NCBI RefSeq assembly: GCF_027924185.1
Contig: NZ_BRVO01000002.1
Coordinates: 434,001 to 498,000, forward strand
Length of the DNA stretch: 64,000 bases
DNA from: Neptunitalea lumnitzerae
GTDB lineage: Bacteria; Bacteroidota; Bacteroidia; Flavobacteriales; Flavobacteriaceae
Direction of reading: 5' to 3'
Shown: in pieces, positions 1-64,000 of the stretch
Position numbering within the stretch: the stretch's first letter is position 1
Layout: the number at the start of each line of letters is the position of its first letter
Position numbers and translations under genes: made by a program
The notes under the pieces: model-generated
Told to the model about the DNA's origin: nothing
Database searches by the model: none
Seen by the model: the letters and a program-made list of their open reading frames with translations, nothing else

Positions 1-857
1 TGCAAGAAGTTCAATACTATTTGCAAAATGCTGTAGCACCACGTCCTATTGCATTGGCTAGTACTGTAAATAACAAAGGAGAAATTAATTTGAGTCCTTT
101 TAGTTATTTTAATTGTTTCAGTGCTAACCCACCCATATTAGTATTTGCACCATTAAGAAGGGTTAGAGACAATACCACAAAGGATACTCTTGAATATATT
201 AAAGAAGTAGGAGAAGTAGTTGTCAATACTGTTGATTATAATATAGTGGATCAAATGTCACTTTCTAGTACAGAATATGAAACAGGTATCAACGAATTCA
301 TTAAATCTGGATTAACACCAGGAGATTCAAAAAAGATCAAACCTCCATATGTAGCAGAATCTCCGGTTGCTTTTGAGTGTGTAGTTAATGATATTATAGA
401 ATTAGGAGATGGTGGTGGAGCAGGGAATTTAATTATAGCAGAAGTAGTTTATATTCACTTAAATGATAAAATAGCTACTGAGGATTCTAAAATAGATTTA
501 GATAAACTTGATTTAGTAGCTAGAATGGGAGGAAATTGGTATTGCCGTACTACGGAACGTTTTGAAATACCAAAACCATTGAGAAATAAAGGTATAGGGG
601 TAGACGCTATACCCGATGAAATTCGCTTTAGTGAGGTGTTAACGGGTAATGATTTAGGTAGACTTGGAAATATAGAACGTTTGCCAACTACAGAAGAGAT
701 TCAAAATTTTTCAGAAACTATTGCAATGCAAAATTTGAATTCAGGTATTACAAATCCTGATTTAAAAAAAATAGAGTTACATAGGTTGGCTCAAAAATAT
801 TTAGCCGAAATGAAAATTGAGGAGGCATGGAAAACCCTTTTACAAACCAAATCTTAA
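1..857 (+). CDS. Flavin reductase-like protein, 5' end cut by the window
   Basis: This is a member of the flavin reductase-like FMN-binding family, which uses or reduces bound flavin. The reading frame is open from the first bases: codons before the TTG at 21 read QEVQYYL and run straight into the conserved stretch AVAPRPIALAST. The TTG is therefore not a credible start, and the true start lies left of the window. Family landmarks are NLSPFSYFN, FSANPPILVF and RRVRDNTTKDT in the N-terminal flavin-binding half. The gene ends 14 bases before the aromatic amino acid hydroxylase gene, so the two are probably co-transcribed. A role in aromatic amino acid breakdown is inferred from that neighbour only. 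The family assignment is firm, the substrate is unknown. Confidence 0.85.
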   Translation, partial: QEVQYYLQNAVAPRPIALASTVNNKGEINLSPFSYFNCFSANPPILVFAPLRRVRDNTTKDTLEYIKEVGEVVVNTVDYNIVDQMSLSSTEYETGINEFIKSGLTPGDSKKIKPPYVAESPVAFECVVNDIIELGDGGGAGNLIIAEVVYIHLNDKIATEDSKIDLDKLDLVARMGGNWYCRTTERFEIPKPLRNKGIGVDAIPDEIRFSEVLTGNDLGRLGNIERLPTTEEIQNFSETIAMQNLNSGITNPDLKKIELHRLAQKYLAEMKIEEAWKTLLQTKS

Positions 858-871
858 AACCAAAACAGTAG

Positions 872-2644
872 ATGGAACCAAATACATTAGTAGAGATAGA
901 GAGTAATGAGATTATAGACCGTTTACCAAAACATTTAAAACAGTTTGTAAAACCTCAGAGCTACGAAGATTATACCCCTATAAACCAGGCAGTATGGCGC
1001 TATGTCATGCGCAAAAATGCTAATTATTTGGCTAAAGTAGCACATTCATCATATCTGGAAGGCTTACAGAAAACCGGCGTTGAAATAGAGCGAATACCTA
1101 ATTTATATGGTATGAACCGTATATTGAAAGAAATAGGATGGGCAGCGGTAGCAGTTGATGGTTTTATACCACCCAATGCTTTTATGGAATTTCAAGCTTA
1201 TAAAGTTTTGGTCATAGCATCTGATATAAGACAGTTAGAAAATATTGAATATACACCATCACCAGATATAATCCATGAATCAGCAGGGCATGCACCAATT
1301 ATAGCCAATCCTGATTATGCTGAATATTTAAGAAGACTAGGGGCCATTGGTGCCAAAGCTATACTCTCTAAATATGATATGGACTTATATGAGGCAGTAC
1401 GCAAACTTTCTATCTTAAAGGAAGCAGAGGGAACGCCACAAAACCAAATAGAAGAAGCAGAAAAAGAAGTTGCTATTTTACAAGAACAGGAAACTTCATT
1501 TTCTGAAATGGCAGCAATTAGAAATTTACAGTGGTGGACCGTAGAGTACGGTTTAATAGGAACATTAGAAGATCCTAAAATTTACGGTGCAGGTTTACTT
1601 TCTTCAATAGGAGAAAGTAAATGGTGCATGAGTAATCAAGTAAAAAAAATACCTTATTCTCTTAAAGCAGCAGCACAAAAATTTGATATAACAAAACCAC
1701 AACCACAATTATATATAACACCAGATTTTGCTTTTTTGACTGAAGTATTAGAAGAATTTGCCGACACATTGAGTTTACGAAAAGGAGGAACCCAAGGCTT
1801 AAAGAAATTAGTAGATTCAGGTATGGTTGGAACGATAGAACTTAGTAATGGATTGCAGGTATCTGGTTGTTTCACAAAGATGTTGACTGATGAAACTAAT
1901 GAAGCAATTTTTTATAAAACTAATGGCCCCACTAGTTTAGCGTATAGAGATAAAGAGCTTATAGGACATGGGATCCATACTCATGCACATGGTTTTAGTG
2001 CTCCTTTAGGCAATGTGACTAATTTTGGTATTCCCCTTGAAGATTTGAAACCTAATGATTTAAGAAAGTATCAGATTCAAAAAGGTAAACATATAGTTTT
2101 AGAGTTTGAGAGTGGTATTGTTGTATCGGGAATTTACATTACTAATATCAGAAATGTAAAAGGAAAACTAATGCTTATTCAGTTTGATGAATGCACGGTA
2201 ACCTACAAAAATGAAACATTATATTTACCTGAATATGGTATTTTTGATATGGCAGTAGGTAGCTCTATTACTTCAGCGTTTGCTGGGGCAGCTGATCATA
2301 TGTCTTTCCCTAATCTATATGCACCATCAGAAATACTTACTATAAAACCAAAGAAATCTGAAACTTCTCAACGTTTAGAAAAGTTATATGAACTTATTAG
2401 AATTACTAGAGAGCAGCAGAATGTAAATCAGAATGTTTTAAGTGAAATATTTGACTCTGTTAAAGAAAATTACCCTAATGAATGGTTATTATTTCTAGAA
2501 ATTTTAGAAATAGCTTCAGAACATAATTTATCAAATAAAATTTTAGAACATTTAGATTTTCTAAAACAAAAAAATGCCAAATTAAATTTACTCATAACCG
2601 ATGGTATTCAGTTAATTGAAAACGATAAACAAATTTTCACGTAA
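872..2644 (+). CDS. Aromatic amino acid hydroxylase (phenylalanine 4-monooxygenase type) with long C-terminal extension
   Basis: The N-terminal half is a pterin-dependent, non-heme iron aromatic amino acid hydroxylase, expected to convert phenylalanine to tyrosine. The iron ligands of the family are visible: H135 and H140 in HESAGHAP, and E225 in WWTVEYGL. Bacterial enzymes of this family are usually about 260-300 residues, whereas this protein has 590. The catalytic part covers roughly residues 30-320, and the remaining 270 residues match no domain I recognise. Similar long forms occur in other Bacteroidota, so this is not a recent fusion in this strain. It follows the flavin reductase closely and is followed by a 116-base gap before the PUL regulator. 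Reaction assignment is from family knowledge; phenylalanine versus tryptophan preference cannot be read here. Confidence 0.88.
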   Translation: MEPNTLVEIESNEIIDRLPKHLKQFVKPQSYEDYTPINQAVWRYVMRKNANYLAKVAHSSYLEGLQKTGVEIERIPNLYGMNRILKEIGWAAVAVDGFIPPNAFMEFQAYKVLVIASDIRQLENIEYTPSPDIIHESAGHAPIIANPDYAEYLRRLGAIGAKAILSKYDMDLYEAVRKLSILKEAEGTPQNQIEEAEKEVAILQEQETSFSEMAAIRNLQWWTVEYGLIGTLEDPKIYGAGLLSSIGESKWCMSNQVKKIPYSLKAAAQKFDITKPQPQLYITPDFAFLTEVLEEFADTLSLRKGGTQGLKKLVDSGMVGTIELSNGLQVSGCFTKMLTDETNEAIFYKTNGPTSLAYRDKELIGHGIHTHAHGFSAPLGNVTNFGIPLEDLKPNDLRKYQIQKGKHIVLEFESGIVVSGIYITNIRNVKGKLMLIQFDECTVTYKNETLYLPEYGIFDMAVGSSITSAFAGAADHMSFPNLYAPSEILTIKPKKSETSQRLEKLYELIRITREQQNVNQNVLSEIFDSVKENYPNEWLLFLEILEIASEHNLSNKILEHLDFLKQKNAKLNLLITDGIQLIENDKQIFT

Positions 2645-2760
2645 AAATAATTTATGTTTTTTGATTTATGACATTAATAAAATCATTGCTTAATTTTTGA
2701 TATTTAAAAATTATATAGTAAACTTATTGATTATTATTAATTTTTATCCCGGAACCCCAA

Positions 2761-5700
2761 GTGAAATTTTTTAAATATTTTTTCCTTTTATTTAGCATTT
2801 CATTTTCTTTAATAAATGCTCAAGAAGTGAGTATCAAACATCTTGATATTAATTCCGGGCTATCAAATAATTCTGTTGTCCCCATTTTTCAAGATGACGA
2901 AGATTATATGTGGTTTGGTACTTATGATGGACTTAATAAATATGATGGGTATAATTTTAAGGTTTATAGAAATAAAATAGGTGATAGTACTTCATTAACT
3001 GGTAATACCATCTATTGTATTGCACAAGATAATAACCATGATATATGGGTTGGTGGTGTAAAAGGTGCAAGTAAACTAAATAAAAATACAGAAGAGTTTA
3101 GCAGATTATCTTACTATGATGTAGCACTTGGGAAAGCTTTTCCTATTACCGGAGAAGTTCATCAAATTCAAAAAATAGCCAATGGTAATATATTATTAGG
3201 CTCACAAAGATTCGGGTTACTACTTTTTAAACCAGGAGAACTAATTGGCTCACAAATACCAATAAACGTTAACGGAGAGAAGCATTATAATTATAATGCT
3301 TTAGCCATTGAATACAACAATCAAATAAATACTTGCTGGGTATCCATTAAAAATAGGGGTATATATACTATTGACTGTAAAACACTGACCCTTTCTGAAA
3401 AATATATGAAGTTTAAACAAACTATTTGTATGTTTTTTGATGAAATTACGGATACATTATGGATAGGTACAGAAGAAGGTCTTTTTAATATTAATCTGAA
3501 AAACGAAAACGTCTCTGGAAATTTTTTATCCAAAAGAGTACACGTAACAAAAATTATAAAAGATAAAGAACAGAAATTCTGGGTTACTACTGATGGATTA
3601 GGTGTTTTTACATCAACAATTCTTAATAACAAATTTGCAATAATCCCTTATTCTTTAGATAATCATCAACCTCTTAGTTCTAGTAACTCTTTTTTCAGTG
3701 TTTATGAAGATCATCAAGGTAATATTTGGTTTGGTACATTGAGAGCCGGCCTAAGTTTATTAGGTAAAAAACCATTACATTTTAAACATATTTTAGTTCC
3801 TAAAGAATCTGATGGCTCTTCATCTGATAATTTTATATTATCCTTTTCAGAGGCAAAAAATGAAGGTTTATGGATAGGAACTGATGGTGCGGGATTAAAG
3901 TATTGGAATAGAAGTAAAAATACATTTACTAACGTATTTGACGAAACCAATGATGCCAGCTTAAAAAATAGTTTTGTAACTGGAATAACCAAGGGTGAAG
4001 GAGATGATTTGTGGATTTCAACCTGGTATACAGGCATTATTTATTTAAACACCAAAACTAAAAACGTTAAACGTTATGAATGCTTTAATCTACATACAAA
4101 TCAAATAGAAAAGAATGTTTGGTTTATTTTTAAAGATCATAGCAACAGACTTTGGGCAAGCACTACAAATGAAGGTACGCTGTATCTTTATAACAAAATA
4201 GAAGATAAATTTGAGGTTTTTCATAAAGATATCACTAATCTACAAAGTATAGAACAAACAAGTGATGGTAAGCTTTGGGCTGGTAATTACAACACCCTTT
4301 TTAAAATAGATATTGATGCGGTTACTTATCAAAGTTATGACCTAGGTTATCCTATAAGATCTATAAAGGAGGACCATGAGCAAAATTTATGGATTGGCAC
4401 ACAAGAGGGTGGGTTATTACTATTTGACCAAAATACGGGTTCTTATGAAAGATTTACGAAGGCCGATGGTTTACCAGGCAATAATATCTTAAGGATTCTA
4501 GAGGATAATAATCATAACTTATGGTTAAGTACATATAATGGATTGACCAAATTCAATAAGAAAGATATTTTTAGGAATTTTTCGGTATCCGATGGTTTAC
4601 AAAGTAATCAGTTTAGCTTTAATGCGGCACTAAAATTATCAGATGGTGCAATGGTATTTGGAGGTATTAATGGTTTCAATATTTTTAATCCTAATGATAT
4701 TGTAGAGCAACAATCTAAAAAAGAATTAAGGCTTAACGAAATCTGGTTAAATAATAAACCACTACATAATGTAAGTGAGTATATCACTACTTCCGATTAT
4801 AATGGACTAAAAAAATTAAAGTTGCCATACTATCAAACAGCACTTTCATTAGAATTTGTATCCATAGAATTTTGGCACCCAGATAAACTACAATATGCCT
4901 ATAAGCTTGAAGGATGGGATGAAAACTGGAATGTTATTGATAATATACGTAGAGCAAATTATAGTAAACTTCTAGATGGTGATTACGTTTTTAAAGTGAA
5001 GATAAAAGATGATAACGGAACTTGGGGAAAGCCTGTTACGCTAGCTACAATCAAAGTACTTCCGCCATGGTATAGAACTTGGTGGGCTTATTTATTATAT
5101 ATAATCTTTACTATTGGAGTTGTTTATATAGGAATAACCTACAGTAAGAATAAGGTACAGATGAAACATAACGTTGAATTAGCCAAATTAGAAAGTAAGA
5201 AGGAAAAAGAGCTGGCTACTCAACAAAGAGAAATGTTTACCTATATCTCACATGAATTTAGAACTCCACTTTCTTTAATTATAGATCCTATAAAACAAAT
5301 AGTTGATAAAGATATAGGTACAGATAAAACGGATAATGAGGAAGGACTAAAGGTAGCTTACAGAAATGCCAAACGATTACTGAGTTTAGTAAATCAGTTT
5401 TTAGTTTTTAGAAAAGCTGAAAGCAACGCAATAGATTTAAAAATTGCCTTTTTTGATTTAAAATTATTGTGTGCTGAAGTATACGAGTGTTTTGTAAATC
5501 TTGCAGAAGAACAACAAATTGACTTTAAACTTATTTTACCCGAAACAGAAACAAAAGTATATGCAGATTATGAACGTATTGAAATTGCACTTTTCAACTT
5601 ATTATCTAATGCGTTTAAGCATACTCCAAAAAATGGAAATATCAACTTAGAAATTCAAACTAATAATGATGTAGTTAAAATTTTTATAAGTGATACTGGT

Positions 5701-6843
5701 TGTGGTATAAGTGCAGAAGATTTGCCCTATATATTTGATAAGTTTAAAAGAGTAAAGACCAATTCTCATACTAAAAGTGGCTTTGGCATAGGCTTGTTTG
5801 TAGTAGACCATTTTATAAAAAAACATAAAGGCTCAATAAATTGCAAAAGTATAGTAGGAGAGGGTACCACATTTACAATAACCTTAAAATTAGATAAGGA
5901 TCATTTTGGGGATATCAATATTTTAGAAAACATACCAACTCACACAGAGTTAGCACAAGAACTATTAATAAGCGACACTACAGACACCAAAGTAGCTAAA
6001 GAAATTAATGAAAAACTCAACTTTAAAAAAGAGTTTATTTCTGAAAAACGATCGGTACTCATAGTTGAAGATGATACAGAAATGAGAGAATACTTAATTA
6101 GCCTGTTTAAAACAGATTATATTGTATACAATGCTATTAATGGAATAGATGGGTATGACCAAATATTAAAGTATAATCCAGATATTGTTATAAGCGATAT
6201 TGCTATGGAAGGCTTAAACGGTGTAGAGTTATGTAGTAAATTAAAAGAAAACGAAAATTTGAATCATATTCCAATTATTCTTTTAACTGCTACATCTAGT
6301 CCTGAAATACAATTACAAAGTATTTCTAATGGAGCAGATGATTATATAACCAAACCTTTTGATAGTTCTATCTTAAAAGCTAAGGTTGAGCGTTTACTCA
6401 TAAGCAGAAATGAATTAAGAAAATACTTCTTAGAAAATATAACGCAAAAAGAAGACTATAAAGTACCAGCAGAATTTAAAGACTTTTTGATAAAATGCAA
6501 TCAAATTATTGAAGCCAACTTAAGCAATAAAGACTTTAATCTTAAAATGTTAGCGCAAGATATGGGAATGAGTCATAGAAGTCTTTATGATAAAATTAAA
6601 CAAATCACAGGATTAACACTTAATGCATATATTAGAAATGTTAGAATTAGACATGCAGCATTTTTAATGCTGACCGAAAACAAAACAATTGCTCAAATTG
6701 GATCATTAGTTGGTCTAGAAGATCAAAAGTATTTTAGACAGCAGTTTGTAAAGATATATGAAATGACACCTTCTGAATATATCAAACGATATAAAGATGC
6801 TTTTCATAAGAATCTAAATATTATATCCAAAAAAAATAATTAA
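2761..6843 (+). CDS. Hybrid two-component system sensor/AraC-type regulator of the PUL
   Basis: This one-protein two-component system senses glycan fragments in the periplasm and activates PUL genes. In order it has a signal peptide (1-20), about 14 two-bladed-propeller type repeats with WIGT/WFGT signatures (to about 690), a Y_Y_Y domain (about 700-765), a membrane helix (about 774-795), a histidine kinase (H831 in SHEFRTPLS, N box NLLSNAFKH, G boxes DTGCGI and GFGIGLF), a receiver (phospho-acceptor D1146 in VISDIAMEG, KPFD loop) and an AraC-type helix-turn-helix (about 1255-1355). The start is GTG at 2761: no in-frame ATG lies near the signal peptide. It sits directly upstream of the GH5-susCD-GH cluster on the same strand, the usual position for such regulators. 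Its likely operator is the tandem repeat at 6961-7002. Confidence 0.95.
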   Translation: MKFFKYFFLLFSISFSLINAQEVSIKHLDINSGLSNNSVVPIFQDDEDYMWFGTYDGLNKYDGYNFKVYRNKIGDSTSLTGNTIYCIAQDNNHDIWVGGVKGASKLNKNTEEFSRLSYYDVALGKAFPITGEVHQIQKIANGNILLGSQRFGLLLFKPGELIGSQIPINVNGEKHYNYNALAIEYNNQINTCWVSIKNRGIYTIDCKTLTLSEKYMKFKQTICMFFDEITDTLWIGTEEGLFNINLKNENVSGNFLSKRVHVTKIIKDKEQKFWVTTDGLGVFTSTILNNKFAIIPYSLDNHQPLSSSNSFFSVYEDHQGNIWFGTLRAGLSLLGKKPLHFKHILVPKESDGSSSDNFILSFSEAKNEGLWIGTDGAGLKYWNRSKNTFTNVFDETNDASLKNSFVTGITKGEGDDLWISTWYTGIIYLNTKTKNVKRYECFNLHTNQIEKNVWFIFKDHSNRLWASTTNEGTLYLYNKIEDKFEVFHKDITNLQSIEQTSDGKLWAGNYNTLFKIDIDAVTYQSYDLGYPIRSIKEDHEQNLWIGTQEGGLLLFDQNTGSYERFTKADGLPGNNILRILEDNNHNLWLSTYNGLTKFNKKDIFRNFSVSDGLQSNQFSFNAALKLSDGAMVFGGINGFNIFNPNDIVEQQSKKELRLNEIWLNNKPLHNVSEYITTSDYNGLKKLKLPYYQTALSLEFVSIEFWHPDKLQYAYKLEGWDENWNVIDNIRRANYSKLLDGDYVFKVKIKDDNGTWGKPVTLATIKVLPPWYRTWWAYLLYIIFTIGVVYIGITYSKNKVQMKHNVELAKLESKKEKELATQQREMFTYISHEFRTPLSLIIDPIKQIVDKDIGTDKTDNEEGLKVAYRNAKRLLSLVNQFLVFRKAESNAIDLKIAFFDLKLLCAEVYECFVNLAEEQQIDFKLILPETETKVYADYERIEIALFNLLSNAFKHTPKNGNINLEIQTNNDVVKIFISDTGCGISAEDLPYIFDKFKRVKTNSHTKSGFGIGLFVVDHFIKKHKGSINCKSIVGEGTTFTITLKLDKDHFGDINILENIPTHTELAQELLISDTTDTKVAKEINEKLNFKKEFISEKRSVLIVEDDTEMREYLISLFKTDYIVYNAINGIDGYDQILKYNPDIVISDIAMEGLNGVELCSKLKENENLNHIPIILLTATSSPEIQLQSISNGADDYITKPFDSSILKAKVERLLISRNELRKYFLENITQKEDYKVPAEFKDFLIKCNQIIEANLSNKDFNLKMLAQDMGMSHRSLYDKIKQITGLTLNAYIRNVRIRHAAFLMLTENKTIAQIGSLVGLEDQKYFRQQFVKIYEMTPSEYIKRYKDAFHKNLNIISKKNN

Positions 6844-6960
6844 ATCTATAGCCGTATAAGAAATATAGGTGAAGTTTTGAGTTTCTATACGATTGTTAGA
6901 AATATATATTTTTATAACTTCTTTTTTAAAATATACTCAAAATAACAGTTCAAAAATCAC

Positions 6961-7002
6961 TTATTTTCAATTTACCCCCTGTTTATTTTCAAATTTACCC
7001 CC
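6961..7002 (+). promoter_or_regulatory. Tandem 19/20-bp repeat, candidate operator of the hybrid regulator, with weak -7 box downstream
   Basis: Two near-identical copies of TTATTTTCAA(A)TTTACCCCC lie head to tail at 6961-6979 and 6983-7002, offset 22-23 bases, about two helical turns. This is the layout expected for a dimer of AraC-type DNA-binding domains. A near-consensus Bacteroidota -7 box, TTAATTTG, follows at 7025-7032. The runs of C stand out in very AT-rich intergenic DNA between the regulator and the first enzyme gene. Binding by the adjacent regulator is inferred from position and spacing. Confidence 0.6.
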
Positions 7003-7138
7003 ATACTATTATTCATTTCATCACTTAATTTGCATATAGAAATCATTAACTATAACGTTGGAGTGTTAAAATATTAACAGATTTCAATTAGTTATGATTT
7101 CTAAAATAAATGAGTGCAATTTGAGAACCTATATCTAC

Positions 7139-8620
7139 ATGACAGCTTTTAAATATTTATTCTTTGGGATACTTACACTTCAAATAATTGGGTGTAATGA
7201 AGATTCAATAAATGACATTGAAGTGGATGCTAATCTTCCTGAACAAATGGAAGCTACAAATCCTATTGCGGAAAATACATCCAATGTGAAAGGGGTTAAT
7301 TGGGCAGATGCTCGAGATAATTTCGTTGACACCTGGCTGGTGTTGTCAGGTTTAAATGTTTCTGATGATCTTGCAGATGTCACGTCTAAAACGGAAATTA
7401 TTATTTCTAGTCTTCAAGATAAAGGCATCAATATGGTAAGATTACCTGTTAACCCTGCCACAGTACTTCAAAATTGGTGGCCACAACATTCAACAACTAT
7501 AAGTACTTCAGCTGCCTTGGGTATGAATGTTATAATTGCTTATTGGGAAGGAGATTCTTCTAAAGATGGTAAAGTTGATAACTTGACTAGTTTTTACTCC
7601 ATGTGGGACACTCTTATTACCAAGTATGTAGGTAATGAAAATGTGTATTTTGAAATTATGAATGAACCACACGGCTATAGTGAAGAAGAACTAAAAACAA
7701 TATATGCTGATTGGATAGCTCATTATCCTGATGTACCGCTAAATCGTATTGTGTTAGATGGAGTAGGTTATGCCACAGGAGTAAATGAAATAGGTTCAGA
7801 TTCAAGATTTTCAAATTGTTTATTATCCTTTCATTACTACACTTGGTTTAATAATTCTTATCAAACAACTGCAGATTGGGAATTGCCCATAAAAAATCTA
7901 CAGTTCCCAGAAAGAACCATTATGACTGAGTTTGGAGTACCTATGACTACAGGTAAAGATTATAGTACACCGCCAAATAATGATGTAGAGATTAATTATT
8001 TACAAGGTATTACCAGCATGTTACAAGAAATGGAGATAGGAAGTATTTACTGGCCTGGTATTAGAACCAATGATTCCTACAGTATGTTTACATATACTAA
8101 CAATCAATTGTTGAATACAAATGAAACCGGATTAGATAGATTATATGTAGCATGGAATATGCTAGCAATGCCTCATTATTATCCATCATTTAATGCAAAT
8201 ACACACTTCAAAATAACCAATAGAAATAGCGGTAAAGTGATAGACGTAAACGGAGGAAGTACTACTAATGGAGGTTCAATTATACAATGGGATTATTCAG
8301 GTGGTGATAATCAATTATGGAGTTTTACCATAGACCAAAATAACAGCTTTACTATCAGTAATAAAAACAGCAACAAAGTTTTAGATGTTAATAACGCTTC
8401 TACGGAAGCAGGAGCAGGAATAATTCAATGGGAAAGTTCACAATCTGATAATCAAAAGTGGATTGTTGAAAACATAGGATTTGGATATTCTAAAATCATT
8501 AATAAAAACAGTGGTTTGTCCTTAGATGTTAACGGTGGAGCTACCAATAATGGGGGAGATATCATTCAATGGTATTGGAATAATGGACAAAACCAACAAT
8601 GGGAGATAAGTTCTCCTTAA
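7139..8620 (+). CDS. GH5 glycoside hydrolase lipoprotein with C-terminal ricin-type lectin domain
   Basis: This is a predicted surface lipoprotein glycosidase, probably an endo-acting enzyme. I place the start at the ATG at 7139, which gives a compact lipoprotein signal ending in LQIIGC; an ATG at 7094 would add 15 residues with no signal character. The GH5 barrel covers about residues 40-360 counted from 7139, with acid/base E176 in FEIMNEP and nucleophile E264 in IMTEFGVP. The last 135 residues are a ricin B-type beta-trefoil (CBM13-like) with three repeats ending QLW, QKW and QQW. It is the first enzyme gene after the regulator and precedes susC by 100 bases. The GH5 subfamily, and so the bond cleaved, cannot be fixed by eye. 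Confidence 0.88.
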   Translation: MTAFKYLFFGILTLQIIGCNEDSINDIEVDANLPEQMEATNPIAENTSNVKGVNWADARDNFVDTWLVLSGLNVSDDLADVTSKTEIIISSLQDKGINMVRLPVNPATVLQNWWPQHSTTISTSAALGMNVIIAYWEGDSSKDGKVDNLTSFYSMWDTLITKYVGNENVYFEIMNEPHGYSEEELKTIYADWIAHYPDVPLNRIVLDGVGYATGVNEIGSDSRFSNCLLSFHYYTWFNNSYQTTADWELPIKNLQFPERTIMTEFGVPMTTGKDYSTPPNNDVEINYLQGITSMLQEMEIGSIYWPGIRTNDSYSMFTYTNNQLLNTNETGLDRLYVAWNMLAMPHYYPSFNANTHFKITNRNSGKVIDVNGGSTTNGGSIIQWDYSGGDNQLWSFTIDQNNSFTISNKNSNKVLDVNNASTEAGAGIIQWESSQSDNQKWIVENIGFGYSKIINKNSGLSLDVNGGATNNGGDIIQWYWNNGQNQQWEISSP

Positions 8621-8720
8621 CTCAGAGCTAAAACGTTGTAAAACACAAATAAGTAACCAGTCAAATTTTAATCATTATAGAACAAATAATTTATGTATGA
8701 ACTAATTCAATTTTTTAACT

Positions 8721-11700
8721 ATGAATAAATTAACCAAATATTTAAGAGTTGATAGAAAGGGAAGTAACAAGATGTTCCCTTCACTATTAATGTATTTTAC
8801 CATATTGCTTGGGTTTTCTGCACCCGCACTGTATGGTCAACAAACAATCACAGGTACCGTTATTTCAAAAACAGATGATTTTCCATTAATGGGAGCATCA
8901 GTAATGGAAAAAGGTACTTCCAATGGTACAGTTACCGATATGGATGGTAACTTTTCAATGCAAATTTCTAATAGTGATGCTGTTTTAGTATTTACTTATA
9001 TAGGATTCATAACACAAGAAATACCTGCCAATGGAGAAACAACTTTTACTGTTTATTTGGAAGAAGATTTGTCTCAATTAGATGAAGTTGTAGTTGTTGG
9101 GTATGGTGCAAAAAAGAAAGCGACCTTAGTAGGATCTGTTTCCAATGTTGGAGGAGAGGAAATCACAAAGAGTCCACAAGCAAACGTATCTAACGCCTTT
9201 GCAGGTAGAGTATCTGGTGTTATCGCTACTAACAGATCTGGAGAACCAGGATATGACGGCTCTAACATTTCTATTAGAGGTTTAGGTACTACAGGAAACA
9301 ATGATGTATTAGTCGTGGTAGATGGTGTACCAGGTCAGATAGGTGGTTTAAACCGCTTAAACCCTCAAGAAATTGAAAGTATAACGGTTTTGAAGGATGC
9401 GTCTGCTGCAATTTATGGTAGTAGAGCTGCAAATGGGGTTATATTAGTAACAACCAAAAAAGGTAAAAAAGGAGGCAAAGTAACCGTAAACTATACGTTT
9501 GACCAAGGTTTCTCTTCTCCTACAAGATTACCAGATATGGCTGATGCTGCTACATATGCTCAAATTCGTAACGAAATAGCATATTATAATAATACTAGTG
9601 ACGGATTAAATCAAGTATATTCAGATGCAGAAATTCAAATGTTTAGAGATGGTTCAGATCCTCTAAATTATGCTAATACGAATTGGGCAGATGAAGTACT
9701 TAAAAAAGTAGCTTTACAAAGTCAACATAATCTTAATGTTTCAGGTGGTTCAGAAAACACTAATTATTTCTTCTCTTTAGGAATGTTAAACCAAGAAGGT
9801 TTATATGAAAAAGGAGCTACTGAGTATAAGCAATATAACGTAAGAACCAATATTGATTCTCAAATTACAGAGCGTTTAAAAATCGGAGTTTCTTTATCAG
9901 GAAGAAAAGAAGATAGAATGTATCCTGTAGCTAGTGCAGGAAATATTTTCCGTTCTATTTACAGAGCTTATCCAACGGTTGCAGCTTATTATCCTAATGG
10001 GTTACCTTCAACAGGTATTGAAAATAGTAACCCTGCCATTGAAGCTACAAATATGGGAGGTAATACAGAAAATCCAAGATATGTATTCAATGGTATTTTA
10101 AGAGGTAGCTATGATATTCCTTTTGTTGATGGACTTTCTGTAGACGGTTTCTTTTCAGCTGATATTAGCCAAAATTCAAGTAGAACATTTGCTAAGCCAT
10201 ATGTTTTATATAATTATTTATCAGCTTCTGATACTTATGATCCTATAGTAGTTGGAGGAGGAGCTAACCAAATGCCAACGTTGTCAGAAGAACAATACAA
10301 CCAATCTATGACAGTAGGAAACTTTAAAATTAACTATAAAAATGATTTTGATTTACACCATTTAGATGCCTTCGTTGGTATTGAGCAAAGTAAATATAAA
10401 ACTCATACGTTTGGTGCTTCAAGAATTCATTTCCCAACCGCAGAAACACCTGAATTATCTCAGGGTGGAGCAGCGGCTACCGATAAAGATAACTGGGGAA
10501 GTAGTTATAATTTTACTAGAATAAGTTATTTAAGTAGAATTGCTTATGATTTTGATGAGCAATACCTACTAGAATTACAGATGAGAGTTGATGGGTCATC
10601 TAATTTCCCTAAAGGAAGTAGATATGGATTTTTCCCATCTATATCAGCAGGTTATGTGTTTACTAAGAGTGATTGGTTTAAAGATGCCGTTCCTTTTATC
10701 AACGATTTAAAATTAAGAGCTTCATGGGGGCAATTAGGTAATGATAATACTGGACAATTCCAATTCTTTGACAACTATGTATTCAACAATAGATATGTTA
10801 CTGGTGATGTTGTTACTACTGGTATAGATTTAGTTAAACTTGCAAACCAAAATATTACATGGGAAGTAGCTACCAAAACAGACATTGGTATTAATGCTAG
10901 ATGGTTAGATGGTTTTACTACTGAATTGATTTATTTCCAACAAAATAGAACCGATATTTTAACTACCAGAAATGCTTCTATCCCTGGAACAACTGGTATT
11001 GTAAATGGCTACGATCAAGACCCTTTAGTACCTGCAGAAAATATTGGTGAAGTAAAAAGTAATGGTTTTGAAGCTACGTTAGGATATAGAACTGCTGGAG
11101 AAGACTTTAATTGGGGTGTTACAGGAAATTTCACGTATGCAAAAAATGAAATCGTATTTATTGATGAAGCATCTGGAACTTTAGATTACCAAAGACAAAC
11201 AGGTAATTCTATGAATACTTATTTATTATATAACGCAATAGGAATATTTAGAAGTGAAGAAGAATTAAATAGCTACCCTCACGTACCAGGAGCCATGGTA
11301 GGAGATTTAATCTATGAAGATTATAACAATGACGGAGAGATTACTGCTGACGATATGGTTCGAACAGATTATGGTAACATTCCTAGAATGACTTTTGGTT
11401 TAGTGTTAGACGCTGATTATAAAAACTTTGATTTATCAGTAGTTTTCTCAGGGCAAGCACAAGTAAGACAGTATGTATTGCCTGAGTCTGGTACTGTAGG
11501 TAACTTCTATAGTAGTTGGGCAGATAACAGATGGAGTCCTACAAACCCTAACGGGTCTTATCCTAGAGTTAGTGAACGTGCCTCTTCTGCAATTAGTGGT
11601 GGTTTATATAGAAATAACTTTTGGTTAAACAATGCTGCTTTTGTTAGATTAAAAAATATTCAATTAGGCTATAATGTTCCTAAAAAGGCATTAGAAAAAT

Positions 11701-11852
11701 TTGGTGTATCAGGATTAAGATTATATGCTAGTGCATTTAACTTATTTACACTTACAGAAGTAAAAGATTATGACCCTGAAGGTAATAGTGAAAGTGGACA
11801 ATTTTATCCACAACAAAAAATTATTAACCTAGGTTTTAATGTTCAATTTTAA
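8721..11852 (+). CDS. SusC/RagA-type TonB-dependent outer membrane glycan importer
   Basis: This is the outer-membrane transporter of the PUL, a 22-strand barrel that works with the SusD lipoprotein and TonB energy to import oligosaccharides. It has a signal peptide ending near ALYGQQ (about residue 40), a carboxypeptidase-regulatory-like domain (about 43-120, with NGTVTDMDGNFSM), the SusC linker DEVVVVGYGAKKKATL, a plug domain (about 130-245, with SNAFAGRVSGV and VLKDASAAIYGSRAANG), and a barrel ending in an aromatic residue (NLGFNVQF). There is no N-terminal STN signalling domain, which fits control by the hybrid regulator rather than by a sigma/anti-sigma pair. Eleven bases separate it from susD. 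Confidence 0.96.
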   Translation: MNKLTKYLRVDRKGSNKMFPSLLMYFTILLGFSAPALYGQQTITGTVISKTDDFPLMGASVMEKGTSNGTVTDMDGNFSMQISNSDAVLVFTYIGFITQEIPANGETTFTVYLEEDLSQLDEVVVVGYGAKKKATLVGSVSNVGGEEITKSPQANVSNAFAGRVSGVIATNRSGEPGYDGSNISIRGLGTTGNNDVLVVVDGVPGQIGGLNRLNPQEIESITVLKDASAAIYGSRAANGVILVTTKKGKKGGKVTVNYTFDQGFSSPTRLPDMADAATYAQIRNEIAYYNNTSDGLNQVYSDAEIQMFRDGSDPLNYANTNWADEVLKKVALQSQHNLNVSGGSENTNYFFSLGMLNQEGLYEKGATEYKQYNVRTNIDSQITERLKIGVSLSGRKEDRMYPVASAGNIFRSIYRAYPTVAAYYPNGLPSTGIENSNPAIEATNMGGNTENPRYVFNGILRGSYDIPFVDGLSVDGFFSADISQNSSRTFAKPYVLYNYLSASDTYDPIVVGGGANQMPTLSEEQYNQSMTVGNFKINYKNDFDLHHLDAFVGIEQSKYKTHTFGASRIHFPTAETPELSQGGAAATDKDNWGSSYNFTRISYLSRIAYDFDEQYLLELQMRVDGSSNFPKGSRYGFFPSISAGYVFTKSDWFKDAVPFINDLKLRASWGQLGNDNTGQFQFFDNYVFNNRYVTGDVVTTGIDLVKLANQNITWEVATKTDIGINARWLDGFTTELIYFQQNRTDILTTRNASIPGTTGIVNGYDQDPLVPAENIGEVKSNGFEATLGYRTAGEDFNWGVTGNFTYAKNEIVFIDEASGTLDYQRQTGNSMNTYLLYNAIGIFRSEEELNSYPHVPGAMVGDLIYEDYNNDGEITADDMVRTDYGNIPRMTFGLVLDADYKNFDLSVVFSGQAQVRQYVLPESGTVGNFYSSWADNRWSPTNPNGSYPRVSERASSAISGGLYRNNFWLNNAAFVRLKNIQLGYNVPKKALEKFGVSGLRLYASAFNLFTLTEVKDYDPEGNSESGQFYPQQKIINLGFNVQF

Positions 11853-11863
11853 GAATCTTAATT

Positions 11864-13552
11864 ATGAAAAAAATAAATATATTTAAATACATATCCGGTA
11901 TTTTTGTTGTCGGAGTGTTATTAACTTCTTGTGAAAAGGATTACCTAGATGTAACTCCAACCGATAGAGTCTCAGATGCGGCAATTTTATCTGATTCTAC
12001 TTTATTTGAAGCATATGTTGTAAATAGATATTTAGGAGTTAGACTAACAAATAAAGAAGGGGATGCCAATCAACCAGGATTTGGTAGAACTTTTGAATAT
12101 GGTATGTGGAGCTCTCTAACAGATGAATCCATCTATAATAACGATGATAACACATGGCTAATTCAACAAGGTCAGTTATCACCAGAAAATTTAGGTATTG
12201 CGGGTACATTTTGGGGTAGAAGCTATAGAAGCATTCGTGAAATAAACTATGCTTTGGCTAATATTGATCAAGTAGGAATGAGCCAAGAAAGAGTAGACCG
12301 ATTGACAGCCGAACTTAAATTTCTTAGAGCTTTTAGATATCAAGATTTAATTAGAAACTATGGGGAAGTAGTTATCATGGGAGATAACGTAGCTCAGCTA
12401 GGTGATGATTTTTCAGATCCTATGTGGTTTGATAGAAGACCTATTGAAGAAAGTATGAACTATGTGATTACAGAGTTAGATAATGCCATTTCAGAACTAC
12501 CATTATACAATGATTCTGATTATCCGGAAGGGAGAGCTACCAGAGGTGCAGCTATGGCTTTAAAATCTAGGCTGTTATTATATGCGGCAAGTCCATTATA
12601 CACAGGAGGTACTTCTGATGCTCAAAAATGGGCAGAGGCAGCACAAGCAGCACAAGACGTTATGGATTTAGGTATTTACTCTTTGTATGCTAATTATCAA
12701 GAATTGTTTACTACTGAGTCTAGTAATTCTGAATATATTTTTGCACGTTTTTATAACTTAAACGCTCGTCATTTAGCTTTAGAGATTGCCAACGGACCTA
12801 ACGGTTATGGTGGATGGGGAGGTAATGTACCTTTGCAAAATTTAGTAGATGATTACGAAATGATTGACGGTACCGAATTTGATTGGAACAATCCTGTACA
12901 TGCTGCTAATCCATACGACAATAGAGACCCAAGATTTGAAGCTACAATTTTATATAACGGTGCGCCATACAGAGATAGAACTGTTGAAACATTTTTACCA
13001 GATGGTCTAGATAGTCAGGATGGCCCTAGTAACTGGAACACAAGTAAAACAGGATACTATCTTCGCAAATTCATTAGAGAAGATCTACCGATTATAAACC
13101 CTTGGGCTGTTGCCGGAGTTCAGAATTGGATGTATTTCCGTTATGGAGAAATCTTATTAAACTATGCTGAAGCACAAAATGAGGCAATAGGACCAGATGA
13201 TTCTGTGTACGCTGCAATAAATGCTATAAGAAGTAGAGCAGGAATGCCAAACTTGCCAGTAGGTTTATCACAAACAGAAATGCGTGACCGCATTAGACAT
13301 GAAAGAAGAATTGAATTAGCTTTTGAAGAACATCGTTTTTACGATGTAAGACGTTGGATGATTGCTGATGATACAGAAAATCAGACAGCGGAGGGAATAA
13401 ACATAACCAAAGAGTCAGATGGTACTTTTACTTATGAAATTAAAACAGCTCTTCAAGGTAAAAGTTTCCAAGAGAAACATTACTGGTTACCAATACCTAG
13501 GTCTGAAATTTTAGCTTCTGACAATATGTTAGAGCAAAATCCTGGTTATTAA
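11864..13552 (+). CDS. SusD/RagB-type glycan-binding lipoprotein
   Basis: This is the cell-surface lid and binding protein that partners the upstream SusC. The lipoprotein signal ends in LLTSC, followed by EKDYLDVTPTDRVSD, typical of SusD N-termini. The helical SusD core shows ELKFLRAFRYQDLIRNYG and, near the C-terminus, RIRHERRIELAFEEHRFYD and the closing motif LPIPRSEI...NPGY. Length (562 residues) is usual for the family. It is translated 11 bases after susC and is followed by a strong hairpin (13564-13590) before the GH30 gene, so transcript levels of susCD and the downstream enzymes may differ. The glycan bound cannot be told from sequence alone. Confidence 0.96.
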   Translation: MKKINIFKYISGIFVVGVLLTSCEKDYLDVTPTDRVSDAAILSDSTLFEAYVVNRYLGVRLTNKEGDANQPGFGRTFEYGMWSSLTDESIYNNDDNTWLIQQGQLSPENLGIAGTFWGRSYRSIREINYALANIDQVGMSQERVDRLTAELKFLRAFRYQDLIRNYGEVVIMGDNVAQLGDDFSDPMWFDRRPIEESMNYVITELDNAISELPLYNDSDYPEGRATRGAAMALKSRLLLYAASPLYTGGTSDAQKWAEAAQAAQDVMDLGIYSLYANYQELFTTESSNSEYIFARFYNLNARHLALEIANGPNGYGGWGGNVPLQNLVDDYEMIDGTEFDWNNPVHAANPYDNRDPRFEATILYNGAPYRDRTVETFLPDGLDSQDGPSNWNTSKTGYYLRKFIREDLPIINPWAVAGVQNWMYFRYGEILLNYAEAQNEAIGPDDSVYAAINAIRSRAGMPNLPVGLSQTEMRDRIRHERRIELAFEEHRFYDVRRWMIADDTENQTAEGINITKESDGTFTYEIKTALQGKSFQEKHYWLPIPRSEILASDNMLEQNPGY

Positions 13553-13563
13553 GTTTAATTAAA

Positions 13564-13590
13564 ACGTATGGGCACTAGTTGCCCATACGT
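13564..13590 (+). terminator. Perfect 11-bp hairpin after susD, partial terminator/attenuator
   Basis: Arms ACGTATGGGCA (13564-13574) and TGCCCATACGT (13580-13590) pair perfectly around a 5-base loop, 12 bases after the susD stop. The tail (AATTTATATG) is only moderately T-rich, so I read it as an attenuator or 3' stabiliser inside the PUL operon rather than a full stop. The ATG at 13568 lies inside the left arm, which argues against it as the GH30 start. Confidence 0.7.
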
Positions 13591-13597
13591 AATTTAT

Positions 13598-15166
13598 ATG
13601 AATATAATACTTCTTAAAATGCTTTCTAGATTTATTTATATAATACTATCGCTAACCTTTGTAGGTTGTAGTTTTTCATCGAAAGAAGGAAAGGAGGAAC
13701 AAAAACATGGCAAAACAACATCACTTATTACAGTAGATGTAAATACAGAATTTCAAGAAATTGAAAATTTTGGAGCATCAGATGCTTGGTCTTGTCAGTT
13801 TGTAGGCAACTGGCCTATGGCTAAAAAAGATTCTATTGCAAATTGGTTATTTAGTAAAGAATTTGATGCTAAAGGAAATCCTAAAGGAATTGGTCTTTCA
13901 TTATGGAGATTCAATTTAGGGGCAGGTAGTAGTTTTCAAGGAGATAATAGTGGAATAAAAGATACTTGGAGAAGAGCGGAATCTTTTCTATTACCAAATG
14001 GTAATTATGATTGGACAAAACAAAAAGGACAGGTATGGTTTGCTCAAAAAGCGAAAGAGCTAGAGGTAGAGAACCTATTGGTATTTCTAAATAGTCCACC
14101 AGTAAATCTTACAATTACTGGAAAAGCATTTGCTAAAAACGGTAAAACCAACATAGCACCTAAAAATTATAAGCAATTTGCTAAGTACCTAGCAACCTGC
14201 ATAAAGGGTATGGAAAATATGGGGTTAAAAGTAGATTATATTAGCCCCTTTAATGAGCCACAATGGGACTGGTCAGATGGAGGGCAAGAAGGAACCCCTT
14301 ATTTAAACTCAGAAATAAATTCAATTACCAAAGTTATTAATAATCAATTCTTAGCTGATCATATTTCAACAAAAATAGATATTACAGAAGCCGGACAAAT
14401 AAACTATCTCTATCAAGATGATAACCGACCTAAAAGAGGTTCACAAATAGATTATTTTTACAACCCAAATTCAGATGGATATATAGGCGATTTAGATTTG
14501 TTAAATCACTCCATTTCAGCACATAGTTATTTTACAACGTCTCCCAAAAAACAACTAATAGACCAACGAATTAAACTGAACAACACATTAAAAAACAACG
14601 ATGTAAAATATTGGATGTCTGAATATTGTATACTAGGTGATAATGCGGGCGAAATAGAAGGAAATGGTAAAGATGTTGGGATGAATTCTGCACTATACAT
14701 GGCTAAAGTAATTCACCATGATTTGGTTGATGCACAAGCTTCTGCGTGGCATTGGTGGACAGCTATTTCTGCCTATGACTATAAAGATGGATTAATTTAT
14801 ATAGATAAGAATGAAAGTAATGGTGCTTATGAAGATAGTAAAATGTTATGGGTTTTAGGTAACTATAGCAGGTTTATTAGACCGGGATATAAAAGAATTA
14901 AAACAATTGCAGATGAGTCTATAAATACCGATGATTTTTTAATTTCTGCTTTTACAGATTCTAAAAAAAACAAGGTTATATTAGTTATTGTAGCTTTAAC
15001 AGATGCCGAACTGAATTTCGATTTGAATGCTAATAATAAATTAGTTCCAAAAAACATGTACACTACTTCTAGCAATTGTAATCTAAAACATGTTCCTATA
15101 AAAAATACAACAATACATATAACCGAACCATCGGTTACCACTATTATGTATGAGACTAAAAAGTAA
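13598..15166 (+). CDS. GH30-family glycoside hydrolase lipoprotein
   Basis: This is a predicted lipoprotein of the GH30 clan A family. An ATG at 13568 lies within the upstream hairpin, so I use 13598; 13619 is also possible. Both give a signal ending in LTFVGC. The catalytic barrel begins with ENFGASDAWSCQFVG and carries acid/base E220 in SPFNEPQWDW and putative nucleophile E342 in YWMSEYC (numbered from 13598). A C-terminal beta domain (about 400-520) completes the fold. The pattern FGASDAW...LWRFNLGAGS resembles proteins annotated as endo-beta-1,6-galactanase-like or xylanase-like GH30 members; which one applies is not decided by sequence reading. It is followed after 3 bases by a GH2 gene, so translation is probably coupled. 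Confidence 0.85.
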   Translation: MNIILLKMLSRFIYIILSLTFVGCSFSSKEGKEEQKHGKTTSLITVDVNTEFQEIENFGASDAWSCQFVGNWPMAKKDSIANWLFSKEFDAKGNPKGIGLSLWRFNLGAGSSFQGDNSGIKDTWRRAESFLLPNGNYDWTKQKGQVWFAQKAKELEVENLLVFLNSPPVNLTITGKAFAKNGKTNIAPKNYKQFAKYLATCIKGMENMGLKVDYISPFNEPQWDWSDGGQEGTPYLNSEINSITKVINNQFLADHISTKIDITEAGQINYLYQDDNRPKRGSQIDYFYNPNSDGYIGDLDLLNHSISAHSYFTTSPKKQLIDQRIKLNNTLKNNDVKYWMSEYCILGDNAGEIEGNGKDVGMNSALYMAKVIHHDLVDAQASAWHWWTAISAYDYKDGLIYIDKNESNGAYEDSKMLWVLGNYSRFIRPGYKRIKTIADESINTDDFLISAFTDSKKNKVILVIVALTDAELNFDLNANNKLVPKNMYTTSSNCNLKHVPIKNTTIHITEPSVTTIMYETKK

Positions 15167-15193
15167 AATATGAATCTATTTAAAAAAGGTATG

Positions 15194-17629
15194 ATGAGAA
15201 AGAAAATTAATATACGCCTATGCATTTATATGTTTCTCATAACTTTATGCATGCAAGCACAATCATCAATAGGTTTTGGAAATGCAAAACTTATAAATGA
15301 TAATTGGAAGTTTAAACTGGAAGAAAATGAAAATTTTACAGTTAGTTCAATCAATGATACCGATTGGAAGAGCATAAGCCTACCACATGACTGGAGTGTA
15401 AAAGAGCAACTGAGTCCTTCTCTTGCTAGTTGTACCGGATATTTACCAGGTGGAATAGGTTGGTATACTAAACAATTATTAGTTCCAGATACAAAAAAGG
15501 GTGAAAAAGTATATCTCTATTTTGAAGGCGTTTACAATAGAAGTGAAGTGTTTGTAAATGGTACATCTATTGGCAAAAGACCTAACGGATATATTTCATT
15601 TGCTTATGATATTACACCATATGTTAATTTTGGTACCCAAAATAAGATAACAGTAAAAGTAGACCATAGTAAATATGCTGATTCTAGATGGTATACCGGC
15701 TCTGGTATTTACCGAGATGTCTATTTGGTTTATGCAAACCCTATACATATACAACAATGGGGAGTGTATAGTTATCCAGTAGTAAAAGGAAATAAGGCTA
15801 CTTTGCATTATGAAGTGGCTTTGGAGAATGAAACTGATAATGCTAAAACACTAACCGTTGTAAATCAATTATTAAATTCATCTGGAACCGTTGTCAAGTC
15901 AGAGAAAAAGAATATAAAACTAGGTGCTAAAACAACTGATAAGATATCAGGTAAATTATCTATCAAAAATCCAGCACTGTGGGATTTAGAAACCCCAAAC
16001 TTATATACCTTAAAAACAATTGTTTATCAGAATAAAAGTATTATTGATAGCAATGAGTTAACAACCGGATTTAGAACATTCACATTTGACGCGAATAAAG
16101 GATTTGCACTTAATGGTACTTGGATGAAAATGAAAGGTGTGTGTCTACATCATGATGCTGGTGTATTAGGGGCAGCTGTTCCAAAAAGTGTATGGAAATC
16201 TAGACTTACTACTTTAAAATCAATGGGAGTTAACGCTATAAGAACAAGTCATAATCCGCAATCACCTGCATTTTATGAAGTATGTGACGAAATTGGATTA
16301 TTAGTACTTAATGAAGCGTACGATGAATGGAGATTTCCAAAGCGAAAATGGATTAAAGGATGGAATGTAGGAACTCCCGAATTTCAAGGTAGTTACGATA
16401 TTTTTGCAGATTGGTCTGAAAAGGATTTAGAAGATATGGTACGAAGAGATCGTAATCATGTATCTGTATTTGCATGGAGTATAGGTAATGAAGTAGATTA
16501 CCCTAATGACCCATATTCTCACCCTGTATTAGACGGAGGTAAAGACACAGGGTTTGGACAACCTGCCTATGGTGGTTACAAACCAGACGCACCTAATGCT
16601 ATGGAACTTGGTGATATTGCTCAACGCTTAGTAAAAGTGGTGAAAAAATATGATACTTCAAGACCTGTAACTGCTGGTTTAGCTGGGGTTGCAATGTCTA
16701 ATAAAACAGCTTACCCAGGTGCTTTAGATATTGTTGGGTATAATTATACTGAAAGTAAATATCAAACAGACCATGAAAAATACCCAGAAAGAGTTATTTA
16801 TGGTAGTGAAAACGGACAAGGAATTGAAGCTTGGAAAGCGGTAACCGAGAACGACCATATATTTGGACAATTTTTATGGACAGGTTTTGACTATTTAGGG
16901 GAGTCTGGTAGTTGGCCATCAAGAGGATTTTATACAGGTCTAGTAGATTTAGCTGGTAATAAAAAACCAAGAGGATATTTTAGAGAGGCTTTATGGAGTA
17001 CTAAACCAACCATATATGCAGGAACCTATATTCCTCATAAAAATCAACGTTGGGTATCAATGGATGCCTGGCCTCTTTGGAACTACAAAGAGAATGATAC
17101 TGTGAGAGTGGTAAGTTATACCAATACAGAAAAAGCTAGATTAGAGCTAGATGGAAAATTAATTGGAGAGACAAAAGCTTATGATACAAAAACTGGTATG
17201 GTCTATTGGGATGTTCCTTTTCAACCTGGTAAATTGCAGGTCATTGGAATGAATAATGATAAAGATGTTTGTACCTATAGTATAAGTACTTCAGAACGTC
17301 CTAATGCGTTGGTTATTGAAGATTTAGAAAATATACATACAAAAGGAGATATTGTACAAGTACGTATACAAATTGTAGATAAAAATGGATTACCAGTACA
17401 TATAGCGGATGATAAAATTACGTGTACTATTGAAGGGCCAGCAGAACTTTTAGGTTTAGAAGCTGGTAATAATAGTGATATGACAGATTATACAGATAAT
17501 GTACAAAGAGCATTTAAAGGTAAATTGCTAGCATATATTAAATTAACTGGAGAATCTAATGAAAACGTGAATATATCTTTTACATCTCCGTGGTTACAAA
17601 ATGTAACAACAACTTTAAAAATAAAATAA
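15194..17629 (+). CDS. GH2 beta-galactosidase-type glycoside hydrolase (short form)
   Basis: This is a predicted secreted exo-acting GH2 enzyme. I take the ATG at 15194: AAAAAAGG at 15182-15189 is well spaced from it and the signal peptide MRKKINIRLCIYMFLITL begins there; 15170 and 15191 are alternatives. Domains in order are a sugar-binding jelly roll (about 25-190, WYTGSGIYRDVYL), an Ig-like domain (about 195-300), the TIM barrel (about 305-600) with acid/base E433 in WSIGNEVDYP and nucleophile E539 in YGSENGQG, and C-terminal beta domains. The barrel motif RTSHNPQSPAFYEVCDEIG is typical. The length is as in Bacteroidota beta-galactosidases lacking the LacZ small-chain domain. It lies 33 bases upstream of the second GH2 gene. 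Confidence 0.88.
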   Translation: MRKKINIRLCIYMFLITLCMQAQSSIGFGNAKLINDNWKFKLEENENFTVSSINDTDWKSISLPHDWSVKEQLSPSLASCTGYLPGGIGWYTKQLLVPDTKKGEKVYLYFEGVYNRSEVFVNGTSIGKRPNGYISFAYDITPYVNFGTQNKITVKVDHSKYADSRWYTGSGIYRDVYLVYANPIHIQQWGVYSYPVVKGNKATLHYEVALENETDNAKTLTVVNQLLNSSGTVVKSEKKNIKLGAKTTDKISGKLSIKNPALWDLETPNLYTLKTIVYQNKSIIDSNELTTGFRTFTFDANKGFALNGTWMKMKGVCLHHDAGVLGAAVPKSVWKSRLTTLKSMGVNAIRTSHNPQSPAFYEVCDEIGLLVLNEAYDEWRFPKRKWIKGWNVGTPEFQGSYDIFADWSEKDLEDMVRRDRNHVSVFAWSIGNEVDYPNDPYSHPVLDGGKDTGFGQPAYGGYKPDAPNAMELGDIAQRLVKVVKKYDTSRPVTAGLAGVAMSNKTAYPGALDIVGYNYTESKYQTDHEKYPERVIYGSENGQGIEAWKAVTENDHIFGQFLWTGFDYLGESGSWPSRGFYTGLVDLAGNKKPRGYFREALWSTKPTIYAGTYIPHKNQRWVSMDAWPLWNYKENDTVRVVSYTNTEKARLELDGKLIGETKAYDTKTGMVYWDVPFQPGKLQVIGMNNDKDVCTYSISTSERPNALVIEDLENIHTKGDIVQVRIQIVDKNGLPVHIADDKITCTIEGPAELLGLEAGNNSDMTDYTDNVQRAFKGKLLAYIKLTGESNENVNISFTSPWLQNVTTTLKIK

Positions 17630-20775
<3,146 letters not shown>

Positions 20776-20776
<1 letters not shown>

Positions 20777-22188
20777 TGTATATAACCTGTTTCAAAAATA
20801 TAGTGATCTTTTTCCTAGCTACTTTCTTTATGGTTTCATGTGGAGAAACGGCTAAAGAAAACGTTGAGACTAAGCAAAAAGAAGAAGTAAATAAGAAGGG
20901 GAATTTTAAAGATTGGGCACAAACCCCTCCAATGGGATGGAATAGTTGGGATTGTTATGGCCCTACCGTTACAGAGAAGGAGGTAAAAGCTAATGCTGAT
21001 TATATGTCCGAACATTTAAAAAATTATGGTTGGGAATATGTAGTTGTAGACATTAGATGGTTTGTAGAAAATACTAAAGCAGCAGGCTATAACCAAACCG
21101 ACCCAAAATATGTAATTGATGAATATGGAAGGTATCAGCCTGCAGTAAATAAATTCCCTTCAGCTAAAGATGGTAAAGGATTTAAACCACTTGCAGATTA
21201 TATTCATGGTAAGGGATTAAAATTTGGAATTCATATTATGAGAGGAATTCCAGTAGAAGCAGTAACTAAAAAATCACCTGTAAAAGGAACTGATGGTATT
21301 ACCGCTGATGAAATTTACACTACAGAAAATCAATGTAAATGGTTAAGAGATAACTACACAGTGGTAGCTTCTAAAAAAGGCGCGCAAGAGTACTACAATT
21401 CATTATTTGAATTGTATGCTGCTTGGGGTGTTGATTTTATTAAAATAGATGATTTGTCTGCACCTATATATCATGAAGATGAAATAAATTTAATAAGAAA
21501 AGCTATAGACAATTGTGGTAGAAAAATAGTTTTAAGTACATCCCCTGGAGAAACTCCAATTGAAAGTGCAGAACACGTTAGTGAAAACGCAAATATGTGG
21601 AGAATGGTGAATGATGTATGGGATGAATGGTTGCATCTAAAACATTTAATGGAGGTATCCCAAGACTGGTATCCGTACATAGGTGACGGAACATGGCCAG
21701 ATTGTGATATGATTCCTTTAGGAAAAATTTCGATTAGAGGAGAAAGGGGAGAAGAGCGTATGACTAGATTAACCAAAGAAGAGCAGTATAGTTTAATGAC
21801 GTTTTTTTGTATTATGAAATCTCCTTTATTCTTTGGTGGTGATTTACCTAGTAATGATGAATTTACATTATCATTATTAACCAATAAAGAGCTTTTAAAA
21901 ATGCATAGTAATGCCACTAATGTGAAACAATTATTTCAAAAAGATAATGAACTAGCCATCACATCAAGTGACAGTGCATCTAACACTACTTATCTCGCAT
22001 TGTTTAATATAGGAGATGAAGAAGATAGAGAGATAACTATTCCGCTACGCAAGCTAAATTTAGAAAATAAAGAAATGGTAGTAAACGAAATTTTAAGTAA
22101 AAACACTTATAGTATAGATGATAAAAAACTTAAAGTAACACTTAAACCACATGAGTCTTACTTACTATCATTCAGTTTAGTAAAATAG
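20776..22188 (+). CDS. GH27-type alpha-galactosidase-like lipoprotein
   Basis: This predicted lipoprotein (signal ending FMVSC) has the GH27 melibiase opening TPPMGWNSWDCYG. The presumed nucleophile is D225 in FIKIDDLS and the acid/base is D280 in WRMVNDVWDEW. In classical GH27 enzymes the segment after the third strand reads like FGIYSDAGTKTC; here it reads FGIHIMRGIPVEAV, without the cysteine. This branch could therefore be an alpha-galactosidase with an altered pocket or a beta-L-arabinopyranosidase, both known in GH27. A C-terminal beta domain closes the protein. It is the last gene of the PUL and is followed by a hairpin terminator at 22213-22249. Its presence implies alpha-galactose or L-arabinopyranose caps on the target glycan. 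Confidence 0.85.
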
Positions 22189-22212
22189 TTTTAATTGATA
22201 AATTGTATTATA

Positions 22213-22249
22213 AAAAACGAACAGATGAACAATTCATTTGTCCGTTTTT
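22213..22249. terminator. Bidirectional terminator between the PUL and the convergent gene
   Basis: A 17-base arm (22213-22229) and its near-complement (22233-22249) enclose a 3-base loop, with A5/T5 runs at the two ends so it can work on both strands. Two positions are unpaired or wobble. It lies between converging stop codons at 22188 and 22259. Confidence 0.8.
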
Positions 22250-22258
22250 ATTTCATAA

Positions 22259-23146
22259 CTATTTTGTTGGATATAAAACTTCAATACCAATCATAGGATT
22301 AAGAATACCTGTATCTATTCGTTTGTACTTTTCATGGTTTGTTAATACATCTTTCCATCCAGTTTGGTGATAATTAGACCAAGTTATACCCTTGTTCTCT
22401 TGACTTAATGTATACCTAAACATCGGGCCATATTTAGCATATTTTTGTTTTTCCTCGGTGGTATTAATCCATTCTACACCAATACAAATTCCTTCTTTCA
22501 AGAACATTACGTCTAAATCCTCTACATTAATCCATAATCTGTAATTTTTATTTTTAGGTTTTACATATAGATTTTTAGTATACAGTAAATCTCCAGGTAT
22601 ATGAGTTACGCTATCATATTTGTAAAATTTAATATTGAACGTAGCAATGTCATCAGCATCCTTCCGCTTTTTTAGATCTATATAAACTCTTTTTAGTTTA
22701 CCTATTTGCTTTTTAGGATTTTCTATTAACATGCAGGTCTCATATCCAATTAACGAGGTAAAACCAATATTACCTTCTTTTGGTTCTCCAATAATAATGC
22801 TTTTGGTATAATCTATTTTGGTAGAGGTTATGGTTACTTCATTTAATTCTTCAGCAAGAGGATTTAATAATATGGTAGTTATGTTTTGAATCGAACTCAA
22901 TGGAATCAATTTGGTTTCAAAGCCAAGTAATTGCACTTTAAGTGTGTCATTTTTAACTCTTTTTACTTGAAGTTCAAATTCTCCCTCTGTATTAGCATAT
23001 GTCCCTGTACCTCCTAATAAGACCAAGCTTGTAAAGGCTAATGGCGTTTGAGTAATTGAATCCTTTACAACACCTTTTATGGTTTGTGAATATGAAATAC
23101 TAAATATTAGGCATATAAAATAAAACAGTATAAAACTCTTATACAT
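22259..23146 (-). CDS. Carboxypeptidase-regulatory-like domain protein, secreted
   Basis: The 295-residue protein starts with a signal peptide ending ISYSQ. A CarboxypepD_reg-like beta domain follows at about residues 22-110 (IKGVVKDSITQTPLAFTSL, NTEGEFELQV), the type found at the front of many Bacteroidota outer-membrane proteins. The remaining 180 residues are rich in aromatic and charged residues and end in NPMIGIEVLYPTK; I do not recognise this part. It is not a TonB receptor, because no plug or barrel follows. It faces the PUL tail to tail and is probably independent of it. The function is unknown; an envelope-associated structural or adhesion role would be only a guess. Confidence 0.8.
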   Translation of the reverse strand: MYKSFILFYFICLIFSISYSQTIKGVVKDSITQTPLAFTSLVLLGGTGTYANTEGEFELQVKRVKNDTLKVQLLGFETKLIPLSSIQNITTILLNPLAEELNEVTITSTKIDYTKSIIIGEPKEGNIGFTSLIGYETCMLIENPKKQIGKLKRVYIDLKKRKDADDIATFNIKFYKYDSVTHIPGDLLYTKNLYVKPKNKNYRLWINVEDLDVMFLKEGICIGVEWINTTEEKQKYAKYGPMFRYTLSQENKGITWSNYHQTGWKDVLTNHEKYKRIDTGILNPMIGIEVLYPTK

Positions 23147-23446
23147 TATTAATCAATTTGTAAGTTATAATTTGATTTGGTCTAAATTTAAGACACAATA
23201 TCTATTAAAACTAAAAACTACAAGATTATTAAGAAATATATTATAAAAAAGAATAATAATCACATCTCGTTTGTCTCATAGAATTAATCTTTTAGTGTAA
23301 GTTAAATGGGATAATCAGGATTAGACTATCAAGGATTTCATCTCAAACGTTTTCATAAGATTAATTGATTTTAGGATGCTTTCTTTCGATGAAAGTATGC
23401 TGTAAACGCCAACAAAGATTAGTACTTTTGTTTAAAAGTTAAGGTT
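23147..23446. other. 300-bp divergent intergenic region
   Basis: No gene or RNA is recognisable in this AT-rich spacer between two divergent genes. It must hold both promoters. The clearest element is a -7 box for the rightward gene at 23423-23430. A 5-bp hairpin, CTTTC-GAT-GAAAG, lies near 23385 and is too weak to interpret. Confidence 0.6.
23423..23430 (+). promoter_or_regulatory. -7 promoter box of the DUF72 gene
   Basis: TACTTTTG matches the Bacteroidota -7 consensus TAnnTTTG and ends 16 bases before the start codon. No good -33 TTTG is seen at the right distance, so the call rests on one box. Confidence 0.4.
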
Positions 23447-24337
23447 ATGAAATTTGGAAAAGTTCTACATCCAGAGACAATCGATTTTACATTACCAAAG
23501 GACCACAATAGTAATGCTAGTATATTAGGAAATAAAAAAAGTGAGCAACTAGCAATCTCTGTAGGCTGTGCTAAATGGAATAAACAAGACTTGAAAAACT
23601 TTTATCCAAGAGGTACTAAAAATGAATTGGCATATTATGCAAGTCAATTTAATAGTATTGAATTAAACGCTACTTTTTACAGAAATTTTCCTATATCACA
23701 ATTTGAGAAATGGCACGATACAGTACCTGATAATTTTAAGTTTTACCCTAAAATTATGCAAAGGATTAGCCATTTAAAAAGGCTCAAAGATATTGATGAT
23801 GCTTTAAATGAATGTTTGGATGGCTTTGTTCATTTAAAAGATAAACTTGGAACTACATTCTTACAATTACACAATAATTTTGCTCCTAAAGATTTTAATA
23901 GGGTAGTACACTTTGCAGAAATTTGGCCTAAAGAATTACCCCTAGCCATAGAGTTTAGACATACAGATTGGTACAATGATGATACAATAGCCAACGAATT
24001 GTATGATTTATTAGAAACTAACAATATTACCAATGTACTAGTTGACACCGCAGGTAGAAGAGATTTACTACATATGAAATTAACTAATAAAGAAGCTTTT
24101 GTTAGGTATGTAGGAGCCAATCATGAATCTGATTACCAAAGGCTAGATGATTGGATAGATAGAATATGTACTTGGCAAGCGTTAGGGTTAGAAAAGCTGA
24201 ACTTTTTTATACATCAAAATGTAGAGGAGGCATCGCCACTGCTTTCTGCATATTTTATAGAAAAATTAAACAAAAGAATAGGAACAACAATACATATTCC
24301 CCAAACATTAAATACAAATAAAAATTTATTTTCATGA
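23447..24337 (+). CDS. DUF72 domain protein (YecE-like)
   Basis: This 296-residue protein belongs to the DUF72/YecE family, a TIM-barrel-like family of unsettled biochemical role. Visible family features are ISVGCAKWNKQDLKNFYP near residue 40, YYASQFNSIELNATFYR, the strand FLQLHNNFAPKD, and the acidic motif AIEFRHTDWYND around residue 167. Its last four bases (ATGA) overlap the start of the thioesterase gene, so the two are translated from one message. It is preceded by the divergent 300-base spacer with a promoter box. The family name is certain; no reaction should be assigned. Confidence 0.88.
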   Translation: MKFGKVLHPETIDFTLPKDHNSNASILGNKKSEQLAISVGCAKWNKQDLKNFYPRGTKNELAYYASQFNSIELNATFYRNFPISQFEKWHDTVPDNFKFYPKIMQRISHLKRLKDIDDALNECLDGFVHLKDKLGTTFLQLHNNFAPKDFNRVVHFAEIWPKELPLAIEFRHTDWYNDDTIANELYDLLETNNITNVLVDTAGRRDLLHMKLTNKEAFVRYVGANHESDYQRLDDWIDRICTWQALGLEKLNFFIHQNVEEASPLLSAYFIEKLNKRIGTTIHIPQTLNTNKNLFS

Positions 24338-24729
24338 GATTTCACACACGTAAATGGGTAAAGCCCGAAGACTTAAATGCTAACGGAACACTATTTGGTG
24401 GTAAACTGTTAGCTTGGATTGATGAAGAAGCGGCTTTATATTCAATAATTCAATTAGAAAACAATAGGGTAGTAACCAAGTTTATGTCTGAAATAAACTT
24501 TATGAGTTCTGCCAGACAAGGTGATATTGTAGAGATTGGTATAGAGGTTAATAAGTTTGGTACTTCTTCTTTAGTTTTAAAATCGGAAGTACGTAATAAA
24601 ATGACCCGCGAGACCATTATTACAGTTGAAAATATAATAATGGTTAACCTAGGTGAAGATGGAAGACCAAAACCCCATGGGAAAACTAAAATTGAGTACG
24701 TGAGGGATCGTCTGGCTTCTGAAAACTAG
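24334..24729 (+). CDS. Acyl-CoA thioesterase, hot-dog fold (YciA-like)
   Basis: This 131-residue single hot-dog domain hydrolyses acyl-CoA thioesters and probably forms hexamers like YciA. The motif NANGTLFGGKLLAWIDEEAA carries the helix and catalytic acid characteristic of the family, and SARQGDIVEIGIEVNKFGTS the strands. The start overlaps the DUF72 stop by 4 bases. Its 3' end overlaps the convergent MscS gene by 44 bases, so the last 14 codons are also coding on the other strand, and no terminator can sit between the two genes. The acyl-chain preference is not readable. Confidence 0.9.
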   Translation: MRFHTRKWVKPEDLNANGTLFGGKLLAWIDEEAALYSIIQLENNRVVTKFMSEINFMSSARQGDIVEIGIEVNKFGTSSLVLKSEVRNKMTRETIITVENIIMVNLGEDGRPKPHGKTKIEYVRDRLASEN

Positions 24730-25993
24730 AAGCAGCATTTAGTTTTAGAACATCTTTACCTGTAGGATATTCAAAAATTTCCAAATCGAAATATGTAACT
24801 GCAGCTATAAGATGTTCAAAAACATCTGCCATAATACGTTCATAATTAACCCAACGTTTATCACTACTAAAAGCATATATTTCCAAAGGAATACCTTGTG
24901 GCGTAGGTGGTAAATGTCTTGTCATCATAAGCATATCCTTATTTAAAGCAGGGTGATTTTTCAGATATTCATCACAGTATTTTCTAAACAAACCTAAATT
25001 TGTTTGTCCTCTGCCATTTACCAAAATAGATTTATCGTATCCTTTAGCATCATTAAACTTATCTATATCTTTCTGTCTGTGGTAAATATATTCTTTAACA
25101 TCTTGAATTTTTGAAAACTTTTCTAAATCTTCTACCGTTAAAAACTTAATACTATTACTTTTTAAATAGATAGCTCTTTTAATTCTTCTACCATCACTAT
25201 TTTGCATTCCTCTCCAGTTTTGAAAAGAATCTGAGATAAGTGCATAAGTAGGTATCGTGGTAATGGTATTGTCAAAGTTTTTTACCTTAACGGTTGTTAA
25301 ATTTATTTCTATTACATCTCCATCTGCACCATACTTCTGCTGGGTTATCCAATCACCAACACGTACCATATCATTTACAGAAACTTGTATACTGGCTACA
25401 AACCCTAAGATAGTATCTTTAAACACCAATAAAATTATTGCAGAAGCAGCACCTAGAGTTCCTAAGGAAGTTATTAGACTTTTATTGGTTAATTCCGAGA
25501 AAATAAATAAGCCCGCTATACACCAAAAAACAATAATCATAATTTGAGCAAAGCTATCTACCGGTTTATCAGCAAAAGCCTCCTTTGTTTTTAAAAAGTC
25601 TCTCGTAGTTTTTACCAAACTTCTTAGTATCCAAACCACTAAAACAATCATGTAAATATCACTTACTTTCAAGGCAAGTTTTCCCCAATCTGTATAGTCA
25701 GAAAAAATGCTTGGTATAATATTTACAACTAGAATTAAAGGTAGGATGTGCCCAACATACTTAGGAAAATTACTGATAACCAGAAAGTCATCGAAAGTAG
25801 TTTTGGTTTTATTAGAAAATGCTTTGAAAAAAGAAACGATAATCTTTCTAGAAAACCAATCGAAAATTAAAACAATTAAAACAACTAAAACAATATTAGT
25901 GAGTAAATTAGCATTGATTGCTAATTTTTCCTCAACACCATGGTCTATTAAGTAATTATAAACTAATCTTGTTAGCCATTCTAAAGAATTCAT
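24686..25993 (-). CDS. MscS-family mechanosensitive ion channel
   Basis: This 435-residue inner-membrane channel opens under membrane tension to release solutes. Transmembrane helices fall at about residues 27-47, 75-93, 108-127 and 145-165, followed by the pore-lining glycine/alanine-rich helix GTLGAASAIILLVFKDTILG and the MscS beta domain starting VRVGDWITQ. The size and four or more N-terminal helices place it with the larger YnaI/YbdG-like members rather than minimal MscS. The C-terminal codons overlap the thioesterase gene tail to tail. A -7 box on the - strand at 26029-26036 is suitably placed, so it need not depend on the upstream penicillin-binding protein gene. Confidence 0.92.
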   Translation of the reverse strand: MNSLEWLTRLVYNYLIDHGVEEKLAINANLLTNIVLVVLIVLIFDWFSRKIIVSFFKAFSNKTKTTFDDFLVISNFPKYVGHILPLILVVNIIPSIFSDYTDWGKLALKVSDIYMIVLVVWILRSLVKTTRDFLKTKEAFADKPVDSFAQIMIIVFWCIAGLFIFSELTNKSLITSLGTLGAASAIILLVFKDTILGFVASIQVSVNDMVRVGDWITQQKYGADGDVIEINLTTVKVKNFDNTITTIPTYALISDSFQNWRGMQNSDGRRIKRAIYLKSNSIKFLTVEDLEKFSKIQDVKEYIYHRQKDIDKFNDAKGYDKSILVNGRGQTNLGLFRKYCDEYLKNHPALNKDMLMMTRHLPPTPQGIPLEIYAFSSDKRWVNYERIMADVFEHLIAAVTYFDLEIFEYPTGKDVLKLNAASSFQKPDDPSRTQF

Positions 25994-26028
25994 ACTATCT
26001 ATTTTCTAGAAAATTTGCTGCTAAATTA

Positions 26029-26036
26029 CAAAATTA
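26029..26036 (-). promoter_or_regulatory. -7 promoter box of the MscS gene
   Basis: On the - strand this reads TAATTTTG, an exact TAnnTTTG match, 35 bases ahead of the start codon. A -33 element is not clear. Confidence 0.4.
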
Positions 26037-26046
26037 GTTTTCTCAA

Positions 26047-28401
26047 TTACTTGTTCTTTTTCTTTTTTAAGAAAGAGAAAAATCCTTTTTTCTCTTTCTT
26101 GGTTTTTTCCTCTTTATCTTCATCTTTCCCTGAGGATACTTTAATTGTATTTGGATTTCCAAAAACCCGTTCTACAAAGGTTTCTTGATGTCTGTCTTCA
26201 CATTCTAAAGCAGTCATTACTTCTTCAGAAGGTTCTTCAAAAGTGGCATTTGTAATATTATTAAACTTATTGTTTTTTGAGAGTTGAGAATAGAAATTTC
26301 CGAACATTGGTAGTGCTGCATTAGCTCCTTGACCAATTCTGGTACTATTAAAGCCTATTTGGTGTTCATCATTCCCAACCCAAGTTACAGTTACTAGTTT
26401 AGGTGTAATACCAATAAACCAAGCATCTTTATTATCTTGTGTAGTACCTGTTTTACCCGCAATGTCATTATTCAAATGATAAGCATAACGAAGTCTTTTA
26501 GCCGTTCCTTTATCAACAGTGGTCTTTAAAAACTCTATCATTACCTGCCTTGTTTTATCTGTAAAAGCTTTGTCATTCTTCACTGTATTTTTATCATTCT
26601 CCATAATTACATTCCCATTTTTGTCTTCAATTCTAACAATAAAATAGGGGGTAACCGGTTTACTTTCATTCACAAAACTAGCATAAGAGCCTGCCATATC
26701 TTTAATAGAAATACCAGCAGTACCTAAAGCTATTGAAGATACTTGTGGCAAATCTTCTTCAATGCCCATTTTTTTAGCTTGTTTTATCACATTGTCCACT
26801 CCAACATGTTTCAATACCTTTACTGCTATGGTATTTACAGAATTACTAAGAGCATATTTTAAGCTATAGAAAGTGTGTTCATCATCTTCATCATTAGTAG
26901 TGGCATTTTCTGGTCTCCAGTTGTCATCTTCTTCATAGGTAACAGCTTCAATAGAAAAGTAAGAACATGGAGCCACTCCATTTTCTAAAGCAGTAGTATA
27001 TACAAACGGTTTAAAGGTAGATCCTACTTGCCTTTTACTTTGTGAAATGTGATCGTATTTAAAATGCTTAAAATTTACACCTCCTATATACGATCTTATT
27101 GCACCATCGGAAGGATCAATAGCTACAAAACCAGTGTTTAACTGTTTAAGTTGATATTCTAAACTATCTAATGGAGAAATTTCTAATATTGTATCTGTAG
27201 TACCGTTAAATACATCTATTAAGTGTTTTTGACTTAAGCTATCCATTATAGCTTTTTCTGATAGTCCGTTCTTTTTTAAGAGCTGATATTTAGGAATACG
27301 TTTTACATAAGACTTAAAAATCTTCTTATTTTGAGCCCAAGGAGCATACTTACCATAAGCTTTTTCATATTGATTTTGAATACTGCTCATATGCTTTTGC
27401 ATAGATGCTTCAGCTATTTCTTGCATCTCAAGATCTAAAGTTGTGTAGATCTTTAAACCATCTTTATACATATCATAAGAACTACCGTCTGGTTTCTTAA
27501 TATCTTTTAGTAGTTTTAGTGCTTCTTGTCTAACACGTTCTCTAAAATACGGGGCAGTACCTTCATCATATTGAAAACTTCTATAAGACAACTCTATATC
27601 TTTAACAGTAGTAGTGTCGGCAGTTTCTTTACTTAAATAACCATATTTAACCATTTGAGAAATAACTGTATTTCTACGTCTCAAACTATTTTCTTTATAT
27701 AACCTTGGATTATATCCATTATTAGCCTTCAAAGTACCGATAAGCGTAGCAGATTCTTCTAGGTTTAATTGTGAAACCTCTTTATTAAAAAATTTCTTTG
27801 CAGCACTTTCAATTCCGTAAGTATTGTCGCTAAAAGTTACCGTATTAAGATATAACTCAATTATTTCTTCTTTACTATAAATGTCTTCTAAACGACCAGC
27901 AACAATGGCTTCTTTATATTTGTTTACTGGCATTGAGAATATACCCAATTCTTCTCTACCAAAAAGATTCTTTGCTAATTGCATAGTAATAGTACTACCA
28001 CCACCGGCTGAATCATCTTGTAGAAGAATAGACTTAATAAGCACTCTAAATAAACTTTTAGTGTCTACACCATTGTGCTCAAAAAAACGTGCATCTTCTG
28101 TGGCTACAAGTGCATCAACTAAATGCTTTGGCAATTGATGAAAGCTAGTAAGCTCACGGTCATAGATAAAATATTTACCTATTAAATCTCCGTTCATATC
28201 ATAAATACCCGAAGCCACTGCTTGTTTTATAGAGGTGATTTCCTTCTTATCTGGTACCTTTCCCCAGAAACCAAAATAGACACTCCCCATAAATAACAGT
28301 AAGAGTAAAAAGCAGCTTGATAAAAAAATCAGCGCAATTTTCACATATTTGTTTGCTTTAAGCTTCGAAAAAAAAGTCTTAAGTTTTGATGCTTTCTCCA
28401 T
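26047..28401 (-). CDS. Class A penicillin-binding protein 1A-type (glycosyltransferase/transpeptidase)
   Basis: This enzyme polymerises and cross-links peptidoglycan at the outer face of the inner membrane. I prefer the ATG at 28401 (MEKASKLK) over 28413. A membrane helix lies at about residues 22-46. The GT51 glycosyltransferase domain follows (about 65-240), with ATEDARFFEHNG, GSTITMQLAKN and ELYLNTVTFSDNTYG. The transpeptidase has S461 in GSTFKPF, the SxN motif in LSNSVNT, and K650 in GKTGTTQ (numbering from 28401). The tail is a lysine/glutamate-rich segment ending FLKKKKNK. The length is usual for PBP1A-like proteins. It lies 115 bases downstream of the efflux adaptor gene on the same strand, with no obvious terminator between them. 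Confidence 0.94.
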   Translation of the reverse strand: MEKASKLKTFFSKLKANKYVKIALIFLSSCFLLLLLFMGSVYFGFWGKVPDKKEITSIKQAVASGIYDMNGDLIGKYFIYDRELTSFHQLPKHLVDALVATEDARFFEHNGVDTKSLFRVLIKSILLQDDSAGGGSTITMQLAKNLFGREELGIFSMPVNKYKEAIVAGRLEDIYSKEEIIELYLNTVTFSDNTYGIESAAKKFFNKEVSQLNLEESATLIGTLKANNGYNPRLYKENSLRRRNTVISQMVKYGYLSKETADTTTVKDIELSYRSFQYDEGTAPYFRERVRQEALKLLKDIKKPDGSSYDMYKDGLKIYTTLDLEMQEIAEASMQKHMSSIQNQYEKAYGKYAPWAQNKKIFKSYVKRIPKYQLLKKNGLSEKAIMDSLSQKHLIDVFNGTTDTILEISPLDSLEYQLKQLNTGFVAIDPSDGAIRSYIGGVNFKHFKYDHISQSKRQVGSTFKPFVYTTALENGVAPCSYFSIEAVTYEEDDNWRPENATTNDEDDEHTFYSLKYALSNSVNTIAVKVLKHVGVDNVIKQAKKMGIEEDLPQVSSIALGTAGISIKDMAGSYASFVNESKPVTPYFIVRIEDKNGNVIMENDKNTVKNDKAFTDKTRQVMIEFLKTTVDKGTAKRLRYAYHLNNDIAGKTGTTQDNKDAWFIGITPKLVTVTWVGNDEHQIGFNSTRIGQGANAALPMFGNFYSQLSKNNKFNNITNATFEEPSEEVMTALECEDRHQETFVERVFGNPNTIKVSSGKDEDKEEKTKKEKKGFFSFLKKKKNK

Positions 28402-28528
28402 ATAAGCAAACAAACAAATATGATTTAAATTACGCTGTTAAATAGCTATTAAAATTTATTATTAAGAGTCCTAAATTTTACTCAATAATCATTATTAGAT
28501 TTTCAATATACTTATCTATGCTTTATTC

Positions 28529-29641
28529 TTACAAATAAGAAATACCACTTACAAGTATTGCATTATTACTATAAATATCTGAAACAGAAATCATTTCTTC
28601 ATTTATTAAATACTCTTTCATAGGAATTTTAGTGAAATAGTATCCTTGATTATCTTGCTTCTCTAGTACATATATAAAAGCATTTTCATTGTCCTGTTTC
28701 AATGCTGTAATTTGAATGGCGTTTTGCTTTTTACTTCCAGTAATTATCTTGGAATTCACATACATACCTACCGAAAAGTTTACCTTTTCTTCATTATCTA
28801 TATGAGCGTGAACAGTTGTTGTTTTATTTTCTGAAATAGTGTTTCCTACTAAATGAACACTTCCTGTATATACTTCTTCAGATGCTTCTAGTACACTAAA
28901 CTTAATTTTTTGCTCTTTTTTTACTTTCAAAATATCTTTTTCAAAAACTGAAAGTTCTAAGTGCAAATGATCATTATTGATAATTTCCATCAATTCATCT
29001 GTAGGTGATATATAACTACCTATACTAAATGAGATATTACCAATAGTACCTGATATGGGAGCATATATAGCTATGGTAGATGAAAAATTCCCTTTTAAAA
29101 TATTTTTGGGGCTTAAATTCATCATACTTATCTTCTTTTCTAAACCTTTATAAGTTGCAGTAGCTGCATAATAGTCACTCTTGGCTTTCAAATACTTTTT
29201 TTCAGAAGAAATGTTTTCATCGTATAGTTTTTCTTGTCTCTTATATTCAGATTCTAAAAATTCTAAACGTTGTGCCGTTTCCATATATTCTTGTTGTATG
29301 GTAACAAATTCAGGATTTTTCAATGTTAGTAATAAAGTTCCTTTGGTTACTTTATCTCCTATCAAATACGGACTTTTTTTAACATATCCTGCCATAAAAG
29401 TTCTTATCGATGCTCTATTCTGAGGAGGAACATCAATAACACCATTTGCACTTATGTAAGTTTCAAAGGTGTAGGGGGTAGGCTTTTCAATTTTCATATG
29501 GTTGGTATCAAATTGTTCATTACTAACAAAAATTAAATTAGACGCTTCACCCACAGGACTTGCTATTATTTCCGTTTCTTGTTTATTTTCTGAACAAGAA
29601 ATCAATAGCAAGAAACTTATGATATATAATAGATTTTTCAT
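28529..29641 (-). CDS. RND efflux periplasmic adaptor lipoprotein (CusB/CzcB type)
   Basis: This membrane-fusion protein bridges the RND pump and the outer-membrane channel. The lipoprotein signal ends LLLISC. Then come a beta-barrel strand region, a lipoyl half-motif (GYVKKSPYLIGDKVTKG, about 88-105), an alpha-helical hairpin (about 115-170, rich in E/K/Y), the second lipoyl half (IYAPISGTIGNISF, about 192-205) and the barrel and membrane-proximal domains. The length of 370 residues fits. It starts 9 bases after the pump gene ends, in the order pump then adaptor. The metal cannot be read from the adaptor; no Met- or His-rich N-terminal extension is seen. Confidence 0.9.
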   Translation of the reverse strand: MKNLLYIISFLLLISCSENKQETEIIASPVGEASNLIFVSNEQFDTNHMKIEKPTPYTFETYISANGVIDVPPQNRASIRTFMAGYVKKSPYLIGDKVTKGTLLLTLKNPEFVTIQQEYMETAQRLEFLESEYKRQEKLYDENISSEKKYLKAKSDYYAATATYKGLEKKISMMNLSPKNILKGNFSSTIAIYAPISGTIGNISFSIGSYISPTDELMEIINNDHLHLELSVFEKDILKVKKEQKIKFSVLEASEEVYTGSVHLVGNTISENKTTTVHAHIDNEEKVNFSVGMYVNSKIITGSKKQNAIQITALKQDNENAFIYVLEKQDNQGYYFTKIPMKEYLINEEMISVSDIYSNNAILVSGISYL

Positions 29642-29650
29642 TGTATGCTG

Positions 29651-32600
29651 TTATAAGGTTAAATAGTTAAATTCAATAACAATATTGTTATACTCGTAAA
29701 GTGCTTTCAGGTAATTTAGTTTAGTTTTCATGGCCGTTTCTATACTCTGTATGTATTGAAAAAAATCAATTTCTCCATTTTTAAAACTCATGTCAGCTGT
29801 TTTTATAATTTCTTCCGTTAAAGCATTCCCTTCTTTTTCATAATAATTCAACTCCAACTGCTGCTTTTCTAAATTATTGAGTAAAATATGTTTGTGCGTT
29901 TCTACTTGAGAAGAATAGGATGCTAATTGATAAGCTGCTGCATTACTTCTATACTTTGCTGCTTTTATTTTAGAATTCTTACCTCCAAACAAAATCGGGA
30001 TATCTAATCCTATATGATATCCAGAAGGCGTAGTTTGTAAGTTGCTATTAGTACCAAAAAAGTATCCTAAAGTGATATCAGGTAACAGATTTTGCCTTTC
30101 ATTCTTATACTCATAATCCATCAATTTTTTTTGATTTTCAAATAAGGAAATCAATTCATTGTTTTCTAACGATACTTCTTTTAAAAGTAATTTTGATAGC
30201 GTATCATCTTTTAAAGTAAAAACATATCTGTTCTGAACATTTTCATATAGTATGTTATAGGCATTTTTCTTTTCACTATTTGCAGAAGCCACTGCAATTG
30301 CTATCTCTTTACTTTTGGTTTGAGCAGTTATTTTTTCCAAATAGTTTGTTTCACCTAATTCAAATCTTCGTGACGCTGCATGGGAAAAGTTACTATACAA
30401 ACTGTCTAAAAAAGTATAAATACGTTGTTTTTCAGAGGTATATCTTACATTATTTAATTGTAAAAGCACCTTTTTTATAAGTTGTTTTTGAAGCAGCTCT
30501 TTTTTACTTTTTTCAACTTCATAAGCTTGTTTCAGCATTCTATGTTTAGCACCATAAACTGTAGGGAAATTAAAATTTTGTTGAATTCCAAATACCTTTA
30601 ACGGTAGGTTATTAGTAGCTAAATTATTTTCGTCATATTCATAATAGATATTGGTTTTATCAAAATCAAAGGCCATACCCATAGCTGCATCAACGGCATT
30701 CACTTGTTCAGAAGCAGCCTTTAGTTCCAAATTGTTTACCCGAACACTGTCTAAGACTTCTTTAGTAGATAATTCTATTGTTTGTGCAAATACCCTATTA
30801 GAACTTAAAGAAATGAATGAGATTAAGATAATAATTATGGTAGCGTTAGGTTTTACTTTAATTTTTTGATTAAACATTTTATACAAAACTGGTAAAACAA
30901 TTAATGTTAATAGTGTAGCTGTTATTAAACCTCCTATAACTACAGTAGCTAACGGACGTTGAACTTCAGCTCCGGCATTTGTAGAAATGGCCATTGGTAA
31001 AAAACCTAGTGCGGCGGCTGATGCTGTTATTAGTACAGGTCTCAAACGTTCATTTGCTGCAGTTATTAACGTTTCTGTTACAGATGCGTGATCTTTTGCT
31101 AACTTATCTTTAAAATGCTCTATTAAAACGATACCGTTTAACACTACAATACCAAATAATGCAATAAAACCAACTCCTGCAGAAATACTAAAAGGTAAAC
31201 CTCTTAACCATAAAAATAAAATACCCCCAACACTAGCCAATGGAATAGCTGAGAATACAATAAGCGTTTCCTTCAGTGAAGAAAAAGCAAAATAAAGCAT
31301 TACAAATATTAAGGCTAAAGCAATAGGCACCGCTATAAGCAAACGGTTTCTAGCACTTTGTAAGTTTTCAAATTGCCCTCCATATTTAATTACATATCCG
31401 GTGGGTAATTTTAATTTAGCATCAATAATACGTTCAATATCATCTACAACAGATTGCAAATCTCTATTTCTAACATTTATACCCACAACAATACGTCTAT
31501 TAGTATCATCTCTAGAAATTTGAGCAGGACCTTTTGTATATACTATCTCCGCCAATTCCTCTAAAGGAACTTGTACTCCTAATGGCGTAGTTACATACAA
31601 ACGTTCAAGACTATTAATTCCTTTTTTGTAATTAGTATCTAACCTTACAACTAAGTCAAATCGTTTTTCTCCTTCAAAAACATTACCTGCTTTGGTTCCC
31701 GCAAAATTCATGCTTATAAGATGATTTACTTCTTCAACTGATACTCCATATCTAGCAAGCTTGGCTCTGTTATAAGAAACCTTCATTTGGGGTAGACCTT
31801 CAACTTTTTCAACAGAAATATCAGAAGCACCTTCCACATTTTTTATAAGTTCTTTAATCTCATTTGCTTTGTTTGCTAAAACACTAAGATCTTCACCAAA
31901 TATTTTAACAGCAATATCAGATTTCACCCCGGTTACTAACTCGTTGAATCGCATCTCAATAGGTTGCGTAAATTCAACTTCTAGATTAGGTATAATTTCT
32001 AATTTCTCTTTGAACTTATCCGCAAGCTCATCTTTGCTAGAGGCAGATGTCCATTCATCTTTGGGTCTTAATTTTATAATAATGTCCGAATCCTCCATTG
32101 ACATTGGATCGGTAGGTACTTCTGCGGCACCAATTCTACTAACTATTTGTTCTACTTCCGGAAAGTTTTCTAATAGTATATTCTCTATTTTAGTAGTTAT
32201 TTCAGTAGTTTGCTTTAAAGATGTTCCTGTTGGTAACACTGGTTGAATTACAAAATCTCCCTCATCTAATGTTGGCACAAATTCACTTCCCATTGTAGAG
32301 AATATATATCCACCAATTAATACTAAAACTACACTGAAACTTAATACAGTTTTCTTGTATTCCATACATTTTACAATAACAGGCAGATATATTTTGTGTA
32401 GAAAGTTCATTAACCGCACTGAGATATTCCTTTTAGTAGGAGAAGAGGGTTTTAAAAATAAAGAAGACACAACAGGTACATATGTTAAACAGAATAGCAT
32501 AGCACCAATTAAAGCAAAACTAAACGTTAATGCCATAGGTATAAACATTTTACCTTCAACACCTTGCAATGAAAATATTGGAATAAAAACGATAAGAATA

Positions 32601-33973
32601 ATAACTTGTCCAAAAATAGCAGACTTCATCATTCTATCGGCTCCATATAAAGCAATGCTATCTTTTTCTGCTTTCTTTTCAGAAGAACTAAGATTGCCAA
32701 AATTTTCATGCTTTCGGGTAAATTGATAAGCTATGTATTCTACAATTATAACAGCCCCGTCAATAATAATTCCAAAATCAATAGCACCTAAACTCATCAA
32801 GTTAGCGTCTACACCAAATAAATACATTAAAGAAATAGCAAATAATAAGCATAGTGGAATAACAGAAGCCACAATTAATCCAGATCGTATATTACCTAGT
32901 AATAATACCACTACAAAAATTACAATAAGACATCCTAAAATTAAATTTTCAGCAATGGTGGCTGTAGTTCGCCCAATCAATTCACTTCTATCAAGTATAG
33001 GTTTTATGTAAACTCCTTCAGGTAATGTTTTCTGTATTTTCTCTATTCGCTGTTTTACTTTATTGATAGTTTGATTTGAGTTCGCATTTTTAAGCATCAT
33101 TATTTGGCCAAATACCTTTTCGCCAGTACCATTAGCGGTAACAGCTCCAAATCTAGGTGCATGTCCTAATTGTACTTTTGCTACATCTTTAACTAAAACA
33201 GGAAAACCATTTCTATTTTTAACAACAATATTTTCTATATCGCTAATAGAACTTACTAGACCTTCTCCACGAATAAAATAAGATTTACCGTTTTTTTCAA
33301 GATAACTACCTCCGGCAATGCTATTATTATTTTCTAATGCTGTATAAACTTCATCAGGTGTAATATTAGTAGCATTTAAATGCTCTGGACTAATAGCCAC
33401 TTCATATTGTTTTAAGAAACCTCCCCATGAGTTTATTTCAACAACACCTTTGATACCCGAAAGTTGCCGTTTTACTATCCAATCTTGTATAGTTCTTAAC
33501 TCAGTAGGAGAGTACCAATCTTCATATCCAGGCTTTACATCCAAAGTATACTGATATATTTCACCTAAACCTGTAGTGATTGGTCCCATTTCAGGACTTC
33601 CAAAATTATCAGGAATAGCTTCTGATGCGGCCTTAATTTTTTCAGCTATCAATTGCCTTGGCAAATAGGTGCCCAAAGATTCTTCAAAAACAATTGTAAC
33701 AACAGATAATCCAAACTTAGAAACAGAACGGATTTCTGTAACTCCAGGTAAGTTAGCCATTTGTAACTCAACTGGGTAGGTTATAAATTTTTCTACATCC
33801 TCAGTAGATAAATTACGAGATGTAGTAATTACTTGTACTTGGTTGTTGGTTATGTCAGGTGTTGCACCTAACGGAATTTTGGTAATAGCATATATACCAT
33901 AACCAGCAATAGCCAAAATAAATAGTATAACAATCAACTTATGTTGAATGCTAAAACGAATAATTTTAAGCAT
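29651..33973 (-). CDS. CzcA/CusA-type heavy-metal RND pump fused to a TolC-like outer-membrane domain
   Basis: Residues 1 to about 1035 are a heavy-metal RND proton antiporter: N-terminal helix, two porter domains, and twelve membrane segments ending LLTLIVLPVLYKMF. In helix 4, DFGIIIDGAVIIVEY matches the DFGxxxDGAxxxVE signature of CzcA-type divalent-cation pumps better than the copper/silver CusA pattern. After a short linker, NATIIIILISFISLSSNRVFAQ reads like an internal signal peptide, and residues about 1058-1440 form a TolC-like outer-membrane factor with long helices (ELKAASEQVNAVDAAMG, FFQYIQSIETAMKTKLNYL). The reading frame is continuous, so this is one 1440-residue chain. Fusions of this kind are known in Bacteroidota. 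The gene lies between a small His-rich protein and the adaptor. Confidence 0.92.
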   Translation of the reverse strand: MLKIIRFSIQHKLIVILFILAIAGYGIYAITKIPLGATPDITNNQVQVITTSRNLSTEDVEKFITYPVELQMANLPGVTEIRSVSKFGLSVVTIVFEESLGTYLPRQLIAEKIKAASEAIPDNFGSPEMGPITTGLGEIYQYTLDVKPGYEDWYSPTELRTIQDWIVKRQLSGIKGVVEINSWGGFLKQYEVAISPEHLNATNITPDEVYTALENNNSIAGGSYLEKNGKSYFIRGEGLVSSISDIENIVVKNRNGFPVLVKDVAKVQLGHAPRFGAVTANGTGEKVFGQIMMLKNANSNQTINKVKQRIEKIQKTLPEGVYIKPILDRSELIGRTTATIAENLILGCLIVIFVVVLLLGNIRSGLIVASVIPLCLLFAISLMYLFGVDANLMSLGAIDFGIIIDGAVIIVEYIAYQFTRKHENFGNLSSSEKKAEKDSIALYGADRMMKSAIFGQVIILIVFIPIFSLQGVEGKMFIPMALTFSFALIGAMLFCLTYVPVVSSLFLKPSSPTKRNISVRLMNFLHKIYLPVIVKCMEYKKTVLSFSVVLVLIGGYIFSTMGSEFVPTLDEGDFVIQPVLPTGTSLKQTTEITTKIENILLENFPEVEQIVSRIGAAEVPTDPMSMEDSDIIIKLRPKDEWTSASSKDELADKFKEKLEIIPNLEVEFTQPIEMRFNELVTGVKSDIAVKIFGEDLSVLANKANEIKELIKNVEGASDISVEKVEGLPQMKVSYNRAKLARYGVSVEEVNHLISMNFAGTKAGNVFEGEKRFDLVVRLDTNYKKGINSLERLYVTTPLGVQVPLEELAEIVYTKGPAQISRDDTNRRIVVGINVRNRDLQSVVDDIERIIDAKLKLPTGYVIKYGGQFENLQSARNRLLIAVPIALALIFVMLYFAFSSLKETLIVFSAIPLASVGGILFLWLRGLPFSISAGVGFIALFGIVVLNGIVLIEHFKDKLAKDHASVTETLITAANERLRPVLITASAAALGFLPMAISTNAGAEVQRPLATVVIGGLITATLLTLIVLPVLYKMFNQKIKVKPNATIIIILISFISLSSNRVFAQTIELSTKEVLDSVRVNNLELKAASEQVNAVDAAMGMAFDFDKTNIYYEYDENNLATNNLPLKVFGIQQNFNFPTVYGAKHRMLKQAYEVEKSKKELLQKQLIKKVLLQLNNVRYTSEKQRIYTFLDSLYSNFSHAASRRFELGETNYLEKITAQTKSKEIAIAVASANSEKKNAYNILYENVQNRYVFTLKDDTLSKLLLKEVSLENNELISLFENQKKLMDYEYKNERQNLLPDITLGYFFGTNSNLQTTPSGYHIGLDIPILFGGKNSKIKAAKYRSNAAAYQLASYSSQVETHKHILLNNLEKQQLELNYYEKEGNALTEEIIKTADMSFKNGEIDFFQYIQSIETAMKTKLNYLKALYEYNNIVIEFNYLTL

Positions 33974-34029
33974 TTTTAAATATTCAAAAAGTTAAACTCT
34001 GTGTGTATGTAAGGGTTAAATATTGAATA

Positions 34030-34419
34030 TTAGCACTTAGGAGGTTGAAGAATATAGGTACCAAAAAGCCATTCAGGGCAATTAACTACATGTGTATTTA
34101 ATTCCTTTTTTACATCAACAGTTAAATAATTTCTAAAAGAAATTGTTGGTATATTACTGCCTACAAAATGATGTATTTCTAAAGAATGGCCAGAAAACGG
34201 AATTTTGTGTCCGTTAGCATGATGCATCTTAGAATGAGTATCTTGTTTATTACCATAATGTTTGTCTACAAAATCATAAAAAGAATCATTAAAACAAGCT
34301 TTATGTTGCTTATAATGAACTATCAAAGAATTATATTCTCTTAAGACACCAAAGTCTGAAAATATCATTTGAGAGCTTAGTAAAATGAAAAAAATTATAT
34401 GTAATAAATTTTTAAACAT
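34030..34419 (-). CDS. Small His-rich exported protein at the head of the metal-efflux operon
   Basis: This protein has about 129 residues from the preferred ATG at 34419 (34437 is an alternative). The signal peptide MFKNLLHIIFFILLSSQMIFS is followed by a region with many histidines (KHYGNKQDTHSKMHHANGHK, GHSLEIHHF) and two late cysteines (VVNCPEW and the last residue). It is 56 bases upstream of the RND pump and on the same strand. The histidine clusters and position suggest a periplasmic metal-binding or metal-sensing accessory protein of the pump, in the manner of small proteins in other Bacteroidota cation-efflux operons. I recognise no named domain. The protein is real by operon position and signal peptide; its function is inferred. 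Confidence 0.72.
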   Translation of the reverse strand: MFKNLLHIIFFILLSSQMIFSDFGVLREYNSLIVHYKQHKACFNDSFYDFVDKHYGNKQDTHSKMHHANGHKIPFSGHSLEIHHFVGSNIPTISFRNYLTVDVKKELNTHVVNCPEWLFGTYILQPPKC

Positions 34420-34591
34420 AGTTGTAGAATGCAACAAAACAAAAATAAGAACAAAATTATTGATTAGTAAGTATACAAAATTAATTTTAGCTTAAGATTT
34501 CTCATAAAAGACAACAATTTTGTATAAAAACATAAATATACGATAAAAAGTATTATTTTTACGACGAATTACACAGTTGCTCTATATGCTT

Positions 34592-34864
34592 ATGAAGACA
34601 AAAATACCTTTGGAAACAGCAATTGCTTATTGCAATGATTTTTATGCTGCAGATTCTGTAGATGATAAACGCGCTATAGGAAGTAGTTTAATTTCTGATT
34701 TAGAAGTTACTTATAAAGATAAAGCTAATTATGTTAACAGTACTTTGTCGCCAATTTTGCAATTACATGTAGATACCTTTAACAGAACAAAAATAAAATT
34801 AAAACCAGAGAATTTAAAAGCTCTTGTAACAGATTTATATAATAAGAATAACGGAGATTTTTAA
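34592..34864 (+). CDS. Small hypothetical protein
   Basis: About 90 residues from the ATG at 34592; upstream TTG (34577) and ATG (34586) in the same frame are less convincing. It is mainly helical and charged, without signal peptide or membrane segment (ETAIAYCNDFYAADSVDDKR, KLKPENLKALVTDLYNKNN). I do not recognise the family. It is divergent from the metal-efflux operon across a spacer of about 170 bases and has its own terminator at 34889-34916, which supports it as a real monocistronic gene. No function can be proposed. Confidence 0.65.
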   Translation: MKTKIPLETAIAYCNDFYAADSVDDKRAIGSSLISDLEVTYKDKANYVNSTLSPILQLHVDTFNRTKIKLKPENLKALVTDLYNKNNGDF

Positions 34865-34888
34865 GTATAATGATTTTAGAAATTGGAT

Positions 34889-34916
34889 AAAAGGAACTTT
34901 AATAGTTCCTTTTTTT
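34889..34916 (+). terminator. Intrinsic terminator of the small hypothetical gene
   Basis: Arms AAAAGGAACT (34889-34898) and AGTTCCTTTT (34904-34913) pair perfectly around TTAAT and run into seven T residues. It starts 25 bases after the stop codon. Confidence 0.85.
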
Positions 34917-35002
34917 AATACACATAAACGACTTATAATTTATATTATGTAAAATAGAAAAACAAATTGCCTTCGCTCTTTTACAAGTTTCATATTAATA
35001 AC

Positions 35003-35010
35003 TAATTTTG
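35003..35010 (+). promoter_or_regulatory. -7 promoter box of the DUF3817 gene
   Basis: TAATTTTG is an exact TAnnTTTG match ending 17 bases before the ATG at 35028, which would give a very short leader. The -33 box is not evident. Confidence 0.35.
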
Positions 35011-35027
35011 TGACTTAATATACTAAT

Positions 35028-35306
35028 ATGAATTTATCAAACTTTAGAATTATAAGTATTCTTGAAGGTATTTCTTTTTTATTGATTTTTACAGTCTCTA
35101 TGCCTTTAAAATATATGATGGACTATCATACTCCCAATAAAATTATTGGTATGTCTCATGGCATATTATTTGTACTGTACATTTTCATGGCTTACAGCTT
35201 ACAAAAACAACAAAATTGGACTAACAAACAATTATTAATAATTATGGCTTGTTCTGTAATTCCATTCGGTACTTTTTGGATGGATAAAAAATATTTAAAA
35301 GCGTAA
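35028..35306 (+). CDS. DUF3817 small membrane protein
   Basis: This 92-residue integral membrane protein has three hydrophobic segments, at about residues 7-27, 43-60 and 68-83. The order of motifs, ILEGISFLLIF, then P-K-I-I-G-M-S-H-G-I-L-F in the second segment, then FGTFWMDKKYLK at the end, fits DUF3817 (YdzA-like) proteins. The biochemical role of that family is not known. It has its own promoter box and lies 62 bases upstream of thioredoxin, with which it might be co-transcribed. Confidence 0.82.
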   Translation: MNLSNFRIISILEGISFLLIFTVSMPLKYMMDYHTPNKIIGMSHGILFVLYIFMAYSLQKQQNWTNKQLLIIMACSVIPFGTFWMDKKYLKA

Positions 35307-35368
35307 CATTAGTTACTAATAACTGTTTTTGACTTTATTATTTTAGATATTTTAAAATATTAAATGCT

Positions 35369-35668
35369 ATGAGTAGTTTTAAAACTTTAATAAATCAATC
35401 TAAACCTGTTTTAATAGATTTTCATGCAGAATGGTGTGGTCCTTGTAAAATGATGCCTCCTATTTTACATAAAATAAAAGATAAGTTTGGTGACCAAGTA
35501 TCTATTTTGAAAATTGATGTAGACAAAAATCAGGAATTAGCAGCTAAATATCAGATTAGAGGTGTACCTACATTAATGTTATTTAAGGAAGGTACTCAAC
35601 TATGGAGACAATCTGGAGTACCTACTGAGGCTCAATTAGTAGAGATTTTAACTCCACATATAATTTAA
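35369..35668 (+). CDS. trxA: Thioredoxin
   Basis: This is a cytoplasmic thioredoxin of 99 residues without a signal peptide. The active site is WCGPC with C23 and C26, preceded by VLIDFHAEWC. The cis-proline motif GVPTLMLFKEG lies at about residue 70, and the central strand has ILKIDVDKNQELAAKYQIRG. These are the standard landmarks, and the length is near the 105-110 usual for the family. A perfect 15-bp hairpin overlaps its stop codon and ends the transcript against the convergent HD-domain gene. Confidence 0.93.
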   Translation: MSSFKTLINQSKPVLIDFHAEWCGPCKMMPPILHKIKDKFGDQVSILKIDVDKNQELAAKYQIRGVPTLMLFKEGTQLWRQSGVPTEAQLVEILTPHII

Positions 35669-35702
35669 TAATCTATTCTTGAATAAATCAAGAATAGATT
35701 AT
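35668..35702. terminator. Perfect 15-bp hairpin terminator, bidirectional
   Basis: Arms at 35668-35682 and 35688-35702 are perfectly complementary around ATAAA. The left arm starts at the last base of the thioredoxin stop codon, and the convergent gene ends at 35721. The T-tract on the + strand is interrupted (ACTTTCTCTTTT), so efficiency may be moderate. Confidence 0.8.
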
Positions 35703-35720
35703 ACTTTCTCTTTTGTTATC

Positions 35721-36962
35721 CTAGTTACTTCTTAGTAATTCATGTTTAGGATAGCATAGGTAATATTTTATTACTGGTTTAGACAATGCTTTTAAATTTA
35801 ATTGATCAGAAGCTTCTATAACATCTAACACTTTATTAGACTTAGTTAATATATTTATCTGCTGGGTATCTTTATCATACGCTTGATTTTTTACTTGACC
35901 ACTAAAAATAAAATAGTTAGCCTCTTCATCAGTTATATTATAAACTTCCATCATCTCCTCTATCTTTATACCTAATTTTACTTTATTCATAGGCTTTTTT
36001 CGGAATTTAATTTTCAAGAGATGCCTATCTAAAATCATATTACATAAATTACTAAGAACAAAGTCTTTGTGAAACCTCCATTCTTTCATTGCAGCTATTA
36101 TATCTGAATCATCTAATCTTGAAAAGTTATTTAATACCGTAACATCAAAATTTTCTATATTAATGTGATTGTGAAGAAAAAAATGAAGCGCAGTACTAGC
36201 GTACAAGTCTTGACCATTTTCTATTAATTGTTTGGCTCTCTTCAAAATTCTGATAAGTAATTGCTCTGCAACTACACTGGTTTTATGAAGATATGCCTGC
36301 CAATACATCAAACGTCTCCCAACAAGAAACTTCTCTACAGAATAGATACCCTTCTCCTCTACTACTAATTCTTCATTTCTAACGTTTAACATAGTAATAA
36401 TTCGTTCTGAATTAATATTACCTTCTGCAACACCAGAATAGAAACTATCACGCTTCAAATAATCGGCTCTATCCATATCTAATTGACTAGAGACAAGTTG
36501 ATTCATAAATTTTCGAGGATATTTCTTTCTAAAAATTTCTATAGCCACCGTTAAACTTCCGTTAAACTCATCATTTAGATGTTCCATAAAAAGCAACGAA
36601 ATAGTCTCATGTGACACTCCATTTACAATAGCCTCCTCCATTGCATGAGAAAATGGGCCATGCCCTATATCATGCAGTAAAATAGCTACTAACAATCCTT
36701 CTTCTTCTTTCTCTGATATCTCAACTCCTTTAAAACGAAGTGTTTGTATAGATTTCTGCATCAAATGCATGCATCCTAATGCATGATGAAAACGGGTATG
36801 ATGTGCCCCAGGATATACCAAATACGAAAGTCCCATCTGGGTTATTCTACGTAACCTTTGAAAGTACGGGTGCTGCACGAGATCAAAAATTAGCTCATTT
36901 GGAATGGTAATAAATCCGTAAATTGGATCGTTGAATATTTTAAGTTTATTACGATTTTTCAA
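35721..36962 (-). CDS. HD-domain phosphohydrolase (dNTPase-like)
   Basis: This 413-residue protein belongs to the HD superfamily branch that includes deoxynucleoside triphosphate triphosphohydrolases and SAMHD1-like proteins. The metal-binding HD motif appears as HHTRFHHALG (about residues 54-63), LLHDIGHGPFSHAME (about 93-107) and later SSQLDMDRADYLKRDS (about 158-172). The opening FNDPIYGFITIP is characteristic of this subgroup. Substrate is presumably a nucleotide, but dNTPase activity is not shown for this branch. The gene is divergent from porX with only 46 bases between starts, so the two promoters overlap. Confidence 0.88.
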   Translation of the reverse strand: MKNRNKLKIFNDPIYGFITIPNELIFDLVQHPYFQRLRRITQMGLSYLVYPGAHHTRFHHALGCMHLMQKSIQTLRFKGVEISEKEEEGLLVAILLHDIGHGPFSHAMEEAIVNGVSHETISLLFMEHLNDEFNGSLTVAIEIFRKKYPRKFMNQLVSSQLDMDRADYLKRDSFYSGVAEGNINSERIITMLNVRNEELVVEEKGIYSVEKFLVGRRLMYWQAYLHKTSVVAEQLLIRILKRAKQLIENGQDLYASTALHFFLHNHINIENFDVTVLNNFSRLDDSDIIAAMKEWRFHKDFVLSNLCNMILDRHLLKIKFRKKPMNKVKLGIKIEEMMEVYNITDEEANYFIFSGQVKNQAYDKDTQQINILTKSNKVLDVIEASDQLNLKALSKPVIKYYLCYPKHELLRSN

Positions 36963-36997
36963 AATTGAATAATAAAAATTGCACTATTAATTATAAG

Positions 36998-37005
36998 CAA
37001 ATATA
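36998..37005 (-). promoter_or_regulatory. -7 promoter box of the HD-domain gene
   Basis: On the - strand this reads TATATTTG, matching TAnnTTTG, 35 bases before the start codon. It lies only 3 bases from the porX start, so transcription of the two divergent genes may interfere. Confidence 0.35.
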
Positions 37006-37008
37006 GGT

Positions 37009-38553
37009 ATGAATAAAATAAAAATCCTTTGGGTAGACGATGAAATTGATCTTTTGAAGCCACATATTCTTTTTTTACAGAAAAAAAACTATGATGTAAC
37101 TACCTTACAAAGTGGACTAGAAGCAATTGATCTCATATCTGAAGAAAACTTTGATATTATTTTTTTAGATGAGAATATGCCTGGTTTATCTGGTTTAGAG
37201 ACCTTAACAGAAATAAAAGCTAAAAAACCAAGTATACCCATTGTAATGATTACAAAAAGCGAAGAAGAGTATATTATGGAAGAGGCTATTGGATCTAAAA
37301 TTGCAGACTATCTTATCAAGCCCGTCAATCCAAACCAAATTCTACTAAGTTTAAAGAAAAATTTAGATCATTCACGATTAGTTTCTGAAAAAACTACTTC
37401 AAATTATCAGCAAGAATTCAGAAAAATAGCTATGGATTTATCTATGATTAATAGCTATGAAGAATGGGAAGAAATTTATCGTAAACTAATCTATTGGGAA
37501 CTAGAGTTAGAAGATATTGAAGAAGCAAGTATGAGAGAAATACTTGAATCTCAAAAAAGTGAAGCTAATAATCAATTTTTTAAATTTATTAGTAAAAATT
37601 ATGAAGACTGGTTTCATGGAGATGGACCTACCATGTCTCATGAACTCTTCAGATCTAAGATCGTTCCTCAACTAGACAAAGAAACTCCTACACTATTAGT
37701 GGTTGTAGATAATTTAAGATACGATCAATGGAAAGCTATGGAGGGCATTGTATCTAATTACTATAAGCCTATTCAAGAAGAAACCTATTGCAGTATCTTA
37801 CCTACAGCTACTCAATATGCTAGAAATGCTATTTTCTCAGGATTAATGCCCTCAGAAATGGAGAAATTATATCCTCAATATTGGAAAAATGATGTGGATG
37901 ATGGTGGTAAAAATTTACATGAGGAAGACTTCTTAGCTGAACAGATAAGAAGATTGGGATTAGATATTAAATGGGAATACCATAAAATAAGCTCTCTAAA
38001 AGCAGGAAAAAAACTAGCAGATAACTTTAAAAACCAGAAAGATAACGATTTATGTGTGATTGTATATAACTTTGTTGATATGCTTTCACATGCTAAAACT
38101 GAAATGGAAGTTGTTAAAGAATTAGCCTCTAATGACAAAGCTTACAGGTCTTTAACTACTAGCTGGTTTAAAAACTCGCCTCTCTTAGAAATTATTCAAC
38201 AGGCGCAACAATTAGGTTTTAAACTTTTAATAACCACAGATCATGGTACTATTAATGTTAAAAACCCTTCTAAGGTTATAGGTGATAAAGAAACGAGTTT
38301 AAACCTTCGATATAAAACTGGACGAAGCTTAACTTATGAGAATAAAGAAGTTTTGGCTTTTAAAGATCCAAAACACGTGTTTTTACCTAGTATTACCATG
38401 AGTAGTTCATTTATCTTTGCAAAACAAGATTATTTTTTTGCATACCCTAATAACTACAATCATTACGTGAGTTATTATAGAAATACGTATCAGCATGGTG
38501 GTGTATCTTTAGAAGAAATGATAATACCATTTGTTGTTCTAGAACCAAAATAG
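37009..38553 (+). CDS. porX: PorX: response regulator with PglZ/alkaline-phosphatase-like domain, type IX secretion control
   Basis: Residues 1-120 form a CheY-like receiver (LWVDDEIDLLK, phospho-acceptor D54 in IIFLDENMPG, K106 region LIKPVNP). After a helical linker, residues about 205-510 form a PglZ domain of the alkaline phosphatase superfamily, with metal ligands and nucleophile suggested by VVVDNLRYDQW, LPTATQYARNA, MLSHAKTEME, TTDHGTINV and QHGGVSLEEMI. This architecture and 514-residue length match PorX of Porphyromonas and Flavobacterium, which with the kinase PorY controls type IX secretion and acts as a phosphodiesterase on oligonucleotides. No PorY is in the window. The gene precedes tsaE by 9 bases. 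Confidence 0.93.
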   Translation: MNKIKILWVDDEIDLLKPHILFLQKKNYDVTTLQSGLEAIDLISEENFDIIFLDENMPGLSGLETLTEIKAKKPSIPIVMITKSEEEYIMEEAIGSKIADYLIKPVNPNQILLSLKKNLDHSRLVSEKTTSNYQQEFRKIAMDLSMINSYEEWEEIYRKLIYWELELEDIEEASMREILESQKSEANNQFFKFISKNYEDWFHGDGPTMSHELFRSKIVPQLDKETPTLLVVVDNLRYDQWKAMEGIVSNYYKPIQEETYCSILPTATQYARNAIFSGLMPSEMEKLYPQYWKNDVDDGGKNLHEEDFLAEQIRRLGLDIKWEYHKISSLKAGKKLADNFKNQKDNDLCVIVYNFVDMLSHAKTEMEVVKELASNDKAYRSLTTSWFKNSPLLEIIQQAQQLGFKLLITTDHGTINVKNPSKVIGDKETSLNLRYKTGRSLTYENKEVLAFKDPKHVFLPSITMSSSFIFAKQDYFFAYPNNYNHYVSYYRNTYQHGGVSLEEMIIPFVVLEPK

Positions 38554-38562
38554 AAATTAAAC

Positions 38563-38976
38563 ATGATAATAGAATATAATTTGTCTGATATTGAAAGTGT
38601 GGCAAAGAAACTAATAGAGTTTTGCGATAGCAGAACTCTATTGTTTTATGGAGAAATGGGGTCTGGTAAGACTACTCTTATAAAAAGACTTGTTAAAGAA
38701 TTAGGCGTGTCAGAAGTTGCTAACAGCCCTACTTATGGTTTTGTAAACATATATGAAACTGATAAAGGAGAGCAAATAAACCATTTTGATTTGTACAGGT
38801 TACAATCAGAAGAAGAAGCATATGATATTGGTTTAGAAGAATATTTCTATGGAGAAGATTGGAACTTTATTGAATGGCCAGAAGTAGCTTTAAATATTAT
38901 TCCTGAAAATTTTATAAAACTCACTTTTGAGAAGGTAAACGAAAACGTAAGAAAATTAACTATTCAAAAAAATTAA
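38563..38976 (+). CDS. tsaE: TsaE, ATPase for tRNA t6A modification
   Basis: TsaE works with TsaB, TsaC and TsaD to make N6-threonylcarbamoyladenosine on ANN-decoding tRNAs. The Walker A motif GEMGSGKTTLIKRL lies at about residues 31-44, followed by the switch-like NSPTYGFVN and the Walker B-like IEWPEVA and HFDLYRL motifs. The length of 137 residues is typical. It follows porX closely and is probably in one transcript with it, an arrangement I regard as common in Flavobacteriaceae. Confidence 0.93.
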   Translation: MIIEYNLSDIESVAKKLIEFCDSRTLLFYGEMGSGKTTLIKRLVKELGVSEVANSPTYGFVNIYETDKGEQINHFDLYRLQSEEEAYDIGLEEYFYGEDWNFIEWPEVALNIIPENFIKLTFEKVNENVRKLTIQKN

Positions 38977-39002
38977 GTTCAAACCTCTATCAAATATTTT
39001 AC

Positions 39003-39010
39003 TATATTTG
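39003..39010 (+). promoter_or_regulatory. -7 promoter box ahead of the small lipoprotein gene
   Basis: TATATTTG matches TAnnTTTG, 27 bases after the tsaE stop. If used, it gives a leader of about 115 bases before the lipoprotein start at 39132; I see no stable fold in that leader. Confidence 0.35.
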
Positions 39011-39131
39011 TTCAACCTTAACATTAACCTACAAACAACGCCAACTGGTAAAGATACAACTAAAGTATTTAGTATAAATTAGTTATAATTTTCTAGGTTT
39101 GTCATGTCTAAAACCTATAAAATTTATAATT

Positions 39132-39287
39132 ATGAAAAAAATCAAAGCATTTGTCATTTTAGGATTAATGGCAGTTTCTTTAGGAGTTTCTTGCTCACCA
39201 GCAAGCGTTGCAGATGAAGACAATTTATATGATCACCAAACAGCGCAAGATAAAAGAGACCCAATTGTTAGGCCTTCTGCCGGCTAG
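39132..39287 (+). CDS. Very small lipoprotein overlapping the next gene
   Basis: A 51-residue protein starting at ATG 39132 (the ATG at 39099 would add a non-signal prefix). The signal peptide MKKIKAFVILGLMAVSLGV ends in a lipobox with Cys at residue 21, leaving a mature lipopeptide of only about 30 residues with an acidic then basic tail (DNLYDHQTAQDKRDPIVRP). A clean lipoprotein signal in an ORF this short is unlikely by chance. Its last 59 bases overlap the start of the membrane protein gene in another frame. I do not recognise the family. Function is unknown; it may accompany the membrane protein. Confidence 0.65.
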   Translation: MKKIKAFVILGLMAVSLGVSCSPASVADEDNLYDHQTAQDKRDPIVRPSAG

Positions 39288-39741
39288 TATTGTTGCACTA
39301 TTAGTTGCGATAGCACCGTACATATTTTATTTATATACAGATGTCCCAGATACACCAACCTGGGACACTTTTTTTGGTACTATTGAAAGTAATTATTACG
39401 GAAATGTAAATGATATGATCTGGATTTTCTTAGGAAAATTCGTACCTTTCTACTTGTTAATTTTATGGTTTCTAACCTGCAAGCACTGGTGGTATCATGT
39501 AATACTAATTCCTATTAGTATGTATGCCTTCCAGCTTTTTTATGTAATAAATGATGAAAATCCTATTTTTGATGAAGTTGAAATATACTTGGTGCTACCA
39601 ATTATGTTAGTTATTGCACCTATCGTATATTTAATTAGAATCAAGATATTTGAAAAATTTGTATATGGTATTGATATTAAAAAGATTGAAGAAGAGTTAG
39701 AGAGATATCAAACCAGCGAAGAAAGCAAGGGTTCAAATTAA
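39229..39741 (+). CDS. Conserved membrane protein of unknown function
   Basis: About 170 residues from the ATG at 39229 (TTG 39208, ATG 39214 and TTG 39265 are other in-frame starts). Membrane helices are at about residues 14-34, 62-82, 90-105 and 120-140, then a charged helical C-terminus (KKIEEELERYQTSEESKG). The motif WFLTCKHWWYHVILIPISMY in the second and third helices looks family-defining. The first basic residues before LLGLLPASIVALL support the 39229 start, which forces a 59-base overlap with the small lipoprotein gene in the +1 frame. Alanine dehydrogenase follows after 47 bases. Function is unknown. Confidence 0.78.
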   Translation: MITKQRKIKETQLLGLLPASIVALLVAIAPYIFYLYTDVPDTPTWDTFFGTIESNYYGNVNDMIWIFLGKFVPFYLLILWFLTCKHWWYHVILIPISMYAFQLFYVINDENPIFDEVEIYLVLPIMLVIAPIVYLIRIKIFEKFVYGIDIKKIEEELERYQTSEESKGSN

Positions 39742-39788
39742 ACAATAGATTAGTTTTCTATTACTAACTTTTATTAACTAAGCAACAT

Positions 39789-40988
39789 ATGAGTCAGCAA
39801 TTTTCTCCATTTAGTAAAGAAGAATTAATTCCTCAAGAGGAAAAATTGGAAATTGCTAAAAAGAAAGGCGAGCTATTTATAGGTATCCCTAAAGAGAGCT
39901 CTTACCAAGAAAAACGTGTTTGCTTAACTCCTGATGCCGTAAATGCCCTTACAGCCCAAGGTCACAGAGTTCTAATTGAGTCTCAAGCGGGAATTGATTC
40001 TAATTTTTCAGATACTGAATACAGTAATGCTGGTGGAGAAATAACCCATGATACTGAAAGGGTTTATGGCTGCCCAATTATATTAAAAGTAGAACCACCA
40101 ACAGCTAGTGAGCTAACCATGATAAAACCTAAAACGGTTTTAATTTCTGCTTTACAAATAAAAACACAATCAAAGAAATATTTTGAAAATCTTGCAGCCA
40201 AGAAAATTACTGCATTAGGTTTTGAATATATTAAAGATGCCGATGGTAATTACCCTGCAGTTCGTTCATTAAGTGAAATTGCTGGTACTGCCTCTATATT
40301 AATTGCGGCAGAACTACTTACCAATGCCAATTGCGGAAATGGATTAATGTTTGGAAACGTTAGTGGTGTTCCACCCGTTAATGTTGTTGTACTTGGTGGT
40401 GGAACTGTTGGAGAATTTGCTTCAAGGTCTGCACTTGGTTTAGGCGCCGAGGTTAAATTGTTTGACAATTCTATAACTCGTTTAAGAAATGTACAAACCA
40501 ATTTAGGAAGACCTATTTACACATCTACCATACAACCGAAAAATTTATTGAAAGCTCTTAAGCGTTGTGATGTTGTAATTGGTGCCGTTAGAGGTAAAGA
40601 CAGAGCCCCTATTTTAGTTACTGAAGATATGGTTCAACACATGAAAAAAGGGTCTGTAATTATTGATGTTAGCATTGATATGGGCGGATGTTTTGAAACC
40701 AGTGAGGTTACCACTCATGACAATCCTACTTTTGAAAAACATGGTGTTATACATTATTGTGTACCTAATATACCTTCACGATACTCCAGAACAGCCTCAC
40801 TTTCAATAAGTAATATTGTAACACCATATTTATTAGAAATAGGTGAGCATGGCGGTTTAGAAAATTCTTTAAGAATAGACAAAGGTTTAAGAAACGGTTT
40901 GTATTTTTACCACGGAATTTTAACTAATAAATCTGTGGGAGAATGGTTTGATTTAACCCATAGAGATATTAATTTATTGATATTTTAA
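39789..40988 (+). CDS. ald: Alanine dehydrogenase
   Basis: This NAD-dependent enzyme interconverts L-alanine with pyruvate and ammonia. The family opening IGIPKESSYQEKRVCLTPD, the substrate-side motif VLISALQIK, the Rossmann glycine-rich loop VVLGGGTVGEFA (about residue 200), the conserved GAVRGKDRAPILV and the closing region with DIGGC-like sequence (SIDMGGCFET) are all present. With 399 residues it is slightly longer than the 370 typical of Bacillus-type enzymes because of an extra N-terminal segment (MSQQFSPFSKEELIPQEEKL). It precedes a small membrane-anchored protein by 12 bases. Transhydrogenase alpha subunit is the main alternative, but no beta-subunit gene is adjacent. Confidence 0.9.
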   Translation: MSQQFSPFSKEELIPQEEKLEIAKKKGELFIGIPKESSYQEKRVCLTPDAVNALTAQGHRVLIESQAGIDSNFSDTEYSNAGGEITHDTERVYGCPIILKVEPPTASELTMIKPKTVLISALQIKTQSKKYFENLAAKKITALGFEYIKDADGNYPAVRSLSEIAGTASILIAAELLTNANCGNGLMFGNVSGVPPVNVVVLGGGTVGEFASRSALGLGAEVKLFDNSITRLRNVQTNLGRPIYTSTIQPKNLLKALKRCDVVIGAVRGKDRAPILVTEDMVQHMKKGSVIIDVSIDMGGCFETSEVTTHDNPTFEKHGVIHYCVPNIPSRYSRTASLSISNIVTPYLLEIGEHGGLENSLRIDKGLRNGLYFYHGILTNKSVGEWFDLTHRDINLLIF

Positions 40989-41000
40989 TTTCTTAACCCA

Positions 41001-41378
41001 ATGATTAAAAGAATTGGTTTCTTTTTAATAGGCCTATCAATAGGTATTATTTTTGTTGTTTTCTTTTTACAAACTAGACAAGAAAAAGTTGATTTTTGCT
41101 ACTTGCCAAACTGTAGAGTCTTAAAGAATATAAGAAGCAAAGGTTTAAAAATAGATTCTTTAGCACAAGGAGCTATGGATACTCATGCTATGGATATAGA
41201 AGATCTAAAAAATATACTTACCTACGGAGATGTGGATTTTTCTAACAGCGACACAAAGTCTGAACCCTGCAAAACTTATTTAGTTGAGGCTATTTGGAAA
41301 GAACAAGATGTTGCTATCACCGTTTTAAATTGTGAAAAAGAAGCTCACATTAAAAATATTAATGTAGAAAAGGACTAG
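41001..41378 (+). CDS. Small membrane-anchored protein, DUF4258-like
   Basis: This 125-residue protein has one N-terminal membrane helix (about 5-26) and a soluble domain outside it. The segments CYLPNCRVLKNIRSKGL, LKNILTYGDVDFSNSDTKSE and PCKTYLVEA resemble DUF4258-type proteins of Flavobacteriaceae. There are cysteines at positions in FCYLPNC and EPCKTY and near the end (VLNCEK), which could form disulfides. It follows alanine dehydrogenase by 12 bases and ends one base before the convergent proline dehydrogenase stop codon, leaving no room for a terminator. Function is unknown. Confidence 0.72.
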   Translation: MIKRIGFFLIGLSIGIIFVVFFLQTRQEKVDFCYLPNCRVLKNIRSKGLKIDSLAQGAMDTHAMDIEDLKNILTYGDVDFSNSDTKSEPCKTYLVEAIWKEQDVAITVLNCEKEAHIKNINVEKD

Positions 41379-42551
41379 TTATACTAGCTCTTTTCTTCTT
41401 TGTTTTTCAGCCTTTAAAAGGTTAAGCTCTCTACTTGTTTGTCCGGCAACCGAAGTATTCTCTTCTGCCCTTCTTATCAAATACGGCATTACATCTTTTA
41501 CAGGACCAAAAGGCATATATTTTGATACATTATAACCATCATTTGCAAGGTTATAACTAATATGGTCACTCATACCGTATAATTGTCCAAAATAAACACG
41601 TTTATCATTAAGAGCTATATCCTTGTCTTGCAACATTTGCATTAGCATATAAGAGCTTTCTTCATTATGAGTACCTGCAAAAATTGCCATATCATCTATA
41701 TGATCTAACATATAGGTTATAGCTGCGTTATAATTTTCATCAGTAGCCTGCTTAGATTCACAAATAGGAGATTTATAACCTTTTTCTTCTGCTCTTTCAT
41801 TTTCCTTCTCCATATACGCACCTCTAACTACTTTCATTCCTATATGAAAACCTTCTTCTTGCGCTACTTTGTGTAGTTTTTTTAAATAAGCAAGCCTATC
41901 CCATCTATACATTTGAAGTGTATTGTAAACAATAGCCTTCTCCTTATTGTATTTACGCATCATTTCTTCAATCAAATGGTCAACAGCATCTTGCATCCAA
42001 CTTTCTTCAGCATCAATAAGCAACGGAACATCATTATCAAAAGCAGTTTTACAAACTTTATCATAACGCGCTACTACTCTATTCCATTCTTCCTTTTCAC
42101 TAGAGCTTAATTCTTTACCTTCACCTATTTTCTGATATAAAGCAAAACGTCCGAATCCAGTTGGTTTAAAAACAGAGAAAGGAAGGGCTTTATTATTTTT
42201 AGAAAAAGAAATAAGCTTAATTATTTTCTCAGCTGCATGATCAAAATGCGCTTCATCTTCCTTTCCTTCCACTGAGTAATCTAAAATAGAAGTAACTCCT
42301 TTTTCATGCATTTTAGAAACTTTCTCTAAGCAATCTTCCTCATTGACTCCTCCACAAAAATGATCAAAGACAGTAACTCTTATTAATCCATCAACTGGTA
42401 AGTGTGCTTTAATGCAAAAATTAGTAACCGCTGTTCCTATTTTAACCAACGGCTCGTTGGCTATCATTTTAAATAAGAAATAAGCTCTTTCAAGTTCAGA
42501 ATCCGTTTTTAAAGCAAAAGCGACCTCTGTATTCTCAAAATATTTTTTCAT
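41379..42551 (-). CDS. Proline dehydrogenase
   Basis: This FAD enzyme oxidises L-proline to pyrroline-5-carboxylate and passes electrons to the respiratory chain. I prefer the ATG at 42551 (MKKYFENTEVAFALKT) over 42584, which adds an unrelated hydrophobic prefix. Barrel motifs include SILDYSVEGKEDE, FKPTGFGRF, LLIDAEESWMQDA, KVVRGAYMEKENERA, FAGTHNEESS and the C-terminal FGQLYGMSD...YMPFGPVKDVMPYLIRRAEEN, with the RRAEEN motif diagnostic of the family. It is a stand-alone enzyme, not the PutA fusion; a pyrroline-5-carboxylate dehydrogenase gene is not in the window. It is divergent from aroB. Confidence 0.94.
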   Translation of the reverse strand: MKKYFENTEVAFALKTDSELERAYFLFKMIANEPLVKIGTAVTNFCIKAHLPVDGLIRVTVFDHFCGGVNEEDCLEKVSKMHEKGVTSILDYSVEGKEDEAHFDHAAEKIIKLISFSKNNKALPFSVFKPTGFGRFALYQKIGEGKELSSSEKEEWNRVVARYDKVCKTAFDNDVPLLIDAEESWMQDAVDHLIEEMMRKYNKEKAIVYNTLQMYRWDRLAYLKKLHKVAQEEGFHIGMKVVRGAYMEKENERAEEKGYKSPICESKQATDENYNAAITYMLDHIDDMAIFAGTHNEESSYMLMQMLQDKDIALNDKRVYFGQLYGMSDHISYNLANDGYNVSKYMPFGPVKDVMPYLIRRAEENTSVAGQTSRELNLLKAEKQRRKELV

Positions 42552-42774
42552 ATAAAACAAAAAGTTAAGTGAGCAAATATACAATTGGATTAATTATATT
42601 TTTCAAGAAAAACGCACAATATTTTAAGTTCATTATAACAACTTATTAACAGCATTTTAGTAGTTGAATTATAGCTTTTAATAAATTAATATGGTACATG
42701 TATTTTTGGGTAAACTGTTTCTTTAGCAAAGAAAATGTAGTTATTTTGCATAAGTGATTTTAAAATAATAAAAA

Positions 42775-43842
42775 TTGGAAGCTATAACCTCTATAAATTA
42801 TAATGTGCATTTTAATTTAGATGCATATACTGCTCTAAACAACTATTTAAAAGAAACTTCTTATTCTAAAATTTTTATTTTGGTAGATACCAATACCCAT
42901 GTATGCTGTTTACCTAATTTTATGGGAGCAATAGAAGGTAATTATCCTTTTGAAATTATTGAAATTGAACAAGGAGAAATTAACAAAACTATTGAGACAT
43001 GCGCGGCTGTATGGAGTGCCATTTCTGAACTAGAAGGAGACAGAAAAAGTTTGATCATTAATTTAGGTGGTGGCGTAGTTACAGATTTGGGAGGTTTTGT
43101 AGCCGCTACCTATATGAGAGGTATCGATTTTATAAATGTACCCACTACCCTATTATCTATGGTAGATGCTTCTGTTGGTGGAAAAACGGGAGTAGACTTA
43201 GGAAGCTTAAAAAATCAGGTAGGTGTATTTTGTACTCCTAAAATGGTTTTAGTTATAACTGATTTTCTTAAAACACTACCAGCTAATGAAATGAGAAGTG
43301 GTATGGCAGAAATGCTTAAGCACGGACTCATTGCAGATGAAGAATACTGGAATGAATTTAAAAATCTTGAGAATTTAAATTTAAATGATTTAGATAGACT
43401 TATATACGCTTCAGTGGTAATAAAAAACACCGTTGTAAAAGCTGATCTTAAAGAGCAAAATCTGCGAAAAATATTAAATTTTGGTCATACTCTTGGCCAT
43501 GCCGTAGAATCTTATTTTCTAAATAGTGAAACCCGAGCAACTTTATTGCATGGAGAAGCCATTGCTATAGGTATGATTTTGGCTGCACATTTGTCTTTCC
43601 AAGCATTGGGATTCCCTATTGAAAAAGCGAAAGAAATTAAATCGGTTATAACCACATACTTTGAAAAAGTTTCTATTTCTGAAGAAGAATTGGAACACAT
43701 AATTACCTTAATGAAACATGACAAAAAGAACTCTTTTGGCAACGTAAATTTTGTTCTTTTAAAAGATATAGCTCAACCAGAAATAGATATTAACGTATCT
43801 AAAAAAATGATTTTCAAGTCTTTAGAATTTTACAAAAAATAA
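42775..43842 (+). CDS. aroB: 3-dehydroquinate synthase
   Basis: The second enzyme of the shikimate pathway, NAD- and metal-dependent. Landmarks are NLGGGVVTDLGGFVAATYMRG-type NAD loop around residues 98-118, VDASVGGKTGVDL, KTGMAEMLKHG-like RSGMAEMLKHGLI, and the metal ligands in FGHTLGHAVES and LHGEAIAIGM. The start must be TTG at 42775: an in-frame TAA lies just upstream (42769), the first in-frame ATG is far inside the conserved N-terminus, and the TTG gives the N-terminal length usual for this family in Flavobacteriaceae. A weak initiation codon would keep expression modest. The gene is divergent from proline dehydrogenase. Confidence 0.93.
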   Translation: MEAITSINYNVHFNLDAYTALNNYLKETSYSKIFILVDTNTHVCCLPNFMGAIEGNYPFEIIEIEQGEINKTIETCAAVWSAISELEGDRKSLIINLGGGVVTDLGGFVAATYMRGIDFINVPTTLLSMVDASVGGKTGVDLGSLKNQVGVFCTPKMVLVITDFLKTLPANEMRSGMAEMLKHGLIADEEYWNEFKNLENLNLNDLDRLIYASVVIKNTVVKADLKEQNLRKILNFGHTLGHAVESYFLNSETRATLLHGEAIAIGMILAAHLSFQALGFPIEKAKEIKSVITTYFEKVSISEEELEHIITLMKHDKKNSFGNVNFVLLKDIAQPEIDINVSKKMIFKSLEFYKK

Positions 43843-44117
43843 TAATTTATGTTTGTGTTTTTAAATATTTTATTCACTTTTGTACGGCAATCAAGAGCAT
43901 AAATGAATAAAATTAAAACACATATAATTACTAAATCTAACCATAAGAATAACTCTTTCATTCATAAAGAAGTATCCTCTTATGGCAATAGATTATATGT
44001 AGCTCTAAATTTTAATCTTCTGTTAATTTTTACATTTAATTGCCTTCGTATTTAATATTTATCGTAATTTTTTTAAGTTTTAAAAAACAATCAATATTAA
44101 TACACATATAGATAGTA

Positions 44118-45512
44118 ATGAAGAATAAATATATTGATCTTATTGATCAGACCTATTACTTTCCTCAAGAGGAATTTACTTTAGATGATGAAAAACTTCA
44201 ATTCCATGGTATTGACTTAATGAAGTTGATTGAAGAATATGGGGCTCCACTAAAGTTCACTTATTTACCGCAAATTTCTAATAATATAAAAAAAGCCAAA
44301 CATTGGTTTGAAAAAGCATTAGATAAACATAATTATAAGGGTAACTACAACTATTGTTATTGTACTAAAAGTTCGCATTTTGAGCATATTCTAAATGAGG
44401 CTTTAAAAAATGATATCCACATAGAAACTTCTTCTGCATTTGATATTGATATTGTTAATAACCTTATTAACCAAGGTAAAATAACAGAAAACAATTATAT
44501 CATCTGTAATGGTTTTAAACGTGATAAATACATTGCAAACATTGGTAATTTGATTAATGGAGGTCATGATAAATGTATTCCTATTATAGATAATTATGAG
44601 GAGCTTGATTTACTTACCGATGCTATAGATAAGGATTTTCAAGTAGGTATTAGAATTGCATCTGAAGAAGAACCAAAATTTGAGTTTTACACAAGTAGAC
44701 TAGGAATTGGTTATAAAAATATAGTTCCTTTTTACGAAAGAGAAATAAAAGACAATGACAAAGTAACTCTTAAAATGCTTCATTTTTTCATTAATACTGG
44801 TATACGTGATACCTCTTATTATTGGAATGAACTTGTGAAGTGTTTAAAAGTTTACATTCAATTACGTAAAATTTGCCCAACTGTTGATAGCTTGAATATA
44901 GGTGGAGGTTTCCCTATCAAAAATTCATTAGCATTTAACTACGATTATGAATATATGGTAGATGAGATCATATATCAAATAAAAGTAGCTTGTGATGATG
45001 CTGGTGTACCTGTACCAAATATTTTTACGGAATTTGGAAGTTTTACAGTTGGAGAAAGTGGTGGTGCCATTTATGAGGTTTTGTATCAAAAACAGCAAAA
45101 TGACAGAGAAAAGTGGAACATGATTAATTCTTCATTTATTACCACTTTACCAGACACTTGGGCTATTAGTAAAAGGTTTATAATGCTAGCTGTAAACCGC
45201 TGGAAAGATGAATACGAAAGAGTCTTATTAGGTGGATTAACTTGTGATAGTGATGATTATTATAACAGTGAGCAAAACATGGCAGCCATCTATTTACCAA
45301 AGTTCAATAAAAACAAACCTTTGTATATAGGCTTTTTTAATACAGGAGCATATCAAGAAACCATAGGAGGTTTTGGAGGTTTACAACACTGTTTAATACC
45401 TACACCAAAACATGTATTAATAGATAGAGATGAAAATGGCCAAATAACAACCAAATTATTTGCAGAACAGCAAAAGGCGGAAGATATGTTAGCCATTTTA
45501 GGTTATAAGTAA
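44118..45512 (+). CDS. speA: Arginine decarboxylase, PLP-dependent alanine-racemase-fold type
   Basis: Predicted to convert arginine to agmatine. The 464-residue protein has the fold III (alanine racemase-like) barrel with the PLP lysine K84 in YCTKSSHF, the phosphate-binding glycine loop LNIGGGFPIKN at about residue 269, and the C-terminal active-site cysteine region LLGGLTCDSDDYY near residue 375. It is a shorter type than E. coli SpeA (about 630 residues) and is commonly annotated as arginine decarboxylase in Bacteroidota. Diaminopimelate or ornithine decarboxylase are alternatives; the presence of agmatine deiminase and N-carbamoylputrescine amidase at 59618-61556 supports agmatine as product. 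A deoxyhypusine-synthase-like gene follows after 78 bases. Confidence 0.85.
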   Translation: MKNKYIDLIDQTYYFPQEEFTLDDEKLQFHGIDLMKLIEEYGAPLKFTYLPQISNNIKKAKHWFEKALDKHNYKGNYNYCYCTKSSHFEHILNEALKNDIHIETSSAFDIDIVNNLINQGKITENNYIICNGFKRDKYIANIGNLINGGHDKCIPIIDNYEELDLLTDAIDKDFQVGIRIASEEEPKFEFYTSRLGIGYKNIVPFYEREIKDNDKVTLKMLHFFINTGIRDTSYYWNELVKCLKVYIQLRKICPTVDSLNIGGGFPIKNSLAFNYDYEYMVDEIIYQIKVACDDAGVPVPNIFTEFGSFTVGESGGAIYEVLYQKQQNDREKWNMINSSFITTLPDTWAISKRFIMLAVNRWKDEYERVLLGGLTCDSDDYYNSEQNMAAIYLPKFNKNKPLYIGFFNTGAYQETIGGFGGLQHCLIPTPKHVLIDRDENGQITTKLFAEQQKAEDMLAILGYK

Positions 45513-45590
45513 TTTTATAACTAATTTTTAAACGTTTAATTATATTTAAGTCAACATATTAAGCTTAAATATTTATATAAAAAATATATT

Positions 45591-46562
45591 ATGAGTAAAG
45601 GTCCTATCTCAAATTTTATAGAGAAATATTATTTACATTTCAACTCTGCTACAGTAGTTGATGCTGCTAAAGCTTATGAAGAACAATTGAAAAGTGGTTC
45701 TAAAATGATGGTTACTTTAGCCGGTGCTATGAGTACTGCAGAATTAGGTAAAATTTTTGCAGAAATGATTAGACAAGATAAAGTTCAAATTATTTCTTGT
45801 ACCGGAGCCAACTTAGAAGAAGATATTATGAACCTTGTAGCGCATTCACACTACAAAAGAGTTCCTAACTATAGAGATTTAACTCCAAAAGAAGAATGGG
45901 AGTTATTAGAAAAAGGTCTTAATCGTGTTACAGATACATGTATACCTGAAGAAGAAGCTTTTAGAAGATTACAAAAGCACATTTATAATATATGGAAAGA
46001 AGCAGAAGAAAAAGGTGAACGCTATTTTCCACATGAATTCATGTACAAAATGCTTTTATCTGGTGTTCTAGAAGAATACTACGAAATAGATTTAAAGGAT
46101 TCTTGGATGTATGCTGCTGCAGAGAAAAACCTTCCTATTGTTGTACCTGGTTGGGAAGATAGTACTATGGGTAATATTTTTGCTTCATATGTAATTAAAG
46201 GTGAGTTAAAAGCTACCACTATGAAAAGTGGTATTGAGTACATGACGTTTTTAGCTGACTGGTACAGAAACAATTGTGATAATGGAATTGGTTTCTTTCA
46301 GATTGGTGGTGGTATTGCAGGTGATTTTCCTATTTGTGTTGTACCAATGCTTTACCAAGATCTTGAAATGCACGACGTACCTTTTTGGAGCTATTTTTGC
46401 CAAATTTCAGATTCCACTACTAGCTATGGGTCTTATTCAGGAGCAGTACCAAACGAAAAAATTACTTGGGGTAAATTAGATATAGATACACCAAAGTTTA
46501 TTATTGAATCTGACGCTACTATAGTAGCTCCATTAATATTTGCTTATTTGCTAGATATGTAG
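45591..46562 (+). CDS. Deoxyhypusine-synthase-family protein with altered amine-binding residues
   Basis: This 323-residue NAD-dependent enzyme family transfers an aminobutyl group from spermidine to an amine. Bacteria lack the eukaryotic target eIF5A, and some bacterial relatives make homospermidine. The NAD loops (TLAGAMSTAELG, SCTGANLEEDI) are clear, and the catalytic lysine is kept as K295 in TWGKLD, with W293 and E289 also kept. By my alignment the human residues H288, N292, D313 and D316 correspond to D245, C249, Y279 and Y282 here, so the amine pocket is remodelled. It lies between arginine decarboxylase and a small acidic protein, probably in one transcript. The precise reaction is open; a polyamine-forming step is inferred. 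Confidence 0.85.
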   Translation: MSKGPISNFIEKYYLHFNSATVVDAAKAYEEQLKSGSKMMVTLAGAMSTAELGKIFAEMIRQDKVQIISCTGANLEEDIMNLVAHSHYKRVPNYRDLTPKEEWELLEKGLNRVTDTCIPEEEAFRRLQKHIYNIWKEAEEKGERYFPHEFMYKMLLSGVLEEYYEIDLKDSWMYAAAEKNLPIVVPGWEDSTMGNIFASYVIKGELKATTMKSGIEYMTFLADWYRNNCDNGIGFFQIGGGIAGDFPICVVPMLYQDLEMHDVPFWSYFCQISDSTTSYGSYSGAVPNEKITWGKLDIDTPKFIIESDATIVAPLIFAYLLDM

Positions 46563-46636
46563 CAATTTTTTTACATTAAGATTTGTGATTAATAATATAT
46601 TTAGTTTAGATTTAACACATATAACTAAGGAAGTAT

Positions 46637-46927
46637 ATGAAACGTGTAATAGTTGACTATAAGAAACTTACAAACGAAATTTTGACACTTTTAGTGGAGA
46701 AATATCCTGATGGATACGGCGATGATGATATCATTAGCTTTAAAAATTTAAAAAATGAAACAGTGGAAGCTGTTGAAGTAAGAACCGAGGATTGTATTTA
46801 TCTGGTAAAAGTAAGTACACGTTTGGCAAATACTATGGAAAACTTTGATGAAGATGATGATTTTGACTCTTCAGACGATGTGTCTGATAGCATTGAAATG
46901 CCTGAAGATGCAGATGATGAAGATTAA
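46637..46927 (+). CDS. Small conserved protein with acidic tail
   Basis: This 96-residue cytoplasmic protein opens with MKRVIVDYKKLTNEILTLL and ...KYPDGYGDDDIISFKN, then a beta-rich middle (VEAVEVRTEDCIYLVKVS) and an acidic tail of Asp/Glu repeats (about residues 74-96). I know the pattern as a widespread Bacteroidota hypothetical protein with no assigned function. It follows the deoxyhypusine-synthase-like gene by 74 bases and ends in a strong terminator, so it is probably the last gene of the arginine decarboxylase transcript. A link to polyamines is suggested by position only. The acidic tail may bind basic partners. Confidence 0.78.
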   Translation: MKRVIVDYKKLTNEILTLLVEKYPDGYGDDDIISFKNLKNETVEAVEVRTEDCIYLVKVSTRLANTMENFDEDDDFDSSDDVSDSIEMPEDADDED

Positions 46928-46940
46928 ATGATAAGAAGAT

Positions 46941-46982
46941 AAAAAAAGGGTATTTACAATTAATTGTAAGTACCCTTTTTTT
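46941..46982. terminator. Strong bidirectional terminator
   Basis: A 21-base arm (46941-46961) and its partner (46962-46982) pair with one mismatch, with A7GGG and CCCT7 ends giving T-tracts on both strands. It lies between converging genes ending at 46927 and 46983; the right arm touches the DinB stop codon. Confidence 0.9.
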
Positions 46983-47510
46983 TTACAAATATCTTTCTTT
47001 GATAATGTTTAAATGATGTAGCATATGTGCACTTAACAAATACCCTAATGCTCTAACTGAAATAGTATTTTTAGATGCAACACCAATAAAATTCATTTTA
47101 CTAGGCTCAATGTTCTCAAATAATTGAATAGAACTTGCTCTAACCGCCCAAAATTCATTAATTAAACTATCAAAAGTTCTTTGGTTAGCATTAGAATTCA
47201 GCACATAATCATCTTCTTCAAACCCTGGCAATTCTTGCTGCTCTCCTCTACTTATACATAAAACTCTGTACTGAAAAATTCGTTCAGTATCAATTATGTG
47301 TGATAAAACTTCCTGTAAAGACCATTTACCAGTAGCATACGAAAACAGATATTTATCAGGTGGTATGGTCTCTATAACCTCATTAAAAATAAACAAAGAG
47401 GAGTGTAAGTTCCTAAGAACTCCCTCCTCTTTAATTAATTCTAAATATTTTGTTTGATACGCTACATACTCTTCAGTATCTAAAACGTCAATCAAATTAA
47501 AACCATTCAT
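46983..47510 (-). CDS. DinB-family protein
   Basis: This 175-residue four-helix protein belongs to the DinB/YfiT-like putative metalloenzyme family. The metal-binding histidines are likely those in LSHIIDTERIFQYR (about residue 70) and SAHMLHHLNIIKERYL at the C-terminus. A start-stop overlap of one base with the upstream PEP carboxylase gene suggests coupled translation. In low-G+C Gram-positives, related proteins act as thiol-dependent transferases (bacillithiol or mycothiol); this genome has bshB1, so a bacillithiol transferase role is possible but unproven. Confidence 0.87.
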   Translation of the reverse strand: MNGFNLIDVLDTEEYVAYQTKYLELIKEEGVLRNLHSSLFIFNEVIETIPPDKYLFSYATGKWSLQEVLSHIIDTERIFQYRVLCISRGEQQELPGFEEDDYVLNSNANQRTFDSLINEFWAVRASSIQLFENIEPSKMNFIGVASKNTISVRALGYLLSAHMLHHLNIIKERYL

Positions 47511-50092
47511 TATGCAGAATTTCTACTCGCATTAATGTTTCCGAATAATGATCGAGTAACCATTTTTTCGTATACCTCTATTAAAGAGCTATCTACCCCT
47601 TTCTGCTTTTCAAATTCCTGAATTTTCTTAAGTGCAAACTGTTGAATAGTTAATAGTGGTAATACTATTTCTTCACGTACTTTAATAGAAGCTCTCATAG
47701 ATTCAGAATCTTCCATAAGCTCTTCATATCCAGTAAGTTTCAACAACAATCGCTTTGTTAATTCAAATTCGTTATGAATCAGTTTCCAAAATTCACCAAA
47801 CTCTTCATCTTCTTGCATATAAGCAGTCAACTTAAAGAAAGATTTGGTTAAACTCATCATACTATTTTCAATTAAAGTTTTGAAAAATAATGAATTATGA
47901 TATAGCTGTTCTACTTTATCAAAGTTTCCAGCCTTTTCAAACTCAGCAATAGCAGTTCCTACACCAAAAAATCCTGGAACGTTTTGTTTTAATTGACTCC
48001 AGCTACCAACAAAAGGTATTGCTCTTAAATCAGAGAAAACTAATTTGTCAGATTTACCACGCTTAGAAGGTCTACTTCCAATATTGGTCTTAGCATAGTA
48101 CTTTAACGTACTCATGTTTTCCAAATAAGGTAAAAATTTAGGGTGCGCTTTAAAATCAGAATAAGTTTGATAACTTATATCTGCTAATTTTTGCATAGTT
48201 TCTCTATCATCGTCATTTAATACACTTTTGTCTCTGTGAAAAACTTCTTGAATTCCAGAACTTAATAATTGTTCAAGATTATATTGGCAAGAATTAACCG
48301 TACCAAAGTTAGAACTAATTGTTTGTCCTTGAACGGTCATTTGCACTTCCTTGTTTTCAATATTAGGACCTAAAGAAGCATAAAATTGGTGTGTTTTACC
48401 TCCACCTCTAGCTGGTGGCCCACCCCTACCATCAAAAAATACAACTTTAATATCATATTTTCTAGATATAAGAGTCAACTCTTCTTTAGCTTTATAGATA
48501 CTCCAGTTAGCCATTAAATAACCACCATCTTTTGTACCATCAGAAAAACCAAGCATTATAGGTTGTAAATTACCTCTAGATGCTAAATGTGCTTTATACT
48601 CTTCATTATTATAAAGCGCTTCCATAACAGTTTTTGCGTGTTGCAAATCGTCTACAGTTTCAAATAAAGGAACAACATCAACCGTTGGTTTTTCCCATCC
48701 TGTAAGCTTAATCATTGCAAATGCTTCAAGTACATTTATAATAGTCTGGTTATTACTAATTATATAGCGGTTACAACCTTCTTCGCCATTATACTTCTGT
48801 ATTTCTTGCATTACATAGATTGACTGAAGTGTAGCTTTAGCCATTTCATCGGTAATAAGTTCTGGGTCTATCTTACCAGAAACTTTTGTCAACACTTCAA
48901 TTTGTTCTTGTTCTGAAAGACTCTCGTAATTTTCAGGAAAAATGTCAAGATTATTTTTAATTGTGTCATTTACAATACCAATTAAAACATTATGGTGTAC
49001 TCTAGAGTCTTGTCTTATATCTAAGGTAGCAAAATGAAACCCGAATAATTTAACCTTATTAATTAAATCGTTTATCTCATCAACAAATAAAGACTGATGA
49101 TTTTTTACTAAGATTGATTTTACCTCATATAGTTTGCTAACAAAGGTTTCTTTATCAAGCGTATGTTTTTTAGATGGTAAAAAGATATTTTGATATAAAC
49201 TAGTTTCTAGTTCAGATATAATAACATCTGTACCGTCAAACGTAATTCTTCTCTTTAATTTTCTAACGTCACGATAATAGTTTCTTAAAATAGCCGTTTT
49301 CAATCGATCAGCTACATTAAGTGTAATTTCTGGGGTCACAAAAGGATTACCATCTCTATCTCCTCCTGGCCAGAAACCTAATTTAACCACATCATTATTT
49401 AATTCTTCTTCACCAAATATATTATTCTGAATGTAATTAAACATTTTACTTGATGCGTGATAGAATACATTTTCTAAATACCATATAAGGCTAACTGCTT
49501 CATCAAAAGGAGTTGGTTTTTTCTTTTTGAAAAATGCCGTTTTACCAAGTTGCGCAAGCAGCTTTTTTATATTTGATAAGTCGTTTTTCTCAATAGAATC
49601 AGCCAAATCGGTTATGATACCTAAAACAGACCCAGGATAAAACTGAGTTGGGTGCGCTGTAAGTACCGGTCTTATTTTAAACTCTTTCAAATGAGTTTTT
49701 AATATTTCTATTTTATTGATGGCTTGAGCTTCTTCCTTAACACTTCTAAGAGTTCCGTGCCCATCCATATTATTTACAATTGAAAAAGCTGCATCTTCAA
49801 TAGCATCGAATAATACAACTTGCCTTTCTATATATTGAATGAATTTGAATAACAGCGAAATTCTTTCCTCCTCAGGTTTATCACTATAAAACTTATTAAA
49901 AAAAGAATCTACTATTGTAGAAGGATCTTGATTCTCGTTGTACCCTTGAGAGCACATTTCTGAAAACAATGGCAAAAAAGATCCTGTATTAGAAATATCA
50001 TCAAATGGTAGTGTAAGAAAGAGGCTATTGTAAATTTGATACTTGGATAAAACGTTTTCATCAAAACGCTGAATTTTTGGTTTTCTTAGCAT
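47510..50092 (-). CDS. ppc: Phosphoenolpyruvate carboxylase
   Basis: This anaplerotic enzyme makes oxaloacetate from phosphoenolpyruvate and bicarbonate. Diagnostic motifs are LTAHPTQ (about residue 143), FWPGGDRDGNPFVTPE (about 241), the glycine loop FFDGRGGPPARGGG (about 551), and the late LRAIPFVGSWSQLKQNVPGF. The glycine loop departs from the common GRGGS(I/V)GRGG form by having PPA in the middle, which I believe is shared by other Bacteroidota enzymes. Length is 860 residues, near the usual 880-930. It is followed by DinB with one base of overlap, and the Lrp-type regulator gene upstream has its own terminator. Confidence 0.95.
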   Translation of the reverse strand: MLRKPKIQRFDENVLSKYQIYNSLFLTLPFDDISNTGSFLPLFSEMCSQGYNENQDPSTIVDSFFNKFYSDKPEEERISLLFKFIQYIERQVVLFDAIEDAAFSIVNNMDGHGTLRSVKEEAQAINKIEILKTHLKEFKIRPVLTAHPTQFYPGSVLGIITDLADSIEKNDLSNIKKLLAQLGKTAFFKKKKPTPFDEAVSLIWYLENVFYHASSKMFNYIQNNIFGEEELNNDVVKLGFWPGGDRDGNPFVTPEITLNVADRLKTAILRNYYRDVRKLKRRITFDGTDVIISELETSLYQNIFLPSKKHTLDKETFVSKLYEVKSILVKNHQSLFVDEINDLINKVKLFGFHFATLDIRQDSRVHHNVLIGIVNDTIKNNLDIFPENYESLSEQEQIEVLTKVSGKIDPELITDEMAKATLQSIYVMQEIQKYNGEEGCNRYIISNNQTIINVLEAFAMIKLTGWEKPTVDVVPLFETVDDLQHAKTVMEALYNNEEYKAHLASRGNLQPIMLGFSDGTKDGGYLMANWSIYKAKEELTLISRKYDIKVVFFDGRGGPPARGGGKTHQFYASLGPNIENKEVQMTVQGQTISSNFGTVNSCQYNLEQLLSSGIQEVFHRDKSVLNDDDRETMQKLADISYQTYSDFKAHPKFLPYLENMSTLKYYAKTNIGSRPSKRGKSDKLVFSDLRAIPFVGSWSQLKQNVPGFFGVGTAIAEFEKAGNFDKVEQLYHNSLFFKTLIENSMMSLTKSFFKLTAYMQEDEEFGEFWKLIHNEFELTKRLLLKLTGYEELMEDSESMRASIKVREEIVLPLLTIQQFALKKIQEFEKQKGVDSSLIEVYEKMVTRSLFGNINASRNSA

Positions 50093-50133
50093 ACTTTTAT
50101 ATTTGATTTTATGAACTTAAAATTAACAAAAAA

Positions 50134-50159
50134 CCCTTTCATATTACGTTATGAAAGGG
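50134..50159 (-). terminator. Intrinsic terminator of the Lrp-type gene
   Basis: Arms at 50134-50143 and 50150-50159 pair perfectly (10 bp) around TTACGT, and on the - strand the stem is followed by six T residues. It separates the regulator at 50184-50666 from ppc. Confidence 0.88.
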
Positions 50160-50183
50160 CTAAAATTTATGTTAATTTGTTAA

Positions 50184-50666
50184 TTAATTTAACTCATTAA
50201 ATATTGAGTGCATTAAACGTTTTTTGTCGTTTATGCTTTCTTCTAAAGAAATCATAGTTTCTGTTCTTGAAACTCCTTCAATATCATCAATCATAAAAAT
50301 GATTTCTTTTGCATGTTTAGTGTTTTTAGCTCTCACTTTACAAAAGATATTGAATTTTCCAGTAGTTACATGAGCAACAGTTATATTAGGAATCTCATTC
50401 AAACGCTCCATCACAAATTTTGTTTGATGCGTTTTTTCTAAATAAATACCCACATATGCAATAAATGCATAACCCAATTTAACATAATCTAACGTTAATG
50501 AAGAACCTTGAATAATACCGGCATCTTCCATTTTTTTAACACGAACGTGAACGGTACCTGCAGAAATTAATAATTTCTTAGCTATATCGGTAAACGGTGT
50601 TCTGGTATTATCAATCAACATATCAAGAATTTGATGATCTACCTCGTCTAATTTAATTTTACTCAT
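50184..50666 (-). CDS. Lrp/AsnC-family transcriptional regulator
   Basis: A feast/famine regulator of 160 residues. The N-terminal winged helix-turn-helix is at about residues 5-52 (DEVDHQILDMLIDNTRTPFT, ISAGTVHVRVKKMEDAGII). The C-terminal RAM ligand-binding domain covers about 65-145 (VGIYLEKTHQTKFVMERLNE, VARAKNTKHAKEI-like stretch). Members usually respond to amino acids and assemble as octamers. The ligand cannot be read. It has its own terminator, and the upstream spacer to the M14 peptidase is only 96 bases. Confidence 0.94.
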   Translation of the reverse strand: MSKIKLDEVDHQILDMLIDNTRTPFTDIAKKLLISAGTVHVRVKKMEDAGIIQGSSLTLDYVKLGYAFIAYVGIYLEKTHQTKFVMERLNEIPNITVAHVTTGKFNIFCKVRAKNTKHAKEIIFMIDDIEGVSRTETMISLEESINDKKRLMHSIFNELN

Positions 50667-50762
50667 ACAATACTTTTTTAATCAACATTGGGATATTCAA
50701 GAAATGAAAAAACTAATTTCTTCCAATTATTTTATAAAGAAAATAATTTTTAAGTTAAAAAA

Positions 50763-51881
50763 CTAAATTTTTTTCAAAATTTCTTCGATATCGGCCGTTA
50801 ATAATTCTTCCTTGGTTATTTTACTATTATTAAACTGGGCATCTATAGTTTTGTGCCCATAAAAGCTTTGCAAATTTCCTATTTTTTCTACATATGGAAA
50901 AAGAAAAATGTTATTATTTTGTAAATTTTCTTCAAAAAGCACACCTATTTCGTTTTCGTTTTCTTCTTCTTCCTCAGCAAAATTGAAATTTTTTATCAAT
51001 ATGTCAAAAAACGACTTTTTGTTGTTTTTAATTTCAAAATAGTTTTTAAACCCTTCTCCTGTAATTTTTTGCGTACTTATTTTATCTAAGGCAGTAATTA
51101 AAGATAAGAAAATGTATTTTCTGGTTTCTTCCCGTTCGTAATCTTCTGGAAAATGCCCCGCTTCAAATAATATAGTAGGTACACCTAAATAAGTAAATGT
51201 ATCACCTATACAATTAATGTTAAAACCATCATCAAAACGTGCAATTTGATTAGGAATATACTCTGCAAGTGCTTCTTGCATATAGGTAATAAGCTCCATT
51301 GCTATTTTTCTTGTGGTTGTTACGGTTCTTTGTTCATCTTCAGAAGGTGCTAAAAATGAAACCGTAGCAGGGTAAGGAGTGTCTTCTACACCAAAAATAG
51401 TACGTTGATCATGTAAATTGAAGCAAAAATCGGGCTTAATAGCCTCAAAAGTAGCTCTTAAAACTTTACTCTCGGGTTGCGTAAGGTTCTGAGAATCTCT
51501 ATTCAAATCTATTTCATTCGCGTTATACCTAGTATATGCATCAGCGCCATCAGGGTTCAGCATAGGTATTATATATATGGTAATCTTCTCTAAAATATGC
51601 TTTACAGTTTCTGTATCAGAATTTAGATAACTAATTAAGTCTAATACAGCCTTTGTTGTAGTACTTTCGTTACCATGCATCTGAGACCACATTAATACCT
51701 TAGTGGTTCCTCTACCTAATGTTAAAAGATGTATAGGTGTACCGTTTACGGAAAAACCAACATTCTTCTTGTTTACAAAATTATACTCATTATAAAATTT
51801 GTTTAAAGAAGCATACGGTAAATATCTCCCCGTTATCTTTTCATATTTATAAGTTGAATAGTCTAAAAAATCTTTATTCAT
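50763..51881 (-). CDS. M14-family zinc carboxypeptidase
   Basis: This predicted zinc metallopeptidase or amidohydrolase has the M14 motifs HxxE with H69 and E72 (MHGNES), a substrate-binding segment NPDGADAYTRYNANEIDLNRD, a third metal histidine in LHDQRTIFG, and a late catalytic glutamate in ILFEAGHFPED. I choose the ATG at 51881 (MNKDFLDYSTYKYE, numbering from there), because relatives begin in this way; ATGs at 51941 and 51917 are upstream alternatives. No signal peptide is seen, so it is probably cytoplasmic. An acidic loop (EEEEENENE) lies near residue 305. It is divergent from an XRE regulator, with operator-like repeats in the shared spacer. Confidence 0.88.
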   Translation of the reverse strand: MNKDFLDYSTYKYEKITGRYLPYASLNKFYNEYNFVNKKNVGFSVNGTPIHLLTLGRGTTKVLMWSQMHGNESTTTKAVLDLISYLNSDTETVKHILEKITIYIIPMLNPDGADAYTRYNANEIDLNRDSQNLTQPESKVLRATFEAIKPDFCFNLHDQRTIFGVEDTPYPATVSFLAPSEDEQRTVTTTRKIAMELITYMQEALAEYIPNQIARFDDGFNINCIGDTFTYLGVPTILFEAGHFPEDYEREETRKYIFLSLITALDKISTQKITGEGFKNYFEIKNNKKSFFDILIKNFNFAEEEEENENEIGVLFEENLQNNNIFLFPYVEKIGNLQSFYGHKTIDAQFNNSKITKEELLTADIEEILKKI

Positions 51882-51971
51882 TCTAGTAGTAAATAAGTTC
51901 GTTACAAATCTAAACATTATTAAATTTAGAACTGTAAACAATATGTTTTCACAATTGTATACGCGAGTTTG

Positions 51972-52037
51972 TTACATTTATAAACATCTGTTTTTAAAGC
52001 CAATTCACAAAGCATACAGTTAGTGTTACATTTATAA
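51972..52037. repeat. Operator-like repeat copies 1 and 2 (TTACATTTATAA)
   Basis: Two identical copies of GTTACATTTATAAAC lie at 51971-51985 and 52025-52039, offset 54 bases. The core TTACA-TT-TATAA is a one-mismatch palindrome of the half-site TTACA. They sit in the spacer between the M14 gene and the XRE regulator, upstream of the M14 start. A third, perfect copy lies next to the XRE promoter. Confidence 0.6.
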
Positions 52038-52172
52038 ACTCAAACTTAATTAGATGAGTTTATTTACATACCTAAATCTTTAATTTACTTATTTTTAGAT
52101 ACTTAAGAGCTGCTAAATGAAGTAAAACTTTAATTATTTAGATATATTAAAATAACATGTTGATGATAATGA

Positions 52173-52192
52173 TATATTTGTTACATTTGTAA
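52173..52192 (+). promoter_or_regulatory. -7 box joined to operator copy 3, XRE gene promoter
   Basis: TATATTTG (52173-52180) is an exact -7 match and is followed at once by the perfect palindrome TTACA-TT-TGTAA (52181-52192). A protein bound there would cover the transcription start, so the layout suggests autorepression by the XRE regulator encoded 28 bases on. Confidence 0.6.
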
Positions 52193-52220
52193 ATAGATAA
52201 CTTTTTTACTTCTGTATACA

Positions 52221-52703
52221 ATGTTAAACATAGAAGACTTTACTGCGCGTTTACAAATGTTACTCGATTATTATCATCTTACAGCATCCGCTTTTGCGGA
52301 TAGTATTGATGTGCAACGCTCCGGAATATCGCATATATTATCAGGTAGAAATAAACCTAGCCTTGATTTTATTTTAAAAATTACAAGCGTATATAAGGAT
52401 GTTCCTCTTGAATGGCTAATTCATGGAAAGGGAAGTTTTCCTAAAAACTCAACTGATAAAAGTTTTTCTGCGGAAACCAATGATGTCAAACCAACTCAAG
52501 CTACCCCACCACCCTCAGTCGAAAAGAGCACTCAAAATTTATTTGACAGCAATGAGGTTGAGTATAGTTCTAAAAAAGAAACACTAAAACCAATTTTGGA
52601 AAATAATGAAGAACATTTAGCAACTAATAAGAATAAAACCATAGATCGTATCCTTATTTTTTATTCTGATAAAACTTTTGAGTCTTATACTCCTTCTTCT
52701 TAG
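52221..52703 (+). CDS. XRE-family helix-turn-helix regulator
   Basis: This 160-residue protein has a Cro/CI-type helix-turn-helix at about residues 6-65, with the two helices in LTASAFADSIDVQRSGISHI and the family ending PSLDFILKITSVYKDVPLEWL. A low-complexity linker (about 75-130) leads to a short conserved C-terminal strand TIDRILIFYSDKTFESYTP. There is no peptidase domain, so it is not LexA/CI-like self-cleaving. It is divergent from the M14 peptidase, and three copies of a palindromic element lie in the spacer, one on its own -7 box; it is the natural candidate to bind them. Confidence 0.9.
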   Translation: MLNIEDFTARLQMLLDYYHLTASAFADSIDVQRSGISHILSGRNKPSLDFILKITSVYKDVPLEWLIHGKGSFPKNSTDKSFSAETNDVKPTQATPPPSVEKSTQNLFDSNEVEYSSKKETLKPILENNEEHLATNKNKTIDRILIFYSDKTFESYTPSS

Positions 52704-52765
52704 ATTTGATTAATTAGAGTATAGAAGCTCAAAACAAAATAGTACTTTCGTACAAAATTATTTTT

Positions 52766-53143
52766 ATGAAGCATTTATCTATTCTATTATTTTTATTCGG
52801 ACTGATTTCTTGTCAAGCACCAGAGCGAAACTGCACTGATTTTAAAACGGGTACCTATGCTTACGAAATTAAATTTAATGACCAAATATTAAAAGGAACA
52901 TTTACCAGGTTTGATACACTACAAATAGAAGAGTATGAGGGCAATAAAGTTGACTCTAGTGCTATCAACTGGATTAATGATTGTGAATTTATTGCTAAGA
53001 AAATTCATCCTGAAAGTATGAAAGAAGAAAAACCATTACTTTTTAAAATACTTACTACAGATGAAAATTCATACGTATTTGAATATTCTTATGTTGGCCA
53101 AGCAACTAACAAATACAAAGGAACTGCTACTAAAATTGAATAA
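52766..53143 (+). CDS. Hypothetical lipoprotein
   Basis: A 125-residue lipoprotein with signal MKHLSILLFLFGLISC. The mature part is beta-rich (FKTGTYAYEIKFNDQILKGT, SYVFEYSYVGQATNKYKGTATKIE), with one pair of cysteines (NCTDF and NDCEFIAKK) that may form a disulfide. The build recalls small beta-barrel envelope proteins, but I recognise no named family. It ends 2 bases before the TerC gene, so the two are probably co-expressed. A Bacteroidota-like box TACTTTCG at 52743-52750 could be its promoter, with one mismatch from consensus. Confidence 0.8.
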   Translation: MKHLSILLFLFGLISCQAPERNCTDFKTGTYAYEIKFNDQILKGTFTRFDTLQIEEYEGNKVDSSAINWINDCEFIAKKIHPESMKEEKPLLFKILTTDENSYVFEYSYVGQATNKYKGTATKIE

Positions 53144-53145
53144 CT

Positions 53146-53922
53146 ATGGATACCTTTTTAAGCAGTCCAGATACATGGATTTCGTTAATAACGCTTACAT
53201 TTCTAGAAATTGTTCTAGGGATAGATAATATTATTTTTATTTCTATAGTAACAGGTAAGTTACCAGAAGAAAACAGAAAGAAAGCAACACGCTTAGGTTT
53301 ATTGTTTGCTATGTTTTTAAGAATAGGACTTCTGTTTGGTATCACCTTATTAATAAGAATGAAAGCTACCCTACTATCTTTTGATTGGGGATGGTTTTCA
53401 GCTAATTTAACAGGGCAAGCAGTGATACTATTACTTGGTGGACTATTTTTGATTTATAAAAGCACCAAAGAAATTCATGAAAAAGTAGATCATAAAGGTG
53501 AAGAAGCTGAAAGTTTAAAGAATACTGCTGTTAAATCTTTTTCTGGAGTTATTATTCAAATTCTTTTGATAGACATGATATTTTCTGTAGATAGTATATT
53601 AACTGCTGTTGGTATGACTAACGGTTTAGAAGGTGCTTTATATATTATGATTGCTGCTGTTATAATTGCAGTTTCTATTATGATGCTATTTGCAGTTCCT
53701 GTTGGTAATTTTGTAAACAAAAATCCTTCTATTCAGATACTCGGATTAGCTTTCCTAATATTAATTGGTTTTATGCTTATAACTGAAAGTATGCATTTGT
53801 CTGAAGCCGAACTTGCAGGAAAAACCATTGGCACAGTTCCTAAAGGATATTTATATTTTGCTATTGCTTTTTCATTAATAGTAGAATTTTTAAATATGAA
53901 GATGCGAAAAAGAAAAAAATAA
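53146..53922 (+). CDS. TerC-family integral membrane protein
   Basis: This 258-residue protein has seven predicted membrane helices. The two acidic motifs of the family are present: FLEIVLGIDNIIF (about residues 17-29) and LLIDMIFSVDSILTAVGM (about 143-160). TerC proteins of this type (YkoY/Alx/MntP-related) are linked to manganese export or to metal loading of secreted proteins and, in some bacteria, tellurite resistance. No ter operon is near, so tellurite resistance should not be inferred. It is coupled to a small lipoprotein gene 2 bases upstream. Confidence 0.92.
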   Translation: MDTFLSSPDTWISLITLTFLEIVLGIDNIIFISIVTGKLPEENRKKATRLGLLFAMFLRIGLLFGITLLIRMKATLLSFDWGWFSANLTGQAVILLLGGLFLIYKSTKEIHEKVDHKGEEAESLKNTAVKSFSGVIIQILLIDMIFSVDSILTAVGMTNGLEGALYIMIAAVIIAVSIMMLFAVPVGNFVNKNPSIQILGLAFLILIGFMLITESMHLSEAELAGKTIGTVPKGYLYFAIAFSLIVEFLNMKMRKRKK

Positions 53923-54062
53923 GCGTTTGTAATATTTTTCTCTAAACCTTCAATTTATACCATAAATACCTGTTAATGAGTATTTAAAATTTTCACAAGA
54001 GTGATTAAAATTGTTGTAGAATACACAATTGTTGCGTAAATTCTACTAAAATTAAAATTGCT

Positions 54063-54608
54063 ATGAAAATTAAACATATACTTATCCTATTAATCTTGTG
54101 CATATTCTGCCAATTTTCCTTTGGACAAAGTGCCAATTTTAGGATTGCTGACACCTTTGATATACTTACCAAATCTGAGAATAAAAAATGGCTTTTAAAC
54201 TTTTCAAATGTAAATGAGAAATCAGAAAGAATTTCTCTTATAAAGCAGAAAATTCGTAGCGATGCCGATTATAGAATAAAAGTAGAAACTCCAGAAGATT
54301 ATTGGGAGGAAGAAGTATTAGCTGAAGATTTTGTTAGAGCTTCTAAAGAGAAAGAATGTCAAGCATGTGATTGCAAAATTTCTTTTAAATTAATTATTAA
54401 ATCTGAAGAATACGATTTGAATGCTGCAAAATACTCTTATGTTTATGATGTATTAGACCAAATGGAAAGTGATGATATTGAAAAGATTTTGGTTGACTAT
54501 GATATCAATAAAAAAGATATGTATACAGAGGGTGAATGTGGTATAGTTTATCTTTATACAGAAAACAAAAAACTCAAAAGAATAATAAGAAAGGCTTTAA
54601 AAAATTAA
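54063..54608 (+). CDS. Secreted protein of unknown function with cysteine cluster
   Basis: The 181-residue protein has a signal peptide ending FSFGQ (about residue 22). The mature part is charged and includes the cluster CQACDC at about residues 100-105 and a further cysteine in EGECGIVY near 160. No lipobox precedes the cleavage site, so it is likely soluble in the periplasm or exported. Its 140-base upstream spacer holds an inverted repeat, GTAGAAT-N17-ATTCTAC (54016-54046), a possible operator. I do not recognise the family. Confidence 0.75.
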   Translation: MKIKHILILLILCIFCQFSFGQSANFRIADTFDILTKSENKKWLLNFSNVNEKSERISLIKQKIRSDADYRIKVETPEDYWEEEVLAEDFVRASKEKECQACDCKISFKLIIKSEEYDLNAAKYSYVYDVLDQMESDDIEKILVDYDINKKDMYTEGECGIVYLYTENKKLKRIIRKALKN

Positions 54609-54749
54609 AAATTTAAAGTACGCTCAGCAAAAATATTTTTTTGTTATATTAAATATTCTTATAAATTCGTTACTACCTAAGATGCTATTTCAAATACGTT
54701 TAGCATTTTAATTGTTTTACCTAAATGACTTTATTATTTTAAAACTACT

Positions 54750-55187
54750 ATGAATTATCAAGGAATTGTTCTGTTTCATAAAACAGAGCTTTTTGACAAC
54801 GCAATTGAATTTTATGAGGATAACGACTCTAAAATTATAGAATTTGATACTGAGGAAATAAGTAATTCTAAACAATTACATTTTGAACTTAAAAGTAAGT
54901 TATATTTACCATCTTCTTACGCCAATACTTTTGAATCATTATTAGAATGTTTATTGGAATATGAAGTAGAAGAAGAAGGTTTAGTACTTATTTTTGAGCA
55001 ATTAGATAAACTTCCTTTCAAATATGTTTACAGTCTATTAGATGTACTAGCCAATGTTGCAAAAGCAAAACAAAAAGAAGGTTTTACATTTGTTGTTTTG
55101 GCACAGGTAGACAACTCTTATTTTAAATTGTACAAACCTTTAAACTCACCAGAATTTATTTGTTGGAACGAGAAAGAAAAGAAATAA
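54750..55187 (+). CDS. Barstar-like protein, orphan
   Basis: This 145-residue acidic cytoplasmic protein resembles the barstar family of ribonuclease inhibitors. After an N-terminal strand region comes ELKSKLYLPSSYANTFESLL (about 49-68), which matches the family pattern of a helix entering a LP-x-Y-x-N segment followed by acidic LLECLLEYE, and then a strand LVLIFEQLDKLP and helix YVYSLLDVLANVAKAK. The aspartates of barstar that bind barnase are only loosely matched. No barnase-like toxin gene is adjacent. Its 3' end overlaps the pseudouridine synthase gene. The family call is moderate; inhibitor function is inferred. Confidence 0.65.
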   Translation: MNYQGIVLFHKTELFDNAIEFYEDNDSKIIEFDTEEISNSKQLHFELKSKLYLPSSYANTFESLLECLLEYEVEEEGLVLIFEQLDKLPFKYVYSLLDVLANVAKAKQKEGFTFVVLAQVDNSYFKLYKPLNSPEFICWNEKEKK

Positions 55188-55774
55188 TTCACAAGTATTA
55201 TAAGCTATTTAAGCCTTACGGTTATATAAGTCAATTATCATCTAACGATGCTAGGCAACTTCGAAAAAAAAAGTTTCTAAAAGATCTTGAGAATGTTCCT
55301 AGCAACATAATGCCTATAGGTAGATTAGACGAAAAATCTGAAGGCTTGCTGCTACTTACCACTGATGGTGTATATAGTGATACCGTTAATAGAAGTGGAA
55401 TTGAAAAGGAATATGTGGCCCTGTTGGATGGTGATATAGATGATAATGCTATTGAAAAATTAAGAAACGGGGTACTTATAGGAATCAATGGAAAAAAGTA
55501 CCAAACAAAACCTTGTGAGGTTAAAAAACTCACCATAACTCCTACACTTCCAACGAGAGAAAAGAAAATTAGAGATGCACGTCATGGTCCGGTAAGCTGG
55601 ATTAAAATTGTTATTACAGAAGGGAAATTTAGACAAATTAGAAAAATGACCTCGGGTGTTGGTTTCCCAACTTTACGATTAGTTAGGGTACGCGTAGGCT
55701 CCATAAAGCTTGATGATATGCAACCTGGTGATGTAGTAGAGTGTAATAATATAGAAATAAAACAGCCAAAATAA
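55160..55774 (+). CDS. RsuA/RluE-family rRNA pseudouridine synthase
   Basis: The enzyme isomerises a specific uridine in ribosomal RNA. The catalytic motif MPIGRLDEKSEGLLLLTTDG carries the aspartate, and KEYVALLDGDI, TREKKIRDARHGP and EGKFRQIRKMTSGVGFPTLRLVR are the later family motifs. With 204 residues it lacks the N-terminal S4 domain of RsuA/RluB and fits the RluE class. No ATG precedes the conserved start LFKPYGYIS: the choices are TTG at 55160 or 55163, both inside the barstar gene, or ATT at 55187. I list 55160. The overlap implies translation coupled to the barstar gene. Confidence 0.88.
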   Translation: MLERERKEIIHKYYKLFKPYGYISQLSSNDARQLRKKKFLKDLENVPSNIMPIGRLDEKSEGLLLLTTDGVYSDTVNRSGIEKEYVALLDGDIDDNAIEKLRNGVLIGINGKKYQTKPCEVKKLTITPTLPTREKKIRDARHGPVSWIKIVITEGKFRQIRKMTSGVGFPTLRLVRVRVGSIKLDDMQPGDVVECNNIEIKQPK

Positions 55775-55779
55775 GCTAA

Positions 55780-55811
55780 TTGAATATTTTGCAAACTTTT
55801 GAATATATTTG
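55780..55811 (+). promoter_or_regulatory. Promoter of the M28 peptidase gene
   Basis: A -33-like TTG at 55780-55782 and an exact -7 box TATATTTG at 55804-55811 are separated by 21 bases, within the range for Bacteroidota promoters. The start codon follows 33 bases after the -7 box. Confidence 0.5.
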
Positions 55812-55844
55812 GCGTAAAGCAATTTATTAAATAATTAGAGCTTA

Positions 55845-57431
55845 ATGAGAAAAATAATTTATGTAGCCTCTGCCCTTCTTGTTTTTGGATGTGGTACCCA
55901 GAAGCAGACTGAAAATGAAAAGCAAGCAGTAAAAGGAATCCCTAATCCAGTGCCTTTTGCAGAAACTATTAATGAACAAGATTTGAAAAGTTTGTTATAT
56001 GTGTATGCTGGAGATGAGTTTCAAGGAAGAAATACAGGAGATAAAGGTCAAAAAATGGCTGTTGATTTTCTAAAAAATTTTTACGAAACGCATGATATTA
56101 AAGCTGCTAAAGCAGATGGCAATTATTTTCAAACAGTACCTTTAGTATCTGAAGAATTGCCTAAAGGAAGTCTTGTTGTAAACAGTGAAAACTTTGAATT
56201 AGGTGTTGATGCTGTTACGCTAAGTGGTTTGAACCCTCAAAGTTTAAGTGGAAAACAACTTGTATATGTAGGTTATGGTGTTGAAACAGAAACTTATTCA
56301 GATTATGAAAAGCTAGATGTTAAGGGTAAATATCTTATCATAAAAAATGGTGAGCCTAAAAAATCTGATGGTACTTTTTTTGTTTCTGGTTCTACCGAAG
56401 CATCAGAATGGTCTGAATTACGCACTGGTTTTTCAAAAAAAATTGGTATAGCTAAGAACAAAGGAGCTGCAGGTGTTTTATTCTATGCACCAGAGAGCTA
56501 TGGAAAAATTTTGATGCAATATAAATTTATGCAACAAAAAGCTTCACAAAACATTAGACTTGCAAACTCTTCTAATACAGAAAATGCATTTGCCTATTTT
56601 TTTATTAGTGAAGCTATGGCTACCAAAGTGTTAGAAAACATTAATAAAGACAATGTAGCTAGAATGCTTGAGGCAGAAATAAATTTTGACCTAAAATCTG
56701 ATGGCGTTAAGGAAATTGAATCTGAAAATGTAATTGCATACATTAAAGGTTCTGAAAAGCCTAATGAGTATGTTGTAATATCTGCGCACTTAGACCACTT
56801 AGGTATGGATGCAGAAGGAAATGTTTACAACGGTGCAGATGATGATGGCTCTGGCACTACTGCTGTGTTAGAAATTGCTGAAGCTTTTAAGGAAGCACAA
56901 AAAGCTGGTTTTACACCTAAAAGAAGTGTAGTTTTTTTACATGTAACTGGTGAAGAAAAAGGACTTTTAGGCTCTGAGTATTATTCTGAAAACCCAGTGT
57001 TTTCTATGGAAGAAACGGTAGCTGACCTAAATATTGACATGGTTGGTAGAATAGACCCTAATTATGAAGGTAGTAGAAATTACGTATATCTAATAGGTTC
57101 TGATAAACTAAGTACAGATTTACATAACTTATCTGAAGCTATGAACAATAAGTATACTAATATTGAACTAGATTATAGATATAATGATGAGAACGATCCT
57201 AACCGTTTTTATTATCGATCTGATCATTATAACTTTGCTAAACATAATGTACCTATTATTTTCTATTTTAACGGCACTCACGACGATTATCACCAACTAT
57301 CCGATACTCCGGATAAGATTAACTACGATCTATTGGCTAATAGAGCTAAATTAGTTTTCTATACAGCTTGGGAAATTGCTAATAGAGACCAACGCTTAGT
57401 AGTAGATAAAGCAGTGGAAGAAGCAAAGTAG
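55845..57431 (+). CDS. M28-family zinc aminopeptidase lipoprotein
   Basis: This 528-residue lipoprotein (signal ending LLVFGC) has a protease-associated domain insert (about 110-260) and an M28 dinuclear zinc peptidase domain. Metal ligands are suggested by H315 in ISAHLDHLGM, the aspartate in YNGADDDGSGT, the catalytic glutamate pair in HVTGEEKGLLGSEYY, the aspartate in NIDMVGRID, and the late histidine in GTHDDYHQLSDTPDKI. Location is the envelope, facing the periplasm or outside. It has its own promoter upstream and a strong terminator downstream, so it appears monocistronic. Peptide specificity is not readable. Confidence 0.93.
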   Translation: MRKIIYVASALLVFGCGTQKQTENEKQAVKGIPNPVPFAETINEQDLKSLLYVYAGDEFQGRNTGDKGQKMAVDFLKNFYETHDIKAAKADGNYFQTVPLVSEELPKGSLVVNSENFELGVDAVTLSGLNPQSLSGKQLVYVGYGVETETYSDYEKLDVKGKYLIIKNGEPKKSDGTFFVSGSTEASEWSELRTGFSKKIGIAKNKGAAGVLFYAPESYGKILMQYKFMQQKASQNIRLANSSNTENAFAYFFISEAMATKVLENINKDNVARMLEAEINFDLKSDGVKEIESENVIAYIKGSEKPNEYVVISAHLDHLGMDAEGNVYNGADDDGSGTTAVLEIAEAFKEAQKAGFTPKRSVVFLHVTGEEKGLLGSEYYSENPVFSMEETVADLNIDMVGRIDPNYEGSRNYVYLIGSDKLSTDLHNLSEAMNNKYTNIELDYRYNDENDPNRFYYRSDHYNFAKHNVPIIFYFNGTHDDYHQLSDTPDKINYDLLANRAKLVFYTAWEIANRDQRLVVDKAVEEAK

Positions 57432-57453
57432 TAACTAGATTTTAAAAATAGTA

Positions 57454-57489
57454 AAAAGGCCTAATGATTAATATTTCATTAGGCCTTTT
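57454..57489 (+). terminator. Intrinsic terminator of the M28 gene
   Basis: Arms AAAAGGCCTAATGA (57454-57467) and TCATTAGGCCTTTT (57476-57489) are perfectly complementary with an 8-base loop and a T-rich tail. It starts 22 bases after the stop codon. Confidence 0.92.
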
Positions 57490-57567
57490 ATTTGACTATA
57501 GAGATTATGCTTCGCAGCCTCTTACCCTGATATTCCATTCTCTCCGTATCTAAAAATATGATATAAA

Positions 57568-57598
57568 AAAAGCCTCTCACTAAAAGTGAAAGGCTTTT
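57568..57598 (-). terminator. Terminator of tRNA-His
   Basis: Arms at 57568-57581 and 57585-57598 pair with one mismatch; on the - strand the stem is followed by a run of T residues. It lies directly beyond the 3' end of the tRNA gene. Confidence 0.85.
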
Positions 57599-57599
57599 C

Positions 57600-57675
<76 letters not shown>

Positions 57676-57742
57676 GTGTCAATTGCGGGTGCAAATATAT
57701 GCTATTTGTTTTTAATTTTCAAAACAAAAACTAAAAAAAATA

Positions 57743-58462
57743 TCAAATTAAATCAGAAATTTTATCCACTGTAATGTAACGCTCTGTGGTAAAGCCTTCT
57801 GCATATTTTACATTTGCTATCCTTCCTAAATCTTCTGCTCTATAAGTTAGGCTATCAAAAAAGGTTTTACTGGTAATTGGAGTTTCAGGCTCATCACTGT
57901 TAGGATCATAAAATTGCGATTTGTATGCCTTTATAGCCTCTATTTTGGTATCCATATATCCAGTAATATCAACAATAAAGTCTGGTTTATCATCTCTCCA
58001 TTGTAAATAATGGTAAACAACTTTCGGTCTCCAAGCTTCTTGTTTTTCACCATTCAATACTGTTTCTATTTTTCTTAACCCACTTAAAAAGCAAGCATCA
58101 CTTACCAAATTACTTCCCTTACCATGATCTATATGTCTATCTCTAACAGCATTGCAGATTACCATCTCTGGCTTATATTTTCTAAGCATTTTAATAACCT
58201 CTAATTGATGTTCTTTGTCATTCACAAAGAAACCATCGGCCATTTTAAGATTTTCCCTAGCACTTACGCCCATAACCTTTGCGGCATTAGCAGCTTCTAC
58301 CATTCTAAGTTCTGCAGATCCTCTGGTACCCAATTCTCCTTGTGTAAGATCTACAATACCTACTTTCTTCCCATTAGCTATTTCTTTGGCTAAAGTACCA
58401 GCACATCCTAATTCTACATCGTCTGGGTGTGCACCAAAGGCTAATATGTCTAACTTCATCAT
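57743..58462 (-). CDS. bshB1: Bacillithiol biosynthesis deacetylase BshB1
   Basis: The zinc-dependent LmbE-like deacetylase removes the acetyl group from N-acetylglucosaminyl-malate in bacillithiol synthesis. Zinc ligands are visible in FGAHPDDVELG (H12, D15) and in HIDHGKGSNL (about residue 112); LTQGELGTRGS and the C-terminal YAEGF are typical of BshB1 rather than of other LmbE proteins. Its start overlaps the trans-sulfuration gene stop by 4 bases (ATGA), so the two are coupled; cysteine from that enzyme is the next substrate of the pathway. BshA and BshC genes are not in the window. It is the last gene of the five-gene run. Confidence 0.92.
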   Translation of the reverse strand: MMKLDILAFGAHPDDVELGCAGTLAKEIANGKKVGIVDLTQGELGTRGSAELRMVEAANAAKVMGVSARENLKMADGFFVNDKEHQLEVIKMLRKYKPEMVICNAVRDRHIDHGKGSNLVSDACFLSGLRKIETVLNGEKQEAWRPKVVYHYLQWRDDKPDFIVDITGYMDTKIEAIKAYKSQFYDPNSDEPETPITSKTFFDSLTYRAEDLGRIANVKYAEGFTTERYITVDKISDLI

Positions 58463-59610
58463 TTATTGTTTGTTTTTTCAAATGCCAAATCTAAATCGGC
58501 TATAATATCCTCAAGGTCTTCTATACCTACCGAGAATCGTAATAAATTATCTTTAATTCCTTGTTTGTTTCTCTCTTCCTGCGGCACTAGAGCGTGCGAT
58601 GTCTTAACCGGTGATAAAATAGTACTCTCTACCCCTGCTAAGCTCATAGAGGGCTTTATAAGGCTTAAATTACCTATAAAAGCCATACTATCTATTGATT
58701 CATTAAGTTCAAAGCTAAGCATACCTCCAAAACCACTCATTTGTTTCTTGGCTATTTCATGGTCAGGGTGAGATTTTAAACCAGGGTAATAAACTTTATC
58801 TACCAACTTGTGATTTTCTAGATATTGAGCTAATTGCATCGCATTTTCATTTTGGGCTTTTACTCTTATCCCCAATGTTTTAATGCTTCTTTCTAAAAGC
58901 CATACCGTATAATCGCTTAAATTACCACCTAAATTAATAGCTAGCTTAAAAATTTGCTGTATATGCACTGTAGAAGCACAAATAGCACCCGCTAATATAT
59001 CTGAATGTCCTCCTAAATATTTTGTAGCACTGTGAATCACTATATCAATTCCTAAATGGTGTGGATTTTGATTTACTGGACTAGCAAATGTATTATCAAT
59101 CATAGAAATTAAGTTATGTTCCTTTGCTAAAGCAACAATCATTTCTAAGTCTGTAATAGCTAATAAAGGATTAGAAGGTGTTTCTACATAAATAACCTTT
59201 GTACTATCCTGTATAACAGTCTCAAAATCTTTACGAGTTAAACCTTCTGTAAACGAATATGATATCCCGTAATTTTCAAATACTTCAACCACCAAATTAT
59301 AGGTACCACCATACAAAGATTGCTGCAGAATAACATGATCTCCAGCCTTTAAAAAGGCTAATAACGCATTACTTACGGCAGCCATTCCACTACCAAAAAT
59401 AAGTGCTTCATCTGTACCTTCTAACGCCGCTAATTTTGTGCAAATAGCTTCTTGATTTGGTGTATTAAAATATCTAGGATATCTTTTTATCGCCACATTT
59501 TCATAGGCATAAGAAGTACTCATGTATAATGGAGATACTGCTCCTTTGAATTGTTCATCGGTCACTTCTCCTGTATGGATACAAACTGTATTTAATCCGT
59601 TTTTAGCCAT
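58459..59610 (-). CDS. Trans-sulfuration PLP enzyme (cystathionine gamma-synthase/lyase family)
   Basis: This 383-residue Cys/Met-metabolism enzyme has PLP lysine K197 in HSATKYLGGHSD, the phosphate-binding loop region FGSGMAAVSNALL (about residue 73) and the family phrases SLYGGTYNLV, VETPSNPLL and GGMLSFEL. It could be cystathionine gamma-lyase, cystathionine beta-lyase, gamma-synthase or O-acetylhomoserine sulfhydrylase; sequence reading does not settle this. Tight coupling to bshB1 favours a role in supplying cysteine for bacillithiol. The agmatine deiminase gene ends 7 bases upstream on the same strand. Confidence 0.9.
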   Translation of the reverse strand: MAKNGLNTVCIHTGEVTDEQFKGAVSPLYMSTSYAYENVAIKRYPRYFNTPNQEAICTKLAALEGTDEALIFGSGMAAVSNALLAFLKAGDHVILQQSLYGGTYNLVVEVFENYGISYSFTEGLTRKDFETVIQDSTKVIYVETPSNPLLAITDLEMIVALAKEHNLISMIDNTFASPVNQNPHHLGIDIVIHSATKYLGGHSDILAGAICASTVHIQQIFKLAINLGGNLSDYTVWLLERSIKTLGIRVKAQNENAMQLAQYLENHKLVDKVYYPGLKSHPDHEIAKKQMSGFGGMLSFELNESIDSMAFIGNLSLIKPSMSLAGVESTILSPVKTSHALVPQEERNKQGIKDNLLRFSVGIEDLEDIIADLDLAFEKTNNK

Positions 59611-59617
59611 TTTAATA

Positions 59618-60655
59618 TTAAATCAAAGGTTCTTGTTGACTTAAGCAATGAAAGCTTCCTAATCCCCAGATAATATCCGTAGAATCTATTCCTACTACTT
59701 CCCTATCTGGAAAATATTGTTGTAGTATATCTAAAGCTACTTCATCATTTTTACAGCGGTATGTGGGCACAATTACCGACTTATTAGCAATATAAAAATT
59801 AGCGTACGAAGCTGGTAGCCTTGTATCTTCATAAACAACAGCATCTGGCATAGGTAATTCAACAATATTTAACTGTTTTCCATTTTCCAAGCGCATTGTT
59901 TTCAATTGCTTCAAATTATCTTGTAACAATTGGTAATTCTCGTCATTTCTATCCTCTTCTACTACAGTAACCACTGTATCTTCATTCACAAAACGAACGG
60001 TATCATCTATATGTCCGTCTGTATCATCACCAACAATACCTTCATCTACCCACAAAATATGATCTACTCCATAGAAATCAACTAAATATTGTTCTATTTG
60101 ATGTTGATTCAAGTGCGGATTTCTATTCTCGTTCAACAAACAACAAGTGGACGTTAAAATAGTTCCTTTTCCATTAAATTCAACAGAACCACCCTCCATT
60201 ACAATTCCAGGATGGAAAACGGGAATATCAAAGTGTTTTCCTATTTTGGTAGGAATTACATCATCTAAATCATATGGAGGATATTTATCTCCCCATGCAT
60301 TAAACCCCCAATCTACAATCACCTTTTTCTGTGCAGTATTCGGGTTTATTAAAAACGCAGGACCATGGTCTCTGCACCAAGCATCGTTAGTAGGGTGAAG
60401 AAAAAAATCAACCTTACTTAAATCCACTTGTTGCTTTGCAAGTATATTAGAAGCAAATTGTTTCATCTCTTCATTCACTACATTAATACAAACCCTTTCT
60501 CCTTTGGTCAATTCTTTAATAAACTGAGCATAAGGGGCATATATAGTATTAATTTTACCGGGCCAAGAAGCTTCCTTATGAGGCCAACTTAACCAAGTAG
60601 CTCTATGCTTATGAAACTCTGCCGGAAAAAAATATCCTAATTCTTTTGGTGTCAT
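59618..60655 (-). CDS. aguA: Agmatine deiminase
   Basis: Converts agmatine to N-carbamoylputrescine and ammonia. This 345-residue member of the Porphyromonas peptidyl-arginine deiminase family shows HKATWLSWPHKEA-like sequence at the N-terminus (FHKHRATWLSWPHKE), TNDAWCRDHGPAF (about 88-100), MEGGSVEFNGKGT, DDTDGHIDDTVRF and the catalytic C337 in GSFHCLSQQEP at the extreme C-terminus. It lies downstream of N-carbamoylputrescine amidase with 25 bases between, the classical pathway pair. Peptidyl-arginine deiminase is the alternative, but that needs a signal peptide, which is absent. Confidence 0.93.
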   Translation of the reverse strand: MTPKELGYFFPAEFHKHRATWLSWPHKEASWPGKINTIYAPYAQFIKELTKGERVCINVVNEEMKQFASNILAKQQVDLSKVDFFLHPTNDAWCRDHGPAFLINPNTAQKKVIVDWGFNAWGDKYPPYDLDDVIPTKIGKHFDIPVFHPGIVMEGGSVEFNGKGTILTSTCCLLNENRNPHLNQHQIEQYLVDFYGVDHILWVDEGIVGDDTDGHIDDTVRFVNEDTVVTVVEEDRNDENYQLLQDNLKQLKTMRLENGKQLNIVELPMPDAVVYEDTRLPASYANFYIANKSVIVPTYRCKNDEVALDILQQYFPDREVVGIDSTDIIWGLGSFHCLSQQEPLI

Positions 60656-60680
60656 TTATAAAAAATATCAATATAAACGC

Positions 60681-61556
60681 TTAATCTTCGTCTATATAAC
60701 GTTTAGTAATTGGTTGATATGAATCTATTCTACGATCTCTTAAAAATGGCCAATGCGTTCTGTATTCGTCAGATTTCTTGGTGTCTATTTCAACTACCAT
60801 TACTTCTTCATTTTCGTGAGAAGCTTGGAATAGTATGCTTCCAAACGGGTTAGAAACAAAAGAACCTCCCCAGAACTTCATAGCTCCTTCTTGCTCGTAG
60901 CCTACTCGGTTTACACTTACTACGTGCACTCCATTAGCAACAGCATGACTTCTTTGTATTGTTTGCCAAGCATTATACTGTTCTACATTGGTTTCGGTAT
61001 CTTGTGATGTAGCCCAACCTATCGCTGTAGGATAGAATAAAATTTCGGCACCCATTAAAGACGTTATACGTGAAGCTTCCGGATACCACTGATCCCAACA
61101 AATTAGTACACCAATGGTGGCGTATTTTGTTTTAAAGGTTTTGTATCCTAAGTCTCCAGGGGTAAAATAAAACTTCTCATAAAATGCAGGATCATCCGGA
61201 ATATGCATTTTACGATATTTACCTAAATAAGTTCCGTCTGCATCTATAACAGCTGTTGTATTGTGGTATAGGCCTTGTGCTCTTTTCTCAAAAAGAGAGG
61301 CTATTACTACCACATTACATTCCTTAGCTACTTCAGACAATGCTTCTGTTGAAGGCCCTGGAATAGCTTCTGCCAATGCAAAATTGTCATAATCTTCAAC
61401 ATCACAAAAATATAGTGATGTAAATAATTCTTGTAAACATACAATCTGCGCACCTTTTTCAGCTGCTTCTCGTACTTTTACTATTGCCTTATCTAAATTT
61501 TGTTGTTTATCTGCAACACAGGATGTTTGTACTAATCCTACTTTTACTTTTGACAT
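60681..61556 (-). CDS. aguB: N-carbamoylputrescine amidase
   Basis: This nitrilase-superfamily amidase hydrolyses N-carbamoylputrescine to putrescine, CO2 and ammonia. The catalytic triad is E43 (CLQELF), K116 (GKYRKMHIPDD) and C153 (VLICWDQWYPE). The phrases DPAFYEKFYFTPGD and RRIDSYQPITKR are typical of the AguB branch. The length of 291 residues is exact for the family. It lies 9 bases after the glutathione peroxidase stop and before aguA, so the two agmatine-to-putrescine steps are co-transcribed. Confidence 0.95.
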   Translation of the reverse strand: MSKVKVGLVQTSCVADKQQNLDKAIVKVREAAEKGAQIVCLQELFTSLYFCDVEDYDNFALAEAIPGPSTEALSEVAKECNVVVIASLFEKRAQGLYHNTTAVIDADGTYLGKYRKMHIPDDPAFYEKFYFTPGDLGYKTFKTKYATIGVLICWDQWYPEASRITSLMGAEILFYPTAIGWATSQDTETNVEQYNAWQTIQRSHAVANGVHVVSVNRVGYEQEGAMKFWGGSFVSNPFGSILFQASHENEEVMVVEIDTKKSDEYRTHWPFLRDRRIDSYQPITKRYIDED

Positions 61557-61565
61557 GTTCTTTTT

Positions 61566-62105
61566 TTAACTTTTAATCCAATTAACAATTTCTGGGTCGG
61601 TTGGTAAAACTCTTGGAGCAATGACTTTCTCTAGCTCTCCTTTTTCATTGATCAAGTATTTTTGAAAGTTCCACTCTACTTCGGAATCCTTTAACCCATT
61701 TTGTTTTTTCTCAGTTAAGAATTGATATACCGCATTCATATCATCACCTTTAACTGATATTTTGCTCATCATAGGAAAAGTAACTCCGTAATTTTCTTTA
61801 CAAAAAGTAGCTATTTCTTCGTTGGTACCAGGTTCTTGACTGGCAAAATTATTAGCTGGGAAACCTATAATTATAAAATTATCAGATTTATAGGTATCAT
61901 ATAACTCCTGTAAATCTTCATACTGAGGTGTTAAACCACATTTAGAAGCTGTATTCACAATCATTATTTTCTTTCCCTTTAGTTTAGCAAAATCAAATTC
62001 TCTACCGTAAAGGTCTTTTACTTTGAATTGATAAATTGTTTCTTTTTGTTGAGCAAATACTCCCATAGAAAAAAGTATTATAAATGAATACATTAGATTT
62101 TTCAT
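61566..62105 (-). CDS. Glutathione peroxidase-family thiol peroxidase, exported
   Basis: A peroxidase of 179 residues with a signal peptide ending GVFAQ (about 19), so it acts in the periplasm. The peroxidatic cysteine is C56 in NTASKCGLTPQ; Q90 (ASQEPG) and the WNFQKYLI motif near residue 145 complete the active site. In the loop that usually reads FPCNQF the cysteine is replaced (FPANNF), while C102 in TFCKENYG remains as a possible resolving cysteine, which suggests thioredoxin- rather than glutathione-dependent turnover. It heads the five-gene run that ends with bshB1. The upstream spacer contains an inverted repeat GCAAATT/AATTTGC (62128-62151). Confidence 0.9.
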   Translation of the reverse strand: MKNLMYSFIILFSMGVFAQQKETIYQFKVKDLYGREFDFAKLKGKKIMIVNTASKCGLTPQYEDLQELYDTYKSDNFIIIGFPANNFASQEPGTNEEIATFCKENYGVTFPMMSKISVKGDDMNAVYQFLTEKKQNGLKDSEVEWNFQKYLINEKGELEKVIAPRVLPTDPEIVNWIKS

Positions 62106-62196
62106 AGTCTAAAAATTAGCTTTTCAAGCAAATTAAAAATTTAAAATTTGCCTTAGTTTACTTTATAACGAATTTAACGTTTCCTTTTTAATTAAA

Positions 62197-62219
62197 AAAT
62201 CCCGCATAAAGCGGGATTT
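62197..62219 (-). terminator. Intrinsic terminator of the ccsA gene
   Basis: Arms AAATCCCGC (62197-62205) and GCGGGATTT (62211-62219) pair perfectly; on the - strand the stem is followed by six T residues. It begins 3 bases past the stop codon at 62222. Confidence 0.92.
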
Positions 62220-62221
62220 CA

Positions 62222-64000
62222 TTATTTTTTAAAATTTACCCGATACCTCCAATATGCTATAGCTGAAAATGGTAATAAAACACCAACAGTATAGTACACA
62301 AAAGAAGGGGTTATTATTTTATCTCCACTTGCATAACTATGTAAACCAGTTAAATAGAAGTTAACTCCAAAATAGGTCATCATAATAGAAGCATAAGCTA
62401 TCATTGCCATAAAATTAAAAGCAAACCTACCTCTTAAACCAGGTACTAAACGCATATGAACTACAAAAGCATAGATCATAATACTAACTAAGGCCCATGT
62501 TTCTTTAGGGTCCCAACCCCAATAACGTCCCCAGCTTTCATTAGCCCATTGTCCTCCTAAGAAATTACCTATTGTTAACATTACCAAACCAACGGTAAGA
62601 GTAAGTTCATTAATAATTGTTAACTCCTGTATAGCTAAATTAATCTTATGTTTAGTCTTAGAAGTAGTAAGAATATATAGTAATAAATTTAAGATAGCCA
62701 GAATAAACCCTAAAGTAAAAGGCCCGTAACTACCAACAATTACTGCTACGTGAATCATTAACCAATAACTATTTAAAACGGGTTGTAAATTACCAATGGA
62801 AGGATCCATCCAGTTCCAATGTGCAATCATAAGTATCATTGCAGTAACAAATGCCGCTGCTCCCACTGTAAAATCAGACTTTTTAAAGAATAATAATCCA
62901 ATTCCCATGGTAGAAAAAGCTACATATATCATACTCTCATATGCATCACTCCAAGGGGCATGCCCAGAAACAAACCATCTAGCACCTAACCCAGCCATAT
63001 GCACTAGAAAAACAACTAATAGTGCGTATTTAAGAATGTTTACTATGTATCTAATGAATTTTTTGGATACAAAAATTTCTATAATCAATACCAAAATCAT
63101 TATAGATCCGATACTTATATACCAAACAAATATTTTCTTAAATACATCATACTTGTTATAAAGTAGCTCTGCTTTTACTTTTTCATCGGAAGGAAGAATA
63201 TCTTTTGATAGTTTCTCTTGATTTTTCTTAAAAGCATTTAATATTTCTTCTGCTTGAGAATAGTCTCCATTTACCTTAGCATCTCTTAAAATACTTTTAT
63301 ATAAAGCTAATGAGTTTTTAATAAAGCTAGCATAATCTTGATCCTCTATAAATGCAGGGTTATTAGCTAAATCCGTTTGAGAAATCCATTTGTCGTTTTC
63401 ATCATTTGGCACAGGAAATATCTTAAGAATATCACCATTTAGCGCTCTATTTAATAATGCTAGTTTTAAATCAATTTCTTTAAATTCTTTTTGAAACTGA
63501 TTAGGAACAGCTGCTTTATAAGCATCTTCTAAATATGGTCCTAATTTATAATTACCCTTCTCATCAAAAAAGTCAATAGCCTTAACGTATTTGGTACCTT
63601 CTGGTACTCCTAAAATATGGTGTAAACTATCATTTTGTTTCTTAATATATAAAATAGGTGCATGATACCACGGAATAGGATTCTGCAACATAGATAGCAT
63701 TACCTGATCTGCATTCATTTCCTTATAAGTATCGTACTTACTAAGTTTTCTCAATAATTCAGAAGAAAATGTGTTAACCGGCTTTATTCTACCTCCATCA
63801 TCTTGAATAATGAGCGCTCCAAATTTTTCTGCATGCTCTTTACTTACGGTAGTGGAATGAATAAAGTTATCCACTTCCTGATTACTTAATTTTAAAAGTT
63901 CATTATCATGCGTTTCGTGTTCTGCATGATCGTGGTCATCTTGAGCAAATATTGATGTAGTACTTAATAACATCAATAAAAACAACAATGCTTTTCTCTT
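62222..64000 (-). CDS. ccsA: CcsA-type cytochrome c maturation protein, 5' part outside the window
   Basis: This is the C-terminal part of a system II cytochrome c synthase. The frame stays open to the window edge: codons before the TTG at 63988 read KRKAL, so 63988 is not the true start. The region LLFLLMLLSTTSIFAQ is a membrane segment followed by a periplasmic domain (about residues 20-285) and seven or more membrane helices. The heme-handling WWD motif is GRYWGWDPKETWAL (about 482-495), and conserved histidines occur in FLVHMAGLGARW, IAHWNWMD, MIHVAV and GLHSYASG. In Flavobacteriaceae this sequence is normally the second half of a CcsB-CcsA fusion of about 1050 residues; I infer the CcsB half lies beyond 64000. 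Confidence 0.9.
   Translation of the reverse strand, partial: KRKALLFLLMLLSTTSIFAQDDHDHAEHETHDNELLKLSNQEVDNFIHSTTVSKEHAEKFGALIIQDDGGRIKPVNTFSSELLRKLSKYDTYKEMNADQVMLSMLQNPIPWYHAPILYIKKQNDSLHHILGVPEGTKYVKAIDFFDEKGNYKLGPYLEDAYKAAVPNQFQKEFKEIDLKLALLNRALNGDILKIFPVPNDENDKWISQTDLANNPAFIEDQDYASFIKNSLALYKSILRDAKVNGDYSQAEEILNAFKKNQEKLSKDILPSDEKVKAELLYNKYDVFKKIFVWYISIGSIMILVLIIEIFVSKKFIRYIVNILKYALLVVFLVHMAGLGARWFVSGHAPWSDAYESMIYVAFSTMGIGLLFFKKSDFTVGAAAFVTAMILMIAHWNWMDPSIGNLQPVLNSYWLMIHVAVIVGSYGPFTLGFILAILNLLLYILTTSKTKHKINLAIQELTIINELTLTVGLVMLTIGNFLGGQWANESWGRYWGWDPKETWALVSIMIYAFVVHMRLVPGLRGRFAFNFMAMIAYASIMMTYFGVNFYLTGLHSYASGDKIITPSFVYYTVGVLLPFSAIAYWRYRVNFKK

Follow-up and report, generated by a model that had tools for sequence, protein, structure and literature searches.

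PULs are the main route by which Bacteroidota eat glycans, and HTCSs are among the commonest switches of these loci. Within the 64-kb stretch of Neptunitalea lumnitzerae DNA analyzed here (the window), an HTCS gene stands ahead of a PUL, and an earlier note had proposed that a two-copy direct repeat between them is the operator of the regulator. Is this dyad the operator of the adjacent HTCS, how would it act on the promoter, and does a single promoter serve the whole gene block? The note's remark that such operators are rarely known holds for footprinted sites, none of which appeared in the literature searched (predicted motifs and gel shifts only, all Bacteroides). It is less apt for predicted sites: HTCS motifs of the same layout were published in 2013, in a study whose text gives direct repeats, on average 21 bp apart, for 16 B. 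thetaiotaomicron HTCSs (Ravcheev et al. 2013, PMC3878776).

Domain search and an uninterrupted reading frame define the regulator gene (2761–6843, plus strand; 1360 aa). Its single chain combines a periplasmic propeller (Reg_prop/Y_Y_Y sensor), HisKA, HATPase, a receiver and an HTH_18 AraC-type DNA-binding domain (residues 1264–1343), as expected of an HTCS. The receiver reads NHIP where the S/CHIP inhibitory motif would be, a motif whose first residue is S or C in 84% of HTCSs (PMC11253607). The closest regulators found, those of loci L048, L049, L050 and L051, are 44–50% identical to the window HTCS, and a scan of the genome collection with the window regulator gave one distant match. Downstream on the plus strand, domain searches identified a first structural gene encoding GH5 with a ricin-type lectin (7139–8620; an in-frame ATG also lies at 7094, and the start at 7139 was picked by the appearance of its lipoprotein-like signal peptide, MTAFKYLFFGILTLQIIGC), homologues of susC (8721–11852) and susD (11864–13552), and a GH30 gene (Glyco_hydr_30_2, 13598–15166). 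These are followed by two GH2 genes, one of beta-galactosidase type (15170–17629) and one for a large beta-galactosidase with a small-chain domain (17663–20776), and by a GH27-type alpha-galactosidase gene (20776–22188). A perfect 11-bp hairpin with a 5-nt loop lies in the susD/GH30 gap (13564–13590, plus strand; -18.4 kcal/mol, z -5.25); the listed GH30 start at 13568 falls within it, so 13598 is the likelier start. The GH5/GH30/GH2/GH2/GH27 set presumably points to a beta-galactan or arabinogalactan substrate.

The dyad sits in the 295-base gap between the HTCS stop (6843) and the first PUL gene (7139, or 7094 with the alternative start). Letter by letter, box 1 is TTATTTTCAATTTACCCCC (6961–6979) and box 2 is TTATTTTCAAATTTACCCCC (6983–7002), exactly confirming the repeat and its reported distance of 22–23 bases: the boxes start 22 bases apart, and the TTTACCCCC cores (6971–6979 and 6994–7002, separated by 14 bases) are 23 apart owing to an additional A in copy 2. 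Within the 64 kb, TTTACCCCC occurs twice, both times in the dyad, in agreement with the statement that no other core pair precedes the remaining PUL genes. At least two cores were found anywhere in 3 of 100 dinucleotide shuffles of the window; the core pair by itself is only mildly unusual, the adjacent near-identical 19–20-nt copies much more so. A search for two cores separated by 8–20 bases returned a single occurrence in the 3.85-Mb genome and, as an exact pattern, none in 99 relatives, where the search is empty because the letters diverge while the dyad class persists. When the pattern was loosened to ACCCC-N15..19-ACCC, the 57 genomic matches were at background (54 for the reversed control), and the dyad is therefore not a dispersed regulon motif. 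Near-matches to single copies elsewhere in the genome were rejected as further regulon members, since those inspected were all intragenic, in coding sequence. Just 3' of the HTCS stop, two 23-nt partial direct repeats (6845–6906; 74% identical, 39 apart) were also seen and set aside, their folding being no better than that of shuffles.

The phylum -7 consensus is TAnnTTTG, located at -12 to -5 (PMC7366714, PMC9723704). A near-consensus box had been noted 22 bases downstream of the dyad, and TTAATTTG indeed lies there (7025–7032, plus strand), with 22 intervening bases and one mismatch to TAnnTTTG (5 of 6 fixed bases), as in a Bacteroidota sigma-A promoter; sigma-70 scans were dropped as uninformative in this phylum. 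From the position of this box, transcription is predicted to start near 7037, which would place box 1 at -76 to -58 and box 2 at -54 to -35. Box 2 is thus predicted to end just upstream of the would-be -33 element, abutting its place.

To place the dyad among related sites, we compared noncoding DNA from 72 HTCS loci (74 HTCS-downstream regions), mostly of the same family. Direct CCCC-CCCC pairs concentrated at spacings of 20–24 (27 pairs, versus 0–2 at each other spacing), and direct pairs of an independent word, GTTAC, concentrated at spacing 21. CCCC pairs occurred in 11 regions, against a mean of 2.3 and a maximum of 6 in dinucleotide shuffles, and GTTAC pairs in 15 against 0.6; CCCC pairs were present in 7/64 HTCS-downstream regions versus 4/335 other regions. 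Repeat-lag profiles free of any motif gave a modest excess only, at 20–24. A two-box expectation-maximisation model resolved two classes: class A (approximately ta..aACgATTTa.CCCc, spacing 22), which includes the window dyad and whose membership is biased towards the window because the model was seeded from that dyad, and class B (approximately TGtTACATaTnT.atAtc, spacing 21). With the window dyad left out of its own model, it scored 18.3 nats, above all 2,960 shuffled regions (largest 13.3), and dyads reached p<0.01 in 11 of the 74 regions, where 0.74 were expected. Scanning the first 24 kb of the window as a whole locus revealed no second separate noncoding class A dyad: a score of 11.2 at 6984–7024 re-uses box 2 and overlaps the dyad itself, and one of 13.3 (8553–8592, minus strand) lies inside the GH5 gene. 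No clear dyad of either class was seen in the gap (~600 bp) downstream of L058 (G000:C2:565063-569001), the only other full-length HTCS found in the genome. As a separate observation, TGTTACAT boxes occur twice, at spacing 21, directly 3' of the HTCS gene in L107, L101, L092, L087, L091 and others; this second HTCS operator class is very regular, with TTTG/TTTAC of the -7 box mostly exactly 23 nt past the second box.

Three further lines of evidence are not tied in the same way to the seeding from the window: promoter geometry, regulator phylogeny and independent loci. The -7 box was excluded from the motif model, and TTTG/TTTAC, its 3' part, begins 25–27 nt past box 2 in every one of the 11 class A sites. 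In class B, 13 of 20 sites have it at exactly 23 nt; for either class, none of 2000 randomisations reached the observed counts in 2-nt bins. A class A dyad, followed by TTTG at 27, is present at each locus of the four nearest regulators, diverged in letters and located in noncoding DNA: GATTTCACCCC...GATTTCACCCCC in L051, TTTGACCTCC...TTTACCCC in L048 and L049, and in L050 a dyad that precedes a divergent susC and reads on the opposite strand. The PULs of these four loci differ from the window PUL (though L048 also has two GH30 genes). With other gene sets under the nearest regulators, it is the dyad class that is conserved and not the particular letters of the window repeat. An orthologous copy of the whole window PUL was not found; the nearest susC locus, L160 (50% susC identity), was rejected as an orthologous test, its HTCS being divergently oriented and 27% identical, and its dyad weak.

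A single A/B change suffices on a tree of the 74 DNA-binding domains, and the window HTCS falls in one clade (starred in the tree) with L048–L051. In the larger group that includes this clade, most members lacking a directly downstream dyad carry it at another place in the locus (L049, L050, L065, L073); class A-clade loci in which no dyad was found are L052 and L067, joined by L141 among the independent test loci described below. The residues that separate the A and B clades include Y1276 (versus H) and D1321, K1323 and R1326 (versus T/S, S and I), and they lie largely in the second HTH, which holds the latter three. We then called class A dyads at shuffle p <=0.025 in 60 further loci, 20 of which had been scanned once earlier with the same matrix, using the residue rule derived from the 74-domain clade comparison: of the 8 regulators that carry D, K/R and R at these places, 7 had a class A dyad, compared with 6 of 52 others (Fisher p = 3e-5). 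Six of those seven come from genomes outside the order. The corresponding relation between class B and helix residues was not significant in the independent loci (p = 0.08). At L138 and L139, both outside the order, the -7 place reads TTTAG/TTTAGC, not TTTG, which suggests a slightly different -7 preference.

Very probably, the dyad serves the adjacent HTCS as its operator and forms part of the promoter that drives the galactan-type PUL downstream. The reading proposed by the earlier note is thereby supported, both by the diverged noncoding dyads with conserved -7 distance at the loci of the nearest regulators and by the way dyad class tracks DNA-binding-domain relationship and helix residues in loci outside model building. 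Points against it are the absence of an orthologous PUL copy in our searches, the seeding of the model from the window dyad, the class A-clade loci that show no dyad, the six regulators that pass the dyad threshold although they lack the residue set, and the mismatch in the -7 box. The dyad, its class, the fixed -7 distance and the link to the DNA-binding domain are established by sequence; from these we infer binding, phosphorylation control, an assignment of helices to half-sites, and activation. Oligosaccharide binding by the periplasmic propeller would lead to phosphorylation that frees the C-terminal AraC-type domain, and two such domains would sit next to each other on the two boxes, two helical turns apart and on the same face of the DNA. 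Each box would be read by two HTH units, the first contacting the TTATTTTCAA part and the second the ACCCCC/GGGGGT part via Asp1321, Lys1323 and Arg1326; the residue correlation and the usual AraC-family HTH order suggest K1323 and R1326 as the residues that contact the GGGG strand. With box 2 predicted to end immediately 5' of the -33 region, we propose that the regulator substitutes for a -33 element and brings sigma-A RNA polymerase to the -7 box TTAATTTG, which would switch on GH5 and the genes behind it. Related HTCS fragments gel-shift PUL promoter DNA, and their receiver restrains them until phosphorylated (PMC11253607).

A different role for the same site is unlikely but is the most probable of the alternatives: the dyad would be an HTCS operator used by a repressor or autoregulator, or would drive GH5 only, with a separate promoter from susC onward. 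BT2391-type HTCSs can repress (PMC11253607), and the NHIP receiver motif together with the 100-nt gap ahead of susC would suit this reading; however, the placement of box 2, just 5' of -33 and with its distance conserved, is that of an activator site, and that gap holds neither a class A dyad nor a stable hairpin. PUL promoters also contain operators of other regulators, so that a LacI-type, global Crp-like or unlinked AraC-type protein might bind the dyad while the HTCS acts elsewhere. We consider this very improbable: dyads of classes A and B sort according to the tree of HTCS DNA-binding domains and, in independent loci, according to recognition-helix residues; a global regulator would leave many genomic copies whereas the pair is unique in the genome; and the direct-repeat layout differs from the palindromic global motif that the text of PMC3878776 gives for Bacteroides. 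A functionless tandem duplication, by chance or replication slippage, would fit two boxes that are nearly identical, more alike than in most related sites, and located in AT-rich noncoding DNA, but it is extremely unlikely, as a degenerate form of the motif, at this spacing and this distance to -7, turns up in many genomes whose flanking sequences are unrelated.

With the dyad taken as an activating HTCS operator, it is plausible from the sequence that one promoter drives the whole 15-kb block (7139–22188), as the earlier note had suggested. Support for this is indirect. The lone dyad, the short intergenic gaps and a terminator-like hairpin with a U-rich tail after GH27 (22213–22249, plus strand; -14.3 kcal/mol, z -3.6) agree with it; the 100-nt gap between GH5 and susC, the exception among the short gaps, and the susD/GH30 hairpin count against it, and expression may therefore be stepped. 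The susD/GH30 hairpin itself could be an intercistronic expression step or an RNA-processing hairpin.

AraC/XylS class II activators (AraC, XylS, SoxS) bind direct-repeat sites with two HTH units per site, and at class II promoters the proximal site adjoins or overlaps the -35 region. The site proposed here is alike in its direct repeats, two HTH contacts per site and polymerase-proximal placement; unlike AraC, XylS and SoxS, the window regulator is fused to a membrane sensor kinase and paired with Bacteroidota sigma-A and a TAnnTTTG -7 box. The closer likeness is to the Bacteroides HTCS operators: the text of PMC3878776 likewise places two direct sites ahead of PUL operons controlled by AraC-type HTCSs, with motif similarity that also follows regulator phylogeny. 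The window repeat belongs to this already predicted kind of direct-repeat HTCS operator (PMC3878776), lying ahead of PUL genes and beside an AraC-type HTCS, with two similar sites in the same orientation 22–23 bp apart (~21 bp in that kind) and a motif common to the loci of related regulators. SusR-type Bacteroides operators are also direct repeats ahead of sus-like operons, but their repeat centres are 67 or 77 bp apart according to the text of PMC3878776, compared with 22 in the window. That study covers 11 Bacteroides genomes, whereas the present sites are mainly flavobacterial. To its text they add the CCCC and TGTTACA classes, with some possible overlap in letters, the rigid -7 distance and the recognition-helix correlate. 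Its logos aside, our results go further by defining the class explicitly, by following it through the family and outside it, and by tying it to a fixed -7 distance and to regulator residues.

A wider rule, that HTCS operators across Bacteroidia form a small number of sequence classes predictable from a few residues of the AraC-type domain, each class with a rigid -7 distance, may or may not hold, and we see the case as evenly balanced. In its specific terms, D..K..R in the second recognition helix would specify ACCCC half-sites, and TGTTACA half-sites would go with an H in the first HTH combined with an S in the second. If true, a residue-to-operator code could be read from PUL regulator to promoter, and regulons could be assigned from sequence alone. 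Promoter geometry that is fixed within an operator class, together with its residue correlate, could help to predict operators in marine and soil flavobacteria, and such a class offers short parts for inducible promoters. For the N. lumnitzerae genome, the prediction is that one dyad controls one galactan-type PUL. At L143, two divergent class A dyads lie back to back (12579–12687), like a divergent promoter pair under one HTCS.
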